In this document: positions 1 to 64,000 of the stretch, in pieces
Layout: each line of letters begins with the position of its first letter
Position numbering within the stretch: position 1 is the first letter of the stretch
From: Oscillospiraceae bacterium
GTDB taxonomy: Bacteria > Bacillota > Clostridia > Oscillospirales > Acutalibacteraceae
Assembly: GCA_015065765.1 (NCBI GenBank)
Contig: SVPP01000009.1
Location: 1-64,000, forward strand
Direction of reading: 5' to 3'
Length of the DNA stretch: 64,000 nucleotides
Made by a program: the position numbers and the translations under genes
The notes under the pieces: model-generated
What the model was told of the DNA's origin: nothing
Database searches by the model: none
Seen by the model: the letters and a program-made list of their open reading frames with translations, nothing else

Positions 1-1
1 T

Positions 2-166
2 TGTCATATCTTTGTGAAAGGCTGCACAACCGAGGACTATACAGACCTCTTCGGCGCAGCCGATTACATAACGGATAACAATAATCCTTTAATTTTTAAT
101 ATGTGTGATTCAGAACAGTGTAGAGAACACTATGTGATATTGACACTTCCATCTCGTGTGTGCTAA
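2..166 (+). CDS. C-terminal fragment of an unidentified protein
   Basis: An open frame enters from the left edge and ends at TAA (164-166), giving the last 54 residues of a protein whose start lies outside the window. It contains FGAADYITDNNN, which resembles the AADYVTDSN-type segment near the C-terminus of Cof-type HAD phosphatases. The match is short and the last 20 residues do not support it, so the function is open. Two rightward terminators follow, consistent with a real gene ending here. Confidence 0.4.
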   Translation, partial: CHIFVKGCTTEDYTDLFGAADYITDNNNPLIFNMCDSEQCREHYVILTLPSRVC

Positions 167-206
167 ACTGTATGTGTCATTAGCTTTGTTCTGCATTGTT
201 AATGTC

Positions 207-264
207 CTCCATTCTGTTTTTTCGGTTGGTAGCCGTTTTTACTATAGCAGAATGGAGTTTTTTT
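207..264 (+). terminator. Rho-independent terminator with long loop
   Basis: CTCCATTCTG (207-216) pairs with CAGAATGGAG (248-257), and seven T follow directly. The 31-nt loop is long for a terminator, but the perfect 10-bp stem plus T-run supports termination of the gene entering from the left. Confidence 0.6.
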
Positions 265-307
265 GTCACCTTAACTTGTTTTTTTCTGACACTAAAGTCC
301 GTACATT

Positions 308-333
308 CCACCTGCATAGCAGGTGGTTTTTTT
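308..333 (+). terminator. Second rightward terminator
   Basis: CCACCTGC-ATA-GCAGGTGG forms an 8-bp stem with a three-base loop, followed by a run of seven T. It backs up the terminator about 45 bases upstream. The stretch 167-404 holds these terminators and the opposing one; I see no gene in it. Confidence 0.75.
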
Positions 334-345
334 ATTCGGCATAAT

Positions 346-376
346 AAAAAACACGGGAGGGCACAGAGACCCTCCC
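346..376 (-). terminator. Terminator of the fucosidase gene
   Basis: On the minus strand GGGAGGG pairs with CCCTCCC across a short loop and is followed by GTGTTTTTT. It lies just after the stop of the GH29 gene. The G-rich arm and flanks resemble short G/C-rich interspersed repeats common between genes in gut Clostridia, so a repeat copy may serve as terminator here. Confidence 0.65.
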
Positions 377-404
377 CTACAATACCACTGAGTGGATTTT
401 TCAT

Positions 405-1691
405 TTAAATTATTTCGAATCCCCAGATATGCTTTGATACAATCGTTTCAGGATTTACTACGGGGAATATAAGTTTCATTTTGCCGTTTGCGTTTTCTGT
501 TCGGATTTCTACATCCTCGTTACCCATAAGAACAACCTTTTTGTCAGGTGAATAATCGTAATCTTCAAGAACAATTTCACCGAAAGGATACTTCTTGATG
601 AACACATAATCAGCATCACCTTTCGTTGTGTACCATACATTTTCCTGAGTGCTGAACTTAAGCTTACGGCTTGCATAAATTCCCTTGCCGTTGACTTTAA
701 GCCAATCACCGATTTCAAGAAGTCTTTCCTGCATGATTACGGGAATTGTACCGTCAGCTGCAGGTCCTACATTGAGAAGGAAGTTTCCGCCCTTGCTGAC
801 AAGGTCAACAAGAGTTGTTATAAGCTCCTCTCCTGTAAGGTAATCTTCAAGCTGTTCAACCCTGTTGAAGCCGAAGGAATGTCCGATACCGCGGCATTCC
901 TCAAAATATCTGTCGCAATCAGCATCTTCAATTTTTCTGCCTGCTTCAATAAAGCCGTATTCTGTTGTGAAGTTTCCGCCCTGACGTCCTCTTGTTTCCT
1001 TACCCCAACGGTCATTGGGAACAATGAAATCCTTTACCGAGCTTTCATTATAAAGCCACTGCAGGAATTCTGTTGAATGCCACACGTCACTGGGATGATC
1101 CCATTCACCGTCAGTAAAGAGTGTTGCCGGCTGATATTTTTCAACAAGCTCTTTCAGCATAGGAATCAGATGCTTTACAGCGTATTCCTCAGGATTACGC
1201 AAATAAATAGGATTAAACCACTCATAAACTGAATGATAAACACCGAATTTTACATCGGTCTTGTCAAGTGCATCTTTAAGTTCCTGACAGAAATCTCTGT
1301 GAGGTCCTACATCAACACTGTTCCAGTTCCATGCATATTCACTTTTGAAAAGACAGAAGCCGTCATGATGCTTTGAGACAAGGTTTATGTACTTTGCGCC
1401 TGATCTTTCAAAAAGGCTTGCCCATTCATCTGCATCAAAAAGCTCAGCCTTGAAGTCCTTTACAAAATCCTCATATTTAAAGTTTTCACCATAAGTTTTT
1501 TTGTGAAAAGATGTGCTGGGCTCCCAACCCGTTGAAATCTGATGACCGTACCATTCTGCATAATCAGTTCTTGAACAGAACGCAGGAACAGAATAAAGTC
1601 CCCAATGGATAAAAATACCGAATTTTGCATCCTGAAACCACTGAGGAACAGGCCGTGATGTTATTGATTCCCAATTTGCTTCATATTTCAT
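405..1691 (-). CDS. Alpha-L-fucosidase, GH29
   Basis: A 428-residue GH29 enzyme that releases L-fucose from glycans with retention. The N-terminal barrel carries the family hallmarks WFQDAKFGIFIHWG (about residues 18-31), a KHHDGFCLF strand, and LFTDGEWD, whose Asp is the expected nucleophile; a beta-sandwich tail follows. No signal peptide is visible, so it probably acts in the cytoplasm on imported oligosaccharides. The start is fixed by GGGGTG about six bases upstream of ATG. It has its own promoter and is transcribed divergently from the glycogen operon; fucose is typical of mucin and xyloglucan side chains. Confidence 0.93.
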   Translation of the reverse strand: MKYEANWESITSRPVPQWFQDAKFGIFIHWGLYSVPAFCSRTDYAEWYGHQISTGWEPSTSFHKKTYGENFKYEDFVKDFKAELFDADEWASLFERSGAKYINLVSKHHDGFCLFKSEYAWNWNSVDVGPHRDFCQELKDALDKTDVKFGVYHSVYEWFNPIYLRNPEEYAVKHLIPMLKELVEKYQPATLFTDGEWDHPSDVWHSTEFLQWLYNESSVKDFIVPNDRWGKETRGRQGGNFTTEYGFIEAGRKIEDADCDRYFEECRGIGHSFGFNRVEQLEDYLTGEELITTLVDLVSKGGNFLLNVGPAADGTIPVIMQERLLEIGDWLKVNGKGIYASRKLKFSTQENVWYTTKGDADYVFIKKYPFGEIVLEDYDYSPDKKVVLMGNEDVEIRTENANGKMKLIFPVVNPETIVSKHIWGFEII

Positions 1692-1720
1692 AAATACACC
1701 CCGTATTCTTATTTTTTACT

Positions 1721-1749
1721 ATATTAGCAGAAACGCACCTGTTTATCAA
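1721..1749 (-). promoter_or_regulatory. Promoter of the fucosidase gene
   Basis: On the minus strand TTGATA (1744-1749) and TAATAT (1721-1726) are separated by 17 bases. Transcription would begin about 25 bases before the fucosidase ATG. Confidence 0.55.
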
Positions 1750-1869
1750 GTCTTTTTCTCAAATTGATGATTTTCCTGTTTCTTCGATTTTTACCGATTT
1801 TTTCTAACAAACTATACAAATGTCCCTAAGAGCGAAAAGAATTTTTTTGATAAATATGTGCAAAAGCTA

Positions 1870-1898
1870 TTGAATTTTTATAATTTTTTTGATATGAT
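1870..1898 (+). promoter_or_regulatory. Promoter of the glycogen operon
   Basis: TTGAAT (1870-1875), a 17-base spacer and TATGAT (1893-1898) lie in a very A/T-rich segment. The start point would fall near 1905, about 34 bases before the chosen glgB start. This is the only clear promoter before the seven-gene cluster. Confidence 0.6.
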
Positions 1899-1938
1899 AA
1901 ATCTGTTAAGTTATATTTAAATGGAAAGGACGGATAAA

Positions 1939-3849
1939 ATGACAGAAAACAATGTACCAATTTATCTTTTCCATCAGGGCAACAACGCCAAGGCTTACGA
2001 ATACTTAGGCTGTCACCTTGAAGGAGACACCGGCATTTTCAGAGTCTGGGCTCCCAACGCACGTGAAGTTTATCTTTGCGGTGATTTCAACGATTGGGAG
2101 GAAACAAGCCTTCCCCTCTGCAGAATAAGTGACGGCGGTGTCTGGGAAATCAGAACAGAAAACGTTCAGGTTTTCGACAACTACAAATACAGAATCATTA
2201 CCTCTGACGGCAGAGCACTGATGAAATGCGACCCCTACGGCTACCATTTCGAAACCCGCCCTCAGAATGCGACAAAGGTTTACGACATCGGGCAGTATGA
2301 TTGGCATGACGAGAAGTGGCTTAAGAAAAGAAGAGAAAACTCAATCTATTCAAGCCCCGTAAACATTTATGAGGTAAATTTAGGTTCTTGGAAACAGCAT
2401 GAGGACGGAAACTTCCTCTCATACAAGGATGTGGCAAATGAGCTTATTCCATACGTCAAGGACATGGGATATACCCACATTGAGCTTATGCCACTTAATG
2501 AACATCCTTTTGACGGCTCATGGGGTTATCAGGCAACAGGCTATTTTGCACCTACCTCACGTTACGGCGAGCCGAAAGATTTCATGTATTTCGTTGACAA
2601 ATGCCACGAAGCAGGAATCGGCGTTATCATGGACTGGGTACCTGCCCATTTTCCCAAGGATGCACACGGTCTTTATGAATTTGACGGCACAGCCTGTTAT
2701 GAATATAAAGACCCGAAGAAGGGCGAACACTACCAGTGGGGAACAAGAGTTTTCGACTACGGCAGAAATGAGGTTCAGTCCTTCCTCATTTCAAGTGCAA
2801 TGTTCTGGCTTGACAAATACCACATTGACGGACTTCGTGTTGACGCGGTTGCATCGATGCTCTACCTTGACTACGGCAGAGATGACGGACAATGGATCGC
2901 CAACAAATACGGTGGAAACGAAAACCTTGAGGCCGTTGATTTCCTGAAAAAACTTAATCAGCTTATTTTCCGCGATTACGGCGATGTTCTTATGGTTGCC
3001 GAAGAAAGCACGGCGTGGCCCCTTGTTACAAAACCCACATCAGTGGGCGGTCTGGGCTTCAACTTCAAGTGGAACATGGGCTGGATGAACGACTGTCTGA
3101 GATATTTCTCACTTAACGGTCTTTCAAGAAAATACAACCACAACTGCCTTACATTCTCTTTCTTCTACGCTTTTTCGGAAAACTTTATTCTCCCCATCTC
3201 TCACGATGAGGTAGTTCACGGAAAATGCTCACTCATCGGCAAAATGCCCGGTGAATATGACGAGAAGTTTGCAGGTGTACGTTCATTTATCGGCTACATG
3301 ATGGCACATCCCGGCAAAAAGCTTATGTTCATGGGACAGGAATTCGGTCAGTTCATTGAATGGAACTATGAGCAAGGACTTGACTGGCTTCTTCTCGGAT
3401 ATGAGCGACATACACAGCTTCAGAATTACTTTAGAAAAATTAACGAATTCTATAAAAACACTCCCGCTTTCTGGCAAATAGATTACAGTTGGGAAGGCTT
3501 TTATTGGATTTCAAGCGATGATGTTGACAATTCGGTTATCGCCTTTGTACGACGTGACGAAAAAGAAAGAGAAATCGTCTGCGTTTGCAATTTCACTCCT
3601 GTACACAGAGAAAACTATAAAATCGGTGTCAGCCGTTCAGGCACATACGAGGTTGTTTTCAATTCCGATGACGAAGAATTCGGCGGTGAAGGCAAAGGCT
3701 CGAAGGGTAAAATAAAATCCGCAAAGAAGCCTCTTCACTCATTTGAAAATTCAATCGCACTGGACCTTCCCGGAAACAGTGTAATATATTTAAAAGCACC
3801 AAATAAACGCAAACCAAAATCTACAAATAAATCTTCTAAGGAGGCATAA
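1939..3849 (+). CDS. glgB: 1,4-alpha-glucan branching enzyme
   Basis: A 636-residue GH13 branching enzyme that cuts alpha-1,4 chains and re-attaches them as alpha-1,6 branches in glycogen. An N-terminal CBM48-like domain ([18 protein letters not shown]) precedes the barrel. The catalytic Asp sits in [16 protein letters not shown], the Glu in [10 protein letters not shown], and HDEVVHGK follows. An in-frame ATG at 1921 lies ahead of the AAGGACGG ribosome site, whereas the ATG at 1939 is placed after it and is preferred. First gene of the operon; its last codons (AAGGAGGCATAA) supply the ribosome site of glgC. Confidence 0.95.
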
Positions 3850-3853
3850 ACTT

Positions 3854-5068
3854 ATGGCCCGTAAAAAAGAGTGTATCGCAATGCTTCTTGCCGGCGGTCA
3901 GGGAAGCCGTCTCGGCATACTGACAAAAAACATTGCAAAGCCTGCCGTACCTTACGGCGGTAAATACCGTATCATTGACTTTCCCCTTTCAAACTGCGTA
4001 AACTCAGGCATTGACACTGTGGGCGTTCTTACACAGTATCAGCCCCTCGAGCTTAACGATTATCTCGGTAATGGTGAGCCCTGGGACCTTGACAGAGCAA
4101 ACGGCGGTGTGCATGTACTTTCTCCCTATCAGCAGATTGAAGGCACTTCCTGGTACAAGGGCACTGCAAACGCTATTTATCAGAACATCAACTTCATTGA
4201 CAAATATGACCCTGAATATGTTGTTATCCTTTCCGGTGACCATATTTATAAAATGGACTACAACAAAATGCTTCAGTACCATAAGGAAAAGAATGCAGCA
4301 TGTACAATCGCTATGCTTGAAGTTCCGTGGGAAGAGGCATCACGATTCGGTCTGATGTTCGTTGACGATGACGGCAAAATCACAGCCTTTGAAGAAAAGC
4401 CTAAAGTTCCCAAGTCAAACAAGGCTTCAATGGGCGTTTATGTTTTCACTTGGTCAAAGCTTCGTGCTTATCTCATTGACGATGAAAACAAAGAAGGTTC
4501 AAGCAACGACTTCGGTAAAGATGTTATTCCTGCAATGCATGAAGCAGGCGAAAACCTTTACGCTTATCTCTTCGACGGTTACTGGAAAGACGTTGGTACA
4601 ATCGATTCTCTTTGGGAGTCAAACCTTGACCTTCTTAATCCCAAGGTTGACCTTGACCTGAATGACGAAGACTGGAAAATCTATTCACGTAACCCCTCTG
4701 CTCCACCTCATTATATTTCTCCCGATGCACAGATTCAGAATTCACTGATTTCTGAAGGCTGTATGATTGAAGGCACTGTTGACTTCTCAATTCTCTTTGC
4801 AAATGTCAATATCGAAAAGGGTGCAGTTGTCAAAGACTCAATCATAATGCCCGGCACAACAGTAAAATCAGGTGCAGTTGTTCAGTACGCTATCGTAGCA
4901 GAAAACGCTGTCATTGAAGAAAACGCTGTTGTAGGCGAAAGACCTGAGGCTATGGAAAACCTTGATGATTGGGGCGTTACAGTTGTCGGAAACGGTGTAA
5001 CTGTAGGAAAGGGTGCAAAAGCTCTTCCCAAAGAACAGGTAGCAACAGATATAGGAGGTAAGGAATAA
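3854..5068 (+). CDS. glgC: Glucose-1-phosphate adenylyltransferase
   Basis: A 404-residue ADP-glucose pyrophosphorylase making ADP-glucose, the donor for glycogen synthase and usually the control point of the pathway. The nucleotide-binding loop [14 protein letters not shown] is intact near residue 11, followed by [16 protein letters not shown] and the sugar-phosphate site [16 protein letters not shown]. The C-terminal third has the hexapeptide beta-helix ([13 protein letters not shown]). The gene begins four bases after glgB and its TAA overlaps the glgD ATG (TAATG). The catalytic subunit probably pairs with GlgD, as in Bacillus and Clostridium. Confidence 0.95.
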
Positions 5069-6183
5069 TGAGAGCCAATAATGTTCTTGGTATAATTTTT
5101 TCAAACGCTTATGACTCTGCTCTGAGCGAAATTACTTCACTTCGTGCAATGGGCTCCGTTCCCTTCTGCTCACGTTACCGCCTTATCGACTTCCCTCTTT
5201 CCTCAATGGTTAACAGCGGAATTTCAAAGGTTGGTATTATTACAAAATCAAACTATCAGTCACTTATGGACCACCTCGGAACAGGTAAGCCCTGGGATCT
5301 TTCAAGAAAAAGAGAGGGTATGTTCATCCTTCCACCCTTCCACGAGGCTCAGTCAGGTGTTTATAAGGGCAAAATAAGTGCTCTTGAAGGTATTTCAAAA
5401 TTCCTTCAGCACTCAAAAGAGGAATATGTTATCCTTTCTGACTGTAATGTAGTTTACAACATCAGCATGAAAAAGCTGATGAAATTCCATGACGAAAAAG
5501 GTGCTGACATTTCTATCATTTACAAGAAAGGTAAGCTTCCTCACCTTGCAAACCTTATGTGCTTTGACCTGAATGAAGACAGCCGTATCACAGGCATCAC
5601 AGTTCCTGACGAACCCGATGGAGAAGGTAACTATTCAGGAAACATTATCCTCATGAGAAAAGCACTTCTTGAAAAACTTATCACAGAAGCAAGAAGCCTT
5701 AATCTCCGTTCTCTTGAAAAAGATATTTTCCTCAAGAATGTTTCAAGACTTAAAATTTACGGCCTTGAGGCTGAAGGATTCTTTGAAACTATAGACTCTC
5801 TTCAGAGCTATTTCGATATCAGCCGTATGCTCTTAGAGCCTGAAAACATGAAAGCTCTCTTCAACAAAGAGTATCCCGTATATACAAAGGTACGCGATGA
5901 CATGCCTGCAATTTACGGTCTTGAATCAAATGTTAAAAACTCTCTTGTTGCTGATGGTTGTGTTATCGATGGTGAGGTTGAAAATTCAATCATCTTCCGC
6001 GGTGCAAGAATTGCAAAAGGTGCAGTTGTCAAAAACTGTATCGTAATGCAGGATTCATACATCAGCGAAGGTGCTAATATCGAAAACGTAATTGCTGACA
6101 AGCTGGTAGTTCTCAGACCGGGTAAAAAGCTTGCAGGTGCATCAACTTATCCCGTATATATCGGAAAGGATATCGTAATCTGA
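5068..6183 (+). CDS. glgD: GlgD subunit of ADP-glucose pyrophosphorylase
   Basis: A 371-residue GlgC homologue. The N-terminal loop that is [10 protein letters not shown] in GlgC reads IIFSNAYDSALSEIT here, so nucleotide-binding residues are missing, as expected for the GlgD family, a non-catalytic partner that raises GlgC activity. The RLIDFPLSSMVNSGI strand and the C-terminal beta-helix (SLVADGCVIDGEV) are kept. Its start codon overlaps the glgC stop, so translation of the two subunits is coupled. Confidence 0.92.
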   Translation: MRANNVLGIIFSNAYDSALSEITSLRAMGSVPFCSRYRLIDFPLSSMVNSGISKVGIITKSNYQSLMDHLGTGKPWDLSRKREGMFILPPFHEAQSGVYKGKISALEGISKFLQHSKEEYVILSDCNVVYNISMKKLMKFHDEKGADISIIYKKGKLPHLANLMCFDLNEDSRITGITVPDEPDGEGNYSGNIILMRKALLEKLITEARSLNLRSLEKDIFLKNVSRLKIYGLEAEGFFETIDSLQSYFDISRMLLEPENMKALFNKEYPVYTKVRDDMPAIYGLESNVKNSLVADGCVIDGEVENSIIFRGARIAKGAVVKNCIVMQDSYISEGANIENVIADKLVVLRPGKKLAGASTYPVYIGKDIVI

Positions 6184-6184
6184 C

Positions 6185-7945
6185 ATGCCCAAGAAATTAA
6201 CTTATGATAACAACAATTTCCTGTTGGATGGTGAGAAATTCACCATCCTTTCAGGTACTATACACTACTTCAGAGTAGTTGAAGAGTATTGGGAAGACCG
6301 TCTGAAAAAGCTTAAAAACTGCGGTTTCAATACTGTTGAAACTTATTCTCCCTGGAACTTCCATGAAAGAAAAGAGGGCGAATTTGATTTCAGCGGAAAC
6401 CTGAATGTTTCAAAGTTTATTCAGACTGCCGCAGACCTCGGTCTCAACGTTATTTTAAGGCCGGGTCCCTACATTTGTGCAGAATGGGAAATGGGCGGTC
6501 TGCCCTCATGGCTTCTCACTTACAAGGGAATGCACTTAAGATGTAATGACCCTCTCTTCCTTGAAAAGGTCGAAAGATATTACAAAGCATTCTTTGAACA
6601 GATAAGACCTCATCTCGCATCAAACGGCGGTAACGTTATTGCTGTTCAGATCGAGAATGAATACGGTAGCTACGGCGATGATAAAGAATATCTGCAGGCA
6701 ATTGTTGACATTTACAAAAAATGTGACCTTGACTGTTTCTTCTTCACCTCTGACGGCCCATGCGACATGATGTTTACAGGCGGTACACTTGATGAATATT
6801 TAGCTACTGCCAACTTCGGCTCACATCCCGATGAAAACTTCAGAAAGCTTAAAGAATTCAGACCGAATCAGCCTATGATGTGCTGTGAATTCTGGAACGG
6901 TTGGTTTGACCACTGGTATGACACTCATCACGAAAGAGACTCCTCTTCAACAGTTTCCGACTTTGAGAGAATGCTCGAACTTGGTGCGAGCGTCAACTTC
7001 TATATGTTCCATGGCGGTACAAACTTCGGTTTTTCAAACGGTGCAAACTGCTATGACGGAGCGTACGAGCCTACTGTCACAAGTTATGACTATGATGCTC
7101 CCTTAAATGAAGCAGGCGACATGACAGAAAAGTATTTCGCTGTCAAAAAAGCTGTTGAAAAGTTTACAGGAGAAAAAATTTCTCTCGATGTTTCCGATAC
7201 AAAGAAAAAGGCTTACGGAAAACTCACCATGACTTCCTTCGCTCCTCTCTTCACAAATCTTGACAATCTGTCAACAAAAATCAGAAGTGTTGCTCCGAAA
7301 ACCATGGAAGAAGTAGGTCAGGATTTCGGTTACATCCTTTACTCAACAGACATCAAAGGTCCTCTTTATGATGACGATAACCTTTGTCTTAAATTCGATG
7401 AAATCCGCGACAGAGCTCTTGTTTTCTTTGACGGAAAATATATGGGCAAAACCGAAAGAAGCAGACCTGACAACGATAAATTCCCTGTAAAAATCAAGGA
7501 CGGAGACACTCTTCACGTTGACATTCTTGTTGAAAACATGGGCAGGGTAAACTACGGTGTTGAAATCCAGAGAGAATTCAAAGGAATTATCGGTGAAGCG
7601 AGACTTAATCTCCGCGCTCACTTCGGTTGGGATATTTATCCTCTTACTTTTGACGATTTATCAACGCTTACATACTGCGAAGAAATGAGAGTTCCCGGAT
7701 TCTTCAAAGGAATTCTGAACGTTGATGAGGTTTGCGATACATTTATCCGTCCTGACGGCTTTGAAAAAGGCTTCATAAAAATCAACGGCTTCAATATCGG
7801 CAGATTCTATAATTCCGCAGGACCTCAGAAGACGCTCTATGTTCCTGCTCCCCTCCTTAAAAAAGGTGAAAATATTATTGAAATTTTTGAAAGTGACAGG
7901 GTTACAGAGCCCTTCGTTACCTTCACAGATAAACCCATATTATGA
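6185..7945 (+). CDS. Beta-galactosidase, GH35
   Basis: A 586-residue GH35 enzyme. The barrel starts with LSGTIHYFRV and FNTVETYSPWNFHE; the acid/base Glu is in QIENEYGSYG and the nucleophile Glu in CCEFWNGWFDHW, followed by FHGGTNFGFSNG. Beta-sandwich domains occupy the C-terminal 250 residues. There is no signal peptide, so the substrate is probably a small galactoside taken up by the cell. It starts one base after the glgD stop, clearly in the same transcript. Its place inside a glycogen operon is unusual: galactose or glucose it releases could feed glucose-1-phosphate for glycogen. The exact linkage preference cannot be read. Confidence 0.93.
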   Translation: MPKKLTYDNNNFLLDGEKFTILSGTIHYFRVVEEYWEDRLKKLKNCGFNTVETYSPWNFHERKEGEFDFSGNLNVSKFIQTAADLGLNVILRPGPYICAEWEMGGLPSWLLTYKGMHLRCNDPLFLEKVERYYKAFFEQIRPHLASNGGNVIAVQIENEYGSYGDDKEYLQAIVDIYKKCDLDCFFFTSDGPCDMMFTGGTLDEYLATANFGSHPDENFRKLKEFRPNQPMMCCEFWNGWFDHWYDTHHERDSSSTVSDFERMLELGASVNFYMFHGGTNFGFSNGANCYDGAYEPTVTSYDYDAPLNEAGDMTEKYFAVKKAVEKFTGEKISLDVSDTKKKAYGKLTMTSFAPLFTNLDNLSTKIRSVAPKTMEEVGQDFGYILYSTDIKGPLYDDDNLCLKFDEIRDRALVFFDGKYMGKTERSRPDNDKFPVKIKDGDTLHVDILVENMGRVNYGVEIQREFKGIIGEARLNLRAHFGWDIYPLTFDDLSTLTYCEEMRVPGFFKGILNVDEVCDTFIRPDGFEKGFIKINGFNIGRFYNSAGPQKTLYVPAPLLKKGENIIEIFESDRVTEPFVTFTDKPIL

Positions 7946-7956
7946 GGTAAAAAATA

Positions 7957-10314
7957 ATGACAGAATATCCGAAATTTATTGCGGCAGGAAGAGAATATAA
8001 CACTTATGAAAAGCATATTCCTGCTCCTTATCTGAGAAAAACATATAACCTTGACAAAAAGGCTGAAAAAGCTGAAATCACTGTCAGCGGTCTTGGCTTT
8101 TACAGACTTTTCGTGAACGGAAAGGAAATCACAAAAGGCTACCTTGCTCCTTACATTTCAAACTCCGATGACATGGTTTACTTCGACAAATATGACGTTA
8201 CAGACCTTCTTGACGAGGGAGAAAACGTTATCGGTGCAATTCTCGGCAACGGTATGCAGAACTGTCCCGGTGGCGGTGTGTGGGATTTTCATATTGCAAA
8301 ATTCCGTTCCGCTCCTAAGCTTGCTCTGAGACTTGACCTTGACGGTGAGCTTTTCGACACTGACGAAAGCTGGAAATGTGCCGATTCACCTATTTTCTTT
8401 GATGACCTGAGAAGCGGTTGCTTCTACGATGCCAACAAGGAAATCAATGGCTGGTGCGACAAAGACTTTGATGATTCAGCTTGGAAAAATGCAGTATTTG
8501 CTGAAATTCCAAGAGGCGAATGCAGAATCTGCGAGGCTGAACCTATCCGTGTACAGAAAGAAATAAAAGCTGTTTCAATCAAGGAAAACCTTCTTAAATT
8601 CCAAAAAAACAGCTGTGATGACAGACTCAGCGATGCTGAAGAAACTCCCCTTGTAAACTCTGTTGACTACCAGACCTTCTTCGGAGATACAGAAGGCTAT
8701 CTCTACGATTTCGGAGTGAACACAGCAGGTGTTTTCCGCCTTCGCATCAAGGGTGAAAAAGGCCAGAGAATCATTCTTCAGGCTATCGAATTTTTAAATG
8801 ATGACGGCACTTCACAGTGCGACAATATAGGCACATTCTATCCTACAGGATATGCACAGAGAGATGTTTACATCTGCAAGGGTGACGGAATTGAAGAGTT
8901 CATCCCTTCTTTTACATACCACGGTTGTCAGTATTGCCATGTAAGCGGAATCACAGAAGAGCAGGCAACAGAAGAGCTTGTAACTTTCCTTGAGATGAAT
9001 TCTGATTTTGAAAACAGAGGCTCATTTGAATGCTCTGAAAAAATGATAAATTTCCTTCAGGAAATGTGCGTGCGCTCTGCAAAGAGCAATTTCTACTATT
9101 TCCCCACAGATTGTCCCCACCGCGAGAAAAACGGCTGGACAGGTGACGCTTCTTACTCAGCAGAATACATGACAATGAATTTTGCTACAGAAAAAAGCTT
9201 CAGAGAATGGGAAAGAAATATCTGCAAAGCCCTCAACAAACGCGGTGAGCTTCCCGGAATTGTTCCCACAGCAGGCTGGGGTTACCACTGGGGTAACGGC
9301 CCCGCATGGGACAGAGTTATTGTGTACGTTCCCTATTACACATACATTTACCGCGGTGATAAGGAAATAATAAAAGAAAGTGCCCACGGAATTTTAAGGT
9401 ATCTTGACTATCTTACAACAAGAAGAAATGAAAACGGTCTTTTCGAGTGGGGTCTGGGCGACTGGTGCCCTGCAGGCAGAGGTGCAGGCGATTATATTGC
9501 ACCTCTTGAACTGACAGACAGTATTATGGTCATGTCAATCTGCGAGAAAGCTGCATATCTTTTCGGTGAAGCAGGTATGACTCTCCAGCAGAATTTTGCA
9601 CAGGGCATCTATGAGGAAACACGTAAAAATCTTCGTGATCAATATATTGACTATTCAACAATGACCGCTCTTGGCAGATGTCAGTCTTCACAGGCAATGT
9701 GTATTTTCTACAACGTTTTTGAAGAAGCTGAAAAGCCCGAGGCAATCAGAAGACTTCTTGAATTTATCGAAGAAAAGGGCGGTCACTACGACTGCGGATA
9801 TCTTGGCAACAGGGTAATTTTCCATGTTCTGGCTCAGGCTGGCGAAACAGAGCTTGCCCTTAACATGATTACACGTCCTGATTATCCCTCTTATGTTTTC
9901 CCAGTGCTTGAACACGGTGCAACTGCATTGTGGGAAAACTATTTTGACTACAAGCAGAATTCACTTAACCATCACTTCTTCGGTGATATCAGCAACTTCT
10001 TCATCAAGAGAATTGCAGGTCTTGAGATAAATCCCCTGAGACGTGACGTGAATGAATATCATGTTCATCCCTACTTTATTGAATCTCTCAGCTTTGCAAA
10101 AGCTCACTACGATACTGTAGCAGGCAGAGTTGAGGTTAAGTGGGAAAGAGACGGTGAAGACATTATTCTTACAGTAAATGCCCCCGAAAATTCAAAGGGT
10201 AAAATTATCCTGCCAAAGGGCTATGAATTCATTTCAGAGAAAAGAAATCTCGACAGAATTCACGTAACACCTGTCAAATTAAATAAATACATAATCAGAA
10301 AGGTGGTTAAATAA
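7957..10314 (+). CDS. Alpha-L-rhamnosidase, GH78
   Basis: A 785-residue family 78 enzyme predicted to remove terminal L-rhamnose. Beta-sandwich domains fill about residues 1-340. The (alpha/alpha)6 catalytic domain contains YFPTDCPHREKNGWTGDA with conserved acidic residues, GIVPTAGWGYHWGNGPAWD, and HGATALWENY near the end. No signal peptide is seen. It begins 11 bases after the GH35 gene with GAGGT upstream, and glgA follows after three bases. Together with GH35 it makes a sugar-releasing pair inside the glycogen operon. A second GH78 of different length lies near the right edge (61056-63176). Confidence 0.92.
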   Translation: MTEYPKFIAAGREYNTYEKHIPAPYLRKTYNLDKKAEKAEITVSGLGFYRLFVNGKEITKGYLAPYISNSDDMVYFDKYDVTDLLDEGENVIGAILGNGMQNCPGGGVWDFHIAKFRSAPKLALRLDLDGELFDTDESWKCADSPIFFDDLRSGCFYDANKEINGWCDKDFDDSAWKNAVFAEIPRGECRICEAEPIRVQKEIKAVSIKENLLKFQKNSCDDRLSDAEETPLVNSVDYQTFFGDTEGYLYDFGVNTAGVFRLRIKGEKGQRIILQAIEFLNDDGTSQCDNIGTFYPTGYAQRDVYICKGDGIEEFIPSFTYHGCQYCHVSGITEEQATEELVTFLEMNSDFENRGSFECSEKMINFLQEMCVRSAKSNFYYFPTDCPHREKNGWTGDASYSAEYMTMNFATEKSFREWERNICKALNKRGELPGIVPTAGWGYHWGNGPAWDRVIVYVPYYTYIYRGDKEIIKESAHGILRYLDYLTTRRNENGLFEWGLGDWCPAGRGAGDYIAPLELTDSIMVMSICEKAAYLFGEAGMTLQQNFAQGIYEETRKNLRDQYIDYSTMTALGRCQSSQAMCIFYNVFEEAEKPEAIRRLLEFIEEKGGHYDCGYLGNRVIFHVLAQAGETELALNMITRPDYPSYVFPVLEHGATALWENYFDYKQNSLNHHFFGDISNFFIKRIAGLEINPLRRDVNEYHVHPYFIESLSFAKAHYDTVAGRVEVKWERDGEDIILTVNAPENSKGKIILPKGYEFISEKRNLDRIHVTPVKLNKYIIRKVVK

Positions 10315-10317
10315 AAA

Positions 10318-11745
10318 ATGAAAGTTTTATATGTTGCAAGTGAAGCACTCCCCTATATTGCATCAGGCGGTCTCGCAGACGTTGCAGGCTCGCTCCCCAA
10401 GGCACTGAGAAAAAGACTTATCGGTTGCCGCGTTGTACTTCCCATGTATTCAGCTATCAAGGAAGAACTTAAAGACAATCTCCGCTTTGTAACAAGCTTC
10501 TCTGTACCTGTTGCCTGGAGAAGACAGTATTGCGGAGTTTTCGAGGCAAATGTGGACGGAGTTATTTACTATCTTCTTGATAACCAGTATTATTTCAAGC
10601 GTGACGGCGGAATCTACGGCCACTATGACGATGCTGAAAGATACGCTTTCTTTGCACGAGCAGTGCTTGAAATGCTTCCCCATATCGGTCTTAAGCCTGA
10701 TATTATTCACTGTAATGACTGGCAGTCTGCACTCACACCCGTTTATTATTCACTCTTCTATGCAAACAGACCGGGATATGAAAATATCAAAACAATTTTC
10801 ACTATCCACAACATTGCATATCAGGGTGTTTACGGCAAAGAACTTCTTGCAGACGTTGTAGGTATCGGAGAAGAGCATGCAGGAATTCTCGATTATGACG
10901 GCGACGTAAACTTCATGAAGGGCGCAATTGAATGTGCAAACGCTGTTACAACTGTCAGCCCCACTTATTCCTCAGAAATTCTTGATCCCTGGTTCAGTCA
11001 CGGACTTGACGGAATTCTCAGAGATAAACAGTTCAAGCTCAGCGGTATTCTCAACGGCATTGACACTGTTCTCTACAATCCCGAAACCGACAAAAATATT
11101 TATGAAAACTTCTCTTCAGAAGATTTCTCAAAGAAAGCTGTGAACAAGCAGAAGCTTCAGGAGCATTTCGGTCTTCCTCAGAGAGCAGATGTTCCCCTTA
11201 TGGGTATTGTTTCACGTCTTGTTGACCACAAAGGTCTTGACCTTGTTAAAACGGTTATGGAAGAGCTTCTCTGCACAGAGGATATGCAGCTTGTAGTTCT
11301 CGGTTCAGGCGACTGGCAGTATGAAAACTTCTTCAAATATCTTGCAGAAAAATATCCTGACAAGGTTGGTCTCAAGCTGGGCTTCATTCCCGACCTTGCT
11401 AAGAAAATTTATGCAGGCACTGATCTCTTCCTCATGCCCTCAAAGAGTGAGCCCTGCGGTCTTTCACAGATGGTGGCACTCCGCTATGGTTCAATCCCCA
11501 TTGTCAGAGAAACAGGCGGTCTCAAAGACTCCATTTCTGACAGCGGTGACAATGAAGGAAACGGTTTCACATTTGCAAGCTACAACGCTCACGATATGAT
11601 GTACACAATCCGTCGTGCACTCGAAGGCTACAGAAATCCCGAAGGCTGGAAAACTTTGGTCAAGAGAGCTATGGAATGTGACAACAGCTGGAAGAAGTCT
11701 GCAAACGATTATATCAGACTTTACAACGCACTTATCAAAGGATAA
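10318..11745 (+). CDS. glgA: Glycogen synthase (ADP-glucose), GT5
   Basis: A 475-residue GT5 synthase that adds glucose from ADP-glucose to growing alpha-1,4 chains. The N-terminal loop reads ASGGLADVAGSLPKAL; the usual Lys of the KTGGL motif is Ser here, while the Gly-Gly is kept. The GT-B donor site SEPCGLSQMVALRYG and GSIPIVRETGGL is complete. The ribosome site AAGGTGG lies in the end of the rhamnosidase gene. All glycogen-building steps (GlgC/D, GlgA, GlgB) are therefore in one operon, while glycogen phosphorylase and debranching enzyme are not in this window. Confidence 0.95.
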   Translation: MKVLYVASEALPYIASGGLADVAGSLPKALRKRLIGCRVVLPMYSAIKEELKDNLRFVTSFSVPVAWRRQYCGVFEANVDGVIYYLLDNQYYFKRDGGIYGHYDDAERYAFFARAVLEMLPHIGLKPDIIHCNDWQSALTPVYYSLFYANRPGYENIKTIFTIHNIAYQGVYGKELLADVVGIGEEHAGILDYDGDVNFMKGAIECANAVTTVSPTYSSEILDPWFSHGLDGILRDKQFKLSGILNGIDTVLYNPETDKNIYENFSSEDFSKKAVNKQKLQEHFGLPQRADVPLMGIVSRLVDHKGLDLVKTVMEELLCTEDMQLVVLGSGDWQYENFFKYLAEKYPDKVGLKLGFIPDLAKKIYAGTDLFLMPSKSEPCGLSQMVALRYGSIPIVRETGGLKDSISDSGDNEGNGFTFASYNAHDMMYTIRRALEGYRNPEGWKTLVKRAMECDNSWKKSANDYIRLYNALIKG

Positions 11746-11751
11746 AACCAC

Positions 11752-12393
11752 ATGAAATCATACTATATTTATTTTTACAGAAACGGTCTCACAGACTCAA
11801 ATCTTGAGGGTAAATACATCGGTCACACAGATGTAGAGCTCAGCGAAGACGGAGTGAAGCAGATTGAGCAAATGAAAAAGGATTACGATTATCCTTATGT
11901 GGAAGCCGTTTTCACAAGTCCCCTTAAGAGATGCACGAAAACCGCAAACCTTGTTTATCCCGACAAAGAAGCAATCGTTATAAATGACCTTATCGAATAT
12001 AATTTCGGTGAGTATGAAGGCAGAACTGCAGAAGAGCTGAAAGAAAATGAGCTTTTCTCACGTTGGCTTTCAGGTGAACAGGGTGTTGAACCTCCTTTCG
12101 GAGAAAGCAACGAGGCTTTTGCAAACAGAGTGGCAAACTGCTTTATAAAAATTGTTGACGGCCTTTTGAAAACAGGCACAACGAAAGCAGCAATTTTCAC
12201 TCACGGCGGAGTTATCATGTATCTTCTCTCAGCCTTTGGAATCCCCGAAGCACCCATGCATGAATGGCTTATGCCCGGCGGTTGCGGCTACGCTATAAGA
12301 ATCACTCCCGGAATCTGGTCAAGAGGCAGAAAATTTGAAGTTATTGCCGAAGTTCCTTATGTTCCAGGAGAAGACGAAGAAATAACAGAATAA
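11752..12393 (+). CDS. Histidine-phosphatase-fold protein lacking the catalytic His
   Basis: A 213-residue member of the phosphoglycerate mutase / histidine phosphatase superfamily. The fold is clear: FTSPLKRCTKTA, YNFGEYEGRTAEEL and the second-His strand IFTHGGVIMYLL. However, the N-terminal RHG signature reads FYRNGLTDSN: the phospho-accepting His codon CAC is AAC (Asn) at residue 8. In known members this His forms the phospho-intermediate, so ordinary phosphatase or mutase activity is doubtful. As the last gene of the glycogen operon, six bases after glgA, it may bind a sugar phosphate or regulate; that is inference. Confidence 0.85.
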   Translation: MKSYYIYFYRNGLTDSNLEGKYIGHTDVELSEDGVKQIEQMKKDYDYPYVEAVFTSPLKRCTKTANLVYPDKEAIVINDLIEYNFGEYEGRTAEELKENELFSRWLSGEQGVEPPFGESNEAFANRVANCFIKIVDGLLKTGTTKAAIFTHGGVIMYLLSAFGIPEAPMHEWLMPGGCGYAIRITPGIWSRGRKFEVIAEVPYVPGEDEEITE

Positions 12394-12396
12394 AAG

Positions 12397-12435
12397 AACA
12401 CCTCCATGCATAATAATTTGTATGGAGGTGTTTTT
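12397..12435 (+). terminator. Operon terminator enclosing the next gene's ribosome site
   Basis: AACACCTCCAT (12397-12407) pairs perfectly over 11 bp with ATGGAGGTGTT (12422-12432), followed by T to 12435. It begins three bases after the preceding stop. GGAGGTG in the 3' arm is the only ribosome site for the ATG at 12436. The hairpin thus both ends the glycogen transcript and hides the start signal of the M23 gene. Confidence 0.85.
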
Positions 12436-13176
12436 ATGCCTGAAGAAAATGAAATTCTGAATGTTACCAATGCTGATTTCCGAAGAAGAAAGAAAAACGG
12501 AAATGAAAAGAAAAAAGATTTTTTTACACACATTATTTTTATCCAGTTTGTTGTAACTGCCTTGCTCATAGGCGGTCTCTTTGCAGTAAAAAAAGTTTCC
12601 CCGCATAACTTTGAAATACTGAAAGAAACATATACGCAAATCATGAAAAACGATATGACTGTAAGAGAAGTTTTCGGAAAAATCAAAAGCTATGCAACAC
12701 TCCCTCAGGGTGGTGATGATATATCTGTTTTTTCTGCCCAGACAGGAACATCCTTTTCCCCCTACTATATTTCAAGCGAAATCTGTGTACCTGTAAGCGG
12801 TACTGTTTCCTCCCCTTTCGGCTACAGAATAAATCCTGTCACCAAAACTTTTTCTTTCCATTCAGGACTTGATATTGCCGCAGAGGAAGGCGAAAAAATA
12901 AAAGCTGCATACTACGGCACAGTGTCACGTGTTGATTACGATGACACAAGCGGAAATTACATTGAGCTTACTCATTCAGACGGCCTTGTGACACGGTATC
13001 TGCACTGTTCAGAAATTATTGCGAAGGAAGGAATGGTAGTCAGAGCAGGCGAAACGATTGCTCTCGTCGGCTCAACAGGCAGGTCAACAGGACCCCATCT
13101 TCATTTTGTAATAGAAATTGACGGTGAAAAAGTAAATCCCCTTTATGTTCTGGATGTAAATGACAATAAAATTTAA
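12436..13176 (+). CDS. LytM/M23-domain membrane protein, SpoIVFA candidate
   Basis: A 246-residue protein: a basic cytoplasmic stretch (RRRKKNGNEKKK), one membrane segment at about residues 28-50, a linker, and a C-terminal M23 (LytM) domain. The zinc-ligand motifs FHSGLDIA and GPHLHFVIE are present, so it could cut peptidoglycan cross-links. It overlaps the following M50 protease gene by 17 bases. A one-pass LytM protein next to an M50 protease is the arrangement of SpoIVFA-SpoIVFB, which control pro-sigma-K processing in sporulating Firmicutes. SpoIVFA is usually thought not to be a peptidase, so an intact metal site leaves a cell-wall hydrolase role open. Confidence 0.75.
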   Translation: MPEENEILNVTNADFRRRKKNGNEKKKDFFTHIIFIQFVVTALLIGGLFAVKKVSPHNFEILKETYTQIMKNDMTVREVFGKIKSYATLPQGGDDISVFSAQTGTSFSPYYISSEICVPVSGTVSSPFGYRINPVTKTFSFHSGLDIAAEEGEKIKAAYYGTVSRVDYDDTSGNYIELTHSDGLVTRYLHCSEIIAKEGMVVRAGETIALVGSTGRSTGPHLHFVIEIDGEKVNPLYVLDVNDNKI

Positions 13177-13747
13177 AGACACCAAAATATACATCAGTTT
13201 TTTCTTCGCACTTACCGTTGCTATCATCGGTATTTTCGACAAAACCGGTTCTGTGTTTCTGTGTATTCTGTCAGGTATTCTTCACGAAACAGGACACCTT
13301 GCAGTTTTGCTTCTTAGTCGGGAAAAACCTGAAAAAATCTGCATTACACCATTTGGAATGAGAATCGAAAGAAAAGATTGCAGTAATCTCAGCCTTAAAA
13401 GAGAAGCTCTTTGTGCTTTTGCCGGACCGCTCGTAAACATTGTTCTGTTTCTTATTTTTTTCGGTACCCGATTTTCAGAAATCAATCTTACAATCGCCGC
13501 TCTCAATCTTCTGCCTTGTGAGCCTCTTGATGGCAGTAAAATTCTTGAAAATCTTCTGAAAATAAAAATCAACTTTGAAACTGCTGAAAAAATTTCCCTC
13601 ATAATTTCATGTGTTACTGTTTTTCCTGTTGCAATTCTGGGCTTTATAATCCTCTTTCAGAGCAGATATAATTTTTCTCTGCTTTTCATCTCTTTCTATC
13701 TGATATTTTTTATTGCGCTAAAAAAGAAAAAATTTTCCGGATGTTGA
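13160..13747 (+). CDS. M50 site-2 intramembrane protease, SpoIVFB candidate
   Basis: A 195-residue, mostly hydrophobic protein with the zinc motif HETGHL (HExxH) in an early membrane helix and the second conserved element LNLLPCEPLDGSKIL (NxxPxxxLDG), which supplies the third ligand. This is the S2P/M50 fold. It lacks the C-terminal CBS domain of B. subtilis SpoIVFB but has the short early-HExxH layout of that group. Translation is coupled to the LytM gene by a 17-base overlap. With spo0A in the same window, pro-sigma-K processing is the best guess; other M50 roles cannot be excluded. Confidence 0.78.
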   Translation: MTIKFKDTKIYISFFFALTVAIIGIFDKTGSVFLCILSGILHETGHLAVLLLSREKPEKICITPFGMRIERKDCSNLSLKREALCAFAGPLVNIVLFLIFFGTRFSEINLTIAALNLLPCEPLDGSKILENLLKIKINFETAEKISLIISCVTVFPVAILGFIILFQSRYNFSLLFISFYLIFFIALKKKKFSGC

Positions 13748-13767
13748 TATCAACATCCGGAAATTTT
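13732..13767. terminator. Bidirectional terminator, perfect palindrome
   Basis: The palindrome TTTCCGGATGTTGAT and its exact complement meet with almost no loop, flanked by A-rich sequence on the left and TTTTAATTTT on the right. It includes the TGA of the M50 gene and sits just beyond the stop of the convergent GH27 gene, so it can serve both. Confidence 0.8.
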
Positions 13768-13771
13768 AATT

Positions 13772-15427
13772 TTAAGAAATGATAAATACTTCACAGCCAT
13801 GCTTCTGTGTAATCGAAACAAATTCCTTGCCTTCGTTTTTTTCTTCAGTCCAACAATTGAAAATATTATACTTTTCTTTTTTATCTACATTTACATCAGC
13901 AAAAGCTACAATCTTATCAATCTGAACTTTAACCTTTTTACTGCCTCTGCCTTTGTTCAGGACACACACTGCAACACGTTTCCCGTCAAGAGGTTTCACA
14001 AGCACATCAACAAGCGGTGAGTGAGAAAGTCCTTTGACTTTTCTGCAGGGAATGCCGAGAATATCCTGATCGATTCCGATAAGGTTTTTGTTTGTCAGAA
14101 TCTGATAAACCTTACTGTCCTTATCAACCGTTCCGTCTGATTTGATGAATTTTCTAACATCGTTACCTAAAATCAACGGTGCACACATCATACACCACAG
14201 AGAAAAATGACTTCTGTTTTCCTCATGTGTCAGGTTACCGTTGCCTACTTCAAGCATGTCGGGGTCATTCCATCCACCGGGTCCTGCATACTTTCCCAGT
14301 CTCACCGTAATTTCATAAAGTGCCATCACGCTTTTCCAGTCAGGTATAATATCGGGAGTTGTTCTCCACAGATTTCCCGCTTCGGCTCCCCAGAGCCACG
14401 GCTTGTTTCTGCCCCATTCACAGATTGAAAAAATGATTTTCTTTTCCTCTGTGCCATTCTTTTCTGCATATTCTTTTGTTGCACGTTTAAGTTCATTTCC
14501 CATCAGTTTATACTGGAAAAATGCACTGTCTTTCTTTGACGCAATGGGGTTATAAAGTCTGATTGTGTTTTCTCCTGCCTCAAGATTAATCTCAAGCTGA
14601 AATCTGTGTTCGGGAGTATAATGATTCAGAGCAGGTACGTCAAGATAATATTCTTTCTTTGAATTCACGGAAATCACAAGAAATTTTCTTTCCTTTTTTG
14701 CTTTGCTGACAGTCAGCGTGAGAACATACTTTCCTGCTTCTTTTACATCAATATCCTTGAATTCTGCAGCACCGTTACCGGCGCAAAGACCTTTTATGAA
14801 AAATCCGCCTTCAGCTTTTTCATTTTTCTCAAGGCATGCCTCGCCTGAAAGCACAGCATCCTTTGCAAAAGCTTCGTAAAAATCACATCCGGACTTTTCG
14901 CCTACATTCACCTTAATGATCCATGGTGCAGCAGTGGGCACAGGCTCATTATGGCAAAAATCATATTTAAAATATTCCACTCCCCACTCCGCAAAAGTAT
15001 CTGCATCAATTCTCTCATTGCCGAGAGAGGCAGGATAATCCTCACAAGTATGAGTTCCGTTTGAAGAATAAATACCAAGCTTCAGTCCGAGAGAATTAAC
15101 ATAATCATTAAGTTTTTTTATACCTGACGGAAATGTTATAAAGTCCGTCTGAAGTTTTCCGTTTTCATCTCGTGAGGAATTCTGCCAGCAGTCATCAATG
15201 TTCACATATTTATATCCCGCATCAGCAAGCCCGCTTTTTGCCATCGCCTCAGCTATCTCTTTTATAAGGGTTTCATTGATTTTGTATTTGAAAAGGTTCC
15301 AGCTTGACCACCCCATGGGAGGTGTAAGTGCCATGCCGTTGTTATACTTTTCTGTTACAGGCTGATTCAGCCTCTTTGAACGGATAAACTTTTTAACTGC
15401 ACATATGGGACAATGTTTAGGCGCCAT
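13772..15427 (-). CDS. Alpha-galactosidase, GH27, with inserted domain
   Basis: A 551-residue GH27 enzyme releasing alpha-galactose, as from raffinose or galactomannan. The barrel starts with TPPMGWSSWNLF and contains VNIDDCWQ, the nucleophile strand YFKYDFCHN and the acid/base segment PGGWNDPDMLEVGNG. Between these two catalytic strands lies an extra domain of about 140 residues (near 165-310) with a CBM35-like pattern (GNGAAEFKDIDV, AGKYVLTL). A short CPIC-containing tail precedes the barrel. No signal peptide. ATG is chosen because AAGGAG lies eight bases upstream; an earlier in-frame GTG falls inside that spacing. Confidence 0.92.
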   Translation of the reverse strand: MAPKHCPICAVKKFIRSKRLNQPVTEKYNNGMALTPPMGWSSWNLFKYKINETLIKEIAEAMAKSGLADAGYKYVNIDDCWQNSSRDENGKLQTDFITFPSGIKKLNDYVNSLGLKLGIYSSNGTHTCEDYPASLGNERIDADTFAEWGVEYFKYDFCHNEPVPTAAPWIIKVNVGEKSGCDFYEAFAKDAVLSGEACLEKNEKAEGGFFIKGLCAGNGAAEFKDIDVKEAGKYVLTLTVSKAKKERKFLVISVNSKKEYYLDVPALNHYTPEHRFQLEINLEAGENTIRLYNPIASKKDSAFFQYKLMGNELKRATKEYAEKNGTEEKKIIFSICEWGRNKPWLWGAEAGNLWRTTPDIIPDWKSVMALYEITVRLGKYAGPGGWNDPDMLEVGNGNLTHEENRSHFSLWCMMCAPLILGNDVRKFIKSDGTVDKDSKVYQILTNKNLIGIDQDILGIPCRKVKGLSHSPLVDVLVKPLDGKRVAVCVLNKGRGSKKVKVQIDKIVAFADVNVDKKEKYNIFNCWTEEKNEGKEFVSITQKHGCEVFIIS

Positions 15428-15479
15428 TTTAATCACTCCTTATGTACTTAATTTTACATCAAACACCATATTTTTGCAA

Positions 15480-15511
15480 CAAAAAATGCCCACTTTTTCG
15501 AGTGAGCATTC
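15480..15511 (-). terminator. Terminator of the MacB-type operon
   Basis: On the minus strand AATGCTCACT pairs with AGTGGGCATT around a six-base loop and runs into TTTTTTG. It lies a few bases after the stop of the ATPase gene, the last of the three-gene transport operon. Confidence 0.8.
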
Positions 15512-15518
15512 TTACTTC

Positions 15519-16199
15519 TTATTTTGTTTTGTCGCTGACAATTTTTCCGTCCTGAATACGTATGATTCTGTTGGCTTCCTCAGCGATTTCGTTATCGTGA
15601 GTAATAAGAATTATTGTTCTGCCCTCATCGCTGAGTTCATGAAGAATACGCATAACCTCTCTGCCGGAGGAGGAATCAAGGTTACCTGTGGGCTCGTCTG
15701 CAAGAATCACAGGAGGTTTCGCCGCAACAGCACGTGCAATTGCAACTCGCTGCTGCTGACCGCCTGACATCTGCGAAGGTCTGTGATGAAGTCTCTTTCC
15801 AAGTCCCACTCTTTCAAGTGCTTCAAGAGAAAGACGGTTTCTCTCTTCCTTCTTCATTCCTCTGTAAACAAGAGGAAGTTCAACATTGTCAATAGCAGTA
15901 AGGCTCGGTATCAGGTTGAAGCCCTGAAAAATAAATCCTATCTGCTTGTTTCTGATTTCAGACTGTTCATCGTCTGTAAGTGTTGCAACATCACGACCTG
16001 AGAGGAAATACTCGCCGCTTGTAGGTCTGTCAAGAAGTCCGAGAGTATTCATCAATGTGGATTTCCCCGAACCTGACTGACCGATAATTGCTACAAACTC
16101 ACCTTCGTTTATTTCAAGACTTACGCCGTCAAGGGCTCTGACCTCGTTTTCACCGGGATTATAAATTTTATAAACATCTTTAATTTCAATTAAAGCCAT
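15519..16199 (-). CDS. ABC transporter ATPase, MacB/LolD type
   Basis: A 226-residue nucleotide-binding subunit. Walker A is GQSGSGKST, the signature is [14 protein letters not shown], Walker B is [13 protein letters not shown], and the H-loop His is in ILITHD. The NLDSSSG pattern after Walker B is typical of the MacB/LolD/FtsE group, whose transporters do mechanical work across the membrane. It is the third gene of a minus-strand operon after the adaptor and permease, so the three form one efflux or export system. Substrate unknown. Confidence 0.92.
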
Positions 16200-16217
16200 A
16201 AACTAACCTCCCGTGAA

Positions 16218-17459
16218 TTATTCATGTCTGAGTGCATCGATGGGAAGCATCTTTGCTGCACGTCTTGCAGGATAAATTCCGAAGAAAATACCGATTGCAC
16301 TTGAGAATCCTACTGCGATAAGAACTGTACTTACCTGAAGTGACACGCTGATATCCATAATACTTGCTATCGAATACGCTCCTACAACACCCAGCATCAG
16401 TCCTATGACGCCGCCGATAAGACAGAGAATCACAGATTCCGTCAGGAATTGGAACATAATTGTTGAAGTTTTCGCACCGAGAGATTTTCGTATACCGATT
16501 TCTCTTGTTCTCTCAGTAACAGATACGAGCATAATGTTCATAACGCCGATACCGCCAACAAGAAGTGAAATTGCACTTACACCTGCGATAAAGATGGTAA
16601 GAATTCTGATAACGCTGTCAAGCATGTCAATATATGTTGCCATGTTCTGAACAAGATAAATGTCCGAACCGAAATTATTGTTTCGTGAATAAAGCACATT
16701 TGAAACAATATTACCGATAGCATCAAGCTGACTGTCGTCCTCTGCAGTAACATAAATCATGTTATACTGATCTGAACTTCCGTTAAGATTATCAAGAAGT
16801 GTCTGAGGAACAAGAAGCATTGCCGCACTTGCCATATCCATGTTTGCCATGCCCGCCATGCTTTCCATCATCATGTCCGTCATATCCTCTGATGCTGCAG
16901 CATCATAAAGACCGATAACTTTCAACTGAACTGTCTGGTTATTTATGTTCAGATTGAAATATTTTCCTACGCAGTCTGTTGTGCCGAAAATCAACGATGC
17001 CATAACATTAGGCATGACACAAACCTTTGCCGCTGAGTCATATTCTTCCTCTGAGAAAAATCTGCCCTGTTTTGTTTTTGCCATCATAACAGTCTGCAAA
17101 TCAGTGTTTCCGCCGATTGCAATTGCCATATCAATGCCAACTCTGTCGGTTGAACCCGAGCCGATCGCATAACCCATTGGAGAAATACATTCGACACCTT
17201 CAATCTTTTTGAGCGCTTTAATGTCTGCATTTGAGATAAACTCATCAGGCGATGCTTCTGACTTAACGGTAATCGTAATCATGCTCGAGCCCATACTGCT
17301 GAGCATATCAATTATATAGTCACGCCCGCCGTTACCGACTGTTACAACTGCGATAACGGAAGCAACACCGATTATAATACCAAGCATTGTCAGAAGAGAG
17401 CGCATAATATTGGTTTTGATACTGAAGATAGCTATTCTGATATTTTCAATAATATTCAC
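16218..17459 (-). CDS. MacB/FtsX-family ABC permease
   Basis: A 413-residue permease with the MacB layout: one N-terminal helix (about 20-45), a large extracellular domain (about 45-265), then three helices. MLGIIIGVASVIAVVTVGNG at the first helix and GGIGVMNIMLVSVTERTREIG at the cytoplasmic coupling region are family hallmarks. The extracellular domain has a Met-rich stretch (DMTDMMMESMAGMANMDM). It lies between the adaptor and ATPase genes with short gaps. Confidence 0.92.
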   Translation of the reverse strand: MNIIENIRIAIFSIKTNIMRSLLTMLGIIIGVASVIAVVTVGNGGRDYIIDMLSSMGSSMITITVKSEASPDEFISNADIKALKKIEGVECISPMGYAIGSGSTDRVGIDMAIAIGGNTDLQTVMMAKTKQGRFFSEEEYDSAAKVCVMPNVMASLIFGTTDCVGKYFNLNINNQTVQLKVIGLYDAAASEDMTDMMMESMAGMANMDMASAAMLLVPQTLLDNLNGSSDQYNMIYVTAEDDSQLDAIGNIVSNVLYSRNNNFGSDIYLVQNMATYIDMLDSVIRILTIFIAGVSAISLLVGGIGVMNIMLVSVTERTREIGIRKSLGAKTSTIMFQFLTESVILCLIGGVIGLMLGVVGAYSIASIMDISVSLQVSTVLIAVGFSSAIGIFFGIYPARRAAKMLPIDALRHE

Positions 17460-17466
17460 GCTCTAC

Positions 17467-19071
17467 TCATCCTTTCGGAACAACGCTCTGTCCGTCCTCC
17501 ATAGTAAGTGTGGGAGCACGGACAATCTTGTCGCCTACGCTGAGACCGTCAAGAACCTCATAGCTTGAACCATCGAAGAGACCTACAAGAACAGTCTGTC
17601 TGTTGATAATCTTCTCTTCTTCGTCATATTTGAAGACATAATATCCGTTTTCGTTATCGTACTGAATTGCTTCAACGGGAACGAGAGTTACATTTTCTTT
17701 TGTATCAAGTGCTGCTGAAAGGTCCACATCCATGCCGATAATCACGCTTCTGTCTGCATTTTTGATTTCAACCTTTGCAGTGATTGTGCTTCCTGAGCCT
17801 GAACCTGCACCCATAATAGAATTGATGTTGATTCCGCTGCCTGATGAATCTGCAACTGCGCTGATATAGTTTACTACAGCATCGTACTCTTTGCCGTCAG
17901 CAGTTGTAACCTTAACACTCTGGTCCATTGAAATTTTTGAAATATCATATTTACTTACTTCAAAAGTTGCTTCAAGAGGATAATATTCAACAACGATACC
18001 GCTCTGAGATGTTCCTGCAAGAGATGAAACAATGCTTGAAATATCGTAGCTTCCGCTTGTAACTGATGCCAGAATAGAAGAAATATCAAGATTTGATGCG
18101 GATGATGATGCGTTTGCACCCACATATGTTTCGCCCGCTTTGATATTTACCTCGCGGACAAAGCCGTCTTCCTCTGCAATCCAACCGCCGTTGAGAGAAT
18201 TGACCTGAGTTGCCATTTCCTCGTAAGCCTTGTATGCTGAATCTGCAATTGTTTTGTAAACGCTCTTAAGAGAATCTGCAGACTGAGCAGAAAGCATACT
18301 CTTCTGAACATTAAGCTGAACGAGATTCAGTTCTTTTTCAATGAGAAGCTTTTCGTTTTCGGACATCATAGAACCTGTCATTGACTGAAGAGCTGACATA
18401 TCTATTGTAGCAGATGCCATAAGTCCCTTGAGTGCATCAACCATCTGAGCAGTTGCACTGTCAGACGAAAGAAGTCTGTTCACAACTGCTTCACTGAGCT
18501 TGTTATCACCCAGAAGAGTGTTCAGGGCTTCTCTTAAATCCTTAAGATCATCCTTGCTCACTTCTGAATTGGTTGTATCATTTTTCTCTGATTGCTTCTT
18601 TTCTTCTGAAACAATTTTCTCGAGCTTTTCCACCTCTTTTTCAAGAGAAGAAATCTGCTTGTCAATTTCCGCTATCTGACTTTTTGCTGAAAAAGAGCCA
18701 TCAAGGTAATCGTTGTAGGCCTTCTGTGCTGTGTTATATGCATCTCTCTTTTCAGTGAGAAGAGCATTGAGCGAGGTTGTGTCAAAGGTTGCAAGAACAT
18801 CACCCTTCTTCACGTTATCGCCTACTCTTACATTTACCTCTTTGATCTTTACCCCGTCATAAATCGCAAAAGCCTTCTGATTTGACGACTGAACAATAGC
18901 CGTTGTGTCAAAAGTTTCTGTTATATCACCCTGAACAATTTCATGAATCTGAGTTTCTGTGGGGTCCTCAGGCTTTAAGGCTATGTACAGAACAGCCGCA
19001 ACAAGTGCAAGAACAGCAACTATGATAATTGCTGCAACTATTTTCTTCTTTTTACTCCATTTTTTATTCAT
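17467..19071 (-). CDS. Periplasmic-adaptor (membrane fusion) protein of ABC efflux system
   Basis: A 534-residue adaptor with one N-terminal membrane anchor (about 8-30), a biotinyl-lipoyl half (VNVRVGDNVKKGDVLATFD), a long helical hairpin (about 105-310), the second lipoyl half (EEDGFVREVNIKAGETY) and beta-barrel domains. In Gram-positives such proteins work with MacB-type permeases, here the next two genes. The hairpin holds a Lys/Glu-rich coiled coil. GGGAGG upstream of the ATG at 19071 fixes the start; the open frame extends 16 codons further without a ribosome site. Confidence 0.88.
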   Translation of the reverse strand: MNKKWSKKKKIVAAIIIVAVLALVAAVLYIALKPEDPTETQIHEIVQGDITETFDTTAIVQSSNQKAFAIYDGVKIKEVNVRVGDNVKKGDVLATFDTTSLNALLTEKRDAYNTAQKAYNDYLDGSFSAKSQIAEIDKQISSLEKEVEKLEKIVSEEKKQSEKNDTTNSEVSKDDLKDLREALNTLLGDNKLSEAVVNRLLSSDSATAQMVDALKGLMASATIDMSALQSMTGSMMSENEKLLIEKELNLVQLNVQKSMLSAQSADSLKSVYKTIADSAYKAYEEMATQVNSLNGGWIAEEDGFVREVNIKAGETYVGANASSSASNLDISSILASVTSGSYDISSIVSSLAGTSQSGIVVEYYPLEATFEVSKYDISKISMDQSVKVTTADGKEYDAVVNYISAVADSSGSGININSIMGAGSGSGSTITAKVEIKNADRSVIIGMDVDLSAALDTKENVTLVPVEAIQYDNENGYYVFKYDEEEKIINRQTVLVGLFDGSSYEVLDGLSVGDKIVRAPTLTMEDGQSVVPKG

Positions 19072-19212
19072 AAATGTGAACCTCCCGCCACATATATTTT
19101 TACTATTATATTCTAACACACACTTGTATAAAAGTAAAACATTACATAAAACTTTTTAAAGAAAATTAACAATTATTCAATAATTAAAAAACATTAAAAA
19201 TTGACTTTTCAA

Positions 19213-19241
19213 TTGACTTAAAAAAAATAAAGTTTTATAAT
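19213..19241 (+). promoter_or_regulatory. Promoter of the lipase-like gene
   Basis: TTGACT (19213-19218), 17 bases, TATAAT (19236-19241). The expected start is near 19248, leaving a leader of about 39 bases to the TTG start codon. Confidence 0.7.
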
Positions 19242-19286
19242 TATCGGGTATTGTAAAATTTTGTAGAAAGAAAGGTTGAAAAAATT

Positions 19287-21197
19287 TTGAAGAAGATAAT
19301 TTCAGTTTTGCTCGCTGTAGTTATTTTATGCAGCAGCTTTGTTTTTTCTGCATCAGCTGAAGGATGCAGTTGCGGAGAAACTCCCGTTATTTTAGTTTCA
19401 GGTTTCGGTGCCACAACACTTGCTCAGGTAAATGATGATGGCTCAGAAACTGTTGTTTTCCCTCCCGACATTTCAAGACTTGGAAAAATTCTCGGCGACA
19501 GTTCAGGCGATATTCTCAAAATCATTCCCGCTGTTATCGCTGCAAAGGAAAACGCTGAAAAAGAACCGGAGCTCTGGCAAGCAATCCGCGATGCCATATA
19601 TTCAATCCTTATCGGTGTCTGTGAAATTGTTTCAATGAATCCCGACGGCACATCAAAATACAACATTATTCCTGTTGTTGAGGGTGCTGAAAACACAAGC
19701 TACAAGGCTTTTGTGGAAAATGAAATCACAAACTATATTCCTTACTACGACTCAGAATTTCTCAACATGGAAAGTATTGCTGAGGTTGTAGGCGATGATC
19801 ATGTTTTCAATTTCACTTTTGACTGGAGATACAGCCACGCTGAAAACGCAGATAAGCTTGATGAGTATATTCAGGAAGTAATCGCTCTTACAGGTCACTC
19901 AAGAGTAAGCATTTACAGCATCAGTCAGGGTTGCTTCCTTGTAGGTGAATATCTTTACAGATACGCTGATAAAAAGCAGGCATACAATGTAATTCTCGAT
20001 ACTCCCCTTCTTGAAGGATCAGACATCGTAGCTGATGTTTATACTCTTGACACCGTGAAAATGAATTACTTCACATGGCTTGACATGCTTGAAGAAATCA
20101 TTCATACAGAAATTGATGTTTCAGCAATTGACAGTATTCTCCCCCACGACTGGATTCACAAGGAAATCAACCTTGCATGTAAAGATGCAGTTGTACCTAC
20201 CGTCAAGGAAATCGTATCTTTCTGGGAAATGGTTCCCCTTGATAAATATGAGGAGCTTAAAAATTATTGGCTTGACCCTGTAGAAAACAAAGAAATCATT
20301 GAAACAGTTGAGGCTTTCCAAAAGGGCTTTATGACACACATCCCTGAAACCTTTGAAAACTGTGAAAAGAATGACATTCAGGTTTCAATCAAAGCAAACT
20401 CGGGACTTCCTCTTGCTACCGGTACTTTTGACAACTCTGACGGCATTGTTAACATGAAATATTCATGCGGTGCAACATGTGCTCCCTTCGGTGAAAAATT
20501 CCCTGATGACTACAAGCAGGCAGTTGACACAGGCTACAACAATATTTCTCCCGACAGAACAATCGACCTTTCAACAGGCTATTATCCTGAAAGAACATGG
20601 GTTGTAAATTACCTTTACCACGGCATGGTTGAATGGGACGAGCGTCCCCGTGAACTCGTCGAAAAGCTTCTCTTCACAAGAGATATCAAGGATGCGTATT
20701 CACATTACGAATATCCGCAGTTCATGGAAACATCAGCTCCCAACAATGACCTTGACATGAGATTCACCTGCACAAACACTTCCTTCATTGCATTGAAAGA
20801 CGGCAAGAGTCTGGGCAACACAATGATTATCAGAAATAATTCAAAATCAAACTCAATGCTTCTGAAAAATATTTCATGCGATGAAAACATGGAAATCAGG
20901 TCTTCACTTCCCATCACTCTTGAACCCGGTGAAGAAATAAAGGTAGCTTTCACACTCAAAGACACATCAAAGAAATCATACGGCAGTGTGACACTTACAT
21001 ACTCCGAAGGCATTGCAATCACAAAAGATAAAACAAGAACAATTGACTACACTGCAACTGAAAATTATTCAGGTGTAGTAATTGCAGACAGCGAGGAAAC
21101 AACAGTTACAGAAAACACATTCCTTGCAAAGCTTCTTGTTATTCTGTCAAAGGTAATTGCCTTCTTCACAGAAATTATCTCTTCTCTTATAAAATAA
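19287..21197 (+). CDS. Secreted lecithin:cholesterol-acyltransferase-like lipase/esterase
   Basis: A 636-residue exported protein. It begins with TTG after GAAAGG and has a Sec signal peptide (about 1-25, ending SASAEG). An alpha/beta-hydrolase domain follows: PVILVSGFGATT near the oxyanion strand, FNFTFDWRYS, and the elbow YSISQGCFLVG, where the first Gly of the GxSxG consensus is Ser. The pattern resembles the LCAT / lipase family, so lipid or ester hydrolysis is likely but unproven. A beta-sandwich-like region (about 480-600) and an amphipathic hydrophobic tail (FLAKLLVILSKVIAFFTEII) close it. A 49-residue peptide gene follows in the same transcript. Confidence 0.75.
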   Translation: MKKIISVLLAVVILCSSFVFSASAEGCSCGETPVILVSGFGATTLAQVNDDGSETVVFPPDISRLGKILGDSSGDILKIIPAVIAAKENAEKEPELWQAIRDAIYSILIGVCEIVSMNPDGTSKYNIIPVVEGAENTSYKAFVENEITNYIPYYDSEFLNMESIAEVVGDDHVFNFTFDWRYSHAENADKLDEYIQEVIALTGHSRVSIYSISQGCFLVGEYLYRYADKKQAYNVILDTPLLEGSDIVADVYTLDTVKMNYFTWLDMLEEIIHTEIDVSAIDSILPHDWIHKEINLACKDAVVPTVKEIVSFWEMVPLDKYEELKNYWLDPVENKEIIETVEAFQKGFMTHIPETFENCEKNDIQVSIKANSGLPLATGTFDNSDGIVNMKYSCGATCAPFGEKFPDDYKQAVDTGYNNISPDRTIDLSTGYYPERTWVVNYLYHGMVEWDERPRELVEKLLFTRDIKDAYSHYEYPQFMETSAPNNDLDMRFTCTNTSFIALKDGKSLGNTMIIRNNSKSNSMLLKNISCDENMEIRSSLPITLEPGEEIKVAFTLKDTSKKSYGSVTLTYSEGIAITKDKTRTIDYTATENYSGVVIADSEETTVTENTFLAKLLVILSKVIAFFTEIISSLIK

Positions 21198-21214
21198 AAA
21201 GGTGGTGAAAAATC

Positions 21215-21364
21215 ATGTCAATTATTGCAATTCTCAGCGACATCCCCTATTATGTTTCAGAGCTTATTTCAAAAATCACAGGTGCTGATATGTCAGAATT
21301 TCTCAAAGGCTTCAGCGATATCTTTGCAAAAATAATAGAGTTTGCAGAACAGCTTCTGAAATAA
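21215..21364 (+). CDS. 49-residue amphipathic peptide
   Basis: AAAAAGGTGGTGAAAAATC gives a good ribosome site before ATG, and the reading frame of 49 codons ends at TAA, followed 15 bases later by a terminator. The product (start MSIIAILSDIPYYVSEL, end FAKIIEFAEQLLK) is rich in Leu/Ile and acidic residues and can form amphipathic helices. Its end resembles the tail of the upstream lipase-like protein. No family recognised. It is co-transcribed with the lipase gene, 17 bases downstream. Confidence 0.7.
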   Translation: MSIIAILSDIPYYVSELISKITGADMSEFLKGFSDIFAKIIEFAEQLLK

Positions 21365-21379
21365 AAGCTTACACTTACT

Positions 21380-21412
21380 CTGCCTTGTCTCATAAATGGC
21401 AAGGCAGTTTTT
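21380..21412 (+). terminator. Terminator after the 49-residue peptide
   Basis: CTGCCTTG pairs with CAAGGCAG across a 12-base loop and is followed by TTTTTCTTT. Confidence 0.85.
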
Positions 21413-21422
21413 CTTTCTGCTA

Positions 21423-21451
21423 TTGACAAGATGCCTTTTTTGATTTATAAT
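21423..21451 (+). promoter_or_regulatory. Promoter of tRNA-Leu
   Basis: A consensus TTGACA (21423-21428), 17-base spacer and TATAAT (21446-21451). The transcript would start about 47 bases before the mature tRNA. Confidence 0.85.
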
Positions 21452-21504
21452 ATTCGTTGTTAATATTTCGGTCTGCCGAAGAATATTATATAATAAACAC
21501 ACAT

Positions 21505-21591
21505 GCCGGTGTGGCGGAATAGGCAGACGCAAGGGACTTAAAATCCCTCGGTGGCAACATCGTACCGGTTCAAGTCCGGTCACCGGCACCA
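21505..21591 (+). tRNA. tRNA-Leu (anticodon TAA)
   Basis: An 87-base class II tRNA. The acceptor GCCGGTG pairs with CACCGGC, the discriminator is A and CCA is encoded. The anticodon stem-loop GGGA-CTTAAAA-TCCC gives anticodon TAA, reading UUA. The long variable arm (CGGTGGCAACATCG) fits tRNA-Leu. Its last 21 bases are nearly repeated 151 bases downstream. Confidence 0.97.
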
Positions 21592-21597
21592 ATTTTT

Positions 21598-21636
21598 AAG
21601 GTCTTATAACTTTTGGTTATAAGGCTTTATTTTTTT
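21598..21636 (+). terminator. Terminator of tRNA-Leu
   Basis: AAGGTCTTATAAC pairs with GTTATAAGGCTTT (with two G-T pairs) and is followed by a run of T to 21636. Confidence 0.85.
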
Positions 21637-21650
21637 ATTGAATCTTTTCA

Positions 21651-21742
21651 GGACTTGAACCGCCATCGGCGAAGCCGATTTTAATCGTTGCCCGGACGGG
21701 CAAAGCGAAGCGAGCGCCCGTCGAGTCCGGTCACCGGCACCA
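21651..21742 (+). repeat. Duplicated tRNA-Leu 3' end carrying a palindromic insert
   Basis: The segment ends with CGAGTCCGGTCACCGGCACCA, which differs by one base from the end of tRNA-Leu (CAAGTCCGGTCACCGGCACCA). It begins with GGACTTGAAC, the complement of the tRNA T-arm sequence. Between these lie two hairpins: ATCGGC-GAA-GCCGAT and CGGACGGGC with GCCCGTCG. There is no acceptor 5' half, so this is not a tRNA gene. It may be an attachment-site scar or a tRNA-derived repeat. Confidence 0.75.
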
Positions 21743-21744
21743 TA

Positions 21745-21789
21745 TTGAGTATTCATAAGGGATTTGACCTGTGAATACTCAATTTTTTT
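21745..21789 (+). terminator. Terminator after the tRNA-like repeat
   Basis: TTGAGTATTCA pairs with TGAATACTCAA around a 16-base loop, with seven T following. No gene lies between it and the tRNA terminator. The long 21592-22286 stretch has no gene; it holds the tRNA-like repeat, three spare terminators, a promoter and a structured leader. Confidence 0.75.
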
Positions 21790-21834
21790 GCTTAAAATAG
21801 AGTTTAATATATATTTTTCTTGTTTTTATGTATC

Positions 21835-21864
21835 GTCGCATTCCTTTCGGAGTGCGACTTTTTT
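21835..21864 (+). terminator. Second spare terminator
   Basis: GTCGCATTCC-TTTC-GGAGTGCGAC (one G-T pair) followed by TTTTTT. Again there is no recognisable gene just before it. Confidence 0.7.
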
Positions 21865-21962
21865 GGTTTTAGGGTAAATCCCTAACAAGAGGAATTTGTA
21901 TGCACAAATTCAATGCTTGCAAAGACTTATATTTCTCTCTCTTCGGATAGATTTACACCATA

Positions 21963-22004
21963 AGATTATTCACAAAGTCTTTTATCTGTGAATAATCTAT
22001 TTTT
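21963..22004 (+). terminator. Third spare terminator
   Basis: AGATTATTCACA pairs perfectly over 12 bp with TGTGAATAATCT, then ATTTTTATTTC. Its loop and flanks resemble the terminator at 21745-21789, suggesting that the two are related copies. Confidence 0.65.
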
Positions 22005-22023
22005 ATTTCTTTTTATCAAACTA

Positions 22024-22053
22024 TTGCAACAAGCTAAATAATTGTGATATACT
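22024..22053 (+). promoter_or_regulatory. Candidate promoter of the structured leader
   Basis: TTGCAA (22024-22029), an 18-base spacer and TATACT (22048-22053). The predicted start (near 22060) coincides with the first base of the left arm of the long inverted repeat, which supports both calls. Confidence 0.5.
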
Positions 22054-22059
22054 AAATAT

Positions 22060-22266
22060 GCCAAACAAAACCAAATAAATGTAACGGGAATGGTATTTTC
22101 TTTTTATAGGGATACCATATCTATTTGTACACTTTTTTGAATTTTGCAAAACTGCAAATTTCACAGATGGTGTGCGATGATTTGTTATTCCCATTTATCT
22201 GGTTTTGTTTGGCGACAATCGGGGTTTGTGTTTTCGGTGCGTTAACTTCGGTTGGCGCACTTTTTA
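22060..22266 (+). promoter_or_regulatory. Structured leader with long inverted repeat and UUCG terminator
   Basis: GCCAAACAAAACCA at the left end pairs perfectly with TGGTTTTGTTTGGC ending at 22213; after one mismatch ATAAAT/ATTTAT and GGGAAT/ATTCCC extend the stem. The enclosed 95 bases fold into GGTAT..ATACC and TTTGCA-AAAC-TGCAAA hairpins. After the closing stem comes a textbook terminator: GTGCGTTAAC-TTCG-GTTGGCGCAC (22237-22260) then TTTTT. The lipoprotein ribosome site follows eight bases later. This may be a switch or attenuator, a small RNA with its own end, or a mobile inverted-repeat element. No Rfam class recognised. Confidence 0.65.
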
Positions 22267-22286
22267 ATATACGGGGAGGAAATAAA

Positions 22287-23078
22287 ATGAAAAGATTATG
22301 GATACTTTTGATTGTATTATCTGTTCTGCTAACTGGATGTGCATCTAAGGAGGACAAAGCTCTTGCTCAGGAAGTTATTGCTCAAATTAACAATATCGAA
22401 AGTGCAACTAAAACAAATGCAGATGAAATATATGTAGCACACAGGGCCTATAGCAACTTAACCGAAAAACAACAAAAGCTTGTCACCAATAGCACTGACC
22501 TGTTCAGCATGGTCGCAACATTGGAAAACTTAATAATCGAAGAAGAAATCTCTAAAGATCCTACAAACACAATTACTGAAGCTGAATTGGTAGGAATTTG
22601 GCGTGAAAACCACGCCGACTCACATAGAGGGTATTTTTACTTCACACCTAATGGTTATGTGTATTATCTCGCAAGTAAATCAGCTGTAAGTCAAAGTGAT
22701 TTCATAAGTGATTATATTTTAGCCACATCATTTTCCTTAAATGGCTATAATCGGACTACACGTGCAAAAGATGGCGGATTCTATAATACTGCAAACAGAT
22801 CGGATGCTACGTTTTCTGTAACAAAAGATGCTTCGGGAAATCTCACTATGGTAATGGAGTGCGGAGTAGCAAGCGGTACATATACAAAGACTGGTGAAAC
22901 GGTAGATACATCCCCGAATCAGTGTTTGCATTCTGGTTGTTCGAATATGGCAGCCAGCACCGGTGATTCATTCTTTTGCGAAAAACACTCTAATCGATGC
23001 TTGGAATGCAATAAGTACATTGATGAAGATGCACTGTTATGCTTGAATTGTATCGTTGAGGCACTGAAGGATAAATAA
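22287..23078 (+). CDS. Lipoprotein with C-terminal zinc-ribbon-like cysteines
   Basis: A 263-residue protein with a lipoprotein signal (lipobox LLTGCAS, lipid Cys about residue 18), then a helical segment (about 25-85), a middle domain with WRENHADSHRGYFYFTPNGY and a Cys/His-rich tail: CLHSGCSN, FFCEKH, CLECNKY, CLNCIV. The tail resembles paired zinc ribbons, odd for a protein outside the membrane. GGGGAGG seven bases before the ATG at 22287 fixes the start; the frame is open further upstream but runs through the structured leader. Codon use is more A/T-rich than in neighbours, suggesting acquired DNA. Function unknown. Confidence 0.75.
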   Translation: MKRLWILLIVLSVLLTGCASKEDKALAQEVIAQINNIESATKTNADEIYVAHRAYSNLTEKQQKLVTNSTDLFSMVATLENLIIEEEISKDPTNTITEAELVGIWRENHADSHRGYFYFTPNGYVYYLASKSAVSQSDFISDYILATSFSLNGYNRTTRAKDGGFYNTANRSDATFSVTKDASGNLTMVMECGVASGTYTKTGETVDTSPNQCLHSGCSNMAASTGDSFFCEKHSNRCLECNKYIDEDALLCLNCIVEALKDK

Positions 23079-23087
23079 AAAGTATCA

Positions 23088-23306
23088 TTGCCATATAATT
23101 GCCTAAAGAATTTATTGCCAACGGGAGACTCTCTTGTTCGTGACTCACCGATGATTGATACAATAAATTTAGTTTGTTTTACAGAGTGCTTGGGTAGTGT
23201 GTATGTTAGAAAAAACATATTAAACAAATATAAGAAACTGCTTGATATGTGCATCATTACCCAAGAAGAATTTGACGAAAATAAAAAACCATTACTTAAT
23301 TTATAA
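23088..23306 (+). pseudogene. Remnant ending in a SHOCT-like motif
   Basis: An open frame with no convincing start (TTG without ribosome site; first ATG at 23151) ends in NKYKKLLDMCIITQEEFDE followed by NKKPLLNL. This matches the short C-terminal SHOCT pattern (LKxLxDxGIITEEEFxxKKxxLL). SHOCT motifs normally end longer proteins, and the upstream part shows nothing recognisable. It is probably the broken tail of a gene following the lipoprotein, though a small real protein starting at 23151 is possible. Confidence 0.45.
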
Positions 23307-23330
23307 TAATCCCTTATGAACACTCGCACC

Positions 23331-23370
23331 AAAGACGGTAAAATCACTTCAGTGGTTTTACTGTCTTTTT
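23331..23370 (+). terminator. Terminator after the accessory segment
   Basis: AAAGACGGTAAAATCACT pairs with AGTGGTTTTACTGTCTTT (two G-T pairs) with a two-base loop and a T-run. It closes the lipoprotein/SHOCT unit just before spo0A on the other strand. Confidence 0.8.
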
Positions 23371-23384
23371 GTGTCTTAAAATGC

Positions 23385-23418
23385 GAAAAGAAATGGCAGA
23401 GAATTTATTTTCTCTGCC
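23385..23418 (-). terminator. Terminator of spo0A
   Basis: On the minus strand GGCAGAGAA and TTCTCTGCC form a nine-bp stem with a six-base loop, followed by the T-rich ATTTCTTTTCGCATTTT. It starts ten bases after the spo0A stop. Confidence 0.65.
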
Positions 23419-23427
23419 GTTTGGTTT

Positions 23428-24195
23428 TTATGATGCTTTCATTCTCAGTTTCAGTTTGTCTGCAATCATGGCAACAAATTCTGAGTTTGTAGGCTTACCT
23501 CTTGAGTTCTGTATTGTATAGCCAAAATACGAAGAGAGGACATCTACGTCACCTCTGTCCCATGCAACCTCAATTGCGTGACGTATTGCTCTTTCAACTC
23601 TTGACGGTGTTGTTTTAAATTCTCTCGCAACTGTAGGATAAAGAATTTTCGTAACCGATGACATCATTTCTTCGCTTTCTATCGCATGAATTATAGCACA
23701 TCTTAAATACTGATACCCTTTTATATGTGCGGGCACTCCAATCTGATGCATAATTTCTGAAACAGTTACTTCAAGATCATCAAGATGCCTTTCGCGTGAC
23801 ACAACACTTGCAGATGACTGCCAGTTGATTATCTGCTTTATTCTTTCCGCAAGAACATGGTTGTCAAATGGTTTAATCATATAGTAATCTGCTCCTGCCT
23901 GCAAAACCTCATTTTCAATACGCTGATTGTCCACTCCTGAAATCATAAAAACTGCAGGTTTCTTTGAAAACTTTTTGTTCTGCATTTCCCTGAGAACGCC
24001 AAGACCATCAAGTCTGGGCATAAATGTATCCATCACGAGAACATCTACGGCAACGTTTTCAAGCTTTCTAAGCACCTGCGTTCCATCCTTTGGTACAAGA
24101 ATAACATCAAAACCGTTTTCGCGAAGGACTGATGCACATTTCTCACCCTGCTGAGATCCCTCCTCTGCAAGCATTACTCTTATTTGTTTTTCCAT
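23428..24195 (-). CDS. spo0A: Sporulation master regulator Spo0A
   Basis: A 255-residue response regulator. The receiver domain (about 1-120) has the phospho-Asp in VLVMDTFMPRLDG and Lys in YYMIKPFD. The C-terminal DNA-binding domain carries the near-invariant Spo0A recognition region: KILYPTVAREFKTTPSRVER, AIRHAIEVAWDRGD and SKGKPTNSEF-like SRGKPTNSEFVAMIAD. Spo0A~P switches Firmicutes to sporulation and binds 0A boxes. The start at 24195 is preferred because GGAGG lies just before it and the predicted transcript start lies downstream of the alternative ATG at 24210. spoIVB, often adjacent in clostridia, is absent here. Confidence 0.97.
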   Translation of the reverse strand: MEKQIRVMLAEEGSQQGEKCASVLRENGFDVILVPKDGTQVLRKLENVAVDVLVMDTFMPRLDGLGVLREMQNKKFSKKPAVFMISGVDNQRIENEVLQAGADYYMIKPFDNHVLAERIKQIINWQSSASVVSRERHLDDLEVTVSEIMHQIGVPAHIKGYQYLRCAIIHAIESEEMMSSVTKILYPTVAREFKTTPSRVERAIRHAIEVAWDRGDVDVLSSYFGYTIQNSRGKPTNSEFVAMIADKLKLRMKAS

Positions 24196-24212
24196 TGTTT
24201 TTTCCTCCATAT

Positions 24213-24229
24213 ATTATATTTATTCGACA
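24213..24229 (-). promoter_or_regulatory. spo0A promoter with a 0A box
   Basis: On the minus strand TATAAT (24213-24218) is preceded four bases upstream by TGTCGAA (24223-24229), a perfect match to the 0A-box consensus TGNCGAA. A second TGTCGAA lies at 24346-24352. A weak TTGAAA -35 stands about 19 bases from the -10, so the 0A box falls in the spacer. Spo0A probably controls its own gene; a spacer position would favour repression. Confidence 0.6.
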
Positions 24230-24478
24230 GGCATTTGTTTCAATGCTCCATTAATTGTCATTTTACCATTTATTGGTAAATATTTCAACGATTTTATTAA
24301 TATTTTTTCTGAATGCTCATTTTTTTGTCGCACTCTTCGCCCTTATTCGACAAAAAACTTACAACACTAATAAAAATTCGTCAAAACTTAATTAATCTTA
24401 ATTTATTTTACATTGTTATACATATGGAGATATGGTATTATATTCATGGGAAATATATCAATGAAAGGAGTGCAAACC

Positions 24479-24595
24479 ATGTTACAGATGATTTTTGATC
24501 TTGTAGAAAAAATCCTTGTATGGGCAGACGCAAGTCTTGAAGCTCAGCAGATCGTGTCAGAAGTATTTGACTGGCTTCTCGGTGTTATCGGCTAA
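24479..24595 (+). CDS. 38-residue hydrophobic peptide
   Basis: AAAGGAGTGCAAACC places a strong ribosome site before ATG (24479), and the 38-codon frame ends at TAA, followed by a terminator. The product (start MLQMIFDLVEKILVWAD, end VFDWLLGVIG) is acidic and amphipathic, with no Cys and no signal peptide. It resembles in character the 49-residue peptide after the lipase gene. It stands alone between spo0A and the envelope operon. Function unknown; a membrane-active or signalling peptide is possible. Confidence 0.6.
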   Translation: MLQMIFDLVEKILVWADASLEAQQIVSEVFDWLLGVIG

Positions 24596-24636
24596 TCAAA
24601 CCGATAAAAAAACAAAACCAACAATACACACAAAAC

Positions 24637-24669
24637 AAAAAACCGAAGTCTGGGGAGACTTCGGTTTTT
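24637..24669. terminator. Bidirectional terminator
   Basis: ACCGAAGTCT-GGGG-AGACTTCGGT, with TTTTTCTTT on the right and (minus strand) TTTTTTGTTTTG on the left. It serves the 38-residue gene and the five-gene minus-strand envelope operon. Confidence 0.9.
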
Positions 24670-24687
24670 CTTTATTTTATCCTTTTA

Positions 24688-27600
24688 TTAATCTGTAGAT
24701 TTCAGGCTTTCAACCATATCAATCCGCTTAATATAGAAATGCATTACAACATTTACGATAATCGCAAACAGAAGCGTCATTCCTACCGCAAAGAGGAAAC
24801 TCATAGGCTCGATAATTCTACCGAACATAACAACGTTAACCTCAGCCTGAGCAACTACCACCTTATGCAGATATGTGCCGAGAACAAGACCTACAATAAT
24901 AGCAAGAGCCGTAATTATATAATTTTCTCTGCCAACATATGATGTTGATTCTCTGTCATAGAAGCCGAGAACCTTAAGCGTTGCAATTTCACGTCTGCGC
25001 TCATTTATGTTGATACTTGTAAGTGTATAAAGAACGATAAACGCAAGCAGTGCTGCTGAAATTATGAAGATTGCAATAACAAGGTTGAGGCAATCGAAGA
25101 GCTCGTCAAAGGTTCTGATTGTCTGCTCTGCGTCAACGACAGCGTTGATATCGTTGAACTTCATAAGCTCGGTTGCAACAGCTTCTGATTTATCCGTACC
25201 TCTGATTCCGTCTGCATATTTTACATACATATAGTTGTATGCAACAGGCTTCTGGAAAATCTGACTGTACAAAGCAGGCGACATATATGCATAGTGAAAT
25301 GCATAGTTTTCAACAATTCCTGTAACCGCAACCTTGATGGTCAGGTCGTTACTGAACTTAAGACTTACTGCATCACCTACAGACACATTTGCTCTCTTTG
25401 CAAATTTTTCAGTAATGAAAACACCACTGTCATCAAGTTTAAACTTTTCATCTGTTGTTCTTGAACGAAGGTCTACAAAATCTGCAAGCTTTTCAGATGA
25501 CTGAGGCACAAGCAGATACACGCTGAGAGAATCCTCACTGTTATCGGATGAGCCCTGAACAGATTTGTTATAGAACATCATAGCATCGTTGATGTTATCG
25601 TTTTTCAGAACATTATTATAAATTGCACTTTCATTGGCAGAAATCTGACTGTTTTTAAGAGCAATCTGTGCATCGAAGGAGCTGACTCCGCCCTTGCCGA
25701 ACTGTGCCGTCAGAATCTGGTCAATTGAATCGTTAAGGCCAAAGCCTGTAAGCAGAAGTGACATGCATCCGATAATGCCCACAAAGGTAACAATAGCTCT
25801 CTTCTTGTTTCTCATAAGGTTTCTCGTTGTGACCTTTGCTGAGAAATTCATTCTGTTCCAGATAAAGGGGAATTTTTCAAGGAATACCCTCTTACCTGCC
25901 TTGGGAGCTTTTGCACGCATAAGGTCTGCAGGCTTTGATGCCGTTTCCTTACGGCATGCAAGATATGTTGCAATGGTTGTACTTGCCACTGCAAAGAACG
26001 AGCCGAGAATAATAAGCTTTGCAGGGAAGAGAATTGTAAGCTCGGGCACCTGGAAAACAACCTCATAGGCTGTCATAATCGCATTGGGGTACGCAAGGAA
26101 ACCTGCAAACAACCCGATTATTGAGCCGATAAATGTTGCCACAAGTGAATAGATAAGATACTTGGCTCTGATGCTTGCATCTGAACAACCGAGAGCTTTG
26201 AGAGTACCTATCTGTGTTCTTTCCTCGCTGACCATTCGTGTCATTGTTGTAAGCACGACCATAGCCGCAACTACAAAGAAGAATACAGGGAAAACCTTAG
26301 CAAAGGCTTCAATGCTGCCTGCAGTCTGACCATAGTTTTCGTATCCGGGAAGCATTGTTCTGTTATAAACAAACCATCTGGGATTTGTTGTAGCCTCTTC
26401 AAGCTGTTTTCTTGCCTGCTCAATATCGTATTCAGCCTCGTCAAGCTTTGCATAAGCTTCTTCGTACGCTTCATTGTATTCTGTATCATACTGGGCAAGT
26501 TTTTCCTTACCCTCTGCAAGCTCCTTCTTTTTCTGTTCAATCTGAGCTCTTGCCGCAGCAGCCTGTCTCTCGATTTCAGCAGGAGCGCCTGCAATTGTTC
26601 CACCATATTTTTCAAGCTCTGCCTTTGCAGCTTTAAGCTGTTTTTCGCCGTCTGCAAGCCTTGCCTTAGCTGCAGGAAGGTTATCATTTATCTGCTTGAT
26701 TTCAAGGTTATTTGAAACATAGGAACTGGCAAGACTTCTTCTTTCCGCTTTCTTCTCTGCAAGAAGAGTTTCAAGCCTTACAAGCTCGGGATCTTTTTCT
26801 TTTGTTACAGTTTCGCCGTTTTCATCTGTTGTGGGTTCAGAATCAATAACAGGGAAATAGAAATCAATCTGCTTCTGAATATCATCAATTTCTGTTTTGA
26901 GAGACGACATTTTTTCATTCTGCTCTTTCACAGTTGTCTGAAGTTCACCAAGTCTTACTTCGTATTCTTCAACCTGTTTTTTACCGTCTTCCCATTCCTT
27001 GTATTTTTTGTCATATTCCTTCTGTGCCGCTGCAAGCTGTGTCTTACCGCTTGCAAGTTCATTATTTTTAGAAGAAACAAGAGCTTCAAGCTGAGCCTCT
27101 GCTGCAGCGATTTCAGCATCTCCGTTTTCAACAAGATTTCTGTAATACTCAAGCTCCGTAAAAGCTTCACCAAGCTCTGCCTCTACCTCCTGCTTTTTCT
27201 TTTCATACTCTGCTTCGCCCTCTTCAAGCTGTTTTCTGTATTCTGCAGTTGCTTCATCAACCCGCACTGCCAGATGGTCCATGGAAATGGATTCTATTTT
27301 TTCGATTGAGGGAGCAACGAAATCATAATATTCGTTTGAGAATGGATAGAAATCGTCTGCGCCTTCAACTGTTGCACAGATTTCTGTGTAATAGTCAAGT
27401 TGGAAAGAGTCTTCGGGAACATAAATAAAGCAACCCAGCGAACCGCTTCCCACATCAGTCTGTCCTCTCTCAAAGGAGATGTAGCGAGGAGTTCTGATAA
27501 CACCGACAATTTTATATTCTGTTACACGAAGCTTATTTTCAATATTTTCCTCAATACCCACCATTTTGATGGTTTTACCGATTTCAAATCCTTTTGGAGT

Positions 27601-28083
27601 TGCCATATCACTCCTGTCAATGACACACTCATTTTCATTTTCAGGGAATCTGCCTTCAAGAAGAGTAAGACGGTTTATGTAATCTTTACTTTCCTTGCCC
27701 TTTGATGAATATTCCCTTGCTTTGTGAAAATCAAGACCGTAGGCACGGCAAATTGCCTGACCGCCGTCAACATTAGCTGCTGTCCTGCCGTCAACCATAA
27801 CAGTACCGTCAGCAAACTTTGAGCCTACCGCTTCTTCAACACCGTCAAGATTTTTTATCGCCTCAACGTCGCTGTCATTGAAACCGACAGTTGAAATCAT
27901 CCAGATATCCATAAGATTATTTTCATTATAATAATCAACTGCCGTCTGTTGCATATCCGGACCTGCTGCACTTATACCTGCATAAAAGCTGATACCAACC
28001 GCCACAATGGCGATGATTGAAATAAATCTGGCTTTATTGCGTTTTATAGTGCGCAAGGCTTCCTTAATTAACGCATTATTCAT
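24688..28083 (-). CDS. Large FtsX-like ABC permease with extracellular coiled coil
   Basis: A 1131-residue permease with duplicated FtsX-type modules. After one helix (about 17-37) and an extracellular domain comes a coiled coil of nearly 300 residues (about 270-560), rich in Glu/Lys/Gln/Ala. Then follow a membrane block (about 590-790) with TRMVSEERTQIGTLKALG, a second extracellular domain, and C-terminal helices with ITSININERRREIATLKVLG. Both coupling motifs are FtsX/MacB hallmarks. It begins immediately after the ATPase stop (TAAATG). A long rod outside the cell recalls FtsX-type transporters that activate wall hydrolases. Last gene of an operon with SEDS and PBP genes. Confidence 0.9.
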   Translation of the reverse strand: MNNALIKEALRTIKRNKARFISIIAIVAVGISFYAGISAAGPDMQQTAVDYYNENNLMDIWMISTVGFNDSDVEAIKNLDGVEEAVGSKFADGTVMVDGRTAANVDGGQAICRAYGLDFHKAREYSSKGKESKDYINRLTLLEGRFPENENECVIDRSDMATPKGFEIGKTIKMVGIEENIENKLRVTEYKIVGVIRTPRYISFERGQTDVGSGSLGCFIYVPEDSFQLDYYTEICATVEGADDFYPFSNEYYDFVAPSIEKIESISMDHLAVRVDEATAEYRKQLEEGEAEYEKKKQEVEAELGEAFTELEYYRNLVENGDAEIAAAEAQLEALVSSKNNELASGKTQLAAAQKEYDKKYKEWEDGKKQVEEYEVRLGELQTTVKEQNEKMSSLKTEIDDIQKQIDFYFPVIDSEPTTDENGETVTKEKDPELVRLETLLAEKKAERRSLASSYVSNNLEIKQINDNLPAAKARLADGEKQLKAAKAELEKYGGTIAGAPAEIERQAAAARAQIEQKKKELAEGKEKLAQYDTEYNEAYEEAYAKLDEAEYDIEQARKQLEEATTNPRWFVYNRTMLPGYENYGQTAGSIEAFAKVFPVFFFVVAAMVVLTTMTRMVSEERTQIGTLKALGCSDASIRAKYLIYSLVATFIGSIIGLFAGFLAYPNAIMTAYEVVFQVPELTILFPAKLIILGSFFAVASTTIATYLACRKETASKPADLMRAKAPKAGKRVFLEKFPFIWNRMNFSAKVTTRNLMRNKKRAIVTFVGIIGCMSLLLTGFGLNDSIDQILTAQFGKGGVSSFDAQIALKNSQISANESAIYNNVLKNDNINDAMMFYNKSVQGSSDNSEDSLSVYLLVPQSSEKLADFVDLRSRTTDEKFKLDDSGVFITEKFAKRANVSVGDAVSLKFSNDLTIKVAVTGIVENYAFHYAYMSPALYSQIFQKPVAYNYMYVKYADGIRGTDKSEAVATELMKFNDINAVVDAEQTIRTFDELFDCLNLVIAIFIISAALLAFIVLYTLTSININERRREIATLKVLGFYDRESTSYVGRENYIITALAIIVGLVLGTYLHKVVVAQAEVNVVMFGRIIEPMSFLFAVGMTLLFAIIVNVVMHFYIKRIDMVESLKSTD

Positions 28084-28785
28084 TTACCAAACTATCCTTT
28101 CAACATCAACCGGATTACGGTTTAATTTAATAGAATTTATCTTGCCACTACCCATTGAAATAATTCTGTCTGCCATGGGAGCAATTGCCTGGTTATGGGT
28201 GATAACAATTACTGTCATGCCTGAATCTCTGCTTGCTTCCTGAAGAAGTTTGAGAATTGAAACACCTGTTTTATAGTCAAGAGCACCTGTAGGTTCGTCA
28301 CAAAGAAGAATTTTAGGATTTTTAGCAAGAGCTCTTGCAATTGAAACACGCTGCTGTTCACCGCCTGAAAGCTGTGACGGAAAGTTGTCAAGTCTGTGGC
28401 CGAGACCTACCATTTCCAGCACTGTTGCAGCGTCAAGAGCGTTTGTGCACATCTGCGTTGCAAGCTCAACATTTTCAAGTGCAGTAAGGTTGGGCACAAG
28501 ATTATAAAACTGGAAAACAAAGCCTACATCGTGACGACGGAACTCAGTCAGACGCTTATTTGTCATCTCAGTTATTACTTCGCCATCAATAATTACCTGG
28601 CCTTCTGTTGCATTGTCCATACCGCCGATAATATTCAGGGCAGTTGTTTTACCTGAACCACTGGCACCGACAATAACGCAGAACTCACCCTGCTCCACGT
28701 CAAAGCTCACATTATCAACAGCCTTGATTTCAACTTCGCCCGCTTTGTAAACTTTGCTGACGTTATTAAATTCTACATAACTCAT
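28084..28785 (-). CDS. ABC transporter ATPase partner of the large permease
   Basis: A 233-residue MacB/FtsE-type ATPase: Walker [11 protein letters not shown]-loop [14 protein letters not shown], signature [14 protein letters not shown], Walker [14 protein letters not shown]-loop VIVITHN. The C-terminal tail ([14 protein letters not shown]) is an extension. Its ribosome site AGGAGG overlaps the stop of the PBP gene, and its own stop touches the permease ATG, so all three are translationally linked. Confidence 0.93.
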
Positions 28786-28790
28786 ATCTT

Positions 28791-30173
28791 TTATCCTCCT
28801 ATGCTCTGAAGAACTTTATTTGCTACGGGAATTGCAGCTTGCCTTGCATTGCTGCTTGAATCCTCTATAAGAACGACTATGGCATATGGGAAATCCACTC
28901 TCTGAGAAAAACCCGCAAACCATGCGTTATCTCCTGTTTTATCATCACCAACCTCAGCAGTACCTGTCTTTCCGCACATTTCAAGATCAGGAAAAGAACT
29001 GTCGCCGTAGTAGTCAGTTACGTTTGACCTCAGAAGGTCTGTTAATTTTTCTGCTGTATCAGCATTCAGACTGATTTCATTTGCGTATTCTGTTTTTGCT
29101 TTATACACGCTGAAGCCTTTGGGCGTTGTGATTGAGCCCACATAATACGGCTCCACCGCTGTACCGCCGTTTGCAATTGCACCCATAAGTGTCATCATCA
29201 TACATGGGTTTGCAGTAATTGTATACTGTCCGATGCCTGCCCAGCCCGTGTCAATATCTACCGCTTTTGACAAATCAGCCGTACCCCTTGAAAGAGGAAC
29301 TCTGTCAACCTCAAAGGAAGATGTAAGCCCCATTTTCTCTGCGGTTTTCTGCAGTTTGGTCTTGCCAAGCTCAATAGAAATTTCTGCAAAAGCTGAGTTG
29401 CAGGAATTATTCAGTGCTTTTTCAAAGCTCTGCTTGCCATGCTTTCCGTTACAGATAACTGCCGTTTCTCCTACCTCGTATTCTCCGTCACAATCAAAAG
29501 TCCTTTCGTAAATATCAGGAATGTTTTCAATTGCACAGGCTGATGTTACGATTTTGAAAGTAGAACCGGGAGTAAACGAAGATGACAGAAACTTGTTGAT
29601 ATATGCTGCTTTGTAGGCATCACTATTCATGGTGTCATTGTCAGGCTTGTTTTCAGGATCATATGTGGGGCACGACACCATGCAAACGATTTCACCTGTT
29701 TTATAGTTATAAACTCCCACTGTACCTTTTCTGCCGTTCAGTGCGTTGTATGCCGTTTTGCACACTTTACTGTCGAGCGTTAAATTTATATCATTTCCTA
29801 TGCCGTATTTTTCAAGATAATATGTGCCCGAAACTATATTGTAGCCGGTAAGTTCTGATTCAAAAAGCGCATGAACACCTGTTGACATGAAACCTTCCGT
29901 ATCGCCTACTGCATGTAAAGTTGCTTTCCTCACAGCAGAATCAGGATTATATGTTCGTTTTGAATCTTTAGTCTGAGCAAGAATTTCGCCTTCACTGTCA
30001 TAAATTGTACCTGCAGCGGAAATCTGACCGCCTGAATAAATATGAGCATTTGCTCTGTGAGTAGCCCACTCTTCACTGTTTCTGAAGAAAGAAAAGCCAA
30101 GAATGACGGTACCCACAACAAAGATACCCACAACAAAAAGCAACAGAAATGCTCTTTTGACTGTGTTATGCAT
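28791..30173 (-). CDS. Class B penicillin-binding protein
   Basis: A 460-residue transpeptidase anchored by an N-terminal helix (about 9-30). A short dimerisation-type region contains GTIYDSEGEILA. The transpeptidase domain has all three motifs: STFK within FTPGSTFKIVT (Ser near residue 203), SCN in NNSCNSAFAE, and KTGTAE in CGKTGTAEVGD (near 402). No PASTA domain. It lies just after the SEDS gene, the usual pairing in which the SEDS protein polymerises glycan and the PBP cross-links it. It is shorter than FtsI and resembles PbpA of FHA-RodA-PbpA clusters. Confidence 0.92.
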   Translation of the reverse strand: MHNTVKRAFLLLFVVGIFVVGTVILGFSFFRNSEEWATHRANAHIYSGGQISAAGTIYDSEGEILAQTKDSKRTYNPDSAVRKATLHAVGDTEGFMSTGVHALFESELTGYNIVSGTYYLEKYGIGNDINLTLDSKVCKTAYNALNGRKGTVGVYNYKTGEIVCMVSCPTYDPENKPDNDTMNSDAYKAAYINKFLSSSFTPGSTFKIVTSACAIENIPDIYERTFDCDGEYEVGETAVICNGKHGKQSFEKALNNSCNSAFAEISIELGKTKLQKTAEKMGLTSSFEVDRVPLSRGTADLSKAVDIDTGWAGIGQYTITANPCMMMTLMGAIANGGTAVEPYYVGSITTPKGFSVYKAKTEYANEISLNADTAEKLTDLLRSNVTDYYGDSSFPDLEMCGKTGTAEVGDDKTGDNAWFAGFSQRVDFPYAIVVLIEDSSSNARQAAIPVANKVLQSIGG

Positions 30174-30206
30174 TTTCCTTTCTCCTTTCAGTGAAATTTT
30201 TAAAAT

Positions 30207-31448
30207 TTATCCTGCAAGCTGTGTTTCCTTAAATGTTTTAGGATATGCTCTGGGGTCTACGCTCTTGATAAACGCAAGTAGTGCCCAGCAGGACATCATA
30301 CTTGAACCGCCACGGCTTACAAAAGGAAGAGTAACTCCTGTCCACGGAAGCAAATCCGTAACGCCGAAAACATTAAGACTCGTCTGCACAAGAAGCAATC
30401 CTGCTGCAGAGCATGCGGCAATAACATAAAAAGATGTTCTTGCAGATTTTGCCGAAGCCACCGTATAAACAAGAATAGCCGCAAAGGTGAGAAGAATTAC
30501 AAAACCGAGAATAAGACCGTATTCCTCACAGACCATTCCGAAGATAAGGTCAGTTGTTGATGCGTAAATATCTCTTAATTTTCCGTTACCGAGACCTACA
30601 CCAAACAGACCTCCGCTTGCTGAATAAATGAGCATTCGCGTCTGTTGCATACCCTCGTCATATGGTGTTTCCCATATATGCCTGTATGTTGCAAACCTCG
30701 CTGCCACTGTGGATTTGAATGAAATAATAAGCACCGCACCGAGAACTGCCGCAACACAGATTACTGCAATAGTTTTCCAGTCACCTGAGCGCATGTATGC
30801 GATAATCAGGAAGGTTGCAAAGAAAATAAGTGCCGTTCCGAAGTCACGCATAAGGAAAAGCGCACCAACACAGCCTGCTGCAAAAATAAGATATTTGAAA
30901 ACACTCTTTGTTGTCTGCAATTTATCAAGAGTTGCCGCACCTACAAATATGAAAGCAATTTTCACGAACTCCGATGGTTGGAAAGAAAAAGAGCCTATCT
31001 GCACCCAGTTTTTTGCTCCGTTATAATCCTGAGCAAGAAGAAGGTTAAGTGCAAGCACTGCCGCTGCAAAAACTGCCGCAGGCATACGAAGAAGTGACAC
31101 TCTGTCTGCATTGGCAATAAGCCATCGCATGACTATAAAAATCAGCACACCCGCAAGAATATAAATTACCTGCTTCATTGCAAAGTCTACTGACACTGTG
31201 GCAATAAGCGACAAACCTACGGACGACAGGAAAAATGCTATGAGCTCAAGCTCAAAGGATTTCTGCCTTATTGTAACTCTCATGGCTACTACATAAAACC
31301 ATTCCACAAGAAGAAAAGACAACAGAATTACCGATAACTGAGCCTTGTCCTCTTCGCATTTTGAAAGAACCTGAATAAAGGAAAGAATCTGAAAAACAGT
31401 TACAAGAATCAGATAATATGCATATCTGAAGGATTTTAACTTTTTCAT
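30207..31448 (-). CDS. SEDS peptidoglycan glycosyltransferase (FtsW/RodA family)
   Basis: A 413-residue protein with about ten membrane helices. Family motifs include GAKNWVQIGSFSFQPSEFVK, LMRDFGTALIFFATF, and LPFVSRGGSSMM near the end. SEDS proteins polymerise lipid II into glycan strands with a class B PBP, here the next gene. ATG at 31448 is chosen because AAAGGAG lies eight bases upstream; the in-frame ATG six codons earlier contains that site. Whether it acts in elongation, division or spore formation cannot be told from sequence. Confidence 0.93.
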   Translation of the reverse strand: MKKLKSFRYAYYLILVTVFQILSFIQVLSKCEEDKAQLSVILLSFLLVEWFYVVAMRVTIRQKSFELELIAFFLSSVGLSLIATVSVDFAMKQVIYILAGVLIFIVMRWLIANADRVSLLRMPAAVFAAAVLALNLLLAQDYNGAKNWVQIGSFSFQPSEFVKIAFIFVGAATLDKLQTTKSVFKYLIFAAGCVGALFLMRDFGTALIFFATFLIIAYMRSGDWKTIAVICVAAVLGAVLIISFKSTVAARFATYRHIWETPYDEGMQQTRMLIYSASGGLFGVGLGNGKLRDIYASTTDLIFGMVCEEYGLILGFVILLTFAAILVYTVASAKSARTSFYVIAACSAAGLLLVQTSLNVFGVTDLLPWTGVTLPFVSRGGSSMMSCWALLAFIKSVDPRAYPKTFKETQLAG

Positions 31449-31471
31449 TCTGCTCTCTCCTTTCATCTCGT

Positions 31472-32179
31472 TTATTCTTTAATTGCAAATTTTATTTTTG
31501 CCCCTCCGATATCGAGCACATCACCGTTTTTCAAAAATTTTTCTTCCATATACTGCTTTGAGTTTACATAAACTCCGTTTGAAGAAAAGTTTTTCATTCT
31601 CCATTTGCCGTCAACAAACTGAAGTTCTACATGTTTCCTTGAAACCGTAGGAAGATTGAGAAAAACATCTGCATCTCTTCCTCTGCCGATTGTATAAAAC
31701 GAGCCTTCAAGAGAAAAGGTTTTTCCGTTTGACATGCTGACGAGCTGATATTCGGGAACTTTTTCGCCTTTCTTCTTATCTCCGAAATTGGGAGTTGTGA
31801 AAATATAAGTAGCTTCGCCGAAAGTAACTCTGTCACCGTCTGATAATTTTTCTTTTTTCTTAATCTGATGTCCGTTGAGAAGTATTCCTGTCTTTGAATC
31901 AGTATCAAAAATCACCCATGCGTTTTTTCTTCTTGAAATTACGCCGTGGAACCTTGAAACAGTGGGGTAATTGAGCACCACATCGCATGAGGGACTTCTG
32001 CCTACAGATGTCTCCCAATAGTATAACGAAACAGCTTCTCCTGATTTTTCGTTTACAAGAAAGGCTACCTGTTTTGCCTTGGGCCTTTTGAAGAAGAGCG
32101 AGAAAACACATCCTGAAATTATAACGAAGGCAAGTACAGGAAAAACAAACCGCACATATTCTTCAAACAAATCTGTCAA
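31472..32179 (-). CDS. Membrane protein with two FHA domains
   Basis: A 235-residue protein: one N-terminal helix, then two forkhead-associated domains. FHA1 has SVGRSPSCDVVL and SRFHGVISRR; FHA2 has TIGRGRDADVFL and SRKHVELQF, each with the Gly-Arg and Ser-x-x-His of phosphothreonine pockets. The start is TTG at 32179, eight bases after GGGGAGG; the longer ATG frame begins upstream of the predicted transcript start. First gene of the FHA-SEDS-PBP-ABC operon. FHA proteins in such clusters read Ser/Thr kinase signals for wall synthesis, but no kinase is encoded here. Confidence 0.88.
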   Translation of the reverse strand: MTDLFEEYVRFVFPVLAFVIISGCVFSLFFKRPKAKQVAFLVNEKSGEAVSLYYWETSVGRSPSCDVVLNYPTVSRFHGVISRRKNAWVIFDTDSKTGILLNGHQIKKKEKLSDGDRVTFGEATYIFTTPNFGDKKKGEKVPEYQLVSMSNGKTFSLEGSFYTIGRGRDADVFLNLPTVSRKHVELQFVDGKWRMKNFSSNGVYVNSKQYMEEKFLKNGDVLDIGGAKIKFAIKE

Positions 32180-32212
32180 GACGCATTCCTCCCCTATTAT
32201 ATAGTTACCTAA

Positions 32213-32241
32213 ATTATATAACATTACAAAAAAAAGGTCAA
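32213..32241 (-). promoter_or_regulatory. Promoter of the FHA-SEDS-PBP-ABC operon
   Basis: On the minus strand TTGACC (32236-32241), 17 bases with a run of eight T, TATAAT (32213-32218). The start near 32206 rules out the upstream ATG of the FHA frame. Confidence 0.8.
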
Positions 32242-32289
32242 CCGAATTAAACTTCTTTTAACAACTTTTAAATAATCTTTAATAAATTC

Positions 32290-32318
32290 TTGATATGTAT
32301 AAAAATTTATTCTATAAT
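32290..32318 (+). promoter_or_regulatory. Promoter of the aldose epimerase gene
   Basis: TTGATA (32290-32295), 17 bases, TATAAT (32313-32318), about 23 bases upstream of the ribosome site. Confidence 0.75.
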
Positions 32319-32347
32319 ATATTTATCAAGTGAAAGGAGACATTCAG

Positions 32348-33388
32348 ATGAGTGTTGAAAAAGTTTTTTACGGTGCAACTTCAAGAGGAGAAGATGTATA
32401 CAAGTATATTATCACAAACAAGAACGGATTAATAGCGGAAATTATTTCTTACGGTGCAACTCTCGATAAGTTTTATGTACCTGACAAGGAAGGAATTCTT
32501 GACGATATTCTTATCGGTTTTGATGATATTGCGGGCCACGAAATGCGCTCTGACTATCAGGGCATGACTGTGGGCAGATACGCAAACAGAATTGCAAAAG
32601 GTAAATTCACTATTGACGGCACAGAATATGAGGTTACTCACAACGAAGGCGAAACGTGTCTTCACGGCGGCGGTGAGTTTTCACATTCAGTATGGAGAGC
32701 AATTATTGTTGATGACAACAAGGTTGAATTTTCTTTCTTCAGCCCTGACGGCTCTAACGGTTTCCCCGGTAACATGAACGTAACTGTCACATACACACTT
32801 GATGACAGAAACGCACTTTCCATTGAATACAGCGGTGTCAGCGACAAAAAGACAATTATGAATTTCACAAACCACGCTTATTTCAACTTAGGCGGTTTTG
32901 ATTCAGGATCAATCTGCGATCATGAATTATATATTGATGCTGATTACTTCACTCCAATTGATGCTGACAGTATTCCTACAGGTGAAATCAAAAGTGTTGA
33001 AGGCACTCCCTTTGATTTCAGAACAGCAAAGAAAATCGGACAGAATATCCATGATGATTACGAACAGTTGAATCTTGCACGCGGTTATGACCATAACTTC
33101 TGCCTCAACGAAAAGAAAGACGGCAGTGCAAACGTTACAGCATATGATGAAAAATCAGGCAGAGTTATGGAAATGTTCACAGACCTTCCCGGTGTTCAGC
33201 TTTACTGCGGAAACTTCCTTGACAACATTGAAGGTAAAGAGGGAACATTTATGAACCAGCACGCAGGCTTCTGCCTTGAAACTCAGGTTTATCCCGACAG
33301 CCCCAACCGAGATGATTTCCCGAATTGCGTATATGACGCAGGAGAGGAATATAAGACAAAGACGGTTTATAAGTTTTCGGTTAAATAA
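32348..33388 (+). CDS. galM: Aldose 1-epimerase (mutarotase)
   Basis: A 346-residue galactose-mutarotase-fold enzyme that interconverts alpha and beta sugar anomers, the entry step of the Leloir pathway. The conserved RYANRIAKGKF, LHGGGEFSHSVW, FTNHAYFNLGG with catalytic His, and CLETQVYPDSPN with catalytic Glu are all present. ATG at 32348 follows AAAGGAG by eight bases; a GTG 18 bases earlier overlaps that site and is rejected. It suits the galactosidases in this window (GH35, GH27), although it stands as a single-gene unit. Confidence 0.94.
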   Translation: MSVEKVFYGATSRGEDVYKYIITNKNGLIAEIISYGATLDKFYVPDKEGILDDILIGFDDIAGHEMRSDYQGMTVGRYANRIAKGKFTIDGTEYEVTHNEGETCLHGGGEFSHSVWRAIIVDDNKVEFSFFSPDGSNGFPGNMNVTVTYTLDDRNALSIEYSGVSDKKTIMNFTNHAYFNLGGFDSGSICDHELYIDADYFTPIDADSIPTGEIKSVEGTPFDFRTAKKIGQNIHDDYEQLNLARGYDHNFCLNEKKDGSANVTAYDEKSGRVMEMFTDLPGVQLYCGNFLDNIEGKEGTFMNQHAGFCLETQVYPDSPNRDDFPNCVYDAGEEYKTKTVYKFSVK

Positions 33389-33405
33389 AGAATTTGCATA
33401 TTAAC

Positions 33406-33430
33406 GGGACGATGTAAAATCGTCCCATTA
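33406..33430 (+). terminator. Weak terminator after galM
   Basis: GGGACGAT-GTAAA-ATCGTCCC is a perfect 8-bp hairpin, but the tail (ATTATGTTTA) has few T, so termination may be partial and the next gene may be read through. Confidence 0.5.
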
Positions 33431-33453
33431 TGTTTATAAAGAGGACATGCATA

Positions 33454-33876
33454 ATGAACAACGACGTCGAAAAAATACTTGACCAAAAATTTGGATATGA
33501 TAATTTGATCTCAGTTGCAACAGTAGATGAAAACACACCTTATGTCAGAACAGTAAACAGTTATTATGAAAACGGTGCATTTTATACTATCACACATGCT
33601 CTGACAAAAAAGATGAAACAGATTGAAAAAAATCCGAAAGTAGCTATCTGTAGTAATGATTGGTTTTGCGGTCATGGTATAGGTGAAAACATAGGACACA
33701 TCTGCGATGAAAAGAACGCAGAACTTGCATCAAAACTCCGTGCAGTTTTCGCAGAATGGTATGATAACGGTCACACAAACGAAAATGATCCGAACACCTG
33801 TATTCTTAAAATCAGACTTACTGATGCTGTTCTATATTGTGACGGAAAGAAATATGACATTAATTTTAACGTTTAA
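33454..33876 (+). CDS. Pyridoxamine 5'-phosphate oxidase-family FMN-binding protein
   Basis: A 140-residue split-barrel protein of the PNPOx-like group. The first strand pair LISVATVDENTPYVRTV and the segment KKMKQIEKNPKVAICSND match small FMN-binding members often annotated as general-stress or nitroimidazole-reductase-like proteins. Reaction not assignable. ATG at 33454 is preferred for the AGAGGA site eight bases upstream over an ATG at 33430 lacking one. It has no promoter of its own that I can see and may be read through from galM. Confidence 0.8.
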   Translation: MNNDVEKILDQKFGYDNLISVATVDENTPYVRTVNSYYENGAFYTITHALTKKMKQIEKNPKVAICSNDWFCGHGIGENIGHICDEKNAELASKLRAVFAEWYDNGHTNENDPNTCILKIRLTDAVLYCDGKKYDINFNV

Positions 33877-33892
33877 AACTGATCTTCACGTT

Positions 33893-34017
33893 GGCTCCAC
33901 TTGTCAGGGGAGCTGTCGAAAAACGAAGTTTTTTGACTGAGGGGTAGTCACAGTTTTACTATCTCTCCCTCCGTCTTTTTGCTTCGCAAAAATCCACCTC
34001 CCTCGTCAGATGGAGGC
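33893..34017. repeat. Imperfect palindromic interspersed repeat
   Basis: About 125 bases made of nested hairpins: GGCTCC with GGAGCT, GAAAAAC-GAA-GTTTTT, and on the other half TTTTTGC-TTC-GCAAAAA and CCTCC with GGAGG. The halves are joined by GACTGAGGGGTAG and its partner CTATCTCTCCCTCCGTC, so the element is roughly a palindrome of palindromes. Sequences of this GGCTCC...GGGAGCTGTC...GACTGAGGG type are repeated in many gut Clostridia genomes. It ends 45 bases before a DUF559 nuclease gene. Confidence 0.75.
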
Positions 34018-34062
34018 AAAGGTTAATTTTAGCTTTATTACAATTCATGGGAATAACGAAAA

Positions 34063-34422
34063 ATGAAAGACTACAACAAAGATAACATAAAACTTGCAAA
34101 ATCACTCCGCAAAAATCTTACCCCTTGGGAAAGAAAATTATGGTATGATTTTTTGAAAAGTCATCCTATAAGATTCCAAAGACAAAAGGCAATAGGAAAT
34201 TACATAGTTGACTTCTACTGTGCAAAAGCAAAACTCGCCATCGAACTTGACGGCGGTGGTCACTATGAAGAAGAGCAAAAAGAAAAAGATGAAGCAAGAA
34301 CAAAAGAATTAGAAAAAATGAATTTAAAAGTTATCAGATTTTGCAACACTGATATTGATAGGAATTTTTACGCAGTGTGTGAACATATTGATAAAACAGT
34401 AAAAAGCAGAGTTGATTTTTAA
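34063..34422 (+). CDS. DUF559 endonuclease-like protein (Vsr/restriction fold)
   Basis: A 119-residue protein of the DUF559 family, related to very-short-patch-repair and restriction-type nucleases. LTPWERKLWYDFLK is the typical N-terminal helix; IGNYIVDFYCAKAKLAIELDGGGHYE carries the catalytic Asp and the E-x-D/H residues, and VIRFCNTDI gives the last core strand. The whole PD-(D/E)xK-like core is intact. The ribosome site is weak. It follows the palindromic repeat and ends in a terminator that contains its stop codon. Substrate unknown; proximity to the repeat suggests a link. Confidence 0.88.
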   Translation: MKDYNKDNIKLAKSLRKNLTPWERKLWYDFLKSHPIRFQRQKAIGNYIVDFYCAKAKLAIELDGGGHYEEEQKEKDEARTKELEKMNLKVIRFCNTDIDRNFYAVCEHIDKTVKSRVDF

Positions 34423-34439
34423 GAGTCAACTCTGCTTTT
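34402..34439. terminator. Bidirectional terminator between DUF559 and pth
   Basis: AAAAGCAGAGTTGA pairs with TCAACTCTGCTTTT around a ten-base loop holding the DUF559 stop codon. T-runs stand on both strands, so it ends both the DUF559 gene and the convergent pth operon. Confidence 0.88.
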
Positions 34440-34446
34440 GTTATGT

Positions 34447-35055
34447 TCATGAATTCATTCTGTTCATTGCTTCATCAATTTTTCCGTCAAGCATGAGAGG
34501 TAAATTTTTGCAGACTTTTTCTGCAACATCGCGAAGTGTTTTCAGTTCATCATTTGTAAAACGTGAAAGCACCCAGTCAGCTAAATCTTCCCACTCTGCC
34601 GGCTTTTTACCTACACCCACTTTTATACGGGGAAAATTGTCACTGTTCAGGTGATAAATAATGCTTTTGATTCCGTTGTGTCCACCGTCTGAGCCTTTTC
34701 TTCTGACGCGGATTCTTCCCACATCAAGAGAAATGTCATCATAAATCACGATAACTTTTTCAGGAGGAATTTTATAAAACTGTGCAGCATCTTTCACTGC
34801 TTCACCGCTGTTGTTCATAAAGGTCTGAGGCTTCATAATAAGACATCTGTGACCTTTGATATCAACATCAGCAAGAAGAGATTTATATTTCAGCTTGTTA
34901 ATTCTGAAATCAAGCTTATCCGCAAGAAAATCAACACACATAAAACCTGCATTGTGACGTGTGAACTCGTATTTATCACCCGGATTTCCAAGTCCCACGA
35001 TTAAAAATTCAGCACCTGACGATGCAAATTCCTTTTTCTTTTTAAATCCAAACAT
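34447..35055 (-). CDS. pth: Peptidyl-tRNA hydrolase
   Basis: A 202-residue enzyme that frees tRNA from peptidyl-tRNA dropped by ribosomes. VGLGNPGDKYEFTRHNAGF carries the catalytic His and binding Asn; KPQTFMNNSG, YDDISLDVGRIRVR and GSDGGHNGIKSI complete the active site. The N-terminus has a 13-residue Lys-rich extension. Last gene of a minus-strand operon, four bases after the GlmU-like gene; glmU-pth neighbourhood is common in Firmicutes. Confidence 0.96.
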   Translation of the reverse strand: MFGFKKKKEFASSGAEFLIVGLGNPGDKYEFTRHNAGFMCVDFLADKLDFRINKLKYKSLLADVDIKGHRCLIMKPQTFMNNSGEAVKDAAQFYKIPPEKVIVIYDDISLDVGRIRVRRKGSDGGHNGIKSIIYHLNSDNFPRIKVGVGKKPAEWEDLADWVLSRFTNDELKTLRDVAEKVCKNLPLMLDGKIDEAMNRMNS

Positions 35056-35059
35056 AATT

Positions 35060-36241
35060 TTATTTCATCCTTTTATAAGGTTTTGTTTTTAAAACCCAAC
35101 CTGTTTTGTTAACCTGCCTTGTGCGTGCAATTGAAAGTGCATTTTCCGGAACATCCTCTGTTACAGTTGAACCGGCTGCTACAAAAGCATCCTTGCCTAC
35201 TGTCACAGGTGCTACAAGATTTACTCCGCAGCCGATGAAGGCTCCGTCTGAAATTACGGTTCTGTGTTTGTTTCTGCCGTCAAAGTTTACCGTCGCACAA
35301 CCGCAACCGATATTTACTTCCTTGCCGACAAAACTGTCGCCCACATAAGACAAATGAGAAATTTTTGCACCTTCTGCAATATCAGCATTTTTAAGCTCAA
35401 CAAAGTTTCCCACTCTTGCATTTTCACCTACAGTGCAATGAGGTCTTATTCTCACAAAGGGGCCGATTTCTGCGCCTTTTTTTATCTCTGAAGAATAACA
35501 GTGTGATGCCTTTATTTTTACTTTTTCCCCCACATTGCAATCTTCGAGAATTGTATCGGGACCTATCACTGCATCGGCAGAAATTTTTGTTTTTCCTTTA
35601 ATTTGTGTACCTTTAAGAATCACTGCGTCTGCTTCTATCTCCGCTTCTTCCGAAATAATAACTCCGTCAGCACATAAAATCTGAACACCGGACAGCATAA
35701 ATTTTTCGAGAATTTTTTTGCGTTTATATTCGTTCAGTTTAAGAGCATCGGAAAGATTTTTCGCGAAAAGGAAATCATCGTCATGTACGCTTGTGAATTC
35801 AGCTATTTCATCAAAGCTGCTTACAATGTCACTAAGCAGAATTTCTTCACGCTGTGTAAAAGAACAATATTTTTTTAAGTCCGCAAGACTCATCCACACA
35901 GCGGCAAACGAATCGCAGAAACGGGAAACAACTGCAGTAATTTTTCTGCCGTTTTTAACGAATTCTTCATAGGATTTTGTAATTGTATCCGGTGAAATAA
36001 AAGGATTCGTGCCTTCGCAGACAAATATGTCTCCGTCTTTATTTCTTTCAAAAAAGTTTCTGAAGTTTTCCGTTCTTTCTTCTTTTTCACAGAGAAAAAA
36101 GATGTCTTCAATCCCGCACTTTTCTACACTTTCCTGCAGAATTTCTTTCATCGGTCTGAAAACAATTTCTGCATCAGCAAGACTTTTACGGCTCTTTTCT
36201 GACATCTTTTTTTCGCAAAGAATCAAGGCACATTTTTCCAT
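35060..36241 (-). CDS. GlmU-like acetyltransferase with degenerate uridylyltransferase domain
   Basis: A 393-residue protein. From about residue 185 it has the left-handed beta-helix of GlmU with acetyltransferase signatures: GPFVRIRPHCTVGENARVG, NFVELKNADIAEG, SHLSYVGDS with catalytic His, VNFDGRNKHRTVISDG and VAPVTVG. The N-terminal part is short (about 185 against 230 residues) and the pyrophosphorylase loop normally LAAGxGTRM reads LILCEKKMSEKSRKS, so UTP chemistry is probably lost. It may make N-acetylglucosamine-1-phosphate only, with another protein doing uridylylation. Located upstream of pth in the usual glmU place. Confidence 0.85.
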   Translation of the reverse strand: MEKCALILCEKKMSEKSRKSLADAEIVFRPMKEILQESVEKCGIEDIFFLCEKEERTENFRNFFERNKDGDIFVCEGTNPFISPDTITKSYEEFVKNGRKITAVVSRFCDSFAAVWMSLADLKKYCSFTQREEILLSDIVSSFDEIAEFTSVHDDDFLFAKNLSDALKLNEYKRKKILEKFMLSGVQILCADGVIISEEAEIEADAVILKGTQIKGKTKISADAVIGPDTILEDCNVGEKVKIKASHCYSSEIKKGAEIGPFVRIRPHCTVGENARVGNFVELKNADIAEGAKISHLSYVGDSFVGKEVNIGCGCATVNFDGRNKHRTVISDGAFIGCGVNLVAPVTVGKDAFVAAGSTVTEDVPENALSIARTRQVNKTGWVLKTKPYKRMK

Positions 36242-36300
36242 TTACATATACCCCTTTTATTATTTCAGTGGATATATTTTATGAAAAAATTCTGCAAATA

Positions 36301-38046
36301 TTACATTGATTCGGGAGCTTCAATTTTAAGAAGATTGAGAATGTTTTTGATTGTGTCACGCACACATATGCAAAGATATGCTCTTGCCTGCATAAGAGAT
36401 TCATCGTCGCACACAACACGGCATGAGTTATAGAACTTATGGAAAAGTGTTGCAAGCTCAATTGTGTAACGGGTAATCTTTGCAGGATCATATTTCTTCA
36501 CAGCTTCAACAATTTCACCTGTGAGAGATGCAAGATGACGGATAATATCCTTTTCACTTTCATCTGTGAGAAGCTGAAGTTCAGCATCTGAGCAATCACG
36601 GATTTCGATACCGTCTGCTGCAAGCTTCTTGAGAATACTGCAGATTCTTGCATGAGCATACTGACAGTAGTAAACAGGGTTTTTAGAGCTCTGCTCAACT
36701 GCAAGGTCAAGGTCAAAGTCCATCTGTGAACCCGCTTCTCTCATATTGAAGAGGAAACGTGATGCGTCAACAGGAATTTCCTCAAGAAGGTCAACGAGAG
36801 TAATTGCTTTACCTGTTCTCTTGGACATTCTTACTGCCTCACCATTACGTGTAAGGCGGACAAGCTGCATGAGAATAACATCAAGGCGTGATGAATCAAT
36901 GCCGATTGCATCAAGAGCCGACTTCATTCTTGCAACGTGGCCATGGTGGTCTGCACCCCATATATCAATTGCAAGGTCAAATTTTCTCACCTCAAGCTTA
37001 TTGCGGTGGTAAGCAATATCTGCTGCGAAATATGTGGGATTTCCGTTTGCACGGACAAGAACATCGTCTTTCAGTTCAAGCTTGTCGATATAATCCTGTG
37101 TCTTTCCCTGAGAGAGAAGCATCTTTGTCTGCACTTCAATATTTTTGTACCAGAGTGCTCCGTCCTTCTCATAAGTCAGACCATTTTTCTTAAGAAGCTC
37201 AATTGTGTCTGCAAGTTCACCGTCATTGTGAACGATTGACTCGTTGAACCATTTATCATATTCAATTCTGTATTTTGAAAGAGTTGTCTGCATGTTTGCA
37301 ATATTCTTGGGAAGAGCATAATCAATGAGAGCTTTTCTTCTCTCTTCTTCACTCTTTTCAAGATAACTGTCACCATGGACAGATGCAAACTCCTGTGCTC
37401 TCTCTTTAATATCCTCGCCGTGGTAGCTGTCCTCAGGAAGTTCCACCGCATCTTCACCCTTGAAAATCTGTTGATATCTGATGTCAAGTGAAAGACCGAA
37501 TTTTTCAATCTGGTTACCTGCATCATTGATATAGAACTCACGGCTGACATCATAGCCTGCATAGTCCATAATTGCAGCAAGGCAGTCACCGAGAGCTCCG
37601 CCTCTTGCGTTACCCATATGCATGGGGCCTGTGGGGTTAGCTGAAACGAATTCAACATTTACCTTTTTGCCCTGACCGTAAGAAGAACGGCCGTAATCTT
37701 TACCACAAGCACGTACATCCTTGAGGATTGCAGAATAGTAAGAGGGGCTTAAGTAGAAATTAAGGAAACCCGGGCCGGCAATTTCACATCTTTCAAGATA
37801 TGTTCCGCCAAGGTCAATATTTTCAAGAATAATTTCACCGATTTTTCTCGGATTCATTCTGAAAGTCTTTGTTGACATCATGGCAACATTAGATGAAAAG
37901 TCACCATTTTTTGTGTCACCGGGAACTTCAATTTTAAAATCACAGACAGGCTCTGCAGGAAGAGTTCCTGCACACACAGCTTTTCCCATAGCATCAAGAA
38001 TTGCCTGCCTGATCTGCTGATGTGTTTCGTTTACGATTTTTGACAT
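36301..38046 (-). CDS. argS: Arginyl-tRNA synthetase
   Basis: A 581-residue class I synthetase. The HIGH-type motif is NPTGPMHMGNARGG and the KMSKS equivalent RMSKRTGKAI; VNVEFVSANPTGP and EFYINDAGNQ are ArgRS hallmarks. The N-terminal additional domain (about 1-110) and the C-terminal anticodon-binding helices (about 465-581) are complete. It lies 13 bases after a DUF1934 gene, an order also known from Bacillus (ywiB-argS). Confidence 0.97.
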   Translation of the reverse strand: MSKIVNETHQQIRQAILDAMGKAVCAGTLPAEPVCDFKIEVPGDTKNGDFSSNVAMMSTKTFRMNPRKIGEIILENIDLGGTYLERCEIAGPGFLNFYLSPSYYSAILKDVRACGKDYGRSSYGQGKKVNVEFVSANPTGPMHMGNARGGALGDCLAAIMDYAGYDVSREFYINDAGNQIEKFGLSLDIRYQQIFKGEDAVELPEDSYHGEDIKERAQEFASVHGDSYLEKSEEERRKALIDYALPKNIANMQTTLSKYRIEYDKWFNESIVHNDGELADTIELLKKNGLTYEKDGALWYKNIEVQTKMLLSQGKTQDYIDKLELKDDVLVRANGNPTYFAADIAYHRNKLEVRKFDLAIDIWGADHHGHVARMKSALDAIGIDSSRLDVILMQLVRLTRNGEAVRMSKRTGKAITLVDLLEEIPVDASRFLFNMREAGSQMDFDLDLAVEQSSKNPVYYCQYAHARICSILKKLAADGIEIRDCSDAELQLLTDESEKDIIRHLASLTGEIVEAVKKYDPAKITRYTIELATLFHKFYNSCRVVCDDESLMQARAYLCICVRDTIKNILNLLKIEAPESM

Positions 38047-38059
38047 TTTTTACATCCTT

Positions 38060-38476
38060 TCAAGCTTCTGTCACAGTTATAACAAGATAGTTTTCAGAAA
38101 CCACACCTGCACCAAGGTCAAGTGTATACTCAAATTCAAGTCTGCCACCTTTTTCAGTCATGTCGCTTTCAACCCTCTTTGCGAAAACACCGAGCAGAAG
38201 ATTTCCTGCAGGTGTTGAATAAGAGCAGTTGTGCCTTACACCTCGTTGGATAATAAGCTCTGTTTCAAACATTCCCGAGCGTGTCATTGTAACAGTGTCA
38301 CCGTTTTCAACTCTGAGTGTCACACTGCAGCCTTCAAGCTCACCGTTTTCCGCATAACTCAGAATATAGTTATCTCTCGTGCCTTTAAATTTACCCAGAA
38401 GAGTAGTTTCAAGGCCGTCAGTGTCACCGTCCATTTCATGGCGGTCAACAATTTTTATAACAACTTCTTTTTCCAT
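38060..38476 (-). CDS. DUF1934 beta-barrel protein (YwiB-like)
   Basis: A 138-residue protein of the DUF1934 family: alternating beta-strands with VTMTRSGMFETELIIQRGVR, HNCSYSTPAGNLLLGV and GRLEFEYTLDLG. The fold resembles a lipocalin-like barrel; no biochemical role is established. It is packed between ddl (four bases upstream) and argS, as ywiB is before argS in Bacillus. Confidence 0.85.
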   Translation of the reverse strand: MEKEVVIKIVDRHEMDGDTDGLETTLLGKFKGTRDNYILSYAENGELEGCSVTLRVENGDTVTMTRSGMFETELIIQRGVRHNCSYSTPAGNLLLGVFAKRVESDMTEKGGRLEFEYTLDLGAGVVSENYLVITVTEA

Positions 38477-38480
38477 TTAT

Positions 38481-39548
38481 TTACTTACTCCATTTTTCCT
38501 CAGCGTAAGCGATAAGACGACCGAGAAGCTCTCCGCTTTCAATTCCCGCTGCCGCCATCAGCTTCGGATACATGCTGATGCTTGTAAAGCCCGGAAGTGT
38601 GTTGGGCTCATTGAGCATTATTCCGCCGTCAGGTGTAACAAAGAAATCAACTCTTGCCAGACCTGAACATCCAAGTGATTTATAAGCATAGCATGCTGCT
38701 TTCTTCACTTCTTCAAGCTTTTCGGGAGAAAGCCTTGCAGGAATGAAAAGCTTGCTTGCATCGGAAATATATTTTGCTTCGAAATCATAAATTTCATTTG
38801 CGGGAACAATTTCGCCCACCTGGCCTGCTACAGGCTCATCATTACCCATAACAGCACACTCAACTTCCTGTCCCACAATGCCCTCTTCAAGAACAAGCTT
38901 TCTGTCCTCTCTAAAGGCTGTTTCCATGGCTTCTTTAAAAGTTTCTCTTGAAGAAACCTTGGTAACGCCCACAGATGAGCCTGCGTTTGCAGGTTTTACA
39001 AAAACAGGATATCCGAGATATTCCTCTGCTTTGTCAAGAATTTTATCTTCATCAAGAGAATATTCATACTGAGTTACACCAAGCCATTTCGCCTGAGGTA
39101 TACCCGCATGGTCTGCAACGGTATTTGTAAGAGTTTTGTCCATACAGATTGCACTTGAAAGACAATCACAACCAACGTAGGGAATCCCTGCCAACTGCAG
39201 AAGCCCCTGAATTGTTCCGTCCTCACCGTTTTTTCCGTGCATTACAGGGAAAACAACATCTATTTTTTCTTCTTTGATTCCGTCTTTTTCAAAAACTATA
39301 AGTCCGTGGCATGAAGCATCAGGAGAAATTACTGCCTTTGTGAGATTTTCCTTATCCTCTGTCCACTTATCTTCAGGGAGATTTTCTGTTTTTCCCGTAT
39401 ATCTGAACCATTCACCGTTTTTAGTGATACCAAGCATGAGCACCTGATATTTATCCTGAGGAATGTTTTCAATAACAAACCTTGCAGAAACACAGCTTAC
39501 ATCATGTTCACTTGAAGCACCACCGAAAATCACAAGAACTTTCTTCAT
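38481..39548 (-). CDS. ddl: D-alanine--D-alanine ligase
   Basis: A 355-residue ATP-grasp ligase making the D-Ala-D-Ala dipeptide for peptidoglycan. VIFGGASSEHDVS at the N-terminus, GKNGEDGTIQGLLQLAG, VKPANAGSSVGVTKV, and LNEPNTLPGFTSISMYPKL are conserved. The omega-loop reads EIYDFEAKYIS, with the Tyr typical of D-Ala-D-Ala rather than D-Ala-D-Lac enzymes, so intrinsic vancomycin resistance by this route is not indicated. Confidence 0.95.
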   Translation of the reverse strand: MKKVLVIFGGASSEHDVSCVSARFVIENIPQDKYQVLMLGITKNGEWFRYTGKTENLPEDKWTEDKENLTKAVISPDASCHGLIVFEKDGIKEEKIDVVFPVMHGKNGEDGTIQGLLQLAGIPYVGCDCLSSAICMDKTLTNTVADHAGIPQAKWLGVTQYEYSLDEDKILDKAEEYLGYPVFVKPANAGSSVGVTKVSSRETFKEAMETAFREDRKLVLEEGIVGQEVECAVMGNDEPVAGQVGEIVPANEIYDFEAKYISDASKLFIPARLSPEKLEEVKKAACYAYKSLGCSGLARVDFFVTPDGGIMLNEPNTLPGFTSISMYPKLMAAAGIESGELLGRLIAYAEEKWSK

Positions 39549-39563
39549 TATGTCAAACCTTCT

Positions 39564-40445
39564 TTATTTCTGTTGCTGATTCATCATAGTCTGCATCATG
39601 CCCTGTCTTTTTGCTTTCGGGGGCTTGTATGCAGGGGGATTTTCAAGAAGTCTTATTGCCTTTTTACCTGCACCTGATGCAAGATATCTGTTTACATTGA
39701 TTACGATTGCAGCAAGCTCAGGATCCATAAAGTCAACGCATCTTGCAAGAAGCTCGTCATCATTATTAAGCTGACTGAAAATTGTAACAGCAATAAGGCT
39801 CTGAACCTCATTTGTACCGTCAAGATAAATTTCGTTCATCATGTTGAAGAACTTCTTCATCTGCTGCTTGTCGTTCTGTCTGATTGTATTAATAGCATAT
39901 GAACCGTACTTGCTGAAAAATTCATCAGGGAGAAATTCTCCGTAAATTTCAATATTTCTCTTATACTCGTCTCTGAGTTCAGGATAGAAAACAGTGTATC
40001 TGTTAGCAAGAGTGTTGGGATCATAAAAGCTGTTGCCGTTCTTTGCTGCTGCCTTTGAAACAGGAGGCGGAAGCTTTACACCCTTAACAGGCTTGCTGTC
40101 GTCCTTCAGTTTAAATCTTGCCTCAATACAGTCGTTAAACTCGTTAGCGATGTATTTAACATCTTTTTCATCTGCATTTTCATCAAAAAGTGATGCTGAA
40201 ACACTTTTGAATGTCATGCCTTCGCCTTCTCCGCTTCCGATCTGGAAACAGAGCTTTTCATCAGAATAGAGAACTCTGATGTTACCTTTTTCTGAAACAT
40301 AGTCTACATAGAACTTGCCCTCGTCTTCGTTGACGGGAAGTTCTCCTTTTTTCTGTTCTTCGGAATATACTGCCTCAAAGCCTCTGAGTGAAAGGTTTTC
40401 AGCAATGCCTTTGTCAATAAGTTTTAATGCTTCCTGAATATTCAT
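39564..40445 (-). CDS. Uncharacterised 293-residue cytoplasmic protein
   Basis: I do not recognise this protein. The N-terminal half (about 1-120) looks like a small alpha/beta domain (LYSDEKLCFQIGSGEGEG); a Pro/Lys linker follows; the second half is helical (YGEFLPDEFFSKYGSYAIN) and ends in a basic Met/Gln-rich tail (QGMMQTMMNQQQK). No signal peptide or membrane segment. GGAGA upstream of ATG at 40445 fixes the start. It is the promoter-proximal gene of the operon that continues with ddl, DUF1934, argS, GlmU-like and pth. Confidence 0.75.
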   Translation of the reverse strand: MNIQEALKLIDKGIAENLSLRGFEAVYSEEQKKGELPVNEDEGKFYVDYVSEKGNIRVLYSDEKLCFQIGSGEGEGMTFKSVSASLFDENADEKDVKYIANEFNDCIEARFKLKDDSKPVKGVKLPPPVSKAAAKNGNSFYDPNTLANRYTVFYPELRDEYKRNIEIYGEFLPDEFFSKYGSYAINTIRQNDKQQMKKFFNMMNEIYLDGTNEVQSLIAVTIFSQLNNDDELLARCVDFMDPELAAIVINVNRYLASGAGKKAIRLLENPPAYKPPKAKRQGMMQTMMNQQQK

Positions 40446-40486
40446 TTCAATTCTCCTGAAAATATAGATTTTTGGATTTACATAAT

Positions 40487-40515
40487 ATTGTATCACAAAA
40501 AAACAGCTTTGTCAT
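40487..40515 (-). promoter_or_regulatory. Promoter of the ddl-argS-pth operon
   Basis: On the minus strand ATGACA (40510-40515), 17 bases, TACAAT (40487-40492), about 42 bases before the first gene. Confidence 0.6.
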
Positions 40516-40574
40516 CATCTATTTATAAAAGAATTTCAAAAAAATCGTCCTATTTATATAGAGAGTGAATAAAC

Positions 40575-40603
40575 TTGATTTATTTTCTATTATATGGTAT
40601 AAT
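40575..40603 (+). promoter_or_regulatory. Promoter of the aminotransferase-trpS unit
   Basis: TTGATT (40575-40580), 17 bases, TATAAT (40598-40603), 49 bases before the aminotransferase ATG. Confidence 0.7.
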
Positions 40604-40651
40604 GACACATTATTATACTTGGTGTATTGTCGCACAAAGGAGCTAAAACAC

Positions 40652-41830
40652 ATGGAATACATTTTTTCAGACAAAATCTCTTCTCTCAAGCCCTCAGCTA
40701 TAAGAGAAATTTTAAAAGCAACCTCTGACCCCGGAGTTATCCCTCTTGCAGCAGGCAACCCTTCTGCTGAAGCATTCCCTGTTGAGGAAGTCAGAAAAAT
40801 CACTGCTGAAATTCTCGCTGAAGACCCCATTCTCGCCCTGCAGTATGGCGTAACAGAAGGCTACAACCCGCTGAGAGAGCTTGTCTCATCTTACATGAAG
40901 AAAAAGCATAACATAGGCAGAGACCTCGACAGCATTATCATAACATCAGGTGCACAGCAGATTATGGACCTTGCATCAAAGGTTCTTCTCAATGAAGGTG
41001 ACACTGTAATATGCGAATGCCCCTCATTTATCGGCTCGCTCAACTGTTTCCGCTCATACAACGCTCGCCTTTGCGGTGTCGATGTTGAAGATGACGGCAT
41101 GAACATTGAAAAACTCGAAGAATCTCTGAAAACTGAGAAAAATGTAAAATTCATTTACACAATCCCCAACTTCCAGAATCCCTCAGGTGTCACAATGTCA
41201 CTTGAAAAGAGAAAGGCAGTTTACGAGCTTGCTAAAAAATATGGTGTTCTTATTGTCGAGGATAACCCCTACGGTGACCTTCGCGTAAGCGGTGAGCACA
41301 TCCCTGCAATCAAGAGCTTGGATGAAGATGGTATTGTAATTTATGGCGGTTCTTTCTCAAAAATTCTCTCACCCGGTCTTCGTGTAGGCTATGTTATCGC
41401 TCCACAACAGATTATCGCAAAAATGACTGTGGGCAAGCAGGCAGCAGACGTTCATACACCTATGATGGCTCAGCTTATCGTATATAAGTGGATGAAGGAT
41501 TATAACTTTGAAGAGCATATTTCAAAGATCTGTTCAATATACAAATCAAAACTTGAGCTTATGTGCGATGCTACTGACAAATATCTTGGCGACAAGGTAA
41601 CATATGTGCGCCCCGAAGGCGGTTTGTTTGTCTGGTGTAAACTGAACGACGGCATTGACATGCTTGACTTCTGTGCAGAAGCAGTTAAAAATAAAGTGGC
41701 GGTTGTTCCTGGAACTGCATTTATGATGAACGCTGACGATAAAACTCAGTGCTTCAGAATGAATTTCTCAACTCCTGCAGACGATAAAATTGTAAAAGGA
41801 ATTGAAATTTTAGGTAACATCTTGAAATGA
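40652..41830 (+). CDS. PLP-dependent class I/II aminotransferase
   Basis: A 392-residue aminotransferase of the 2-aminoadipate / valine-pyruvate-like group (MocR-type catalytic domain without the regulator HTH). TSGAQQIMDLASKVLL, YTIPNFQNPSGVTMS, VEDNPYGDLRV and the PLP-Lys motif GGSFSKILSPGLRVGY are intact, with the substrate-carboxylate Arg in FRMNFSTP. The donor is probably glutamate or a branched/aromatic amino acid. ATG at 40652 follows AAAGGAG; an upstream in-frame extension lies over the promoter. trpS follows after ten bases. Confidence 0.92.
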   Translation: MEYIFSDKISSLKPSAIREILKATSDPGVIPLAAGNPSAEAFPVEEVRKITAEILAEDPILALQYGVTEGYNPLRELVSSYMKKKHNIGRDLDSIIITSGAQQIMDLASKVLLNEGDTVICECPSFIGSLNCFRSYNARLCGVDVEDDGMNIEKLEESLKTEKNVKFIYTIPNFQNPSGVTMSLEKRKAVYELAKKYGVLIVEDNPYGDLRVSGEHIPAIKSLDEDGIVIYGGSFSKILSPGLRVGYVIAPQQIIAKMTVGKQAADVHTPMMAQLIVYKWMKDYNFEEHISKICSIYKSKLELMCDATDKYLGDKVTYVRPEGGLFVWCKLNDGIDMLDFCAEAVKNKVAVVPGTAFMMNADDKTQCFRMNFSTPADDKIVKGIEILGNILK

Positions 41831-41840
41831 GGGTAAAATA

Positions 41841-42848
41841 ATGGAAAACACAGAAAAGAAAAAGAAAATATTAAGCTGTATCCAGCCTACAGGTACACCT
41901 ACTCTCGGCAATTACTTAGGTGCACTTAAAAACTGGAAGGCACTCGAGGATGACTTTGATGCAGCATATGCAGTTGCTGACTTGCATGCAATCACCGTAA
42001 GACAGGAGCCTCAGCAATTCAGAAAGCAGATTATGGAAGCTTATGCGCTCCTCCTTTCAATCGGTCTTTCTCCTGAAAAAAGCATTGTTTTTGTTCAGAG
42101 CCATGTTCCCACACACGCTCAGCTCGCATGGATTCTCAACTGCTACACACAGTTCGGTGAAATGAGCAGAATGACTCAGTTCAAGGATAAATCACGCTCA
42201 CATGCAGACAACATCAACGTAGGGCTTTTCTCCTACCCTGTTCTCATGGCAGCAGACATTCTCCTTTATCAGGCTGATTTTGTTCCCGTAGGTGCTGACC
42301 AGAAACAGCATCTTGAAATCGCAAGAGACATCGCTACACGCTTCAACGGTATGTACGGAAATGTTTTCACAATTCCTGAGCCCTACATTCCGAAAGCAGG
42401 TGCAAGAATCATGTCACTTCAGGATCCTGCAAAGAAAATGAGCAAATCTGATGAAAACACAAAGTCATTTATTTCGATGCTTGACAAGCCTGAAACTATC
42501 ATGAAAAAAATGCGTTCAGCCGTTACTGACAGTGAAGCATCTGTCCGTTTTGACGAAGAGAATAAACCCGGTGTGTCAAATCTTATGAACATCTATTCCT
42601 GCTGCACAGGCCTTGACTATGAGCAGATTGAAAAAGAGTTTGCAGGCAAAGGCTACGGCGACTTCAAAACAGCAGTAGGCGAAGCAGTTGTTGAAGAACT
42701 TCGTCCTATCCGTGAAAACTTTGAGATGTATATGAAAGATCCTGCAATGCTGAAAGAAATGATGCTCAAAGGAGCTGACATCGCAACAAGAATTTCACAG
42801 AGAACGCTTGACAAAACCATGAAAAAGATTGGTTATGTTCTCAAATAA
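41841..42848 (+). CDS. trpS: Tryptophanyl-tRNA synthetase
   Basis: A 335-residue class I synthetase that charges tRNA-Trp. The HIGH-type sequence is PTGTPTLGNYLGALKNW and KMSKS is complete in PAKKMSKSDENTKSF; PVLMAADILLYQADFVPVGA and DQKQHLEIARDIA form the Trp and ATP sites. It is co-transcribed with the preceding aminotransferase and followed after 17 bases by the M28-like gene. No T-box leader is visible ahead of the unit, although the upstream region is short. Confidence 0.97.
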   Translation: MENTEKKKKILSCIQPTGTPTLGNYLGALKNWKALEDDFDAAYAVADLHAITVRQEPQQFRKQIMEAYALLLSIGLSPEKSIVFVQSHVPTHAQLAWILNCYTQFGEMSRMTQFKDKSRSHADNINVGLFSYPVLMAADILLYQADFVPVGADQKQHLEIARDIATRFNGMYGNVFTIPEPYIPKAGARIMSLQDPAKKMSKSDENTKSFISMLDKPETIMKKMRSAVTDSEASVRFDEENKPGVSNLMNIYSCCTGLDYEQIEKEFAGKGYGDFKTAVGEAVVEELRPIRENFEMYMKDPAMLKEMMLKGADIATRISQRTLDKTMKKIGYVLK

Positions 42849-42865
42849 ATATTGGAGGTTTTTCT

Positions 42866-44053
42866 ATGAAAGCCAGAGACAGTGTTAAAAACTATGACTC
42901 AAAAATCAGAGAGTATGTAAACTACTCTTACAGACAGTCAAAAAACGCCTGTAAAAATTACGGTCCGAGACCTGCAGGCTCAGACAGTGAAAAAGAGCTT
43001 CGGAAGCACCTCGTAAGCGAACTTGAAACATGTGCAAGTGAGGTTAAGACTGAAGGCTTCGCTTTTGCAAAAACATCATCCTTCAGCGAAAACATTTTCA
43101 CGCTCCTGTTCCTCGTTCTCGCTGTAGCGCTTGTTGTTCTTGAATGCTTCGGAATTTTTCCTGATGAAACAATTCCTGCAATCGGTTCAGCAGCATTTGT
43201 TATTTTAGGTGTTGCCAATCTTTTCACAGGCTTTACAAGCAAAATTTTTGCAAAGAAAGCAGAAAGCGAAAACATTTTTGCAATAAGAAAAGCTGACAAT
43301 GAAGCTGCAAAGAGACTTATTCTCCTTGCAAACAGTGACTCTGCACTGAAACGTAAATTCACAACGCTTCCCTTTATGATAGTTACAACCATCGGCTTTG
43401 TTGTTACTATCGTTATGATGTTCCTCAATGCGGCCTTTGATTTATTCTCAACTGTGCCAGGCCTCAAATTTGCATCTCTTGCGCTTATTCTCTTTATCCC
43501 CTTTGCTCTTATCCCTGTTTTCGCAGATAGCAAGGAATATTCAGAGGGTGCGTCAAAAAATCTTTCAGGTTCTTTTGCATCAATTGCAGTTCTCAAATAT
43601 CTTAAAGACAACGGCATTGAAATGCCTTCGCTTGAAATCGATGTTCTTATCACAAGTGCACATGAATACGACTCAGCAGGTGCAAAAGCTTTTGCTAAGG
43701 CTCATTCCGATGATTTCAAAGATATTCCCACAATCTTCGTTAACCTTGACTCTATCGCAGGCGAAGAAACAAATCTGGGAATCATCAGCACAAAAACTAC
43801 TGAAAAAGCAGTAGAATTCATTTCAGACGGTGCACAAGACGCAGGAAATGAAATCGGAGAATCTTCTCTTCAGGGCAAATACACTCCTGACTGTTCTGCT
43901 TTCTCTGCTATCGGATTTGACACCTGTGCCCTCACTTCACTTTCAGCAGACTATTCAAAAACGCCTGATACCTTCGAAGACATGAAGGTAAAGACCATAG
44001 AAACAGCTCTCAAAACTGTAGTTTCAGGCGTATTTTTATACGAAGAAAAATAA
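42866..44053 (+). CDS. Membrane protein with degenerate M28 peptidase domain
   Basis: A 395-residue protein. KNYGPRPAGSDSEKELRKHL near the start and LITSAHEYDSAGAKAFAKAH plus FVNLDSIAG further on follow the M28 aminopeptidase pattern, but the zinc-binding HYDS strand appears as LLANSDSA, without His, and four membrane helices (about 75-115 and 175-220) interrupt the domain. Metal-dependent peptidase activity is therefore unlikely. GGAGG precedes the ATG. It follows trpS in the same transcript. Role unknown. Confidence 0.75.
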   Translation: MKARDSVKNYDSKIREYVNYSYRQSKNACKNYGPRPAGSDSEKELRKHLVSELETCASEVKTEGFAFAKTSSFSENIFTLLFLVLAVALVVLECFGIFPDETIPAIGSAAFVILGVANLFTGFTSKIFAKKAESENIFAIRKADNEAAKRLILLANSDSALKRKFTTLPFMIVTTIGFVVTIVMMFLNAAFDLFSTVPGLKFASLALILFIPFALIPVFADSKEYSEGASKNLSGSFASIAVLKYLKDNGIEMPSLEIDVLITSAHEYDSAGAKAFAKAHSDDFKDIPTIFVNLDSIAGEETNLGIISTKTTEKAVEFISDGAQDAGNEIGESSLQGKYTPDCSAFSAIGFDTCALTSLSADYSKTPDTFEDMKVKTIETALKTVVSGVFLYEEK

Positions 44054-44158
44054 ATTTATAAAATTTTTCCAAAAATTTTTAAAAATCTCTATGAAAATTC
44101 AAAAAACTGTGATACAATGTACTTTGACGATATTGTTTTACTCTGAGGAGGATAAATT

Positions 44159-44968
44159 ATGAAAAGTTCAATCAAAAAAATACTTGCAGTTTTAGTAACA
44201 GGTATTATCGTTTTCACACTGGCATCCTGTTCTGTAACTGACAAAATCCAGAGCTATTTTGTGGAAGAGACTTCAACTACAGTTCCCTACACAAACAAAT
44301 CAGAAAAGCCCTCTAACACAAAAGATATTGTTGACTACTTCAACAGAGTTTCTGCTGACCTTAAAAAGGCTGAGCCCTACAACGTAACTCTCGGCAGAGA
44401 TTTCTCAGCAAACGACTTCGAAAGCCAGAACGAGCATCTCAAAGCCGGCTTCCCCACAGTTGCTGATTTCATCATCAAATATGCAGAAGATGAATTTATC
44501 GACAGAGGTCTTGAAGGAACACCCGTTGAGGTTTATCCCCTCGAAGGCTCTTCAGTTTCAAGTATTGTAGATTTCAAGCAGGTCAAACTTGCTACTTGCT
44601 CACAGACAGATGACTTCTTCGTAATCACAATTGATTTCAAGGATGATGCAACTCCCCTTGAGGCTGACGGTCTGAGCAAGGTTTTCAACATAAACGATAA
44701 AGAAGCTATCCTTAAGGAAATTGCAAAAGCAAATTCTCTTCTCACAGTAAACGATTATGATGTTGAATATAACGGCGGCAGAATCGTTTGCAAGGTTGAA
44801 AGAGGTACTGACAACATTGTTTCAGCTTCATACTCAAGAGTTATCAAGGTTACAGCTGACATTACAGGTCAGGGCGAATTTGCTGATGTAAAGAATGAAA
44901 AAGTTACTTTCAATCTTTCAGAGAACGAAAACTACACAGTTAACTGGGATAAACCCGTTGAAGACTAA
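44159..44968 (+). CDS. Uncharacterised lipoprotein
   Basis: A 269-residue lipoprotein with signal peptide and lipobox (VFTLASCSVT, lipid Cys about residue 22). The mature part is mixed alpha/beta, with VDYFNRVSADLKKAEPYNVT and a terminal strand pattern; no domain recognised. GAGGAGG before ATG makes a strong ribosome site, and TACAAT (44113-44118) may be its -10. A terminator follows directly, so it is probably a single-gene unit. Confidence 0.75.
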   Translation: MKSSIKKILAVLVTGIIVFTLASCSVTDKIQSYFVEETSTTVPYTNKSEKPSNTKDIVDYFNRVSADLKKAEPYNVTLGRDFSANDFESQNEHLKAGFPTVADFIIKYAEDEFIDRGLEGTPVEVYPLEGSSVSSIVDFKQVKLATCSQTDDFFVITIDFKDDATPLEADGLSKVFNINDKEAILKEIAKANSLLTVNDYDVEYNGGRIVCKVERGTDNIVSASYSRVIKVTADITGQGEFADVKNEKVTFNLSENENYTVNWDKPVED

Positions 44969-44984
44969 TCTCTTATGATAATTT

Positions 44985-45022
44985 TGCCGCTGTATTCATT
45001 TTGAAATTCAGCGGCATTTTTT
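44985..45022 (+). terminator. Terminator after the lipoprotein
   Basis: TGCCGCTG pairs with CAGCGGCA across a 16-base loop (with AATTTCAAAATGAAT inside able to pair further), followed by TTTTTT. Confidence 0.85.
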
Positions 45023-45048
45023 CATCATAATAATAAAGGAAAGAAGAA

Positions 45049-46050
45049 ATGAAGATGGACGGAAAATTCTATGACGTTAGCAACGGTTTTCCTTTTGAAA
45101 ACAATTTTCATGCTCAGAACATGAAAAGAAAAAAAGACATTAAAAGCCACGCTATCAGAATCGGCGTCTGCATCCTTATTTTCCTTTCTGCACCTTTTGT
45201 CTTAGGAGCTATATTAGGAGTAACAGGTCTTTTTGACATATATTCAGAAAACCTTTCTCTCCAATACTGCATAGAAATGCTCCTTATGGTTGTTTTTCTC
45301 TTCTTACCCTTTTTTGCTGTATATTCTATATCACCCAAAAAAGACAAAGATAAAATTGCACTCAGCCTTGAAAAGCCTAAATCCCCCTTGCTTTTTGCAC
45401 TTGCAATTCCTATGGGTCTCATGTTTTGCTTTGCAGGCGACTATATTTCATCGGTAATTGCAACGCTGTTTGAGCAAATCGGAATAACACTCACTTCCGT
45501 ACCCGACTTTGAGGTACCTACAGAGGGAACAGGCTTATTTCTCTTTGCATTTTCAACAATCGTACCACCTGCCATAATTGAGGAATTTGCACTGCGTTCA
45601 GTTACGATGCAACCACTTCGCAAATTCGGTGACAAATTTGCAATTATTATGACAGCGCTCGTTTTCGGTCTCATGCACAGAAATGCTGTTCAGGGAATTT
45701 TCGCTTTTATTGCAGGCATAATTTTTGGATATATCGCAATTGCAGCAGACTCTGTCTGGCCTGCGGTCATCGTCCATGCACTCAATAACAGTTTTTCTGT
45801 TATACTCAGCGTCCTTAACGAAACAAATGAAGAAGTGGCAAACAAGGTTTATGCTTTGGTAGTTTCAATCGTTATGGTTGCAGGTGTTTTCTCAGCAATG
45901 TTTTTCTTCCTTTTCGCAAAGAGAAACAAGCTCAGAAACCCCATACCGATATTACCTGTAAAAGAAAAGGTCAAATCCTTCCTTTTGAATATCCCGATGG
46001 TAATCTCTATGGTTATTATGATACTGTATACATTATTTGGTGATTTATAA
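45049..46050 (+). CDS. CPBP-family intramembrane metalloprotease
   Basis: A 333-residue protein with about eight membrane helices. All three CPBP (type II CAAX protease/Abi) motifs are present: EEFALRS (EExxxR), FGLMHRN (FxxxH) and HALNNSF (HxxxN), so it should be active. Family members in Firmicutes act in bacteriocin immunity, peptide maturation or signalling; no bacteriocin gene is visible here. AAAGGAAAG precedes ATG. Its stop overlaps the tadA start (TAATG). Confidence 0.9.
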   Translation: MKMDGKFYDVSNGFPFENNFHAQNMKRKKDIKSHAIRIGVCILIFLSAPFVLGAILGVTGLFDIYSENLSLQYCIEMLLMVVFLFLPFFAVYSISPKKDKDKIALSLEKPKSPLLFALAIPMGLMFCFAGDYISSVIATLFEQIGITLTSVPDFEVPTEGTGLFLFAFSTIVPPAIIEEFALRSVTMQPLRKFGDKFAIIMTALVFGLMHRNAVQGIFAFIAGIIFGYIAIAADSVWPAVIVHALNNSFSVILSVLNETNEEVANKVYALVVSIVMVAGVFSAMFFFLFAKRNKLRNPIPILPVKEKVKSFLLNIPMVISMVIMILYTLFGDL

Positions 46051-46502
46051 TGGACGATATATTTTTCATGAAAGAGGCTCTTCGCCTTGCTGAGGAAGCA
46101 GCAAAAGAAGGAGAGGTGCCTGTAGGTGCCGTTGCAGTATGGGATGGAGAAATCGTAGGCAGGGGCAGAAACAGGCGGGAAAAAGACAAAAACGCTCTCG
46201 CTCACGCTGAGATTGAGGCAATCAACGACGCATGCAAAACGCTTGGCGGTTGGCGTCTCTGGAAGTGCGATTTGTATGTCACACTTGAGCCTTGCCCGAT
46301 GTGCACAGGTGCAATTATTAACTCTCGCATAAGAAGACTTATTTTCGGTGCATCTGACCACAAGGCAGGCTCAGCAGGCAGTGTTGTGAATTTATTTGAT
46401 TTACCATACAATCACAAACCTGAAATTACAAAAGGTGTCTGCGAAGAAGAATGTTCAGAAATACTTAAAAACTTTTTCAGAAATTTAAGAAACAAGAAAT
46501 AA
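46050..46502 (+). CDS. tadA: tRNA-specific adenosine deaminase
   Basis: A 150-residue deaminase turning wobble A34 of tRNA-Arg(ACG) into inosine. The zinc/catalytic motif HAEIEAI and PCPMCTGAI are intact, and [14 protein letters not shown] matches TadA rather than cytidine deaminases. Translation is coupled to the CPBP gene through TAATG. Confidence 0.95.
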
Positions 46503-46555
46503 TTTCCGTTTATAATGGAAATAATATAATAAAATTATACAGGAGGAATCCAACA

Positions 46556-47098
46556 ATGAAAGAACTCAAAGGATCAAGAACAGAAGCCAATCTCATGGCT
46601 GCATTCGCAGGTGAATCACAGGCGAGAAACAAGTACACCTACTATGCAAGCAAGGCTAAGAAAGACGGCTACGAGCAGATCGCAGCACTTTTCCTTGAAA
46701 CAGCAGAAAACGAAAAAGAACATGCAAAAATCTGGTTCAAGCTTCTTCACGGCGGTGCAGTTCCCTCAACAGAAGAAAACCTTGCAGACGCTGCTGCAGG
46801 CGAAAACTATGAGTGGACAGACATGTATGCAGGCTTTGCAAAAGAAGCAAGAGAAGAAGGTTTCGACGACATCGCTGCTCTCTTTGAAATGGTTGCAAAA
46901 ATCGAAAAAGAGCACGAGGAGCGTTATCTCAAGCTCCTTGCAAACATTAAAGATGGCGTTGTATTCTCAAAGGACGGCGACACAATCTGGAAATGCCGTA
47001 ACTGCGGTCACATTGTTGTAGGCAAGAAAGCTCCTGAGCTTTGCCCCGTTTGTGCTCATCCCAAGGCATACTTTGAGGTTAAAGCTGAGAACTATTAA
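46556..47098 (+). CDS. Rubrerythrin
   Basis: A 180-residue non-haem iron protein reducing hydrogen peroxide in anaerobes. The four-helix di-iron domain has [27 protein letters not shown] and [14 protein letters not shown] with the Glu/His ligands; a C-terminal rubredoxin-like domain has CRNCG and CPVCAHP cysteines. AGGAGG stands seven bases before ATG. It fits an anaerobic lifestyle. Single-gene unit with a terminator behind it. Confidence 0.96.
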
Positions 47099-47119
47099 TA
47101 TTTTTATAAAAGACAGCAA

Positions 47120-47152
47120 AGAACCCTTACGGAAAACCGTAAGGGTTCTTCT
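47120..47152. terminator. Bidirectional terminator
   Basis: AGAACCCTTACGG-AAAA-CCGTAAGGGTTCT is a perfect 13-bp hairpin. It ends the rubrerythrin gene on the plus strand and the Cys-rich mini-gene on the minus strand (tail TTGCTGTCTTTTAT). Confidence 0.85.
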
Positions 47153-47169
47153 TATGCACGGAAATTAAT

Positions 47170-47319
47170 TCAGCAACCGCAGCCGCAGTTGTTTGAGCAA
47201 CCGCAATTGTTAGCTACACAGCCACAAGAATTTGATGAGCCGTTATCACAGAATAAGAGAATGAGAATAAGGATAATAACCCATGAGCAATTGCCACCGC
47301 CGAATAATGTGTTACACAT
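47170..47319 (-). CDS. 49-residue Cys/Gly-rich membrane mini-protein
   Basis: AAAGGAGGAAACAAA gives a perfect ribosome site before ATG (minus strand). The 49-codon frame encodes MCNTLFGGGNCS, a single hydrophobic helix WVIILILILLF, and a tail with repeated Cys and Asn (GCVANNCGCSNNCGCGC). Ten Cys occur in all. Layout (Gly-rich start, one helix) is like the YjcZ-type small sporulation membrane proteins, and the Cys tail recalls metal-binding or spore-coat peptides, but I recognise no exact family. A terminator closes it. Confidence 0.8.
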   Translation of the reverse strand: MCNTLFGGGNCSWVIILILILLFCDNGSSNSCGCVANNCGCSNNCGCGC

Positions 47320-47401
47320 TTTGTTTCCTCCTTTCGATTTGCGATGAGGGTGTTCCCCTCACCTACATTCCATTATATGGAGAAAATAAAAAGGTGTTAC
47401 T

Positions 47402-47437
47402 AAAAACAAAAATACCGTCCCGGGAATCCGAGACGGT
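47402..47437 (-). terminator. Terminator of the rplU-prp-rpmA operon
   Basis: On the minus strand ACCGTCTCGG-ATTC-CCGGGACGGT is followed by ATTTTTGTTTTTAG. It lies 18 bases after the rpmA stop. Confidence 0.85.
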
Positions 47438-47455
47438 TAAAAGCTTATTTTTTAA

Positions 47456-47737
47456 TTACTGCTCTGCGTAGATGCTTACTCTCTTGCGATCCTTGCCGAC
47501 TCTTTCGAATCTTACAACGCCGTCTGTAAGAGCAAAGAGTGTATCGTCCTTACCTTTACCTACGTTTGCGCCGGGATGGATGTGAGTACCACGCTGTCTT
47601 ACAAGGATGTTACCTGCAAGAACAAACTGACCGTCTGCTCTCTTTACGCCAAGTCTCTTTGACTCTGAGTCACGACCGTTACGTGTTGAACCCATACCTT
47701 TTTTATGAGCAAATAACTGAATGTTAATTTTAAGCAT
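47456..47737 (-). CDS. rpmA: Ribosomal protein L27
   Basis: A 93-residue L27. The N-terminus is [18 protein letters not shown]: Firmicute L27 carries a short leader cleaved before AHKKG-type sequence by the protease Prp, encoded by the gene just upstream. GGAGGTGCAG ahead of the ATG at 47737 is both ribosome site and the end of prp (the genes overlap by eight bases). [21 protein letters not shown] is the L27 signature. Confidence 0.97.
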
Positions 47738-48056
47738 TTTCTGCACCTCCATAAATTACTTTGAGATTTTTTCGGTAATCCTTTGCCAATTCGCGTATGT
47801 GAAAAGAAAAACCTTCAAGAAGATTTTCTGCTTCTTCGGTAGCATCGTGAAGAATCACTTTCATGTATCCGTCTTCATTAACCTCGGCATCTACTTTCAA
47901 TTTCAGCACTTCTGTTAAAGTGTTGACTGTCATGTAGCATGCTGAAGAGACTGCGGCACACAGAATATCGTTTCCTCTCTCTGCAAGTCCTGAATGACCT
48001 TTCACCTCGAAGCCTTCAATTTCACCGCTTTTGGTAAAAAATTTTACGGTAATCAT
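47730..48056 (-). CDS. prp: Ribosomal-processing cysteine protease Prp
   Basis: A 108-residue protease that trims the L27 leader. The catalytic His and Cys are in [20 protein letters not shown]. It sits between rplU and rpmA, the invariant place of this gene (ysxB in Bacillus) in Firmicutes, starts seven bases after rplU and overlaps rpmA. Confidence 0.95.
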
Positions 48057-48063
48057 TTAAGAT

Positions 48064-48375
48064 TTACGCGTTGATGGCTGCGATTTCAACCTTAGTGTAG
48101 GGCTGTCTGTGGCCTTTCTTTCTCTTCTCGTTCTTCTTTGACTTGTAAGTGAAAACTACCACTTTCTTAGCCTTGCCGTTTTTGATAGCCTTAGCTGTTA
48201 CTGTTGCACCCTCAACATAAGGAGCACCAACAACGATGCCATCTTCCTTGCCTACAGCGATAACCTTATCAAAGGTAATCTCGGAGTCTGCTTCAACATC
48301 AAGCTTTTCAATGTAGAGAGCTTCGCCTGCTTCTACCTTGTACTGCTTTCCGCCGGTTTCGATAATTGCGTACAT
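48064..48375 (-). CDS. rplU: Ribosomal protein L21
   Basis: A 103-residue L21, starting [18 protein letters not shown] as in other bacteria; [17 protein letters not shown] is the conserved C-terminal signature. The in-frame ATG seven codons earlier would add MKEVEEP, which homologues lack, so 48375 is preferred, with GAGG about 11 bases upstream. First gene of rplU-prp-rpmA. Confidence 0.96.
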
Positions 48376-48475
48376 TGGTTCTTCAACCTCTTTCATATAG
48401 TCTCGCTACCCTCTTCCAGTTACGGTAAACTGCGGGTGTTGGACGCACCAACTTTGGGAACCCGAGGTATGCGGC
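48376..48475 (-). promoter_or_regulatory. Structured rplU leader, L21-leader type
   Basis: About 100 bases between promoter and rplU fold on the minus strand into GTTGG-TGCGT-CCAAC enclosed by CGGGT/ACCCG, followed by CAGTT-TACCGT-AACTG. Firmicute rplU genes are known to have an autoregulatory L21 leader RNA at this place; position and nested stem fit that class, though I cannot run a covariance model. Confidence 0.65.
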
Positions 48476-48481
48476 TTAAGT

Positions 48482-48510
48482 ATTATATCATCATAATGCA
48501 AGCTTGTCAA
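48482..48510 (-). promoter_or_regulatory. Promoter of rplU-prp-rpmA
   Basis: On the minus strand a perfect TTGACA (48505-48510), 17-base spacer and perfect TATAAT (48482-48487), expected for a ribosomal protein operon. It begins seven bases after the folD stop; I see no terminator after folD, so readthrough is possible. Confidence 0.9.
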
Positions 48511-48516
48511 TACTTT

Positions 48517-49368
48517 TTATCTATTTTTTCTGTTTTCTGCTGCCTTCACTGTATTCTTCATCAGCACGGCAATAGTCATAGGTCCTACACCGCCCGGAAC
48601 AGGTGTGATAAATGATGCTTTTTCCTTCACATTTTCAAAATCCACGTCACCACAAAGCTTGCCGCTTTCAAGACGATTGATCGCAACATCAATGACAACT
48701 GCATTTTCTTTTACCATATCTGCAGTAATAAGACCAACCTTACCTACTGCACTGACAAGAATATCTGCCTCTCTTGTAAATGAAGCAAGATCCTTTGTTC
48801 TTGAATGACAGACGGTAACAGTTGCATTTTCCTTAAGAAGGAGCATTGTCATAGGCTTGCCCACAATATTGCTTCTGCCTACAACCACACAATTTTTACC
48901 TGCAATTTCAATTTCGTACTCCTTGAGCATTTCCATTACACCTGCAGGTGTGCAGGGAAGAAAAGTATAGTCGCCAATCATAATGTGACCTACATTTTCA
49001 GGATGAAACGCGTCAACATCCTTACGGGGAGAAATTGAATTGATTACATTCTTCTCACAGATATGCTTCGGCAACGGAAGCTGACAGAGAATTCCGTCAA
49101 CACTGTCGTCAGAATTGAGCTCATCAATAAGAGAAAGAAGCTCTTCCTCAGTTGTATCCTCAGGCAAAGCATATTCGAGAGATTTTATTCCAAGCTCTGC
49201 GCATGACTTTTTCTTGTTATTGACATAAACTCTCGATGCCGGATTGTCACCTACAATTATTACTGCAAGACAAGTTTCAATGCCCTCACCTTTAAGTGCC
49301 TCTACCTCATCTTTCAGATTATTTTTAAGCTTTGCCGATAAAGCTTTACCGTCAATTATCACTGCCAT
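48517..49368 (-). CDS. folD: Methylenetetrahydrofolate dehydrogenase/cyclohydrolase
   Basis: A 283-residue bifunctional enzyme interconverting methylene-, methenyl- and formyl-tetrahydrofolate for C1 metabolism. SRVYVNNKKKSCAELGI carries the catalytic Tyr and Lys; DGILCQLPLPKH, VVGRSNIVGKPM (NADP site) and FITPVPGGVGPMT are all intact. Its start overlaps the end of lgt by 17 bases. Last gene of the M16-M16-lgt-folD operon. Confidence 0.97.
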   Translation of the reverse strand: MAVIIDGKALSAKLKNNLKDEVEALKGEGIETCLAVIIVGDNPASRVYVNNKKKSCAELGIKSLEYALPEDTTEEELLSLIDELNSDDSVDGILCQLPLPKHICEKNVINSISPRKDVDAFHPENVGHIMIGDYTFLPCTPAGVMEMLKEYEIEIAGKNCVVVGRSNIVGKPMTMLLLKENATVTVCHSRTKDLASFTREADILVSAVGKVGLITADMVKENAVVIDVAINRLESGKLCGDVDFENVKEKASFITPVPGGVGPMTIAVLMKNTVKAAENRKNR

Positions 49369-50344
49369 CGTTTTCTACCTCTGTTTCTAACGTAAACTCT
49401 TGTGGAACTCTTTCACTTTTCGGAATTCTTGAACCCTCAGGGAAAAAGTCCACGCCCTCAATTGGTTTGGGATGTTTTATAAACTTAACAAGAAGCGCAA
49501 CAAGAACTGCTGCGAACGCAACTACCACAACTGCAGAAAGAAGCTGTGAAACTCTGATTGTTGTATCGCCGATATAAAGGCTGTCTGTTCTCAGACCTTC
49601 AAAAATTGCTCTTCCAATGCCGTACCAGATTCCGTAGCAAAGGAAAATCTGACCGCTGAATCTTCGGAATTTTCTCAAAATGACATAGAGAATAGCAAAA
49701 CCGACAAGACACCACAGTGATTCATAAAGGAATGTAGGATGAACATATCCTCCCGGGTTCATGGTTATGCCTTTTTCTGCAAAAAGCTCCTGATTGGACA
49801 ATATGTAGTCCATGGTTTTCTCGCTTCTCATTCCCCACGGAAGGTCCGTGTTTATACCAAACGCTTCCTGATTCATGAAGTTGCCCCATCTGCCGATTCC
49901 CTGACCGATAAGAAGACTCATTCCCGCCATATCAAGAAGATTATAAAAGTTAAGTTTATTCACCTTGCAGGTAATATATGCTGCAAGAAGTCCACCAATA
50001 ATACCGCCATAAATGGCCAGACCGCCGTGCCATATTTTGAAAATCTCGTCAAGATGGTGGGCATAGTAGTCCCATTCAAAAGCAACGTAATAAAGTCTTG
50101 CGCCTAAAATTCCGCCCACTGTGCCGAAAATAAGAACATCAAGCATTTTATCGATACTCATACGCCATTTCCATGCCTGTCTGCCCCCAAAGAGAACTGC
50201 AAGCAGAAAACCGAAAGCAATAATTGCACCATACCATTTTATTGACATTTCGCCAAGAAAGGGAATTTCAAACTGTGCAAGGACAGAGGGGACGGAAATC
50301 CCCTTCTCCAATCCTTTGAAATAAACCATTGTGTAATCAGCCAT
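49352..50344 (-). CDS. lgt: Prolipoprotein diacylglyceryl transferase
   Basis: A 330-residue membrane enzyme (about seven helices) that attaches diacylglycerol to the lipobox Cys of lipoproteins. The Lgt signature GQGIGRWGNFMNQEAFG is complete, with GGLAIYGGIIGG and HPTFLYESLW. A C-terminal soluble tail of about 45 residues follows the last helix. Four lipoproteins in this window (22287, 44159, 58961 regions and others) would need it. Confidence 0.96.
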   Translation of the reverse strand: MADYTMVYFKGLEKGISVPSVLAQFEIPFLGEMSIKWYGAIIAFGFLLAVLFGGRQAWKWRMSIDKMLDVLIFGTVGGILGARLYYVAFEWDYYAHHLDEIFKIWHGGLAIYGGIIGGLLAAYITCKVNKLNFYNLLDMAGMSLLIGQGIGRWGNFMNQEAFGINTDLPWGMRSEKTMDYILSNQELFAEKGITMNPGGYVHPTFLYESLWCLVGFAILYVILRKFRRFSGQIFLCYGIWYGIGRAIFEGLRTDSLYIGDTTIRVSQLLSAVVVVAFAAVLVALLVKFIKHPKPIEGVDFFPEGSRIPKSERVPQEFTLETEVENDGSDN

Positions 50345-50357
50345 AAATACCTACCTT

Positions 50358-51632
50358 TCACGCAGGAAGAATTACTGACAAAGAAGAATATCTTTCATCA
50401 AGAATTTCTTTCAGGAATTCATTTGCTTCATCGCATGTGAGAATTTTCAGTGTTTCAAACTCATCGAAAAGTCCCTCGTTCATAAAATCTGCTGCAATAA
50501 GATTATTTGCAAGCTCGTCAACATCATTGTATGACATGATTTCTCTTCCGTAAAGCTTCTTTCTTGCTCTTTCAAAATCCTCACTGCCGATTCCTGTTTC
50601 TTTAAAACATCTGATTTTATCTTTGATGATTTCGCTTGTCTTTTTCGGATCACAGGATTCACCTGAAAAAATCATTGAACTGTAACCGAAGCCTGTGAAA
50701 TATTCCGTTGAAAAGGTCGGATTGATAAGCTCTGCATCAATAAGTTCACTATAGAGGTCAGATGTGTTACCTGCGATCGCTTCGAGAATAATATTACCGA
50801 GCAACTCCTCTTTCAGTGTACGCTCAGGATTTGAAAGCATTTCCTTGAAGCCGAGAGAGAAAATCGGAGAAGCTACAGACAGTTTTTCTTCAACATAATC
50901 TGTCACAACCTCTTTCTCTTCTTCAAAAACCTTTCTGTCAACAGAGAACGGTTCATCCTCTGTCAGAAGTCTGTCTGCAATTTCTATAACCTCTTCAACA
51001 TTTACATTACCTGCAATTGCAAGTGCCATATTGCCGAGATTATAAAAATCATCATAACATTTATAAAGAAGATCTGCTGAAATTTCTGCGATAGATGCCT
51101 CTGTTCCTGCAATATCAATTCTCACAGGGTGATTTTTATACATAGCACAAAGAAGATTGAAAAGCACTCTCCAGTCGGGAACATCTCTGTACATTCTGAT
51201 TTCCTGACCGATAATTCCCTGCTCTTTCTCAACTGTTTTCTGAGTGAAATAAGGATGTCTTACAAAATCAAGAAGTATTTCAAGATTCTGATTGAAATTT
51301 CCCGAGCATGAGAACAGATAACAGGTTTTATCAAATGATGTGTAAGCATTTGCAGATGCACCTGTTTTTGCAAATCTTTCAAAAGCATCAAGCTCTTCAC
51401 TTTCAAAAAGCTTGTGTTCAAGGAAATGAGCAATACCTTCGGGAACCTCTGTATATTTTTCTTCACCGCTCTTTCTGAAAGCAGTGTCTATTGAACCGTA
51501 GCGTGTTCCGAAAACAGCATAGGTGCTTGAGTAATTTTCTTTCGGGAAAACATAAATCTTAAGACCTGATGTGTGATCTATCTTATAATATCTTTCGCCT
51601 AAAAGGTCATTTTTTATTTCTTTTGTTTCCAT
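50358..51632 (-). CDS. M16 zinc peptidase, catalytic partner (YmfH-like)
   Basis: A 424-residue M16 family peptidase. The inverted zinc motif HFLEHKLFE (HxxEH) and the downstream Glu region (EKEQGIIGQEIRMY) are intact, so this is the catalytic member of the pair. RBS GGAGG precedes ATG, two bases after the stop of the partner gene. In Bacillus the YmfF/YmfH pair is similar; substrate unknown. lgt follows after 13 bases. Confidence 0.92.
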   Translation of the reverse strand: METKEIKNDLLGERYYKIDHTSGLKIYVFPKENYSSTYAVFGTRYGSIDTAFRKSGEEKYTEVPEGIAHFLEHKLFESEELDAFERFAKTGASANAYTSFDKTCYLFSCSGNFNQNLEILLDFVRHPYFTQKTVEKEQGIIGQEIRMYRDVPDWRVLFNLLCAMYKNHPVRIDIAGTEASIAEISADLLYKCYDDFYNLGNMALAIAGNVNVEEVIEIADRLLTEDEPFSVDRKVFEEEKEVVTDYVEEKLSVASPIFSLGFKEMLSNPERTLKEELLGNIILEAIAGNTSDLYSELIDAELINPTFSTEYFTGFGYSSMIFSGESCDPKKTSEIIKDKIRCFKETGIGSEDFERARKKLYGREIMSYNDVDELANNLIAADFMNEGLFDEFETLKILTCDEANEFLKEILDERYSSLSVILPA

Positions 51633-51634
51633 TC

Positions 51635-52918
51635 TTATTCCTCCTCTCCTGTGCCGTCACCTGAGAGCATATAAATAGTATCAAGTGTAATTTTTTCTGC
51701 TGCAGTCTTGATTTCATCTGCAGTCACTTCATTAATTTTCTCTGCATAATCCTGAGGAAGAATAATTTCCTCATCAAGAACTCTTGTACCAACCCACGCA
51801 TCAATGCTTTCAGGAGTATCTCCGACCGAAAGAAATGCATCCGTCAGACCTTTCTTCGATTTTTCGACATCCTCAGATGTAAACTTTCCGTCCTTCATAT
51901 TCTGAAGCTCTTCAAGAATTGCATCAGTTGCTTTCTTTTCGTTTTCATCCTCGATACCGCTCTGAACAAGAATGAATCCCTTATCCTTGACAAACTGAGC
52001 TGAGCAATAATAACAAAGGCTCATTTTTTCTCTCACATTCATAAAGAGCCTTGAATAAGGTCCACCGCCGAACATATCAACTGCAACTCTTGTTGGGAAA
52101 AAGTTTTCATCACGGCTTTCAAGACCTGTTCTCAGTCCCATAACAAGTTTACCCTGTTTTACAGCCTGCTTCTCATCAATCTTTTGCGTTTCCTTTGCAA
52201 CTGGCTCAAAGCGTGTTTCGATTGTGCAGACTTCTGTTCTGTCGATTTCTGAAAATCTTTCTTTCAACTGTTCTGTTATTCCGTCATCAGATTCACCTAC
52301 AAAAGTAAACTGAATAACTGCATTTTCAAGATAAGCTTTCCACGCAGCGAGAAGTCTTTCATTTGTGACGTTGCGGATTTCATCGCGGCACCCAAATCTG
52401 CCCTTGCCATAATTTTCGCCTTTGAACATTTCTTCCACGAGTCTGTCTTTGGCATAAATTCTCTTTTCGCTGAACTCACTGTCTATTTTTTCAATGAGAA
52501 GTCTTTTTTCAAGTTCTATATCTTCTTCAGCAAAATTTCCGTTTTCGAGCTTGGGCTCAAAAAGGACATCAAGAAGAAGCTCCGTACAATTCTTTGATAT
52601 TCCCTCATCAGAGAGAGCAAATCTGTCACTGACTGAAACAATTCTGAAACAGATATCCTGACTGTCACCGGTTTTTGAAACGCCACACGCAAGAGATGCT
52701 CCGTAAAGCTCAGCAAGACGCCTGTTGAGAGCAGTCATTGTAGGATATTTTGCACATCTTCTTCTGAGCATATAACACAGAAGTGCATTTGCTTCCATAT
52801 CGCTTTCGAGAGGAAGAACGATATGCACACTCATAACATTTGTCTTAAAATGCTCTGCTTTCACAAAGCAGGCCCTGACACCGTTCGCTATTTCTGTTTT
52901 CACCACATTTTCAATCAT
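51635..52918 (-). CDS. M16-fold partner without zinc motif (YmfF-like)
   Basis: A 427-residue M16 homologue. Where the catalytic member has HxxEH, this protein reads ANALLCYMLRRRCAKY, so it cannot bind zinc there. GGGPYSRLFMNVREKMSLCYY in the second half is the conserved M16 C-domain element that helps bind substrate. The pair thus resembles two-subunit M16 peptidases. First gene of its operon; TATAAT at 52956-52961 (minus strand) may be the -10. Confidence 0.9.
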   Translation of the reverse strand: MIENVVKTEIANGVRACFVKAEHFKTNVMSVHIVLPLESDMEANALLCYMLRRRCAKYPTMTALNRRLAELYGASLACGVSKTGDSQDICFRIVSVSDRFALSDEGISKNCTELLLDVLFEPKLENGNFAEEDIELEKRLLIEKIDSEFSEKRIYAKDRLVEEMFKGENYGKGRFGCRDEIRNVTNERLLAAWKAYLENAVIQFTFVGESDDGITEQLKERFSEIDRTEVCTIETRFEPVAKETQKIDEKQAVKQGKLVMGLRTGLESRDENFFPTRVAVDMFGGGPYSRLFMNVREKMSLCYYCSAQFVKDKGFILVQSGIEDENEKKATDAILEELQNMKDGKFTSEDVEKSKKGLTDAFLSVGDTPESIDAWVGTRVLDEEIILPQDYAEKINEVTADEIKTAAEKITLDTIYMLSGDGTGEEE

Positions 52919-53019
52919 TCCGATTACCTCGTTTCAATTAAAAATTCTAAATTTTATTATACCACATATATGTTGTGATTTTCTACTGTTTTAATAATTT
53001 ATTTTAATTAAATTGTTTG

Positions 53020-53048
53020 TTGACTTTTCTTTTATTATACAGTATAAT
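53020..53048 (+). promoter_or_regulatory. Promoter of the transporter leader
   Basis: TTGACT (53020-53025), 17 bases, TATAAT (53043-53048). Transcription would begin near 53055, 130 bases before the transporter ATG. Confidence 0.8.
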
Positions 53049-53068
53049 CAATTTTGTAATTCATAAAT

Positions 53069-53165
53069 GGTGGAGTCTGTCATAAAATGCAATAGCATTT
53101 TATTTATGAATATACGCATGGGAATACCCTTGCCATCATCTGAACTCCGCCGTGAGTTCTTTTTT
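53069..53165 (+). promoter_or_regulatory. Riboswitch-like three-way junction overlapping a terminator
   Basis: P1: GGTGGAGT (53069-53076) pairs with ACTCCGCC (53144-53151), eight bp with one G-U. Inside are P2, ATAAAATGC-AATA-GCATTTTAT (53082-53103), and P3, GCATGGG-AATA-CCCTTGC (53116-53133), joined by CTGT, TATGAATATAC and CATCATCTGA. The terminator GAACTC-CGCCGT-GAGTTC-TTTTTT (53142-53165) uses the same bases as the 3' strand of P1, so P1 and terminator exclude each other. If a ligand stabilises P1, expression would switch on. No known class is recognised; the gene suggests a cation ligand such as Na+ or Li+, as inference. Confidence 0.75.
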
Positions 53166-53184
53166 ATTATAAGGAGATGTTAAA

Positions 53185-54561
53185 ATGAGTCCGATTACAA
53201 TCACTGCGCTTGTCATCTTCGCCATAACATATGTGCTGATGATGGCTTTTCAGAAAATCCGACCTCACGTGGTAGTGGGTGCTGCATTGATTTTCGTCGT
53301 CCTGGGAGTTATCGCTTCCGTCAACCCATCCATTTTCGGAGAAGGTTTTTTCTTGCTCAATTCAGGAGAAAGCTACAACTATGGCTTTGCCCAGGCATTA
53401 CAGGAAACCGACTGGAACGTTATCATGATGATTGCGGGTACAATGGGTACTGTTTTCCTGTTCATCGAATCGAAAATGCCTCAACTTATGTCTGACGTGC
53501 TCATTTCAAAAATGCCCAATATGAAATGGGTTGTAGTTGCACTTTCACTTTTCGCAGGTATTGTTTCAGCCTTTGTTGACAACGTAGCTACAGTTCTTAT
53601 GATTGCCCCTGTTGCCCTTGCTTTCTGCAAAAAGGTCAACATTTCCCCTGTGCCTTCGATTATATGTATTGCTGTTTCCTCAAACCTTCAGGGTGCAGCA
53701 ACGCTTGTGGGTGACACAACATCAATCCTTCTTGCAAAACAGGCAGGACTTGATTTCTCAGACTTCTTTGTTCACGACGGTCACGTCGGCATGTTCTGGG
53801 TAGTCCAAGCAGGTGCCATCGTCAGCGCACTTATTATCCTCTTTATGTTCAGAAAAGACAAAAACAAGGTCGAATTCAGTGGCAGAACAAAAGTCGAGGA
53901 CAAATTCCCCACATTTCTCCTTGTAGGAACAGTAGTAGCACTTATCGCTGTTTCATTCATCCCCTACAAAGAAAACGCCCTTCCCGGCCAGTTCTACAAA
54001 CCCGGCATTACAAATGGTGTTATTTGTATTGCATTTTTCCTCATAGGTGTTATAAGAGAGCTCTTTGTTAAGAAAAACAAAACGGTCGTCAAAGAGGCTT
54101 TCAAGGAAATTGACTATTATTCAATTATACTGCTCACAGGTCTCTTCATTGTAATCGGCGGTATCAAAAACGCAGGTGTTATTGATGTTATCGGCAACGC
54201 AATCGCATCTCTCGGCTCAGGCTCACCATTTATTGTTTATACTGTCATCGTATGGATGAGCGTTCTTCTGTCAGCATTTATTGATAACATTCCTTATACA
54301 GCAACAATGCTTTCAATTGTTCCTGTTATCGCAGAGGGTGTAGGTATCGAGCCCACACTTCTTTACTATGGTCTTCTCTGCGGTGCAACCCTTGGCGGAA
54401 ACCTGACTCCTATAGGTGCAAGTGCAAACATTACAGGTATCGGTATCCTCAGAAAAGAAGGCTATGAAGTCAAATCCACTACCTTCATGAAATACGGTGT
54501 TCCATTTACAATGGCAGCAGTTACTACCGGTTACATAATGCTCTGGTTCATCTGGAAATAA
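53185..54561 (+). CDS. NhaD/ArsB-family ion transporter
   Basis: A 458-residue membrane protein of the ion-transporter superfamily (about 11-12 helices). The paired re-entrant motifs are clear: FVDNVATVLMIAPVALAF in the first repeat and FIDNIPYTATMLSIVPV in the second, with GGNLTPIGASANITGIG. These match NhaD-type Na+/H+ antiporters, ArsB and P-protein relatives; no arsenic genes accompany it, so Na+/H+ or anion transport is likelier. AAGGAG precedes ATG. It is alone behind the switch-like leader. Confidence 0.88.
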   Translation: MSPITITALVIFAITYVLMMAFQKIRPHVVVGAALIFVVLGVIASVNPSIFGEGFFLLNSGESYNYGFAQALQETDWNVIMMIAGTMGTVFLFIESKMPQLMSDVLISKMPNMKWVVVALSLFAGIVSAFVDNVATVLMIAPVALAFCKKVNISPVPSIICIAVSSNLQGAATLVGDTTSILLAKQAGLDFSDFFVHDGHVGMFWVVQAGAIVSALIILFMFRKDKNKVEFSGRTKVEDKFPTFLLVGTVVALIAVSFIPYKENALPGQFYKPGITNGVICIAFFLIGVIRELFVKKNKTVVKEAFKEIDYYSIILLTGLFIVIGGIKNAGVIDVIGNAIASLGSGSPFIVYTVIVWMSVLLSAFIDNIPYTATMLSIVPVIAEGVGIEPTLLYYGLLCGATLGGNLTPIGASANITGIGILRKEGYEVKSTTFMKYGVPFTMAAVTTGYIMLWFIWK

Positions 54562-54569
54562 AAGCTTCA

Positions 54570-54606
54570 AGAGAGTTAAGTTTACAGAAACTTAACTCTC
54601 TTTTTA
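54570..54606 (+). terminator. Terminator after the NhaD-type gene
   Basis: AGAGAGTTAAGTTT-ACAG-AAACTTAACTCTCT is a perfect 14-bp hairpin followed by TTTTATT. Confidence 0.92.
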
Positions 54607-54657
54607 TTGCATGTGGGTTTGCTTTATGCTATACTTACTTTTTGAGGGGTGAAATAT

Positions 54658-55998
54658 ATGTTCGTAAAAGACAGGCAATTCTATAAATCTCTTTTTACAA
54701 TGACGCTGACAATTGCGTTGCAGAATGTGATAGTTTTCGGAGTTAACCTTGCAGACAGTATTATGCTTGGCAGATTTTCGGAGGAAGCATTGTCAGGCGT
54801 GGCTCTTGTAAATCAGATTCAGTTTTTACTGCAGATGGTTGTAATCGGCGTAGGTGCAGGAACACTGATTTTCTCTTCCCGTGCATGGGGTGCAAGAGAC
54901 TTGTCTACTGTTAAAAAGATTGCTAACATTGCAATGAAAACAGCTTTGGCACTGTCGCTTGTCATATTTATTCCTGTATTTCTTTTTCCCGAAAATGTTC
55001 TTTCACTTCTCTCAAATGAAAAGGACGTTGTTGCAGAAGGCGTAAAATATCTCAGAATAATCTGCTTTACATATCCTGTTTTTGCTGCAACAAACACACT
55101 TCTCTCAACGCTCAGAAGCGTTGAAACCGTTAAAATCGGATTTTACATTTCTCTATCAACCCTTGTAATAAATGTATGCCTTAACTATCTTCTGATTTTC
55201 GGCAATTTCGGATTTCCGCGTCTCGGTGCAGAAGGTGCAGCAATAGCAACAACAGTGGCAAGAATAGTTGAGCTTATCATCGTATGTCTTTATGTAAAAT
55301 TCGGTGACAAAAAGATCTGTCTCAGACTTTCTGATTACGGAAAAATGGATAAAGAATTATTCAGAGCATATCTGAAAAAAGGAACTCCTGTCCTCTGTTC
55401 AAACACTATGTGGGGACTTGCAATGGCGATACAGACTGCCATTTTAGGCCACCTGGGACAAGCTTCAATAACAGCAGGCAGTATAGCATCAACGGTTTTC
55501 CAGATAATCTCCGTTGTTGTTTACGGTTGTGCAAATGCATCAGGTGTTCTTGTAAGTAAAATGATAGGCGAAGGAATAGGAAAAAGCTGCAAGCCTTATG
55601 TTAAAACACTTCAGATAATATATGTTTCAATAGGCGTTGCAACCTCTCTGTTTCTTTTCCTTATAAAAGACCTGATATTATCATTTTACGATGTTTCAGC
55701 AGATGCAAAAGCTCTTACAACAAAGTTTCTGATAGTACTGTGCGTAACAGTAATCGGCACCTCTTACCAGATGTCATGCCTTACAGGAATTGTTGTTTCA
55801 GGCGGTGACACAACCTTCATCATGAAAAATGATTTCATTTTCATGTGGCTTATAGTCCTTCCCATGGCGGCAATTTTCGCTTTCGTGCTGAAGCTTCCCC
55901 CTGAATTTGTTTTCATAGCTCTGAAATCAGACCAGATACTTAAATGTCCTGTGGCATTCATAAGAACAAATCGTTATAAGTGGCTCAAAAAGCTTTAA
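54658..55998 (+). CDS. MATE-family efflux protein
   Basis: A 446-residue transporter with twelve helices in two homologous halves. VNLADSIMLGRFSEEALSGV in helix 1-2, GAGTLIFSSRAWGARD, and GAEGAAIATTVARIVE are MATE hallmarks. Members export cationic drugs in exchange for Na+ or H+. ATG at 54658 is favoured over GTG at 54649, which falls inside the GAGGGGTG site. Its stop overlaps the convergent birA stop by four bases. Confidence 0.93.
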   Translation: MFVKDRQFYKSLFTMTLTIALQNVIVFGVNLADSIMLGRFSEEALSGVALVNQIQFLLQMVVIGVGAGTLIFSSRAWGARDLSTVKKIANIAMKTALALSLVIFIPVFLFPENVLSLLSNEKDVVAEGVKYLRIICFTYPVFAATNTLLSTLRSVETVKIGFYISLSTLVINVCLNYLLIFGNFGFPRLGAEGAAIATTVARIVELIIVCLYVKFGDKKICLRLSDYGKMDKELFRAYLKKGTPVLCSNTMWGLAMAIQTAILGHLGQASITAGSIASTVFQIISVVVYGCANASGVLVSKMIGEGIGKSCKPYVKTLQIIYVSIGVATSLFLFLIKDLILSFYDVSADAKALTTKFLIVLCVTVIGTSYQMSCLTGIVVSGGDTTFIMKNDFIFMWLIVLPMAAIFAFVLKLPPEFVFIALKSDQILKCPVAFIRTNRYKWLKKL

Positions 55999-56717
55999 GA
56001 AAATTCAACCTCTCCGCTGTGGATTACTTTCGTTTCTTCTCCGTCACGGACAACAAGTCCTCCATCAGAAGAAATATCAACAGCAAAAAACTCCCTGTCC
56101 TCACTTTTTACAAAAACATTTTTACCAAGCATGGCGGAATGTTTTTTTACATTCTCCACAATTTGTTTTTCTGTATATTTTTTGTTTATAAAAATCTCAT
56201 TCAGATTTTCAATGATTTTTTGGGTTAAAAAATTCTTATCAAAAATTGTTTCAGTTTCTTCTTCAAGAGTTGTTGCAACATCTTTTATTTCTTCGGGAAA
56301 ATCCTTCTTTTTGCCGCTGACATTTATCCCGATCCCGATAAGTGCGAACTTTATTTTTCCTTCCTCGGTTATAAGACGTGTGAGAATACCGCACACCTTT
56401 CCTGAGGATAATAAAATATCATTCGGCCATTTTATGGAAGAAACAAGAGAACAGTATTCCTCAAGAACTTCCGCAACAGCAAGTCCTGCAGAGGTTGTAA
56501 TAAGATTCAGTGTTTCCACATTTTCAGTGTCAAGAATATATGTCATATAAATTCCCGTACCCTTGGGAGAATGAAAGCTTCTTCCCATTCTGCCTGAACC
56601 CTTTGTCTGGGAATCAGCCACAACTGCAAGAGGTATTTCACCGCCGTTTCTGCAAAGCCTGTCGGCATAAACATTCGTGGAGTCAATCTCTTTAAGATAG
56701 ATTATTTTTTCACTCAT
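55995..56717 (-). CDS. birA: Biotin--protein ligase (no HTH domain)
   Basis: A 240-residue group I ligase joining biotin to carboxylase carrier domains. IDSTNVYADRL, GSGRMGRSFHSPKGTGIYM (biotinyl-AMP loop), IKWPNDILL, KVCGILT and GIGINV are conserved; a short C-terminal SH3-like domain ends it. It lacks the N-terminal HTH that represses biotin genes in bifunctional BirA. ATG at 56717 gives the normal start; 34 further open codons lack homology. The ribosome site GGTGAT is modest. Confidence 0.94.
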   Translation of the reverse strand: MSEKIIYLKEIDSTNVYADRLCRNGGEIPLAVVADSQTKGSGRMGRSFHSPKGTGIYMTYILDTENVETLNLITTSAGLAVAEVLEEYCSLVSSIKWPNDILLSSGKVCGILTRLITEEGKIKFALIGIGINVSGKKKDFPEEIKDVATTLEEETETIFDKNFLTQKIIENLNEIFINKKYTEKQIVENVKKHSAMLGKNVFVKSEDREFFAVDISSDGGLVVRDGEETKVIHSGEVEFS

Positions 56718-56779
56718 TTTTATCACCAGAAATATTTTACCATATACTGTAAATTTTATCAATGAAAAGGAGGCAAATG

Positions 56780-58543
56780 ATGATTCAAAAAATCGTTTCT
56801 TTTTTTGACGCAGAAACAAGAGAAAAATATTTCGTCAGACTTTTTTCAGCATGGAGCATAATGGGAATTTTCAATTACATGACTGTTCCGGGACATCCTG
56901 AAAAAATTGATGCTGTAAAAAACACAAATTTATTGGCATCCGTCATTATATTTATTCTTTCCTATGCCCTTCTGACTTTGGTGTCTCATCTTCTTAAAAA
57001 AGCTGATACAGACGCATGGATTTTCTCAGTTTCAACATTGGTCTATCTGGGACTTGTTGCCATGTTCAGCGAAAACAATTATTATTGTCTTGCTCTCCTT
57101 TTTCCCGCAGCACTTTCATGTATATACACTGTCAGAAAATTCACCGCAAAGAAAACGGTACTTGAACCCGACAGAAAGTTCACTGCGATTTTTTCTCTCA
57201 TAACGGGAATTTTAGTCACAGCAGTCATTGCACTCATCGGTGTCAGCCGTTATCTTTCTTTTGCAACACCAAACTTTGACTTTGGAATTTTTGCTCAGAT
57301 GTATTATTACCTGAAAACAGAATTCGTACCTCTCACAACCTGTGAAAGAGAAAAGCTTCTCTCACACTTTGCCGTTCATCTTTCACCTGTTTATTATCTT
57401 CTTCTGCCTGTTTATTTTGTTTTCGATTCACCAATAACTCTGCAGATTTCTCAGGCAGTTATTATCGGAAGCGCACTCATTCCACTTTATCTTCTCATGC
57501 GCCACTTTAAATTTTCAAACAAAGTAACGCTTCTCATGATGATTGCTTTTGCTTTTTATCCTGCTCTTGCAGGCGGTACAATGTACGATTTTCACGAAAA
57601 CTGTTTCCTTCTTCCATTCCTTCTGTGGATGCTTTATTTTGCAGAAAAAGAGAAGTACATCCCCATGTACATTTTTATGCTTCTTACCTTTTCTGTCAAA
57701 GAAGATGCGGCAGTTTATGTGGCTTTTATTGCGCTTTACTTTATACTGTCAGGAAGGAAAAAACTTCACGGCACTATAATACTTCTTTCGTCAGTTGCTT
57801 ATTTTGTTTTTGCAGTTTCTTTCCTCAAAGCCTTCGGAGAAGGAGCAATGACCGGACGCTTTGACAACTTCATTACAAATCAGAATTTAGGTCTTGCAGA
57901 CGTTATAATAACAATTTTCAAAAACCCTGCATATTTTATTTCTCAATGCATTTCAGAAGAAAAACTTCTCTTCATTCTCTTCATGCTTCTGCCACTTGCT
58001 TTTCTTCCGATTCTGTCGAAAAAGTGGTCACAGTTCATTCTTGTCGGCCCTATGATTCTGATAAATCTCATGTCAGATTACACCTATCAGCACTCAATCT
58101 ATTTCCAGTATGTTTACGGCACAATGGCAATTCTTTTCTATGTAGCAATTCTCAATGTAAAAGATTGCCCGAAAAATCTGAAGAAATATCTTGTTCCTCT
58201 TGCTACGGTATTCTCAATAATAATTTTTGCGTTTTCTATTTCTCCTAAAATGACGTATGTCAACAGACTCGATGTTAACCGTGAAGATTATGTGAAAATC
58301 AGAGCTGCCCTTGACACCATTGAAGAGGATGCATCTGTTCTTTCAACAACATTCTACATGCCCTATCTTTCTCAGAGAAAAGAAATTTACGAGATTGAAT
58401 ACTGCGTAAAAGATACAGATTACATTGTAATTGATACGCGATATGCAAGTGCCGACGCAAACAGAGAAAAAATTGACATGACGAAATATGAACTGATACT
58501 TGAAGAAGAAAATCTGGTTGAAATTTACTCAAAAAAAGAATAA
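56780..58543 (+). CDS. DUF2079 polytopic membrane protein
   Basis: A 587-residue protein with about twelve helices. NFDFGIFAQMYYYLKT, LSHFAVHLSPVYYLLLPVY, YDFHENCFLLPFLLWM and FSVKEDAAVYVAF are the conserved DUF2079 segments; the family is related to GT39/GT83-type lipid-linked glycosyltransferases, but no donor or acceptor is known. The first Asp after NF resembles the catalytic Asp of GT-C enzymes. AAAGGAGG sits between an ATG at 56762 and two tandem ATGs; the ATG at 56780, six bases after it, is preferred. Confidence 0.88.
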   Translation: MIQKIVSFFDAETREKYFVRLFSAWSIMGIFNYMTVPGHPEKIDAVKNTNLLASVIIFILSYALLTLVSHLLKKADTDAWIFSVSTLVYLGLVAMFSENNYYCLALLFPAALSCIYTVRKFTAKKTVLEPDRKFTAIFSLITGILVTAVIALIGVSRYLSFATPNFDFGIFAQMYYYLKTEFVPLTTCEREKLLSHFAVHLSPVYYLLLPVYFVFDSPITLQISQAVIIGSALIPLYLLMRHFKFSNKVTLLMMIAFAFYPALAGGTMYDFHENCFLLPFLLWMLYFAEKEKYIPMYIFMLLTFSVKEDAAVYVAFIALYFILSGRKKLHGTIILLSSVAYFVFAVSFLKAFGEGAMTGRFDNFITNQNLGLADVIITIFKNPAYFISQCISEEKLLFILFMLLPLAFLPILSKKWSQFILVGPMILINLMSDYTYQHSIYFQYVYGTMAILFYVAILNVKDCPKNLKKYLVPLATVFSIIIFAFSISPKMTYVNRLDVNREDYVKIRAALDTIEEDASVLSTTFYMPYLSQRKEIYEIEYCVKDTDYIVIDTRYASADANREKIDMTKYELILEEENLVEIYSKKE

Positions 58544-58552
58544 TAAAAACAG

Positions 58553-58586
58553 TCATCGAGGGAAAAATAACCTCGGTGATTTTTTT
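58553..58586 (+). terminator. Terminator overlapping the start of the next gene
   Basis: TCATCGAGG (58553-58561) pairs with CCTCGGTGA (58571-58579, one G-T pair) around a nine-base loop; seven T follow. The last two T belong to the TTG start codon of the next gene and GGTGA in the 3' arm is its ribosome site. Confidence 0.8.
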
Positions 58587-58977
58587 GAAAAAGTACAGAG
58601 AATTTTTTATAGTTTTTTCCATAGGTGCAGTTCTTTACAGTCTCATTGAAATTATGTTCAGAGGCTTTACTCACTGGACAATGAGCCTTACAGGTGGCAC
58701 CGCATTTCTGATGATACACATTTCGAATTTCAAAATGAAAACGAAAAGTCTGTTTCTAAAATGTCTTACCGGCTGTGCAATAATAACCACGCTTGAGTTT
58801 ATTGTAGGCTGTATTGTAAACAGAAAATTCCATCTTAATGTGTGGGATTATTCGGGACAAAAGTTCAACGTTCTCGGACAAATCTGTCCTGTGTTTTCCG
58901 CTGCATGGTTCTGTCTTACGCTGCCTGCAATTTTTCTCAGCAGAATTATAAAGAAAGCTCTTACGAAACTGAAATAA
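58585..58977 (+). CDS. Putative ABC-transporter type IV (CmpB-like) membrane protein
   Basis: A 130-residue protein with four membrane helices. GAVLYSLIEIMFRGFTHWTM, LEFIVGCIVNRKFHLNVWDY, FNVLGQICPVFSAAW match the small membrane family PF06541, named for ABC-type-IV permeases but biochemically uncharacterised. Start is TTG at 58585 (MKKYREFF), six bases after GGTGA; GTG at 58576 is an alternative. Its end overlaps the convergent GHL10 gene by 17 bases. Reduced expression is expected because its ribosome site lies in a terminator stem. Confidence 0.78.
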   Translation: MKKYREFFIVFSIGAVLYSLIEIMFRGFTHWTMSLTGGTAFLMIHISNFKMKTKSLFLKCLTGCAIITTLEFIVGCIVNRKFHLNVWDYSGQKFNVLGQICPVFSAAWFCLTLPAIFLSRIIKKALTKLK

Positions 58978-60145
58978 TTTCAGCCTTAAAATTTTCCCAC
59001 TCTGTTTTCATAGTTACGTTCGGAATCGCTAAACTGTTATAAGAAAAAAGAGAAAAGCCGTCACATTCTTTTTTTCTCAGATATTTCAATTGTTCACAAA
59101 GGATGTTATCATTTTTCTGCCATTCATCCTTACCGTTACCTGCATACAGATCCTCCGCACCGCATTTGTAAGAAGCAAGACCGATAACAAGTTTTATATT
59201 TTCGTTTGTCACAAGCTTTTTCCACTGATTTACAGTTTTTTTGTACGGCAGATATTCGTTATCAAAGCCGTAATAAATCTGCGGAATTATCCAGTCGCAG
59301 TAGCCTTTTTCCGAGCACCACAAGGCAACATCGGCATAGTGCACGTTGATGTCTGCAACAATATCTGCAGAGGGGCTTATGCTCACAATAACATTTTCCT
59401 TTTCACTTTTTACCGCTGAATACATTCCCGAGACAAAAGCGTTTACCTGATTTCTCCGCCAGATATCAAGAGAATCCTTTCCTGAATTTCTCTTATAATC
59501 TGCATACTCATTTTTGTCAATTTCTTCATCTGTTGTAGGATAGAAAAAATCGTCAATATGTATGCCGTCAATGTCATAATTTTTCACAAGCTCCCGCACT
59601 CCGTCAAGGATAAGCTTCTGCACTTTTTCTGACGCAGGATTATAATAAATTCCTTCTGTGCTCAGATAAACATCCCTCGGATTATTGTTGTACATCCGCC
59701 GTGCAGGGTTTGTTTCAGACAGCTTCTCCATATCGGAAGATGTGGACGAAACTCTGTAGGGATTTATCCATGCATGAAGCTTAAGACCATAAGAATGAGC
59801 CGTTTTCAGAAAAATTTCAAGAGGGTCATATCCGGGAGACACACCCTGTTCACCTGAAATATACTTGCTCCACGGAAAAATTTCAGACTTGTAAAGCGCA
59901 TCACCTGAGGGCCTTACCTGAACAAAAACATGCTTCAGACCTCGCTCGGAAATGTCTTTAAACATGTTTTCGCACTTCGCCCTGAAACCGCCCTCACTCA
60001 TACCCTTAAGGTCAGCCATGTCATAGACGCTTATCCACACTGCCCTGATTTCATCGGATTTTTCTTCCTTTTCAGGCTCTACACCACCGCACGCAGAAAG
60101 AAAAATCATACACAGACACAAAACAAAACAAAACATCCTTTTCAC
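58961..60145 (-). CDS. GHL10-family glycosidase-like lipoprotein
   Basis: A 394-residue lipoprotein (lipobox IFLSACGG) of the glycoside-hydrolase-like 10 family (DUF187; relatives YngK and DigH). EIRAVWISVYDMADL, FVQVRPSGDALYKSEIFPWS, LHAWINPYRVS, YDIDGIHIDDFFYP (acidic residues of the active site) and DWIIPQIYYGF follow the family order. E. coli DigH cleaves denuded peptidoglycan glycan strands, so a wall-related role at the cell surface is plausible. Start is GTG, eight bases after GGAGG. Confidence 0.9.
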   Translation of the reverse strand: MKRMFCFVLCLCMIFLSACGGVEPEKEEKSDEIRAVWISVYDMADLKGMSEGGFRAKCENMFKDISERGLKHVFVQVRPSGDALYKSEIFPWSKYISGEQGVSPGYDPLEIFLKTAHSYGLKLHAWINPYRVSSTSSDMEKLSETNPARRMYNNNPRDVYLSTEGIYYNPASEKVQKLILDGVRELVKNYDIDGIHIDDFFYPTTDEEIDKNEYADYKRNSGKDSLDIWRRNQVNAFVSGMYSAVKSEKENVIVSISPSADIVADINVHYADVALWCSEKGYCDWIIPQIYYGFDNEYLPYKKTVNQWKKLVTNENIKLVIGLASYKCGAEDLYAGNGKDEWQKNDNILCEQLKYLRKKECDGFSLFSYNSLAIPNVTMKTEWENFKAEIISVS

Positions 60146-60202
60146 AACATACCCTCCGAAGAGTTTTTCTATATGTATATGAAATATTTTTTGTTTAATG
60201 AC

Positions 60203-60258
60203 AAAAACTCCGTCTCGTCATCCTTTGCTTACACTCGGAGATGAGAGACGGAGTTTTT
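60203..60258. terminator. Bidirectional long-stem terminator
   Basis: AAAAACTCCGTCTC pairs perfectly over 14 bp with GAGACGGAGTTTTT, with TCATC/GATGA inside extending the stem. It lies directly after the stop of the uncharacterised gene at 60261 (minus strand). Confidence 0.85.
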
Positions 60259-60260
60259 AT

Positions 60261-61034
60261 TTATATGTAATTATATATTTTTTCCTGAATTTCTTTCGGT
60301 AAATACAGCTTTTCTTTTTTGAGATATTTATAATAGGACAATATCAGTGCTCTGACACGTTCTTCATACTCATGGTCTCTTAAAGTATCTTTTATCAATA
60401 TGGCAGTTTCAACCATAAAATCAAACAAAACGATCGCGTATTTGTCAAACTGTGCTTTATATGTAGACTCCAGGCTCTTATTTTCTTTCATTTCCTTCCA
60501 TACAACAAACGGCAATGGTATCTGTGTTCTGAAATCTTCTTTGGCATGCATTTCAAAGACATCTAACAAGGACTTTTCTTCTGTACTGGATTTCGGAAAA
60601 TCAATACAATACTCCAAGGTTGTCAAAACAGCACTGGGATTCGAATGTATAAAATAACTCGGCAAATTATACACCATACCCGCAGCATACAAAACAGCAT
60701 TGACGTAAAAATATATGTCCAACTTTGAGTCGTTTGAATATGTACTAAGAAAGTCAATTTTTTCTCTCAATGATTCAATTCTCTCTGAATTTTTCTGATA
60801 CCATTTTCTTATATATTCATCACCGTATAAACCAAAATAATCTTTGAGAGATTTTCCTACATAATCTGCACTACCGGTCCAATGTAATTTCTCACCACCT
60901 GAAAGGCAGACCTCCTCTACCAACACCGCTATTTTCAAATAACCAGTAGGCATTCCTGTAGGCTCTTTATACGGATTATTCCACAATGTTTTTATTTTGT
61001 AGTATTCCTGTGTTTCCAACTTATAATTCATCAT
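60261..61034 (-). CDS. Uncharacterised 257-residue protein behind the rhamnosidase
   Basis: I do not recognise a family. The protein is helical and rich in Tyr, Lys and Glu, with no signal peptide or membrane segment; recognisable landmarks are LKIAVLVEEVCLSGGEKLHW, GKSLKDYFGLYGDEYIRKWY and a C-terminal LILSYYKYLKKEKLYLP. GGAG seven bases upstream supports the first ATG of a tandem pair. It follows the GH78 gene after 21 bases and ends at a terminator, so it is co-transcribed. Codon use is markedly more A/T-rich than in the rhamnosidase, suggesting separate origin. Confidence 0.75.
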   Translation of the reverse strand: MMNYKLETQEYYKIKTLWNNPYKEPTGMPTGYLKIAVLVEEVCLSGGEKLHWTGSADYVGKSLKDYFGLYGDEYIRKWYQKNSERIESLREKIDFLSTYSNDSKLDIYFYVNAVLYAAGMVYNLPSYFIHSNPSAVLTTLEYCIDFPKSSTEEKSLLDVFEMHAKEDFRTQIPLPFVVWKEMKENKSLESTYKAQFDKYAIVLFDFMVETAILIKDTLRDHEYEERVRALILSYYKYLKKEKLYLPKEIQEKIYNYI

Positions 61035-61055
61035 TTTTATCTCCTTTTATTTTTA

Positions 61056-63176
61056 TTATCTTTCTAAAACATTTTCTCCCGCTTTGAGGGGTGTTTCTTT
61101 ACCGTCAACAATTAATGCTGCTTCAATGTTTTCAGGCATTGAGATACTTATTTTATTTTCATTATACTCAACTTTAATTTCGCCTTTGACGGTTGTGATT
61201 TTGCCCTTTGCTTCGGGAATCTCTTTCATACAAGCAGGTGAAATAATTACTTTTTCATATGCTACGGAATCCTTTGTCTGACGGATGCCAAGAATATACT
61301 CAAACAGATATTTTGTAACAGCACCGAACATGGGATGACACTGAGAACGCACACCATTCCAGTATTCAAGAATTGTTGTAGCACCGTTCTGAATCTGATT
61401 ATAGAAAGAAGTCTCACCCTTGGAAGACAGAAGCGAATAAGCAAGATCTGCCCTGCCCTTTTCAAAAAGAACTCTTGTTACAATATCTGTTCCGAAAATT
61501 CCCGTATCGTACATTTTTGTCTCAGAATATTTTTTAAGCGCATTCTCAAATGTACGCTCATCACCTAAACCTAGGTCAACTGCAAATGAATTTGCACCCT
61601 GCTCATTCTTTGCAAAGTCACCTGTTTCAGGTGAAAAATATGTTTCTGTAAGTGCTTTCTTCTTTCTTGCAATTCTCGCTTTTACTTCCTCGCTGTAACT
61701 GTCATCGCCAATAACCTCACCGATTTCGAGGAAATATTCCATTGATTTTATGTAGAAATAGGTGTTAACAAAAGGCTCAGGAATCGCGTTTGCACTAAGC
61801 TTGTTAAGTCTGTTCTGCTCGGGCACACACCAGTCACCAAGACACCACACACCCGGCAAATCAGAGGTTACAAGATCATTTTCGCTGTGACTTTCAAGAT
61901 AAGAAAACCATTTATACATACGTGAAAAAGTTTCTTCAAAAATTTCTTTTTCACCATAAGCTTTATAATACATGTACGGTACAACAACTATTGCGCAGCC
62001 CCAACCTCCGGGACCACCGCCCGAGGGAGCGAAGGGCGCCGTATACTGAATGTGACCCGTTTTTTCGTCCTGGCAATCGCAGATGTCACCTATCCATTTT
62101 TTGTAGAATTTTTGCGCATCAAGCTGCATCATAGCTGCAGAGCATGTAAGCTGACCGTCACCTGTGTATCCTCTGCGTTCTGTGTGTGGACAATCGGAGG
62201 GAATACCGCAGTGCATATTGGCAAGCTGAGTTCTGATGTATGCTTTATAGAGCCAGTTAAGCGTATCATCACTGCATTCAAAGGAAGATGTTACCGCAAC
62301 ATCACTATGCACCACATCGCACTCAACCACATCAACATCTCCCATAACCTCAAAATACCTGAAGCAGAGCCACGTGAAATACGGGAAAAGATAACTCTCA
62401 TTATCATCGGTTATGTATACTGTATGCTGGTCATAAATGTGTTCTTCATCAAGCTTTCCGTTTTCATCAAGTTTTTCGCCGTATCTGACAGCTATCTTCT
62501 GTGCTTTTTCGCTTCTGAGAAGCACAAAACCTGACAATACCTCTCCTGCATCATAAATATTATTGCCGAGATATTTGGGAGAAACTGTTCTCGCCACTCT
62601 GTCTGCAGGGCAATCCTGAATATAAAAATTCGTTTCGGGTGTTTCAAAAATTTTTACATTCTGCCACTCTGACACTTTCGTGAAATCGTGAGTTTCACCT
62701 CTTATTACATCTGCCTCAGTAACAAAACTTTCTTTCATTCTTTCACTGCCGTCAGAGTAAATTGTTTTTGTTTCTCCGTTTTCATCTGTAATATCTATCT
62801 TCCAACAGATTTTAGCCGTACCGTAATCGTATTCCTCATAAAAGCCGGGAGCCAGCATGAATTTCAATGTGTTTTTTCCGTCATGAAGGTAACCTGTTAT
62901 ATCATAAACAGGACAATAGAGTCTGTGTCTGAACTCTTCATTAAATGGATGTCCGCCATATTCCATGTTTTTTCTTTCTTCAAAATCGGTGTTAAGAGGC
63001 TGATAAAAATCCTCACTGACTTTTTCTCCGTTTATGTAAAGCCTGTATGTGCCCATACAGCCGATAGTTATAACAGCTTTTTCTTTAAAATCAAGCTCCG
63101 TTTCAATGTCAACAGGAAGGCCTTTCACTCCTGAGCCTACCCACTTACAGTTTTTCAGATCAACCTTTTCAAGCAT
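61056..63176 (-). CDS. Second alpha-L-rhamnosidase, GH78
   Basis: A 706-residue GH78 enzyme, shorter than and only distantly similar to the one at 7957. N-terminal beta-sandwiches (GTYRLYINGEKVSEDFYQP) precede the catalytic barrel with GIPSDCPHTERRGYTGDGQL, APSGGGPGGWGCAIVVVPY and GATTILEYWNG; a C-terminal beta-domain ends it. No signal peptide. GGAGG before the ATG at 63176 and the promoter position exclude a longer start. It heads a two-gene unit with the unknown 60261 gene. Substrate may be plant rhamnosides or pectin fragments. Confidence 0.92.
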   Translation of the reverse strand: MLEKVDLKNCKWVGSGVKGLPVDIETELDFKEKAVITIGCMGTYRLYINGEKVSEDFYQPLNTDFEERKNMEYGGHPFNEEFRHRLYCPVYDITGYLHDGKNTLKFMLAPGFYEEYDYGTAKICWKIDITDENGETKTIYSDGSERMKESFVTEADVIRGETHDFTKVSEWQNVKIFETPETNFYIQDCPADRVARTVSPKYLGNNIYDAGEVLSGFVLLRSEKAQKIAVRYGEKLDENGKLDEEHIYDQHTVYITDDNESYLFPYFTWLCFRYFEVMGDVDVVECDVVHSDVAVTSSFECSDDTLNWLYKAYIRTQLANMHCGIPSDCPHTERRGYTGDGQLTCSAAMMQLDAQKFYKKWIGDICDCQDEKTGHIQYTAPFAPSGGGPGGWGCAIVVVPYMYYKAYGEKEIFEETFSRMYKWFSYLESHSENDLVTSDLPGVWCLGDWCVPEQNRLNKLSANAIPEPFVNTYFYIKSMEYFLEIGEVIGDDSYSEEVKARIARKKKALTETYFSPETGDFAKNEQGANSFAVDLGLGDERTFENALKKYSETKMYDTGIFGTDIVTRVLFEKGRADLAYSLLSSKGETSFYNQIQNGATTILEYWNGVRSQCHPMFGAVTKYLFEYILGIRQTKDSVAYEKVIISPACMKEIPEAKGKITTVKGEIKVEYNENKISISMPENIEAALIVDGKETPLKAGENVLER

Positions 63177-63194
63177 AAAAACACCTCCGATATT

Positions 63195-63223
63195 TTTATA
63201 CCACATTTGAAGGTGAGTTTCAA
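63195..63223 (-). promoter_or_regulatory. Promoter of the second rhamnosidase
   Basis: On the minus strand TTGAAA (63218-63223), 17 bases, TATAAA (63195-63200); the start near 63188 lies just before the GGAGG site. Confidence 0.65.
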
Positions 63224-63232
63224 TCATTTTAC

Positions 63233-63265
63233 AAAAAATCCGCAGTGAAAAATTATCACTGCGGA
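63233..63265 (-). terminator. Terminator of the DUF1874-like gene
   Basis: TCCGCAGTGA and TCACTGCGGA form a perfect 10-bp stem; on the minus strand TTTTTT follows. On the plus strand the tail (CTTTTGTTTTA) is weaker. Confidence 0.85.
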
Positions 63266-63300
63266 CTTTTGTTTTATTAGGAGGAAAGGGTGGTCAACCC

Positions 63301-63684
63301 TTATTTTACTCTCATCAGATGCTGACAATATGCGTAAACATTCTGGATTTTCTTTGCTTCTACGCCGTCATCTGCCTGAATAACAGGATTTGATGCTGAG
63401 GGGGTTCTGTAAAGTTTGAATACAATTGCCTGCTGTCCTGGACGCATATTTCTGATATGCTTGTATTCAAAATCTCTCTTTGCAATACCAAGCTGGTCAA
63501 ACATTACTGATTCAATGTCAGGATTTGAGAAGCACTTAAGATACTCTTTTTCATCGAAAATTTCAAGCAACATTTTCGCTTCTTCAAAGCTCATGTTGGA
63601 GCATTTGAATTCGCCTTCGTTGATAACTGAAATCATACTGCTGTTGTCAAGAAGTAAGAGTGGTAAATTGTTGTTGATTTCCAT
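63301..63684 (-). CDS. DUF1874-like (STIV B116 fold) protein
   Basis: A 127-residue protein. NLPLLLLDNSSMISV, NMSFEEAKMLLE, the FDQLGIAKRDF segment and RPGQQAIVFKLYR follow the strand order of the DUF1874 / STIV B116-like family, which includes YddF of the ICEBs1 element and the AcrIII-1/Crn2 ring nucleases. Where active ring nucleases have a Gly-His motif before the helix, this protein has FSNPDIES, so cyclic-tetraadenylate cleavage is unlikely. The match is from pattern only. AAGGAGG precedes ATG. No CRISPR locus is in the window. Confidence 0.55.
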   Translation of the reverse strand: MEINNNLPLLLLDNSSMISVINEGEFKCSNMSFEEAKMLLEIFDEKEYLKCFSNPDIESVMFDQLGIAKRDFEYKHIRNMRPGQQAIVFKLYRTPSASNPVIQADDGVEAKKIQNVYAYCQHLMRVK

Positions 63685-63805
63685 AACAGGAACCTCCTTC
63701 TGTTTATTGTACTTTTGTAAATTTATATGATGGGCTTTTGCTTTAATGCCCTTGTTGTGATTTTATTTTATCAATCAGAAGAAGTTTTTTCTGTGACTAA
63801 GTCAC

Positions 63806-63833
63806 AAAAAAGAAGCATCCTTACAGATGCTTC
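63806..63833 (-). terminator. Terminator containing a stop codon
   Basis: GAAGCATC and GATGCTTC form an 8-bp hairpin, followed on the minus strand by TTTTTT. The TAA of the partial gene at the right edge lies in the loop and arm. Confidence 0.8.
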
Positions 63834-64000
63834 CTCTTGCTTAATTCCGCCCAGATCCTCATATATGCCGAAACAAAAGTACCGTAGGGCAATGGTGTAA
63901 TTCCTATGTCATCAAAAAGCTTTGTACTCTCATAAGCAACTCCTGATTTCACACCAACTACAAAAACAGGAATCTTCAATTCCTTCGCTTTTCTGCAGAA
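63821..64000 (-). CDS. C-terminal fragment of an unidentified protein
   Basis: The minus-strand frame enters from the right edge and encodes 59 residues to TAA. The sequence contains AKELKIPVFVVGVKSGVA and DDIGITPLPYGTFVSAY. The first resembles the strand-turn of CoA-ligase-type Rossmann domains (AKxxxKPVVVxKxG) and the second the segment after it, but the piece is too short to name. Its terminator overlaps the stop, which supports a real gene end. Confidence 0.55.
   Translation of the reverse strand, partial: FCRKAKELKIPVFVVGVKSGVAYESTKLFDDIGITPLPYGTFVSAYMRIWAELSKRKHL

Follow-up and report, generated by a model that had tools for sequence, protein, structure and literature searches.

A candidate riboswitch-like RNA class in the leaders of phosphate, pyrophosphate, ion-transport, and energy genes of gut Clostridia

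An RNA element of ~60 nt is common to about 88 leaders, in which it occupies the 5′ end of the mRNA. It probably represents a new riboswitch-like class that acts as a transcription attenuator of phosphate, pyrophosphate, ion-transport, and energy genes. The element is built from two helices, a stem (P1) and a hairpin (P2), with a 15-nt bulge confined to the 5′ strand between them. With its many examples, compact aptamer, and nearly invariant 15-nt core, it is a well-supported orphan riboswitch candidate and suited to ligand screening. It places H+-pyrophosphatase, the PiT phosphate transporter, an Na/Pi symporter, TrkH, Mrp, a Na+-pump decarboxylase, and pyruvate kinase in a single regulon of uncultured gut Clostridia. 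The starting point was a leader at 53020–53185 of the window, the 64,000-nt stretch of DNA analyzed here, for which a riboswitch controlling an ion transporter had been predicted.

Leader and transporter gene in the window

The promoter, the ~130-nt leader, and the intrinsic terminator of the original prediction are all present, as is a Shine–Dalgarno sequence before the ATG at 53185 (Table 1). The onset of the element is at about 53056–53059, in agreement with the 53020–53185 span of the prediction. The single gene downstream, described as an NhaD/ArsB-type transporter, belongs to the CitMHS/ArsB/DASS superfamily (Pfam CitMHS, 1.2e-49; ArsB, 1.3e-11), and its product is only distantly related to the ArsB and VcINDY structures. 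As a terminator is located 3′ of the gene, the transporter is probably transcribed as a monocistronic unit. A MATE-family transporter gene is found at 54667–55998, beyond this strong terminator, and no copy of the element is present there.

The window leader folds with a z score of about −3.3 to −3.5 relative to shuffles. The three-way junction that had been proposed is its predicted minimum-energy fold, but such a fold alone does not imply a conserved aptamer, and the relatives keep other pairings, which do not support the junction as the aptamer. Of the three helices proposed for a covariation check, P2 was right, whereas P3 is a linker hairpin of nonconserved sequence. The 8-bp helix taken as the P1 stem of the aptamer (53069–53076/53144–53151) pairs the invariant bulge with the terminator 5′ arm and is thus the antiterminator. 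The true P1, which pairs 53059–53066 with 53104–53111, had been overlooked.

Table 1 Features of the leader and the regulated gene in the window
Feature	Position	Strand	Sequence or evidence
Sigma-70 promoter	53020..53048	+	−35 TTGACT, 17 nt, −10 TATAAT; 11/12 matches
P1, 5′ strand	53059..53066	+	AUUCAUAA; covariation in 35 and 57 leaders
15-nt one-sided bulge	53067..53081	+	AUGGUGGAGUCUGUC; nearly invariant; putative ligand-binding core and antiterminator strand
P2 hairpin	53082..53103	+	AUAAAAUGC-AAUA-GCAUUUUAU; 97% of cells paired; compensatory changes in 6/7 pairs
P1, 3′ strand	53104..53111	+	UUAUGAAU; covariation in 35 and 57 leaders
Linker hairpin	53116..53133	+	Predicted fold; sequence variable among relatives
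Intrinsic terminator	53142..53165	+	GAACTC-CGCCGT-GAGTTC-TTTTTT (GAACTC/GAGTTC, six T)
Antiterminator 3′ strand	53144..53151	+	ACUCCGCC; pairs with bulge nucleotides 53069–53076
Shine–Dalgarno	53171..53176	+	AAGGAG; read directly from the sequence
Regulated gene	53185..54561	+	458-aa transporter, CitMHS/ArsB/DASS (ion transporter) superfamily; Pfam
Terminator 3′ of the gene	54569..54602	+	

Conserved structure of the element

A protein search of genome contigs gave 49 loci, and a near-identical block with divergent flanks was present 5′ of the transporter gene in most of them. Together with a locus from a same-genus genome (L002) and the window itself, these provided 35 CitMHS-type leaders. 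In their alignment, P1 and P2 are stacked with no gap on the 3′ strand and are 91% paired, compared with only 39–44% in slid-register controls. They contain 90 double-change cells, whereas the shuffled mean was 28 and none of 500 shuffles reached the observed number. Among 57 diverse sequences, 88% of the cells are paired, compensatory changes occur in 14 of the 17 pairs, and the covariation score is 0.515, against 0.07–0.19 in slid controls. One sub-type of P2 opens with ACCG/CGGU in place of AUAG/CUAU, and the P2 of another leader (L098) contains ACAAAG/CUUUGU. The 5′ leaders therefore carry a covarying structured domain. The bulge follows the consensus (A/G)UGGUGGAGUCUGUC, the columns of which are invariant or more than 90% conserved in the 57 sequences from many families.

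Two leaders deviate at the bulge. One ortholog (L028:2805–2861) is missing exactly the 15 nt of the bulge, so that both stems form a perfect hairpin, and its terminator is retained; this may reflect either a genuine deletion or a collapsed assembly, and it is a useful mutant design. The other (L049:2722–2788) is the sole leader in which the bulge ends with GUCAGAC rather than GUCUGUC, a possible variant of specificity or of the expression platform.

Comparison with known RNA classes

No riboswitch family was found over the element when three divergent representatives were searched by cmscan against Rfam 15 (E ≤ 10). Relaxed thresholds gave only chance matches to sRNA, snoRNA, and miRNA families, and the only match of the window at the gathering thresholds was a tRNA. 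This comparison covers the 4227 families of Rfam, which published motifs that were never deposited could escape. The original suggestion that the leader lies outside the known cation switches (Na+-I, nhaA-I/II, and yybP-ykoY) and may form a new class is in agreement with these results. In the open literature searched, no phosphate, pyrophosphate, or K+ riboswitch, no hppA motif or motif tied to the target genes, and no RNA-level regulator of the K+-independent H+-pyrophosphatase was found. The element thus looks like a previously undescribed riboswitch-like RNA class. In 20 CitMHS-family loci that do not have the element, no replacement switch was found in Rfam.

The Na+-I (DUF1646) class resembles the element in its targets: it too acts at the level of transcription on ion-transport genes and energy genes, among them those for oxaloacetate decarboxylase, antiporters, and K+ transporters (PMC9337991). 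That paper describes Na+-I RNAs as two extended stems with conserved clusters at the P1 base and the P2 loop, and as ON switches that overlap the right terminator shoulder. The present element, in contrast, is one bulged stem that uses the left shoulder, and it does not match the Na+-I covariance model. The nhaA-I and nhaA-II (Li+/Na+-II) RNAs also precede cation antiporter genes, but neither was matched by the three representatives, and nhaA is not among the associated genes. The yybP-ykoY (Mn2+) RNA is likewise a leader of transporter genes; its covariance model was not matched, and no Mn2+-linked gene family is associated with the element. The c-di-AMP RNA (ydaO-yuaA) shares K+-transporter targets, but the present 60-nt hairpin is far smaller and has no Rfam match to it.

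Promoter, terminator, and antiterminator

A sigma-70-like promoter scoring at least 9/12 was found upstream of the element in 84 of 87 leaders, compared with 20% of shuffles, and the end of the −10 box is 13–21 nt from the bulge in 80 of those 84. The aptamer is therefore transcribed first. Intrinsic terminators follow the element in most of the homologous leaders, and the 5′ arm of the terminator can pair either with the bulge or with its own 3′ arm. The mutually exclusive structures of the original prediction are thus supported, and the expression platform competes for part of the aptamer. At least six contiguous pairs between the bulge and the terminator 5′ arm are possible in 74 of 85 leaders (mean 37 and maximum 50 in 500 shuffles), an aggregate that probably overstates independence because the leaders are mutually related. 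Tested leader by leader, the pairing is mostly nonsignificant (median z, −1.5; p < 0.05 in 25/85). The register also differs: pairing involves the GGUGGAG half of the bulge in the window and three other leaders (L036, L042, and L059) but the UCUGUC half in most others. Despite these shifts, and although the terminator-side partner also changes in sequence and in distance, the whole bulge is invariant, as would be expected if the unpaired bulge served a second function in binding.

We propose a mechanism in which P1 stacked on P2, together with the one-sided bulge, would constitute the aptamer. A small ligand is presumed to be bound directly by the RNA, with the bulge as the putative binding core. 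When the ligand is absent, the bulge would capture the 5′ arm of the terminator, and the gene would be read. When the ligand is present, the bulge would fold onto P1/P2 and leave the 5′ arm free, so that the terminator could form and transcription would stop. The leaders are thus likely controlled by attenuation, and ligand-dependent termination (OFF) is the probable polarity, since by the usual logic an antiterminator that uses the invariant core of the aptamer is incompatible with a bound ligand. The ON polarity of the original prediction is doubtful for the same reason. The reasoning parallels that for a c-di-AMP riboswitch, for which OFF was predicted from the pairing of the core with the left shoulder of the terminator (PMC9337991).

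An ON switch, in which the ligand stabilizes a pseudoknot of the bulge with the terminator arm as the antiterminator, is a somewhat unlikely alternative and the one nearest to the polarity of the original prediction. The terminator state without ligand is computed to be more stable than the nested antiterminator in most of the other leaders, by a median of 8.7 kcal/mol, so that antitermination must be kinetic, pseudoknotted, or ligand-stabilized, and the last of these would make it an ON switch. However, a distal partner that varies as described above is unlike a ligand-binding pseudoknot, and the antiterminated junction of the window (−27.9 kcal/mol) is already more stable than the aptamer with the terminator (−26.0 kcal/mol).

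Downstream genes and possible ligands

The leaders preceding a CitMHS-family transporter gene number 35. The first recognizable gene was typed for 53 distinct elements from genome searches, including that of the window, and the target families were verified with Pfam and NCBIfam. The most common first gene encodes a membrane (H+-)pyrophosphatase (22 elements), followed by PiT (13), TrkH (4), and pyruvate kinase (3). NptA, the oxaloacetate decarboxylase beta subunit (Oad-beta), MrpE, and a flippase-like LPG_synthase_TM gene were found once each, and the first gene was unassigned for six elements. The Mrp case is a complete antiporter operon, and TrkA follows TrkH. The element thus precedes several unrelated operons, of eight gene types besides CitMHS, and phosphate and ion energetics are common to these types only in part. 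The common chemistry may be that of phosphate (pyrophosphatase, PiT, and NptA), of Na+ or ion gradients (Oad, Mrp, NptA, TrkH, and perhaps CitMHS), or of energy charge (pyrophosphatase, pyruvate kinase, Oad, and Pi uptake).

In L077 and L080, the element and PiT, which starts ~650 nt downstream, are separated by an ORF that by eye resembles an IS200/IS605-type transposase. In L084, L172, and L082, an ORF resembling by eye an IS3-type transposase OrfA occupies the expected place of the target, and PiT may have been displaced. A C-terminal fragment of pyruvate kinase (L081, by eye) and a short fragment of pyrophosphatase (L085, BLAST) follow the element and read like remnants of targets. The LPG_synthase_TM gene (L096:1756–2856) has no clear tie to phosphate or ion transport.

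The pyrophosphatase subtype bears on the ligand. Membrane pyrophosphatases with Ala at position 12.46 are K+-dependent and those with Lys are K+-independent (PMC9408878, PMC10897367), and all characterized Na+-pumping members are K+-dependent (PMC9408878). The 13 sequences that cover this region all carry GNTVKA(V/I)TKGF, with Lys 12.46 and Thr 12.49, and Ala 12.46 is found in none. The enzymes are canonical members of the K+-independent group (GNTVKAVTKGF signature), and these residues predict that they pump H+ and respond to neither Na+ nor K+. Oad-beta, Mrp, and NptA had at first pointed to Na+ as the ligand, which this subtype makes less likely. As indirect evidence, the residues would favor Pi/PPi or an energy signal over Na+ or K+.

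Inorganic phosphate or pyrophosphate is our leading candidate for the ligand, although only a tentative one. TrkH, Mrp, Oad-beta, and pyruvate kinase fit phosphate alone poorly. The full reading, in which the class would sense inorganic phosphate (or pyrophosphate) and in response switch off the uptake of phosphate, proton pumping driven by PPi, and the linked energy genes, is speculative and on balance rather improbable. We know of no riboswitch class for phosphate or pyrophosphate. If the reading is true, this RNA would be the first of its kind as far as the literature searched shows, a polyanion that selectively binds a small oxyanion. Another energy metabolite, such as a nucleotide, is an unlikely ligand, and the same low probability is given to a compound outside these groups. 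An energy or cation ligand, if true, would make the element a new sensor of bacterial bioenergetics.

The cation ligand of the original prediction is weakened. That the RNA is another ion-responsive class sensing an alkali cation (Na+, or perhaps K+ or H+) is now considered unlikely, although the linked genes include the Mrp operon, the beta and gamma subunits of the Na+-pump decarboxylase, the NptA Na/Pi symporter, TrkH-TrkA, and the CitMHS/ArsB-type transporter, a range resembling that of the Na+-I class. The most common gene is the K+-independent pyrophosphatase and the second is PiT; no cation switch of Rfam was matched by the three representatives, and an OFF switch would turn down Na+ exporters just when Na+ is high.

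RNA-binding antiterminator proteins also recognize bulged stems with an invariant loop sequence, and the element would suit such a protein. A protein-binding attenuator, in which termination would be governed by a regulator bound to the bulge and P1/P2 rather than by direct ligand binding to the RNA, is nevertheless quite improbable, because no regulator gene is consistently found beside the loci and the targets are scattered across unrelated operons in nine families. Finally, the element could be an invariant protein-binding DNA operator just 3′ of the promoter, the RNA pairing being fortuitous. A repressor operator might explain the fixed distance from the −10 box, but both stems show compensatory changes, such as the replacement of AUAG/CUAU by ACCG/CGGU in P2, and the element is coupled to terminators, which makes this explanation highly implausible.

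Distribution of the element

A search of viral contigs with an exact 20-mer gave no match. A relaxed 18-mer gave 21 stretches without the fold, scoring only 18–21.5 bits with covariance model R2; they fall into two sequence types that recur in different contigs and were taken as chance matches. Four marginal covariance-model matches of 26–29 bits (L068, L094, L095, and L097) were dropped because the core was absent.

Covariance model R1 was run on 394 genomes of the same order; 28 contained the element, with 26 clear hits. R1 also detected it in two further genomes of the class. With R2, five families of the order had the element in 3/87, 10/63, 7/21, 9/160, and 13/318 genomes, and no other genome in a 398-genome sample of the phylum contained it. 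The E-values of the covariance models reached 1e-16. The range comprises seven families of one order and two families elsewhere in the class, nine in all. The named close relatives are MAGs labeled as "Clostridia," "Oscillospiraceae," and "Ruminococcaceae," many of them from the guts of ruminants and horses. Several genomes carry two or three copies of the element on different genes, such as G1647, in which TrkH, pyrophosphatase, and PiT each follow one.
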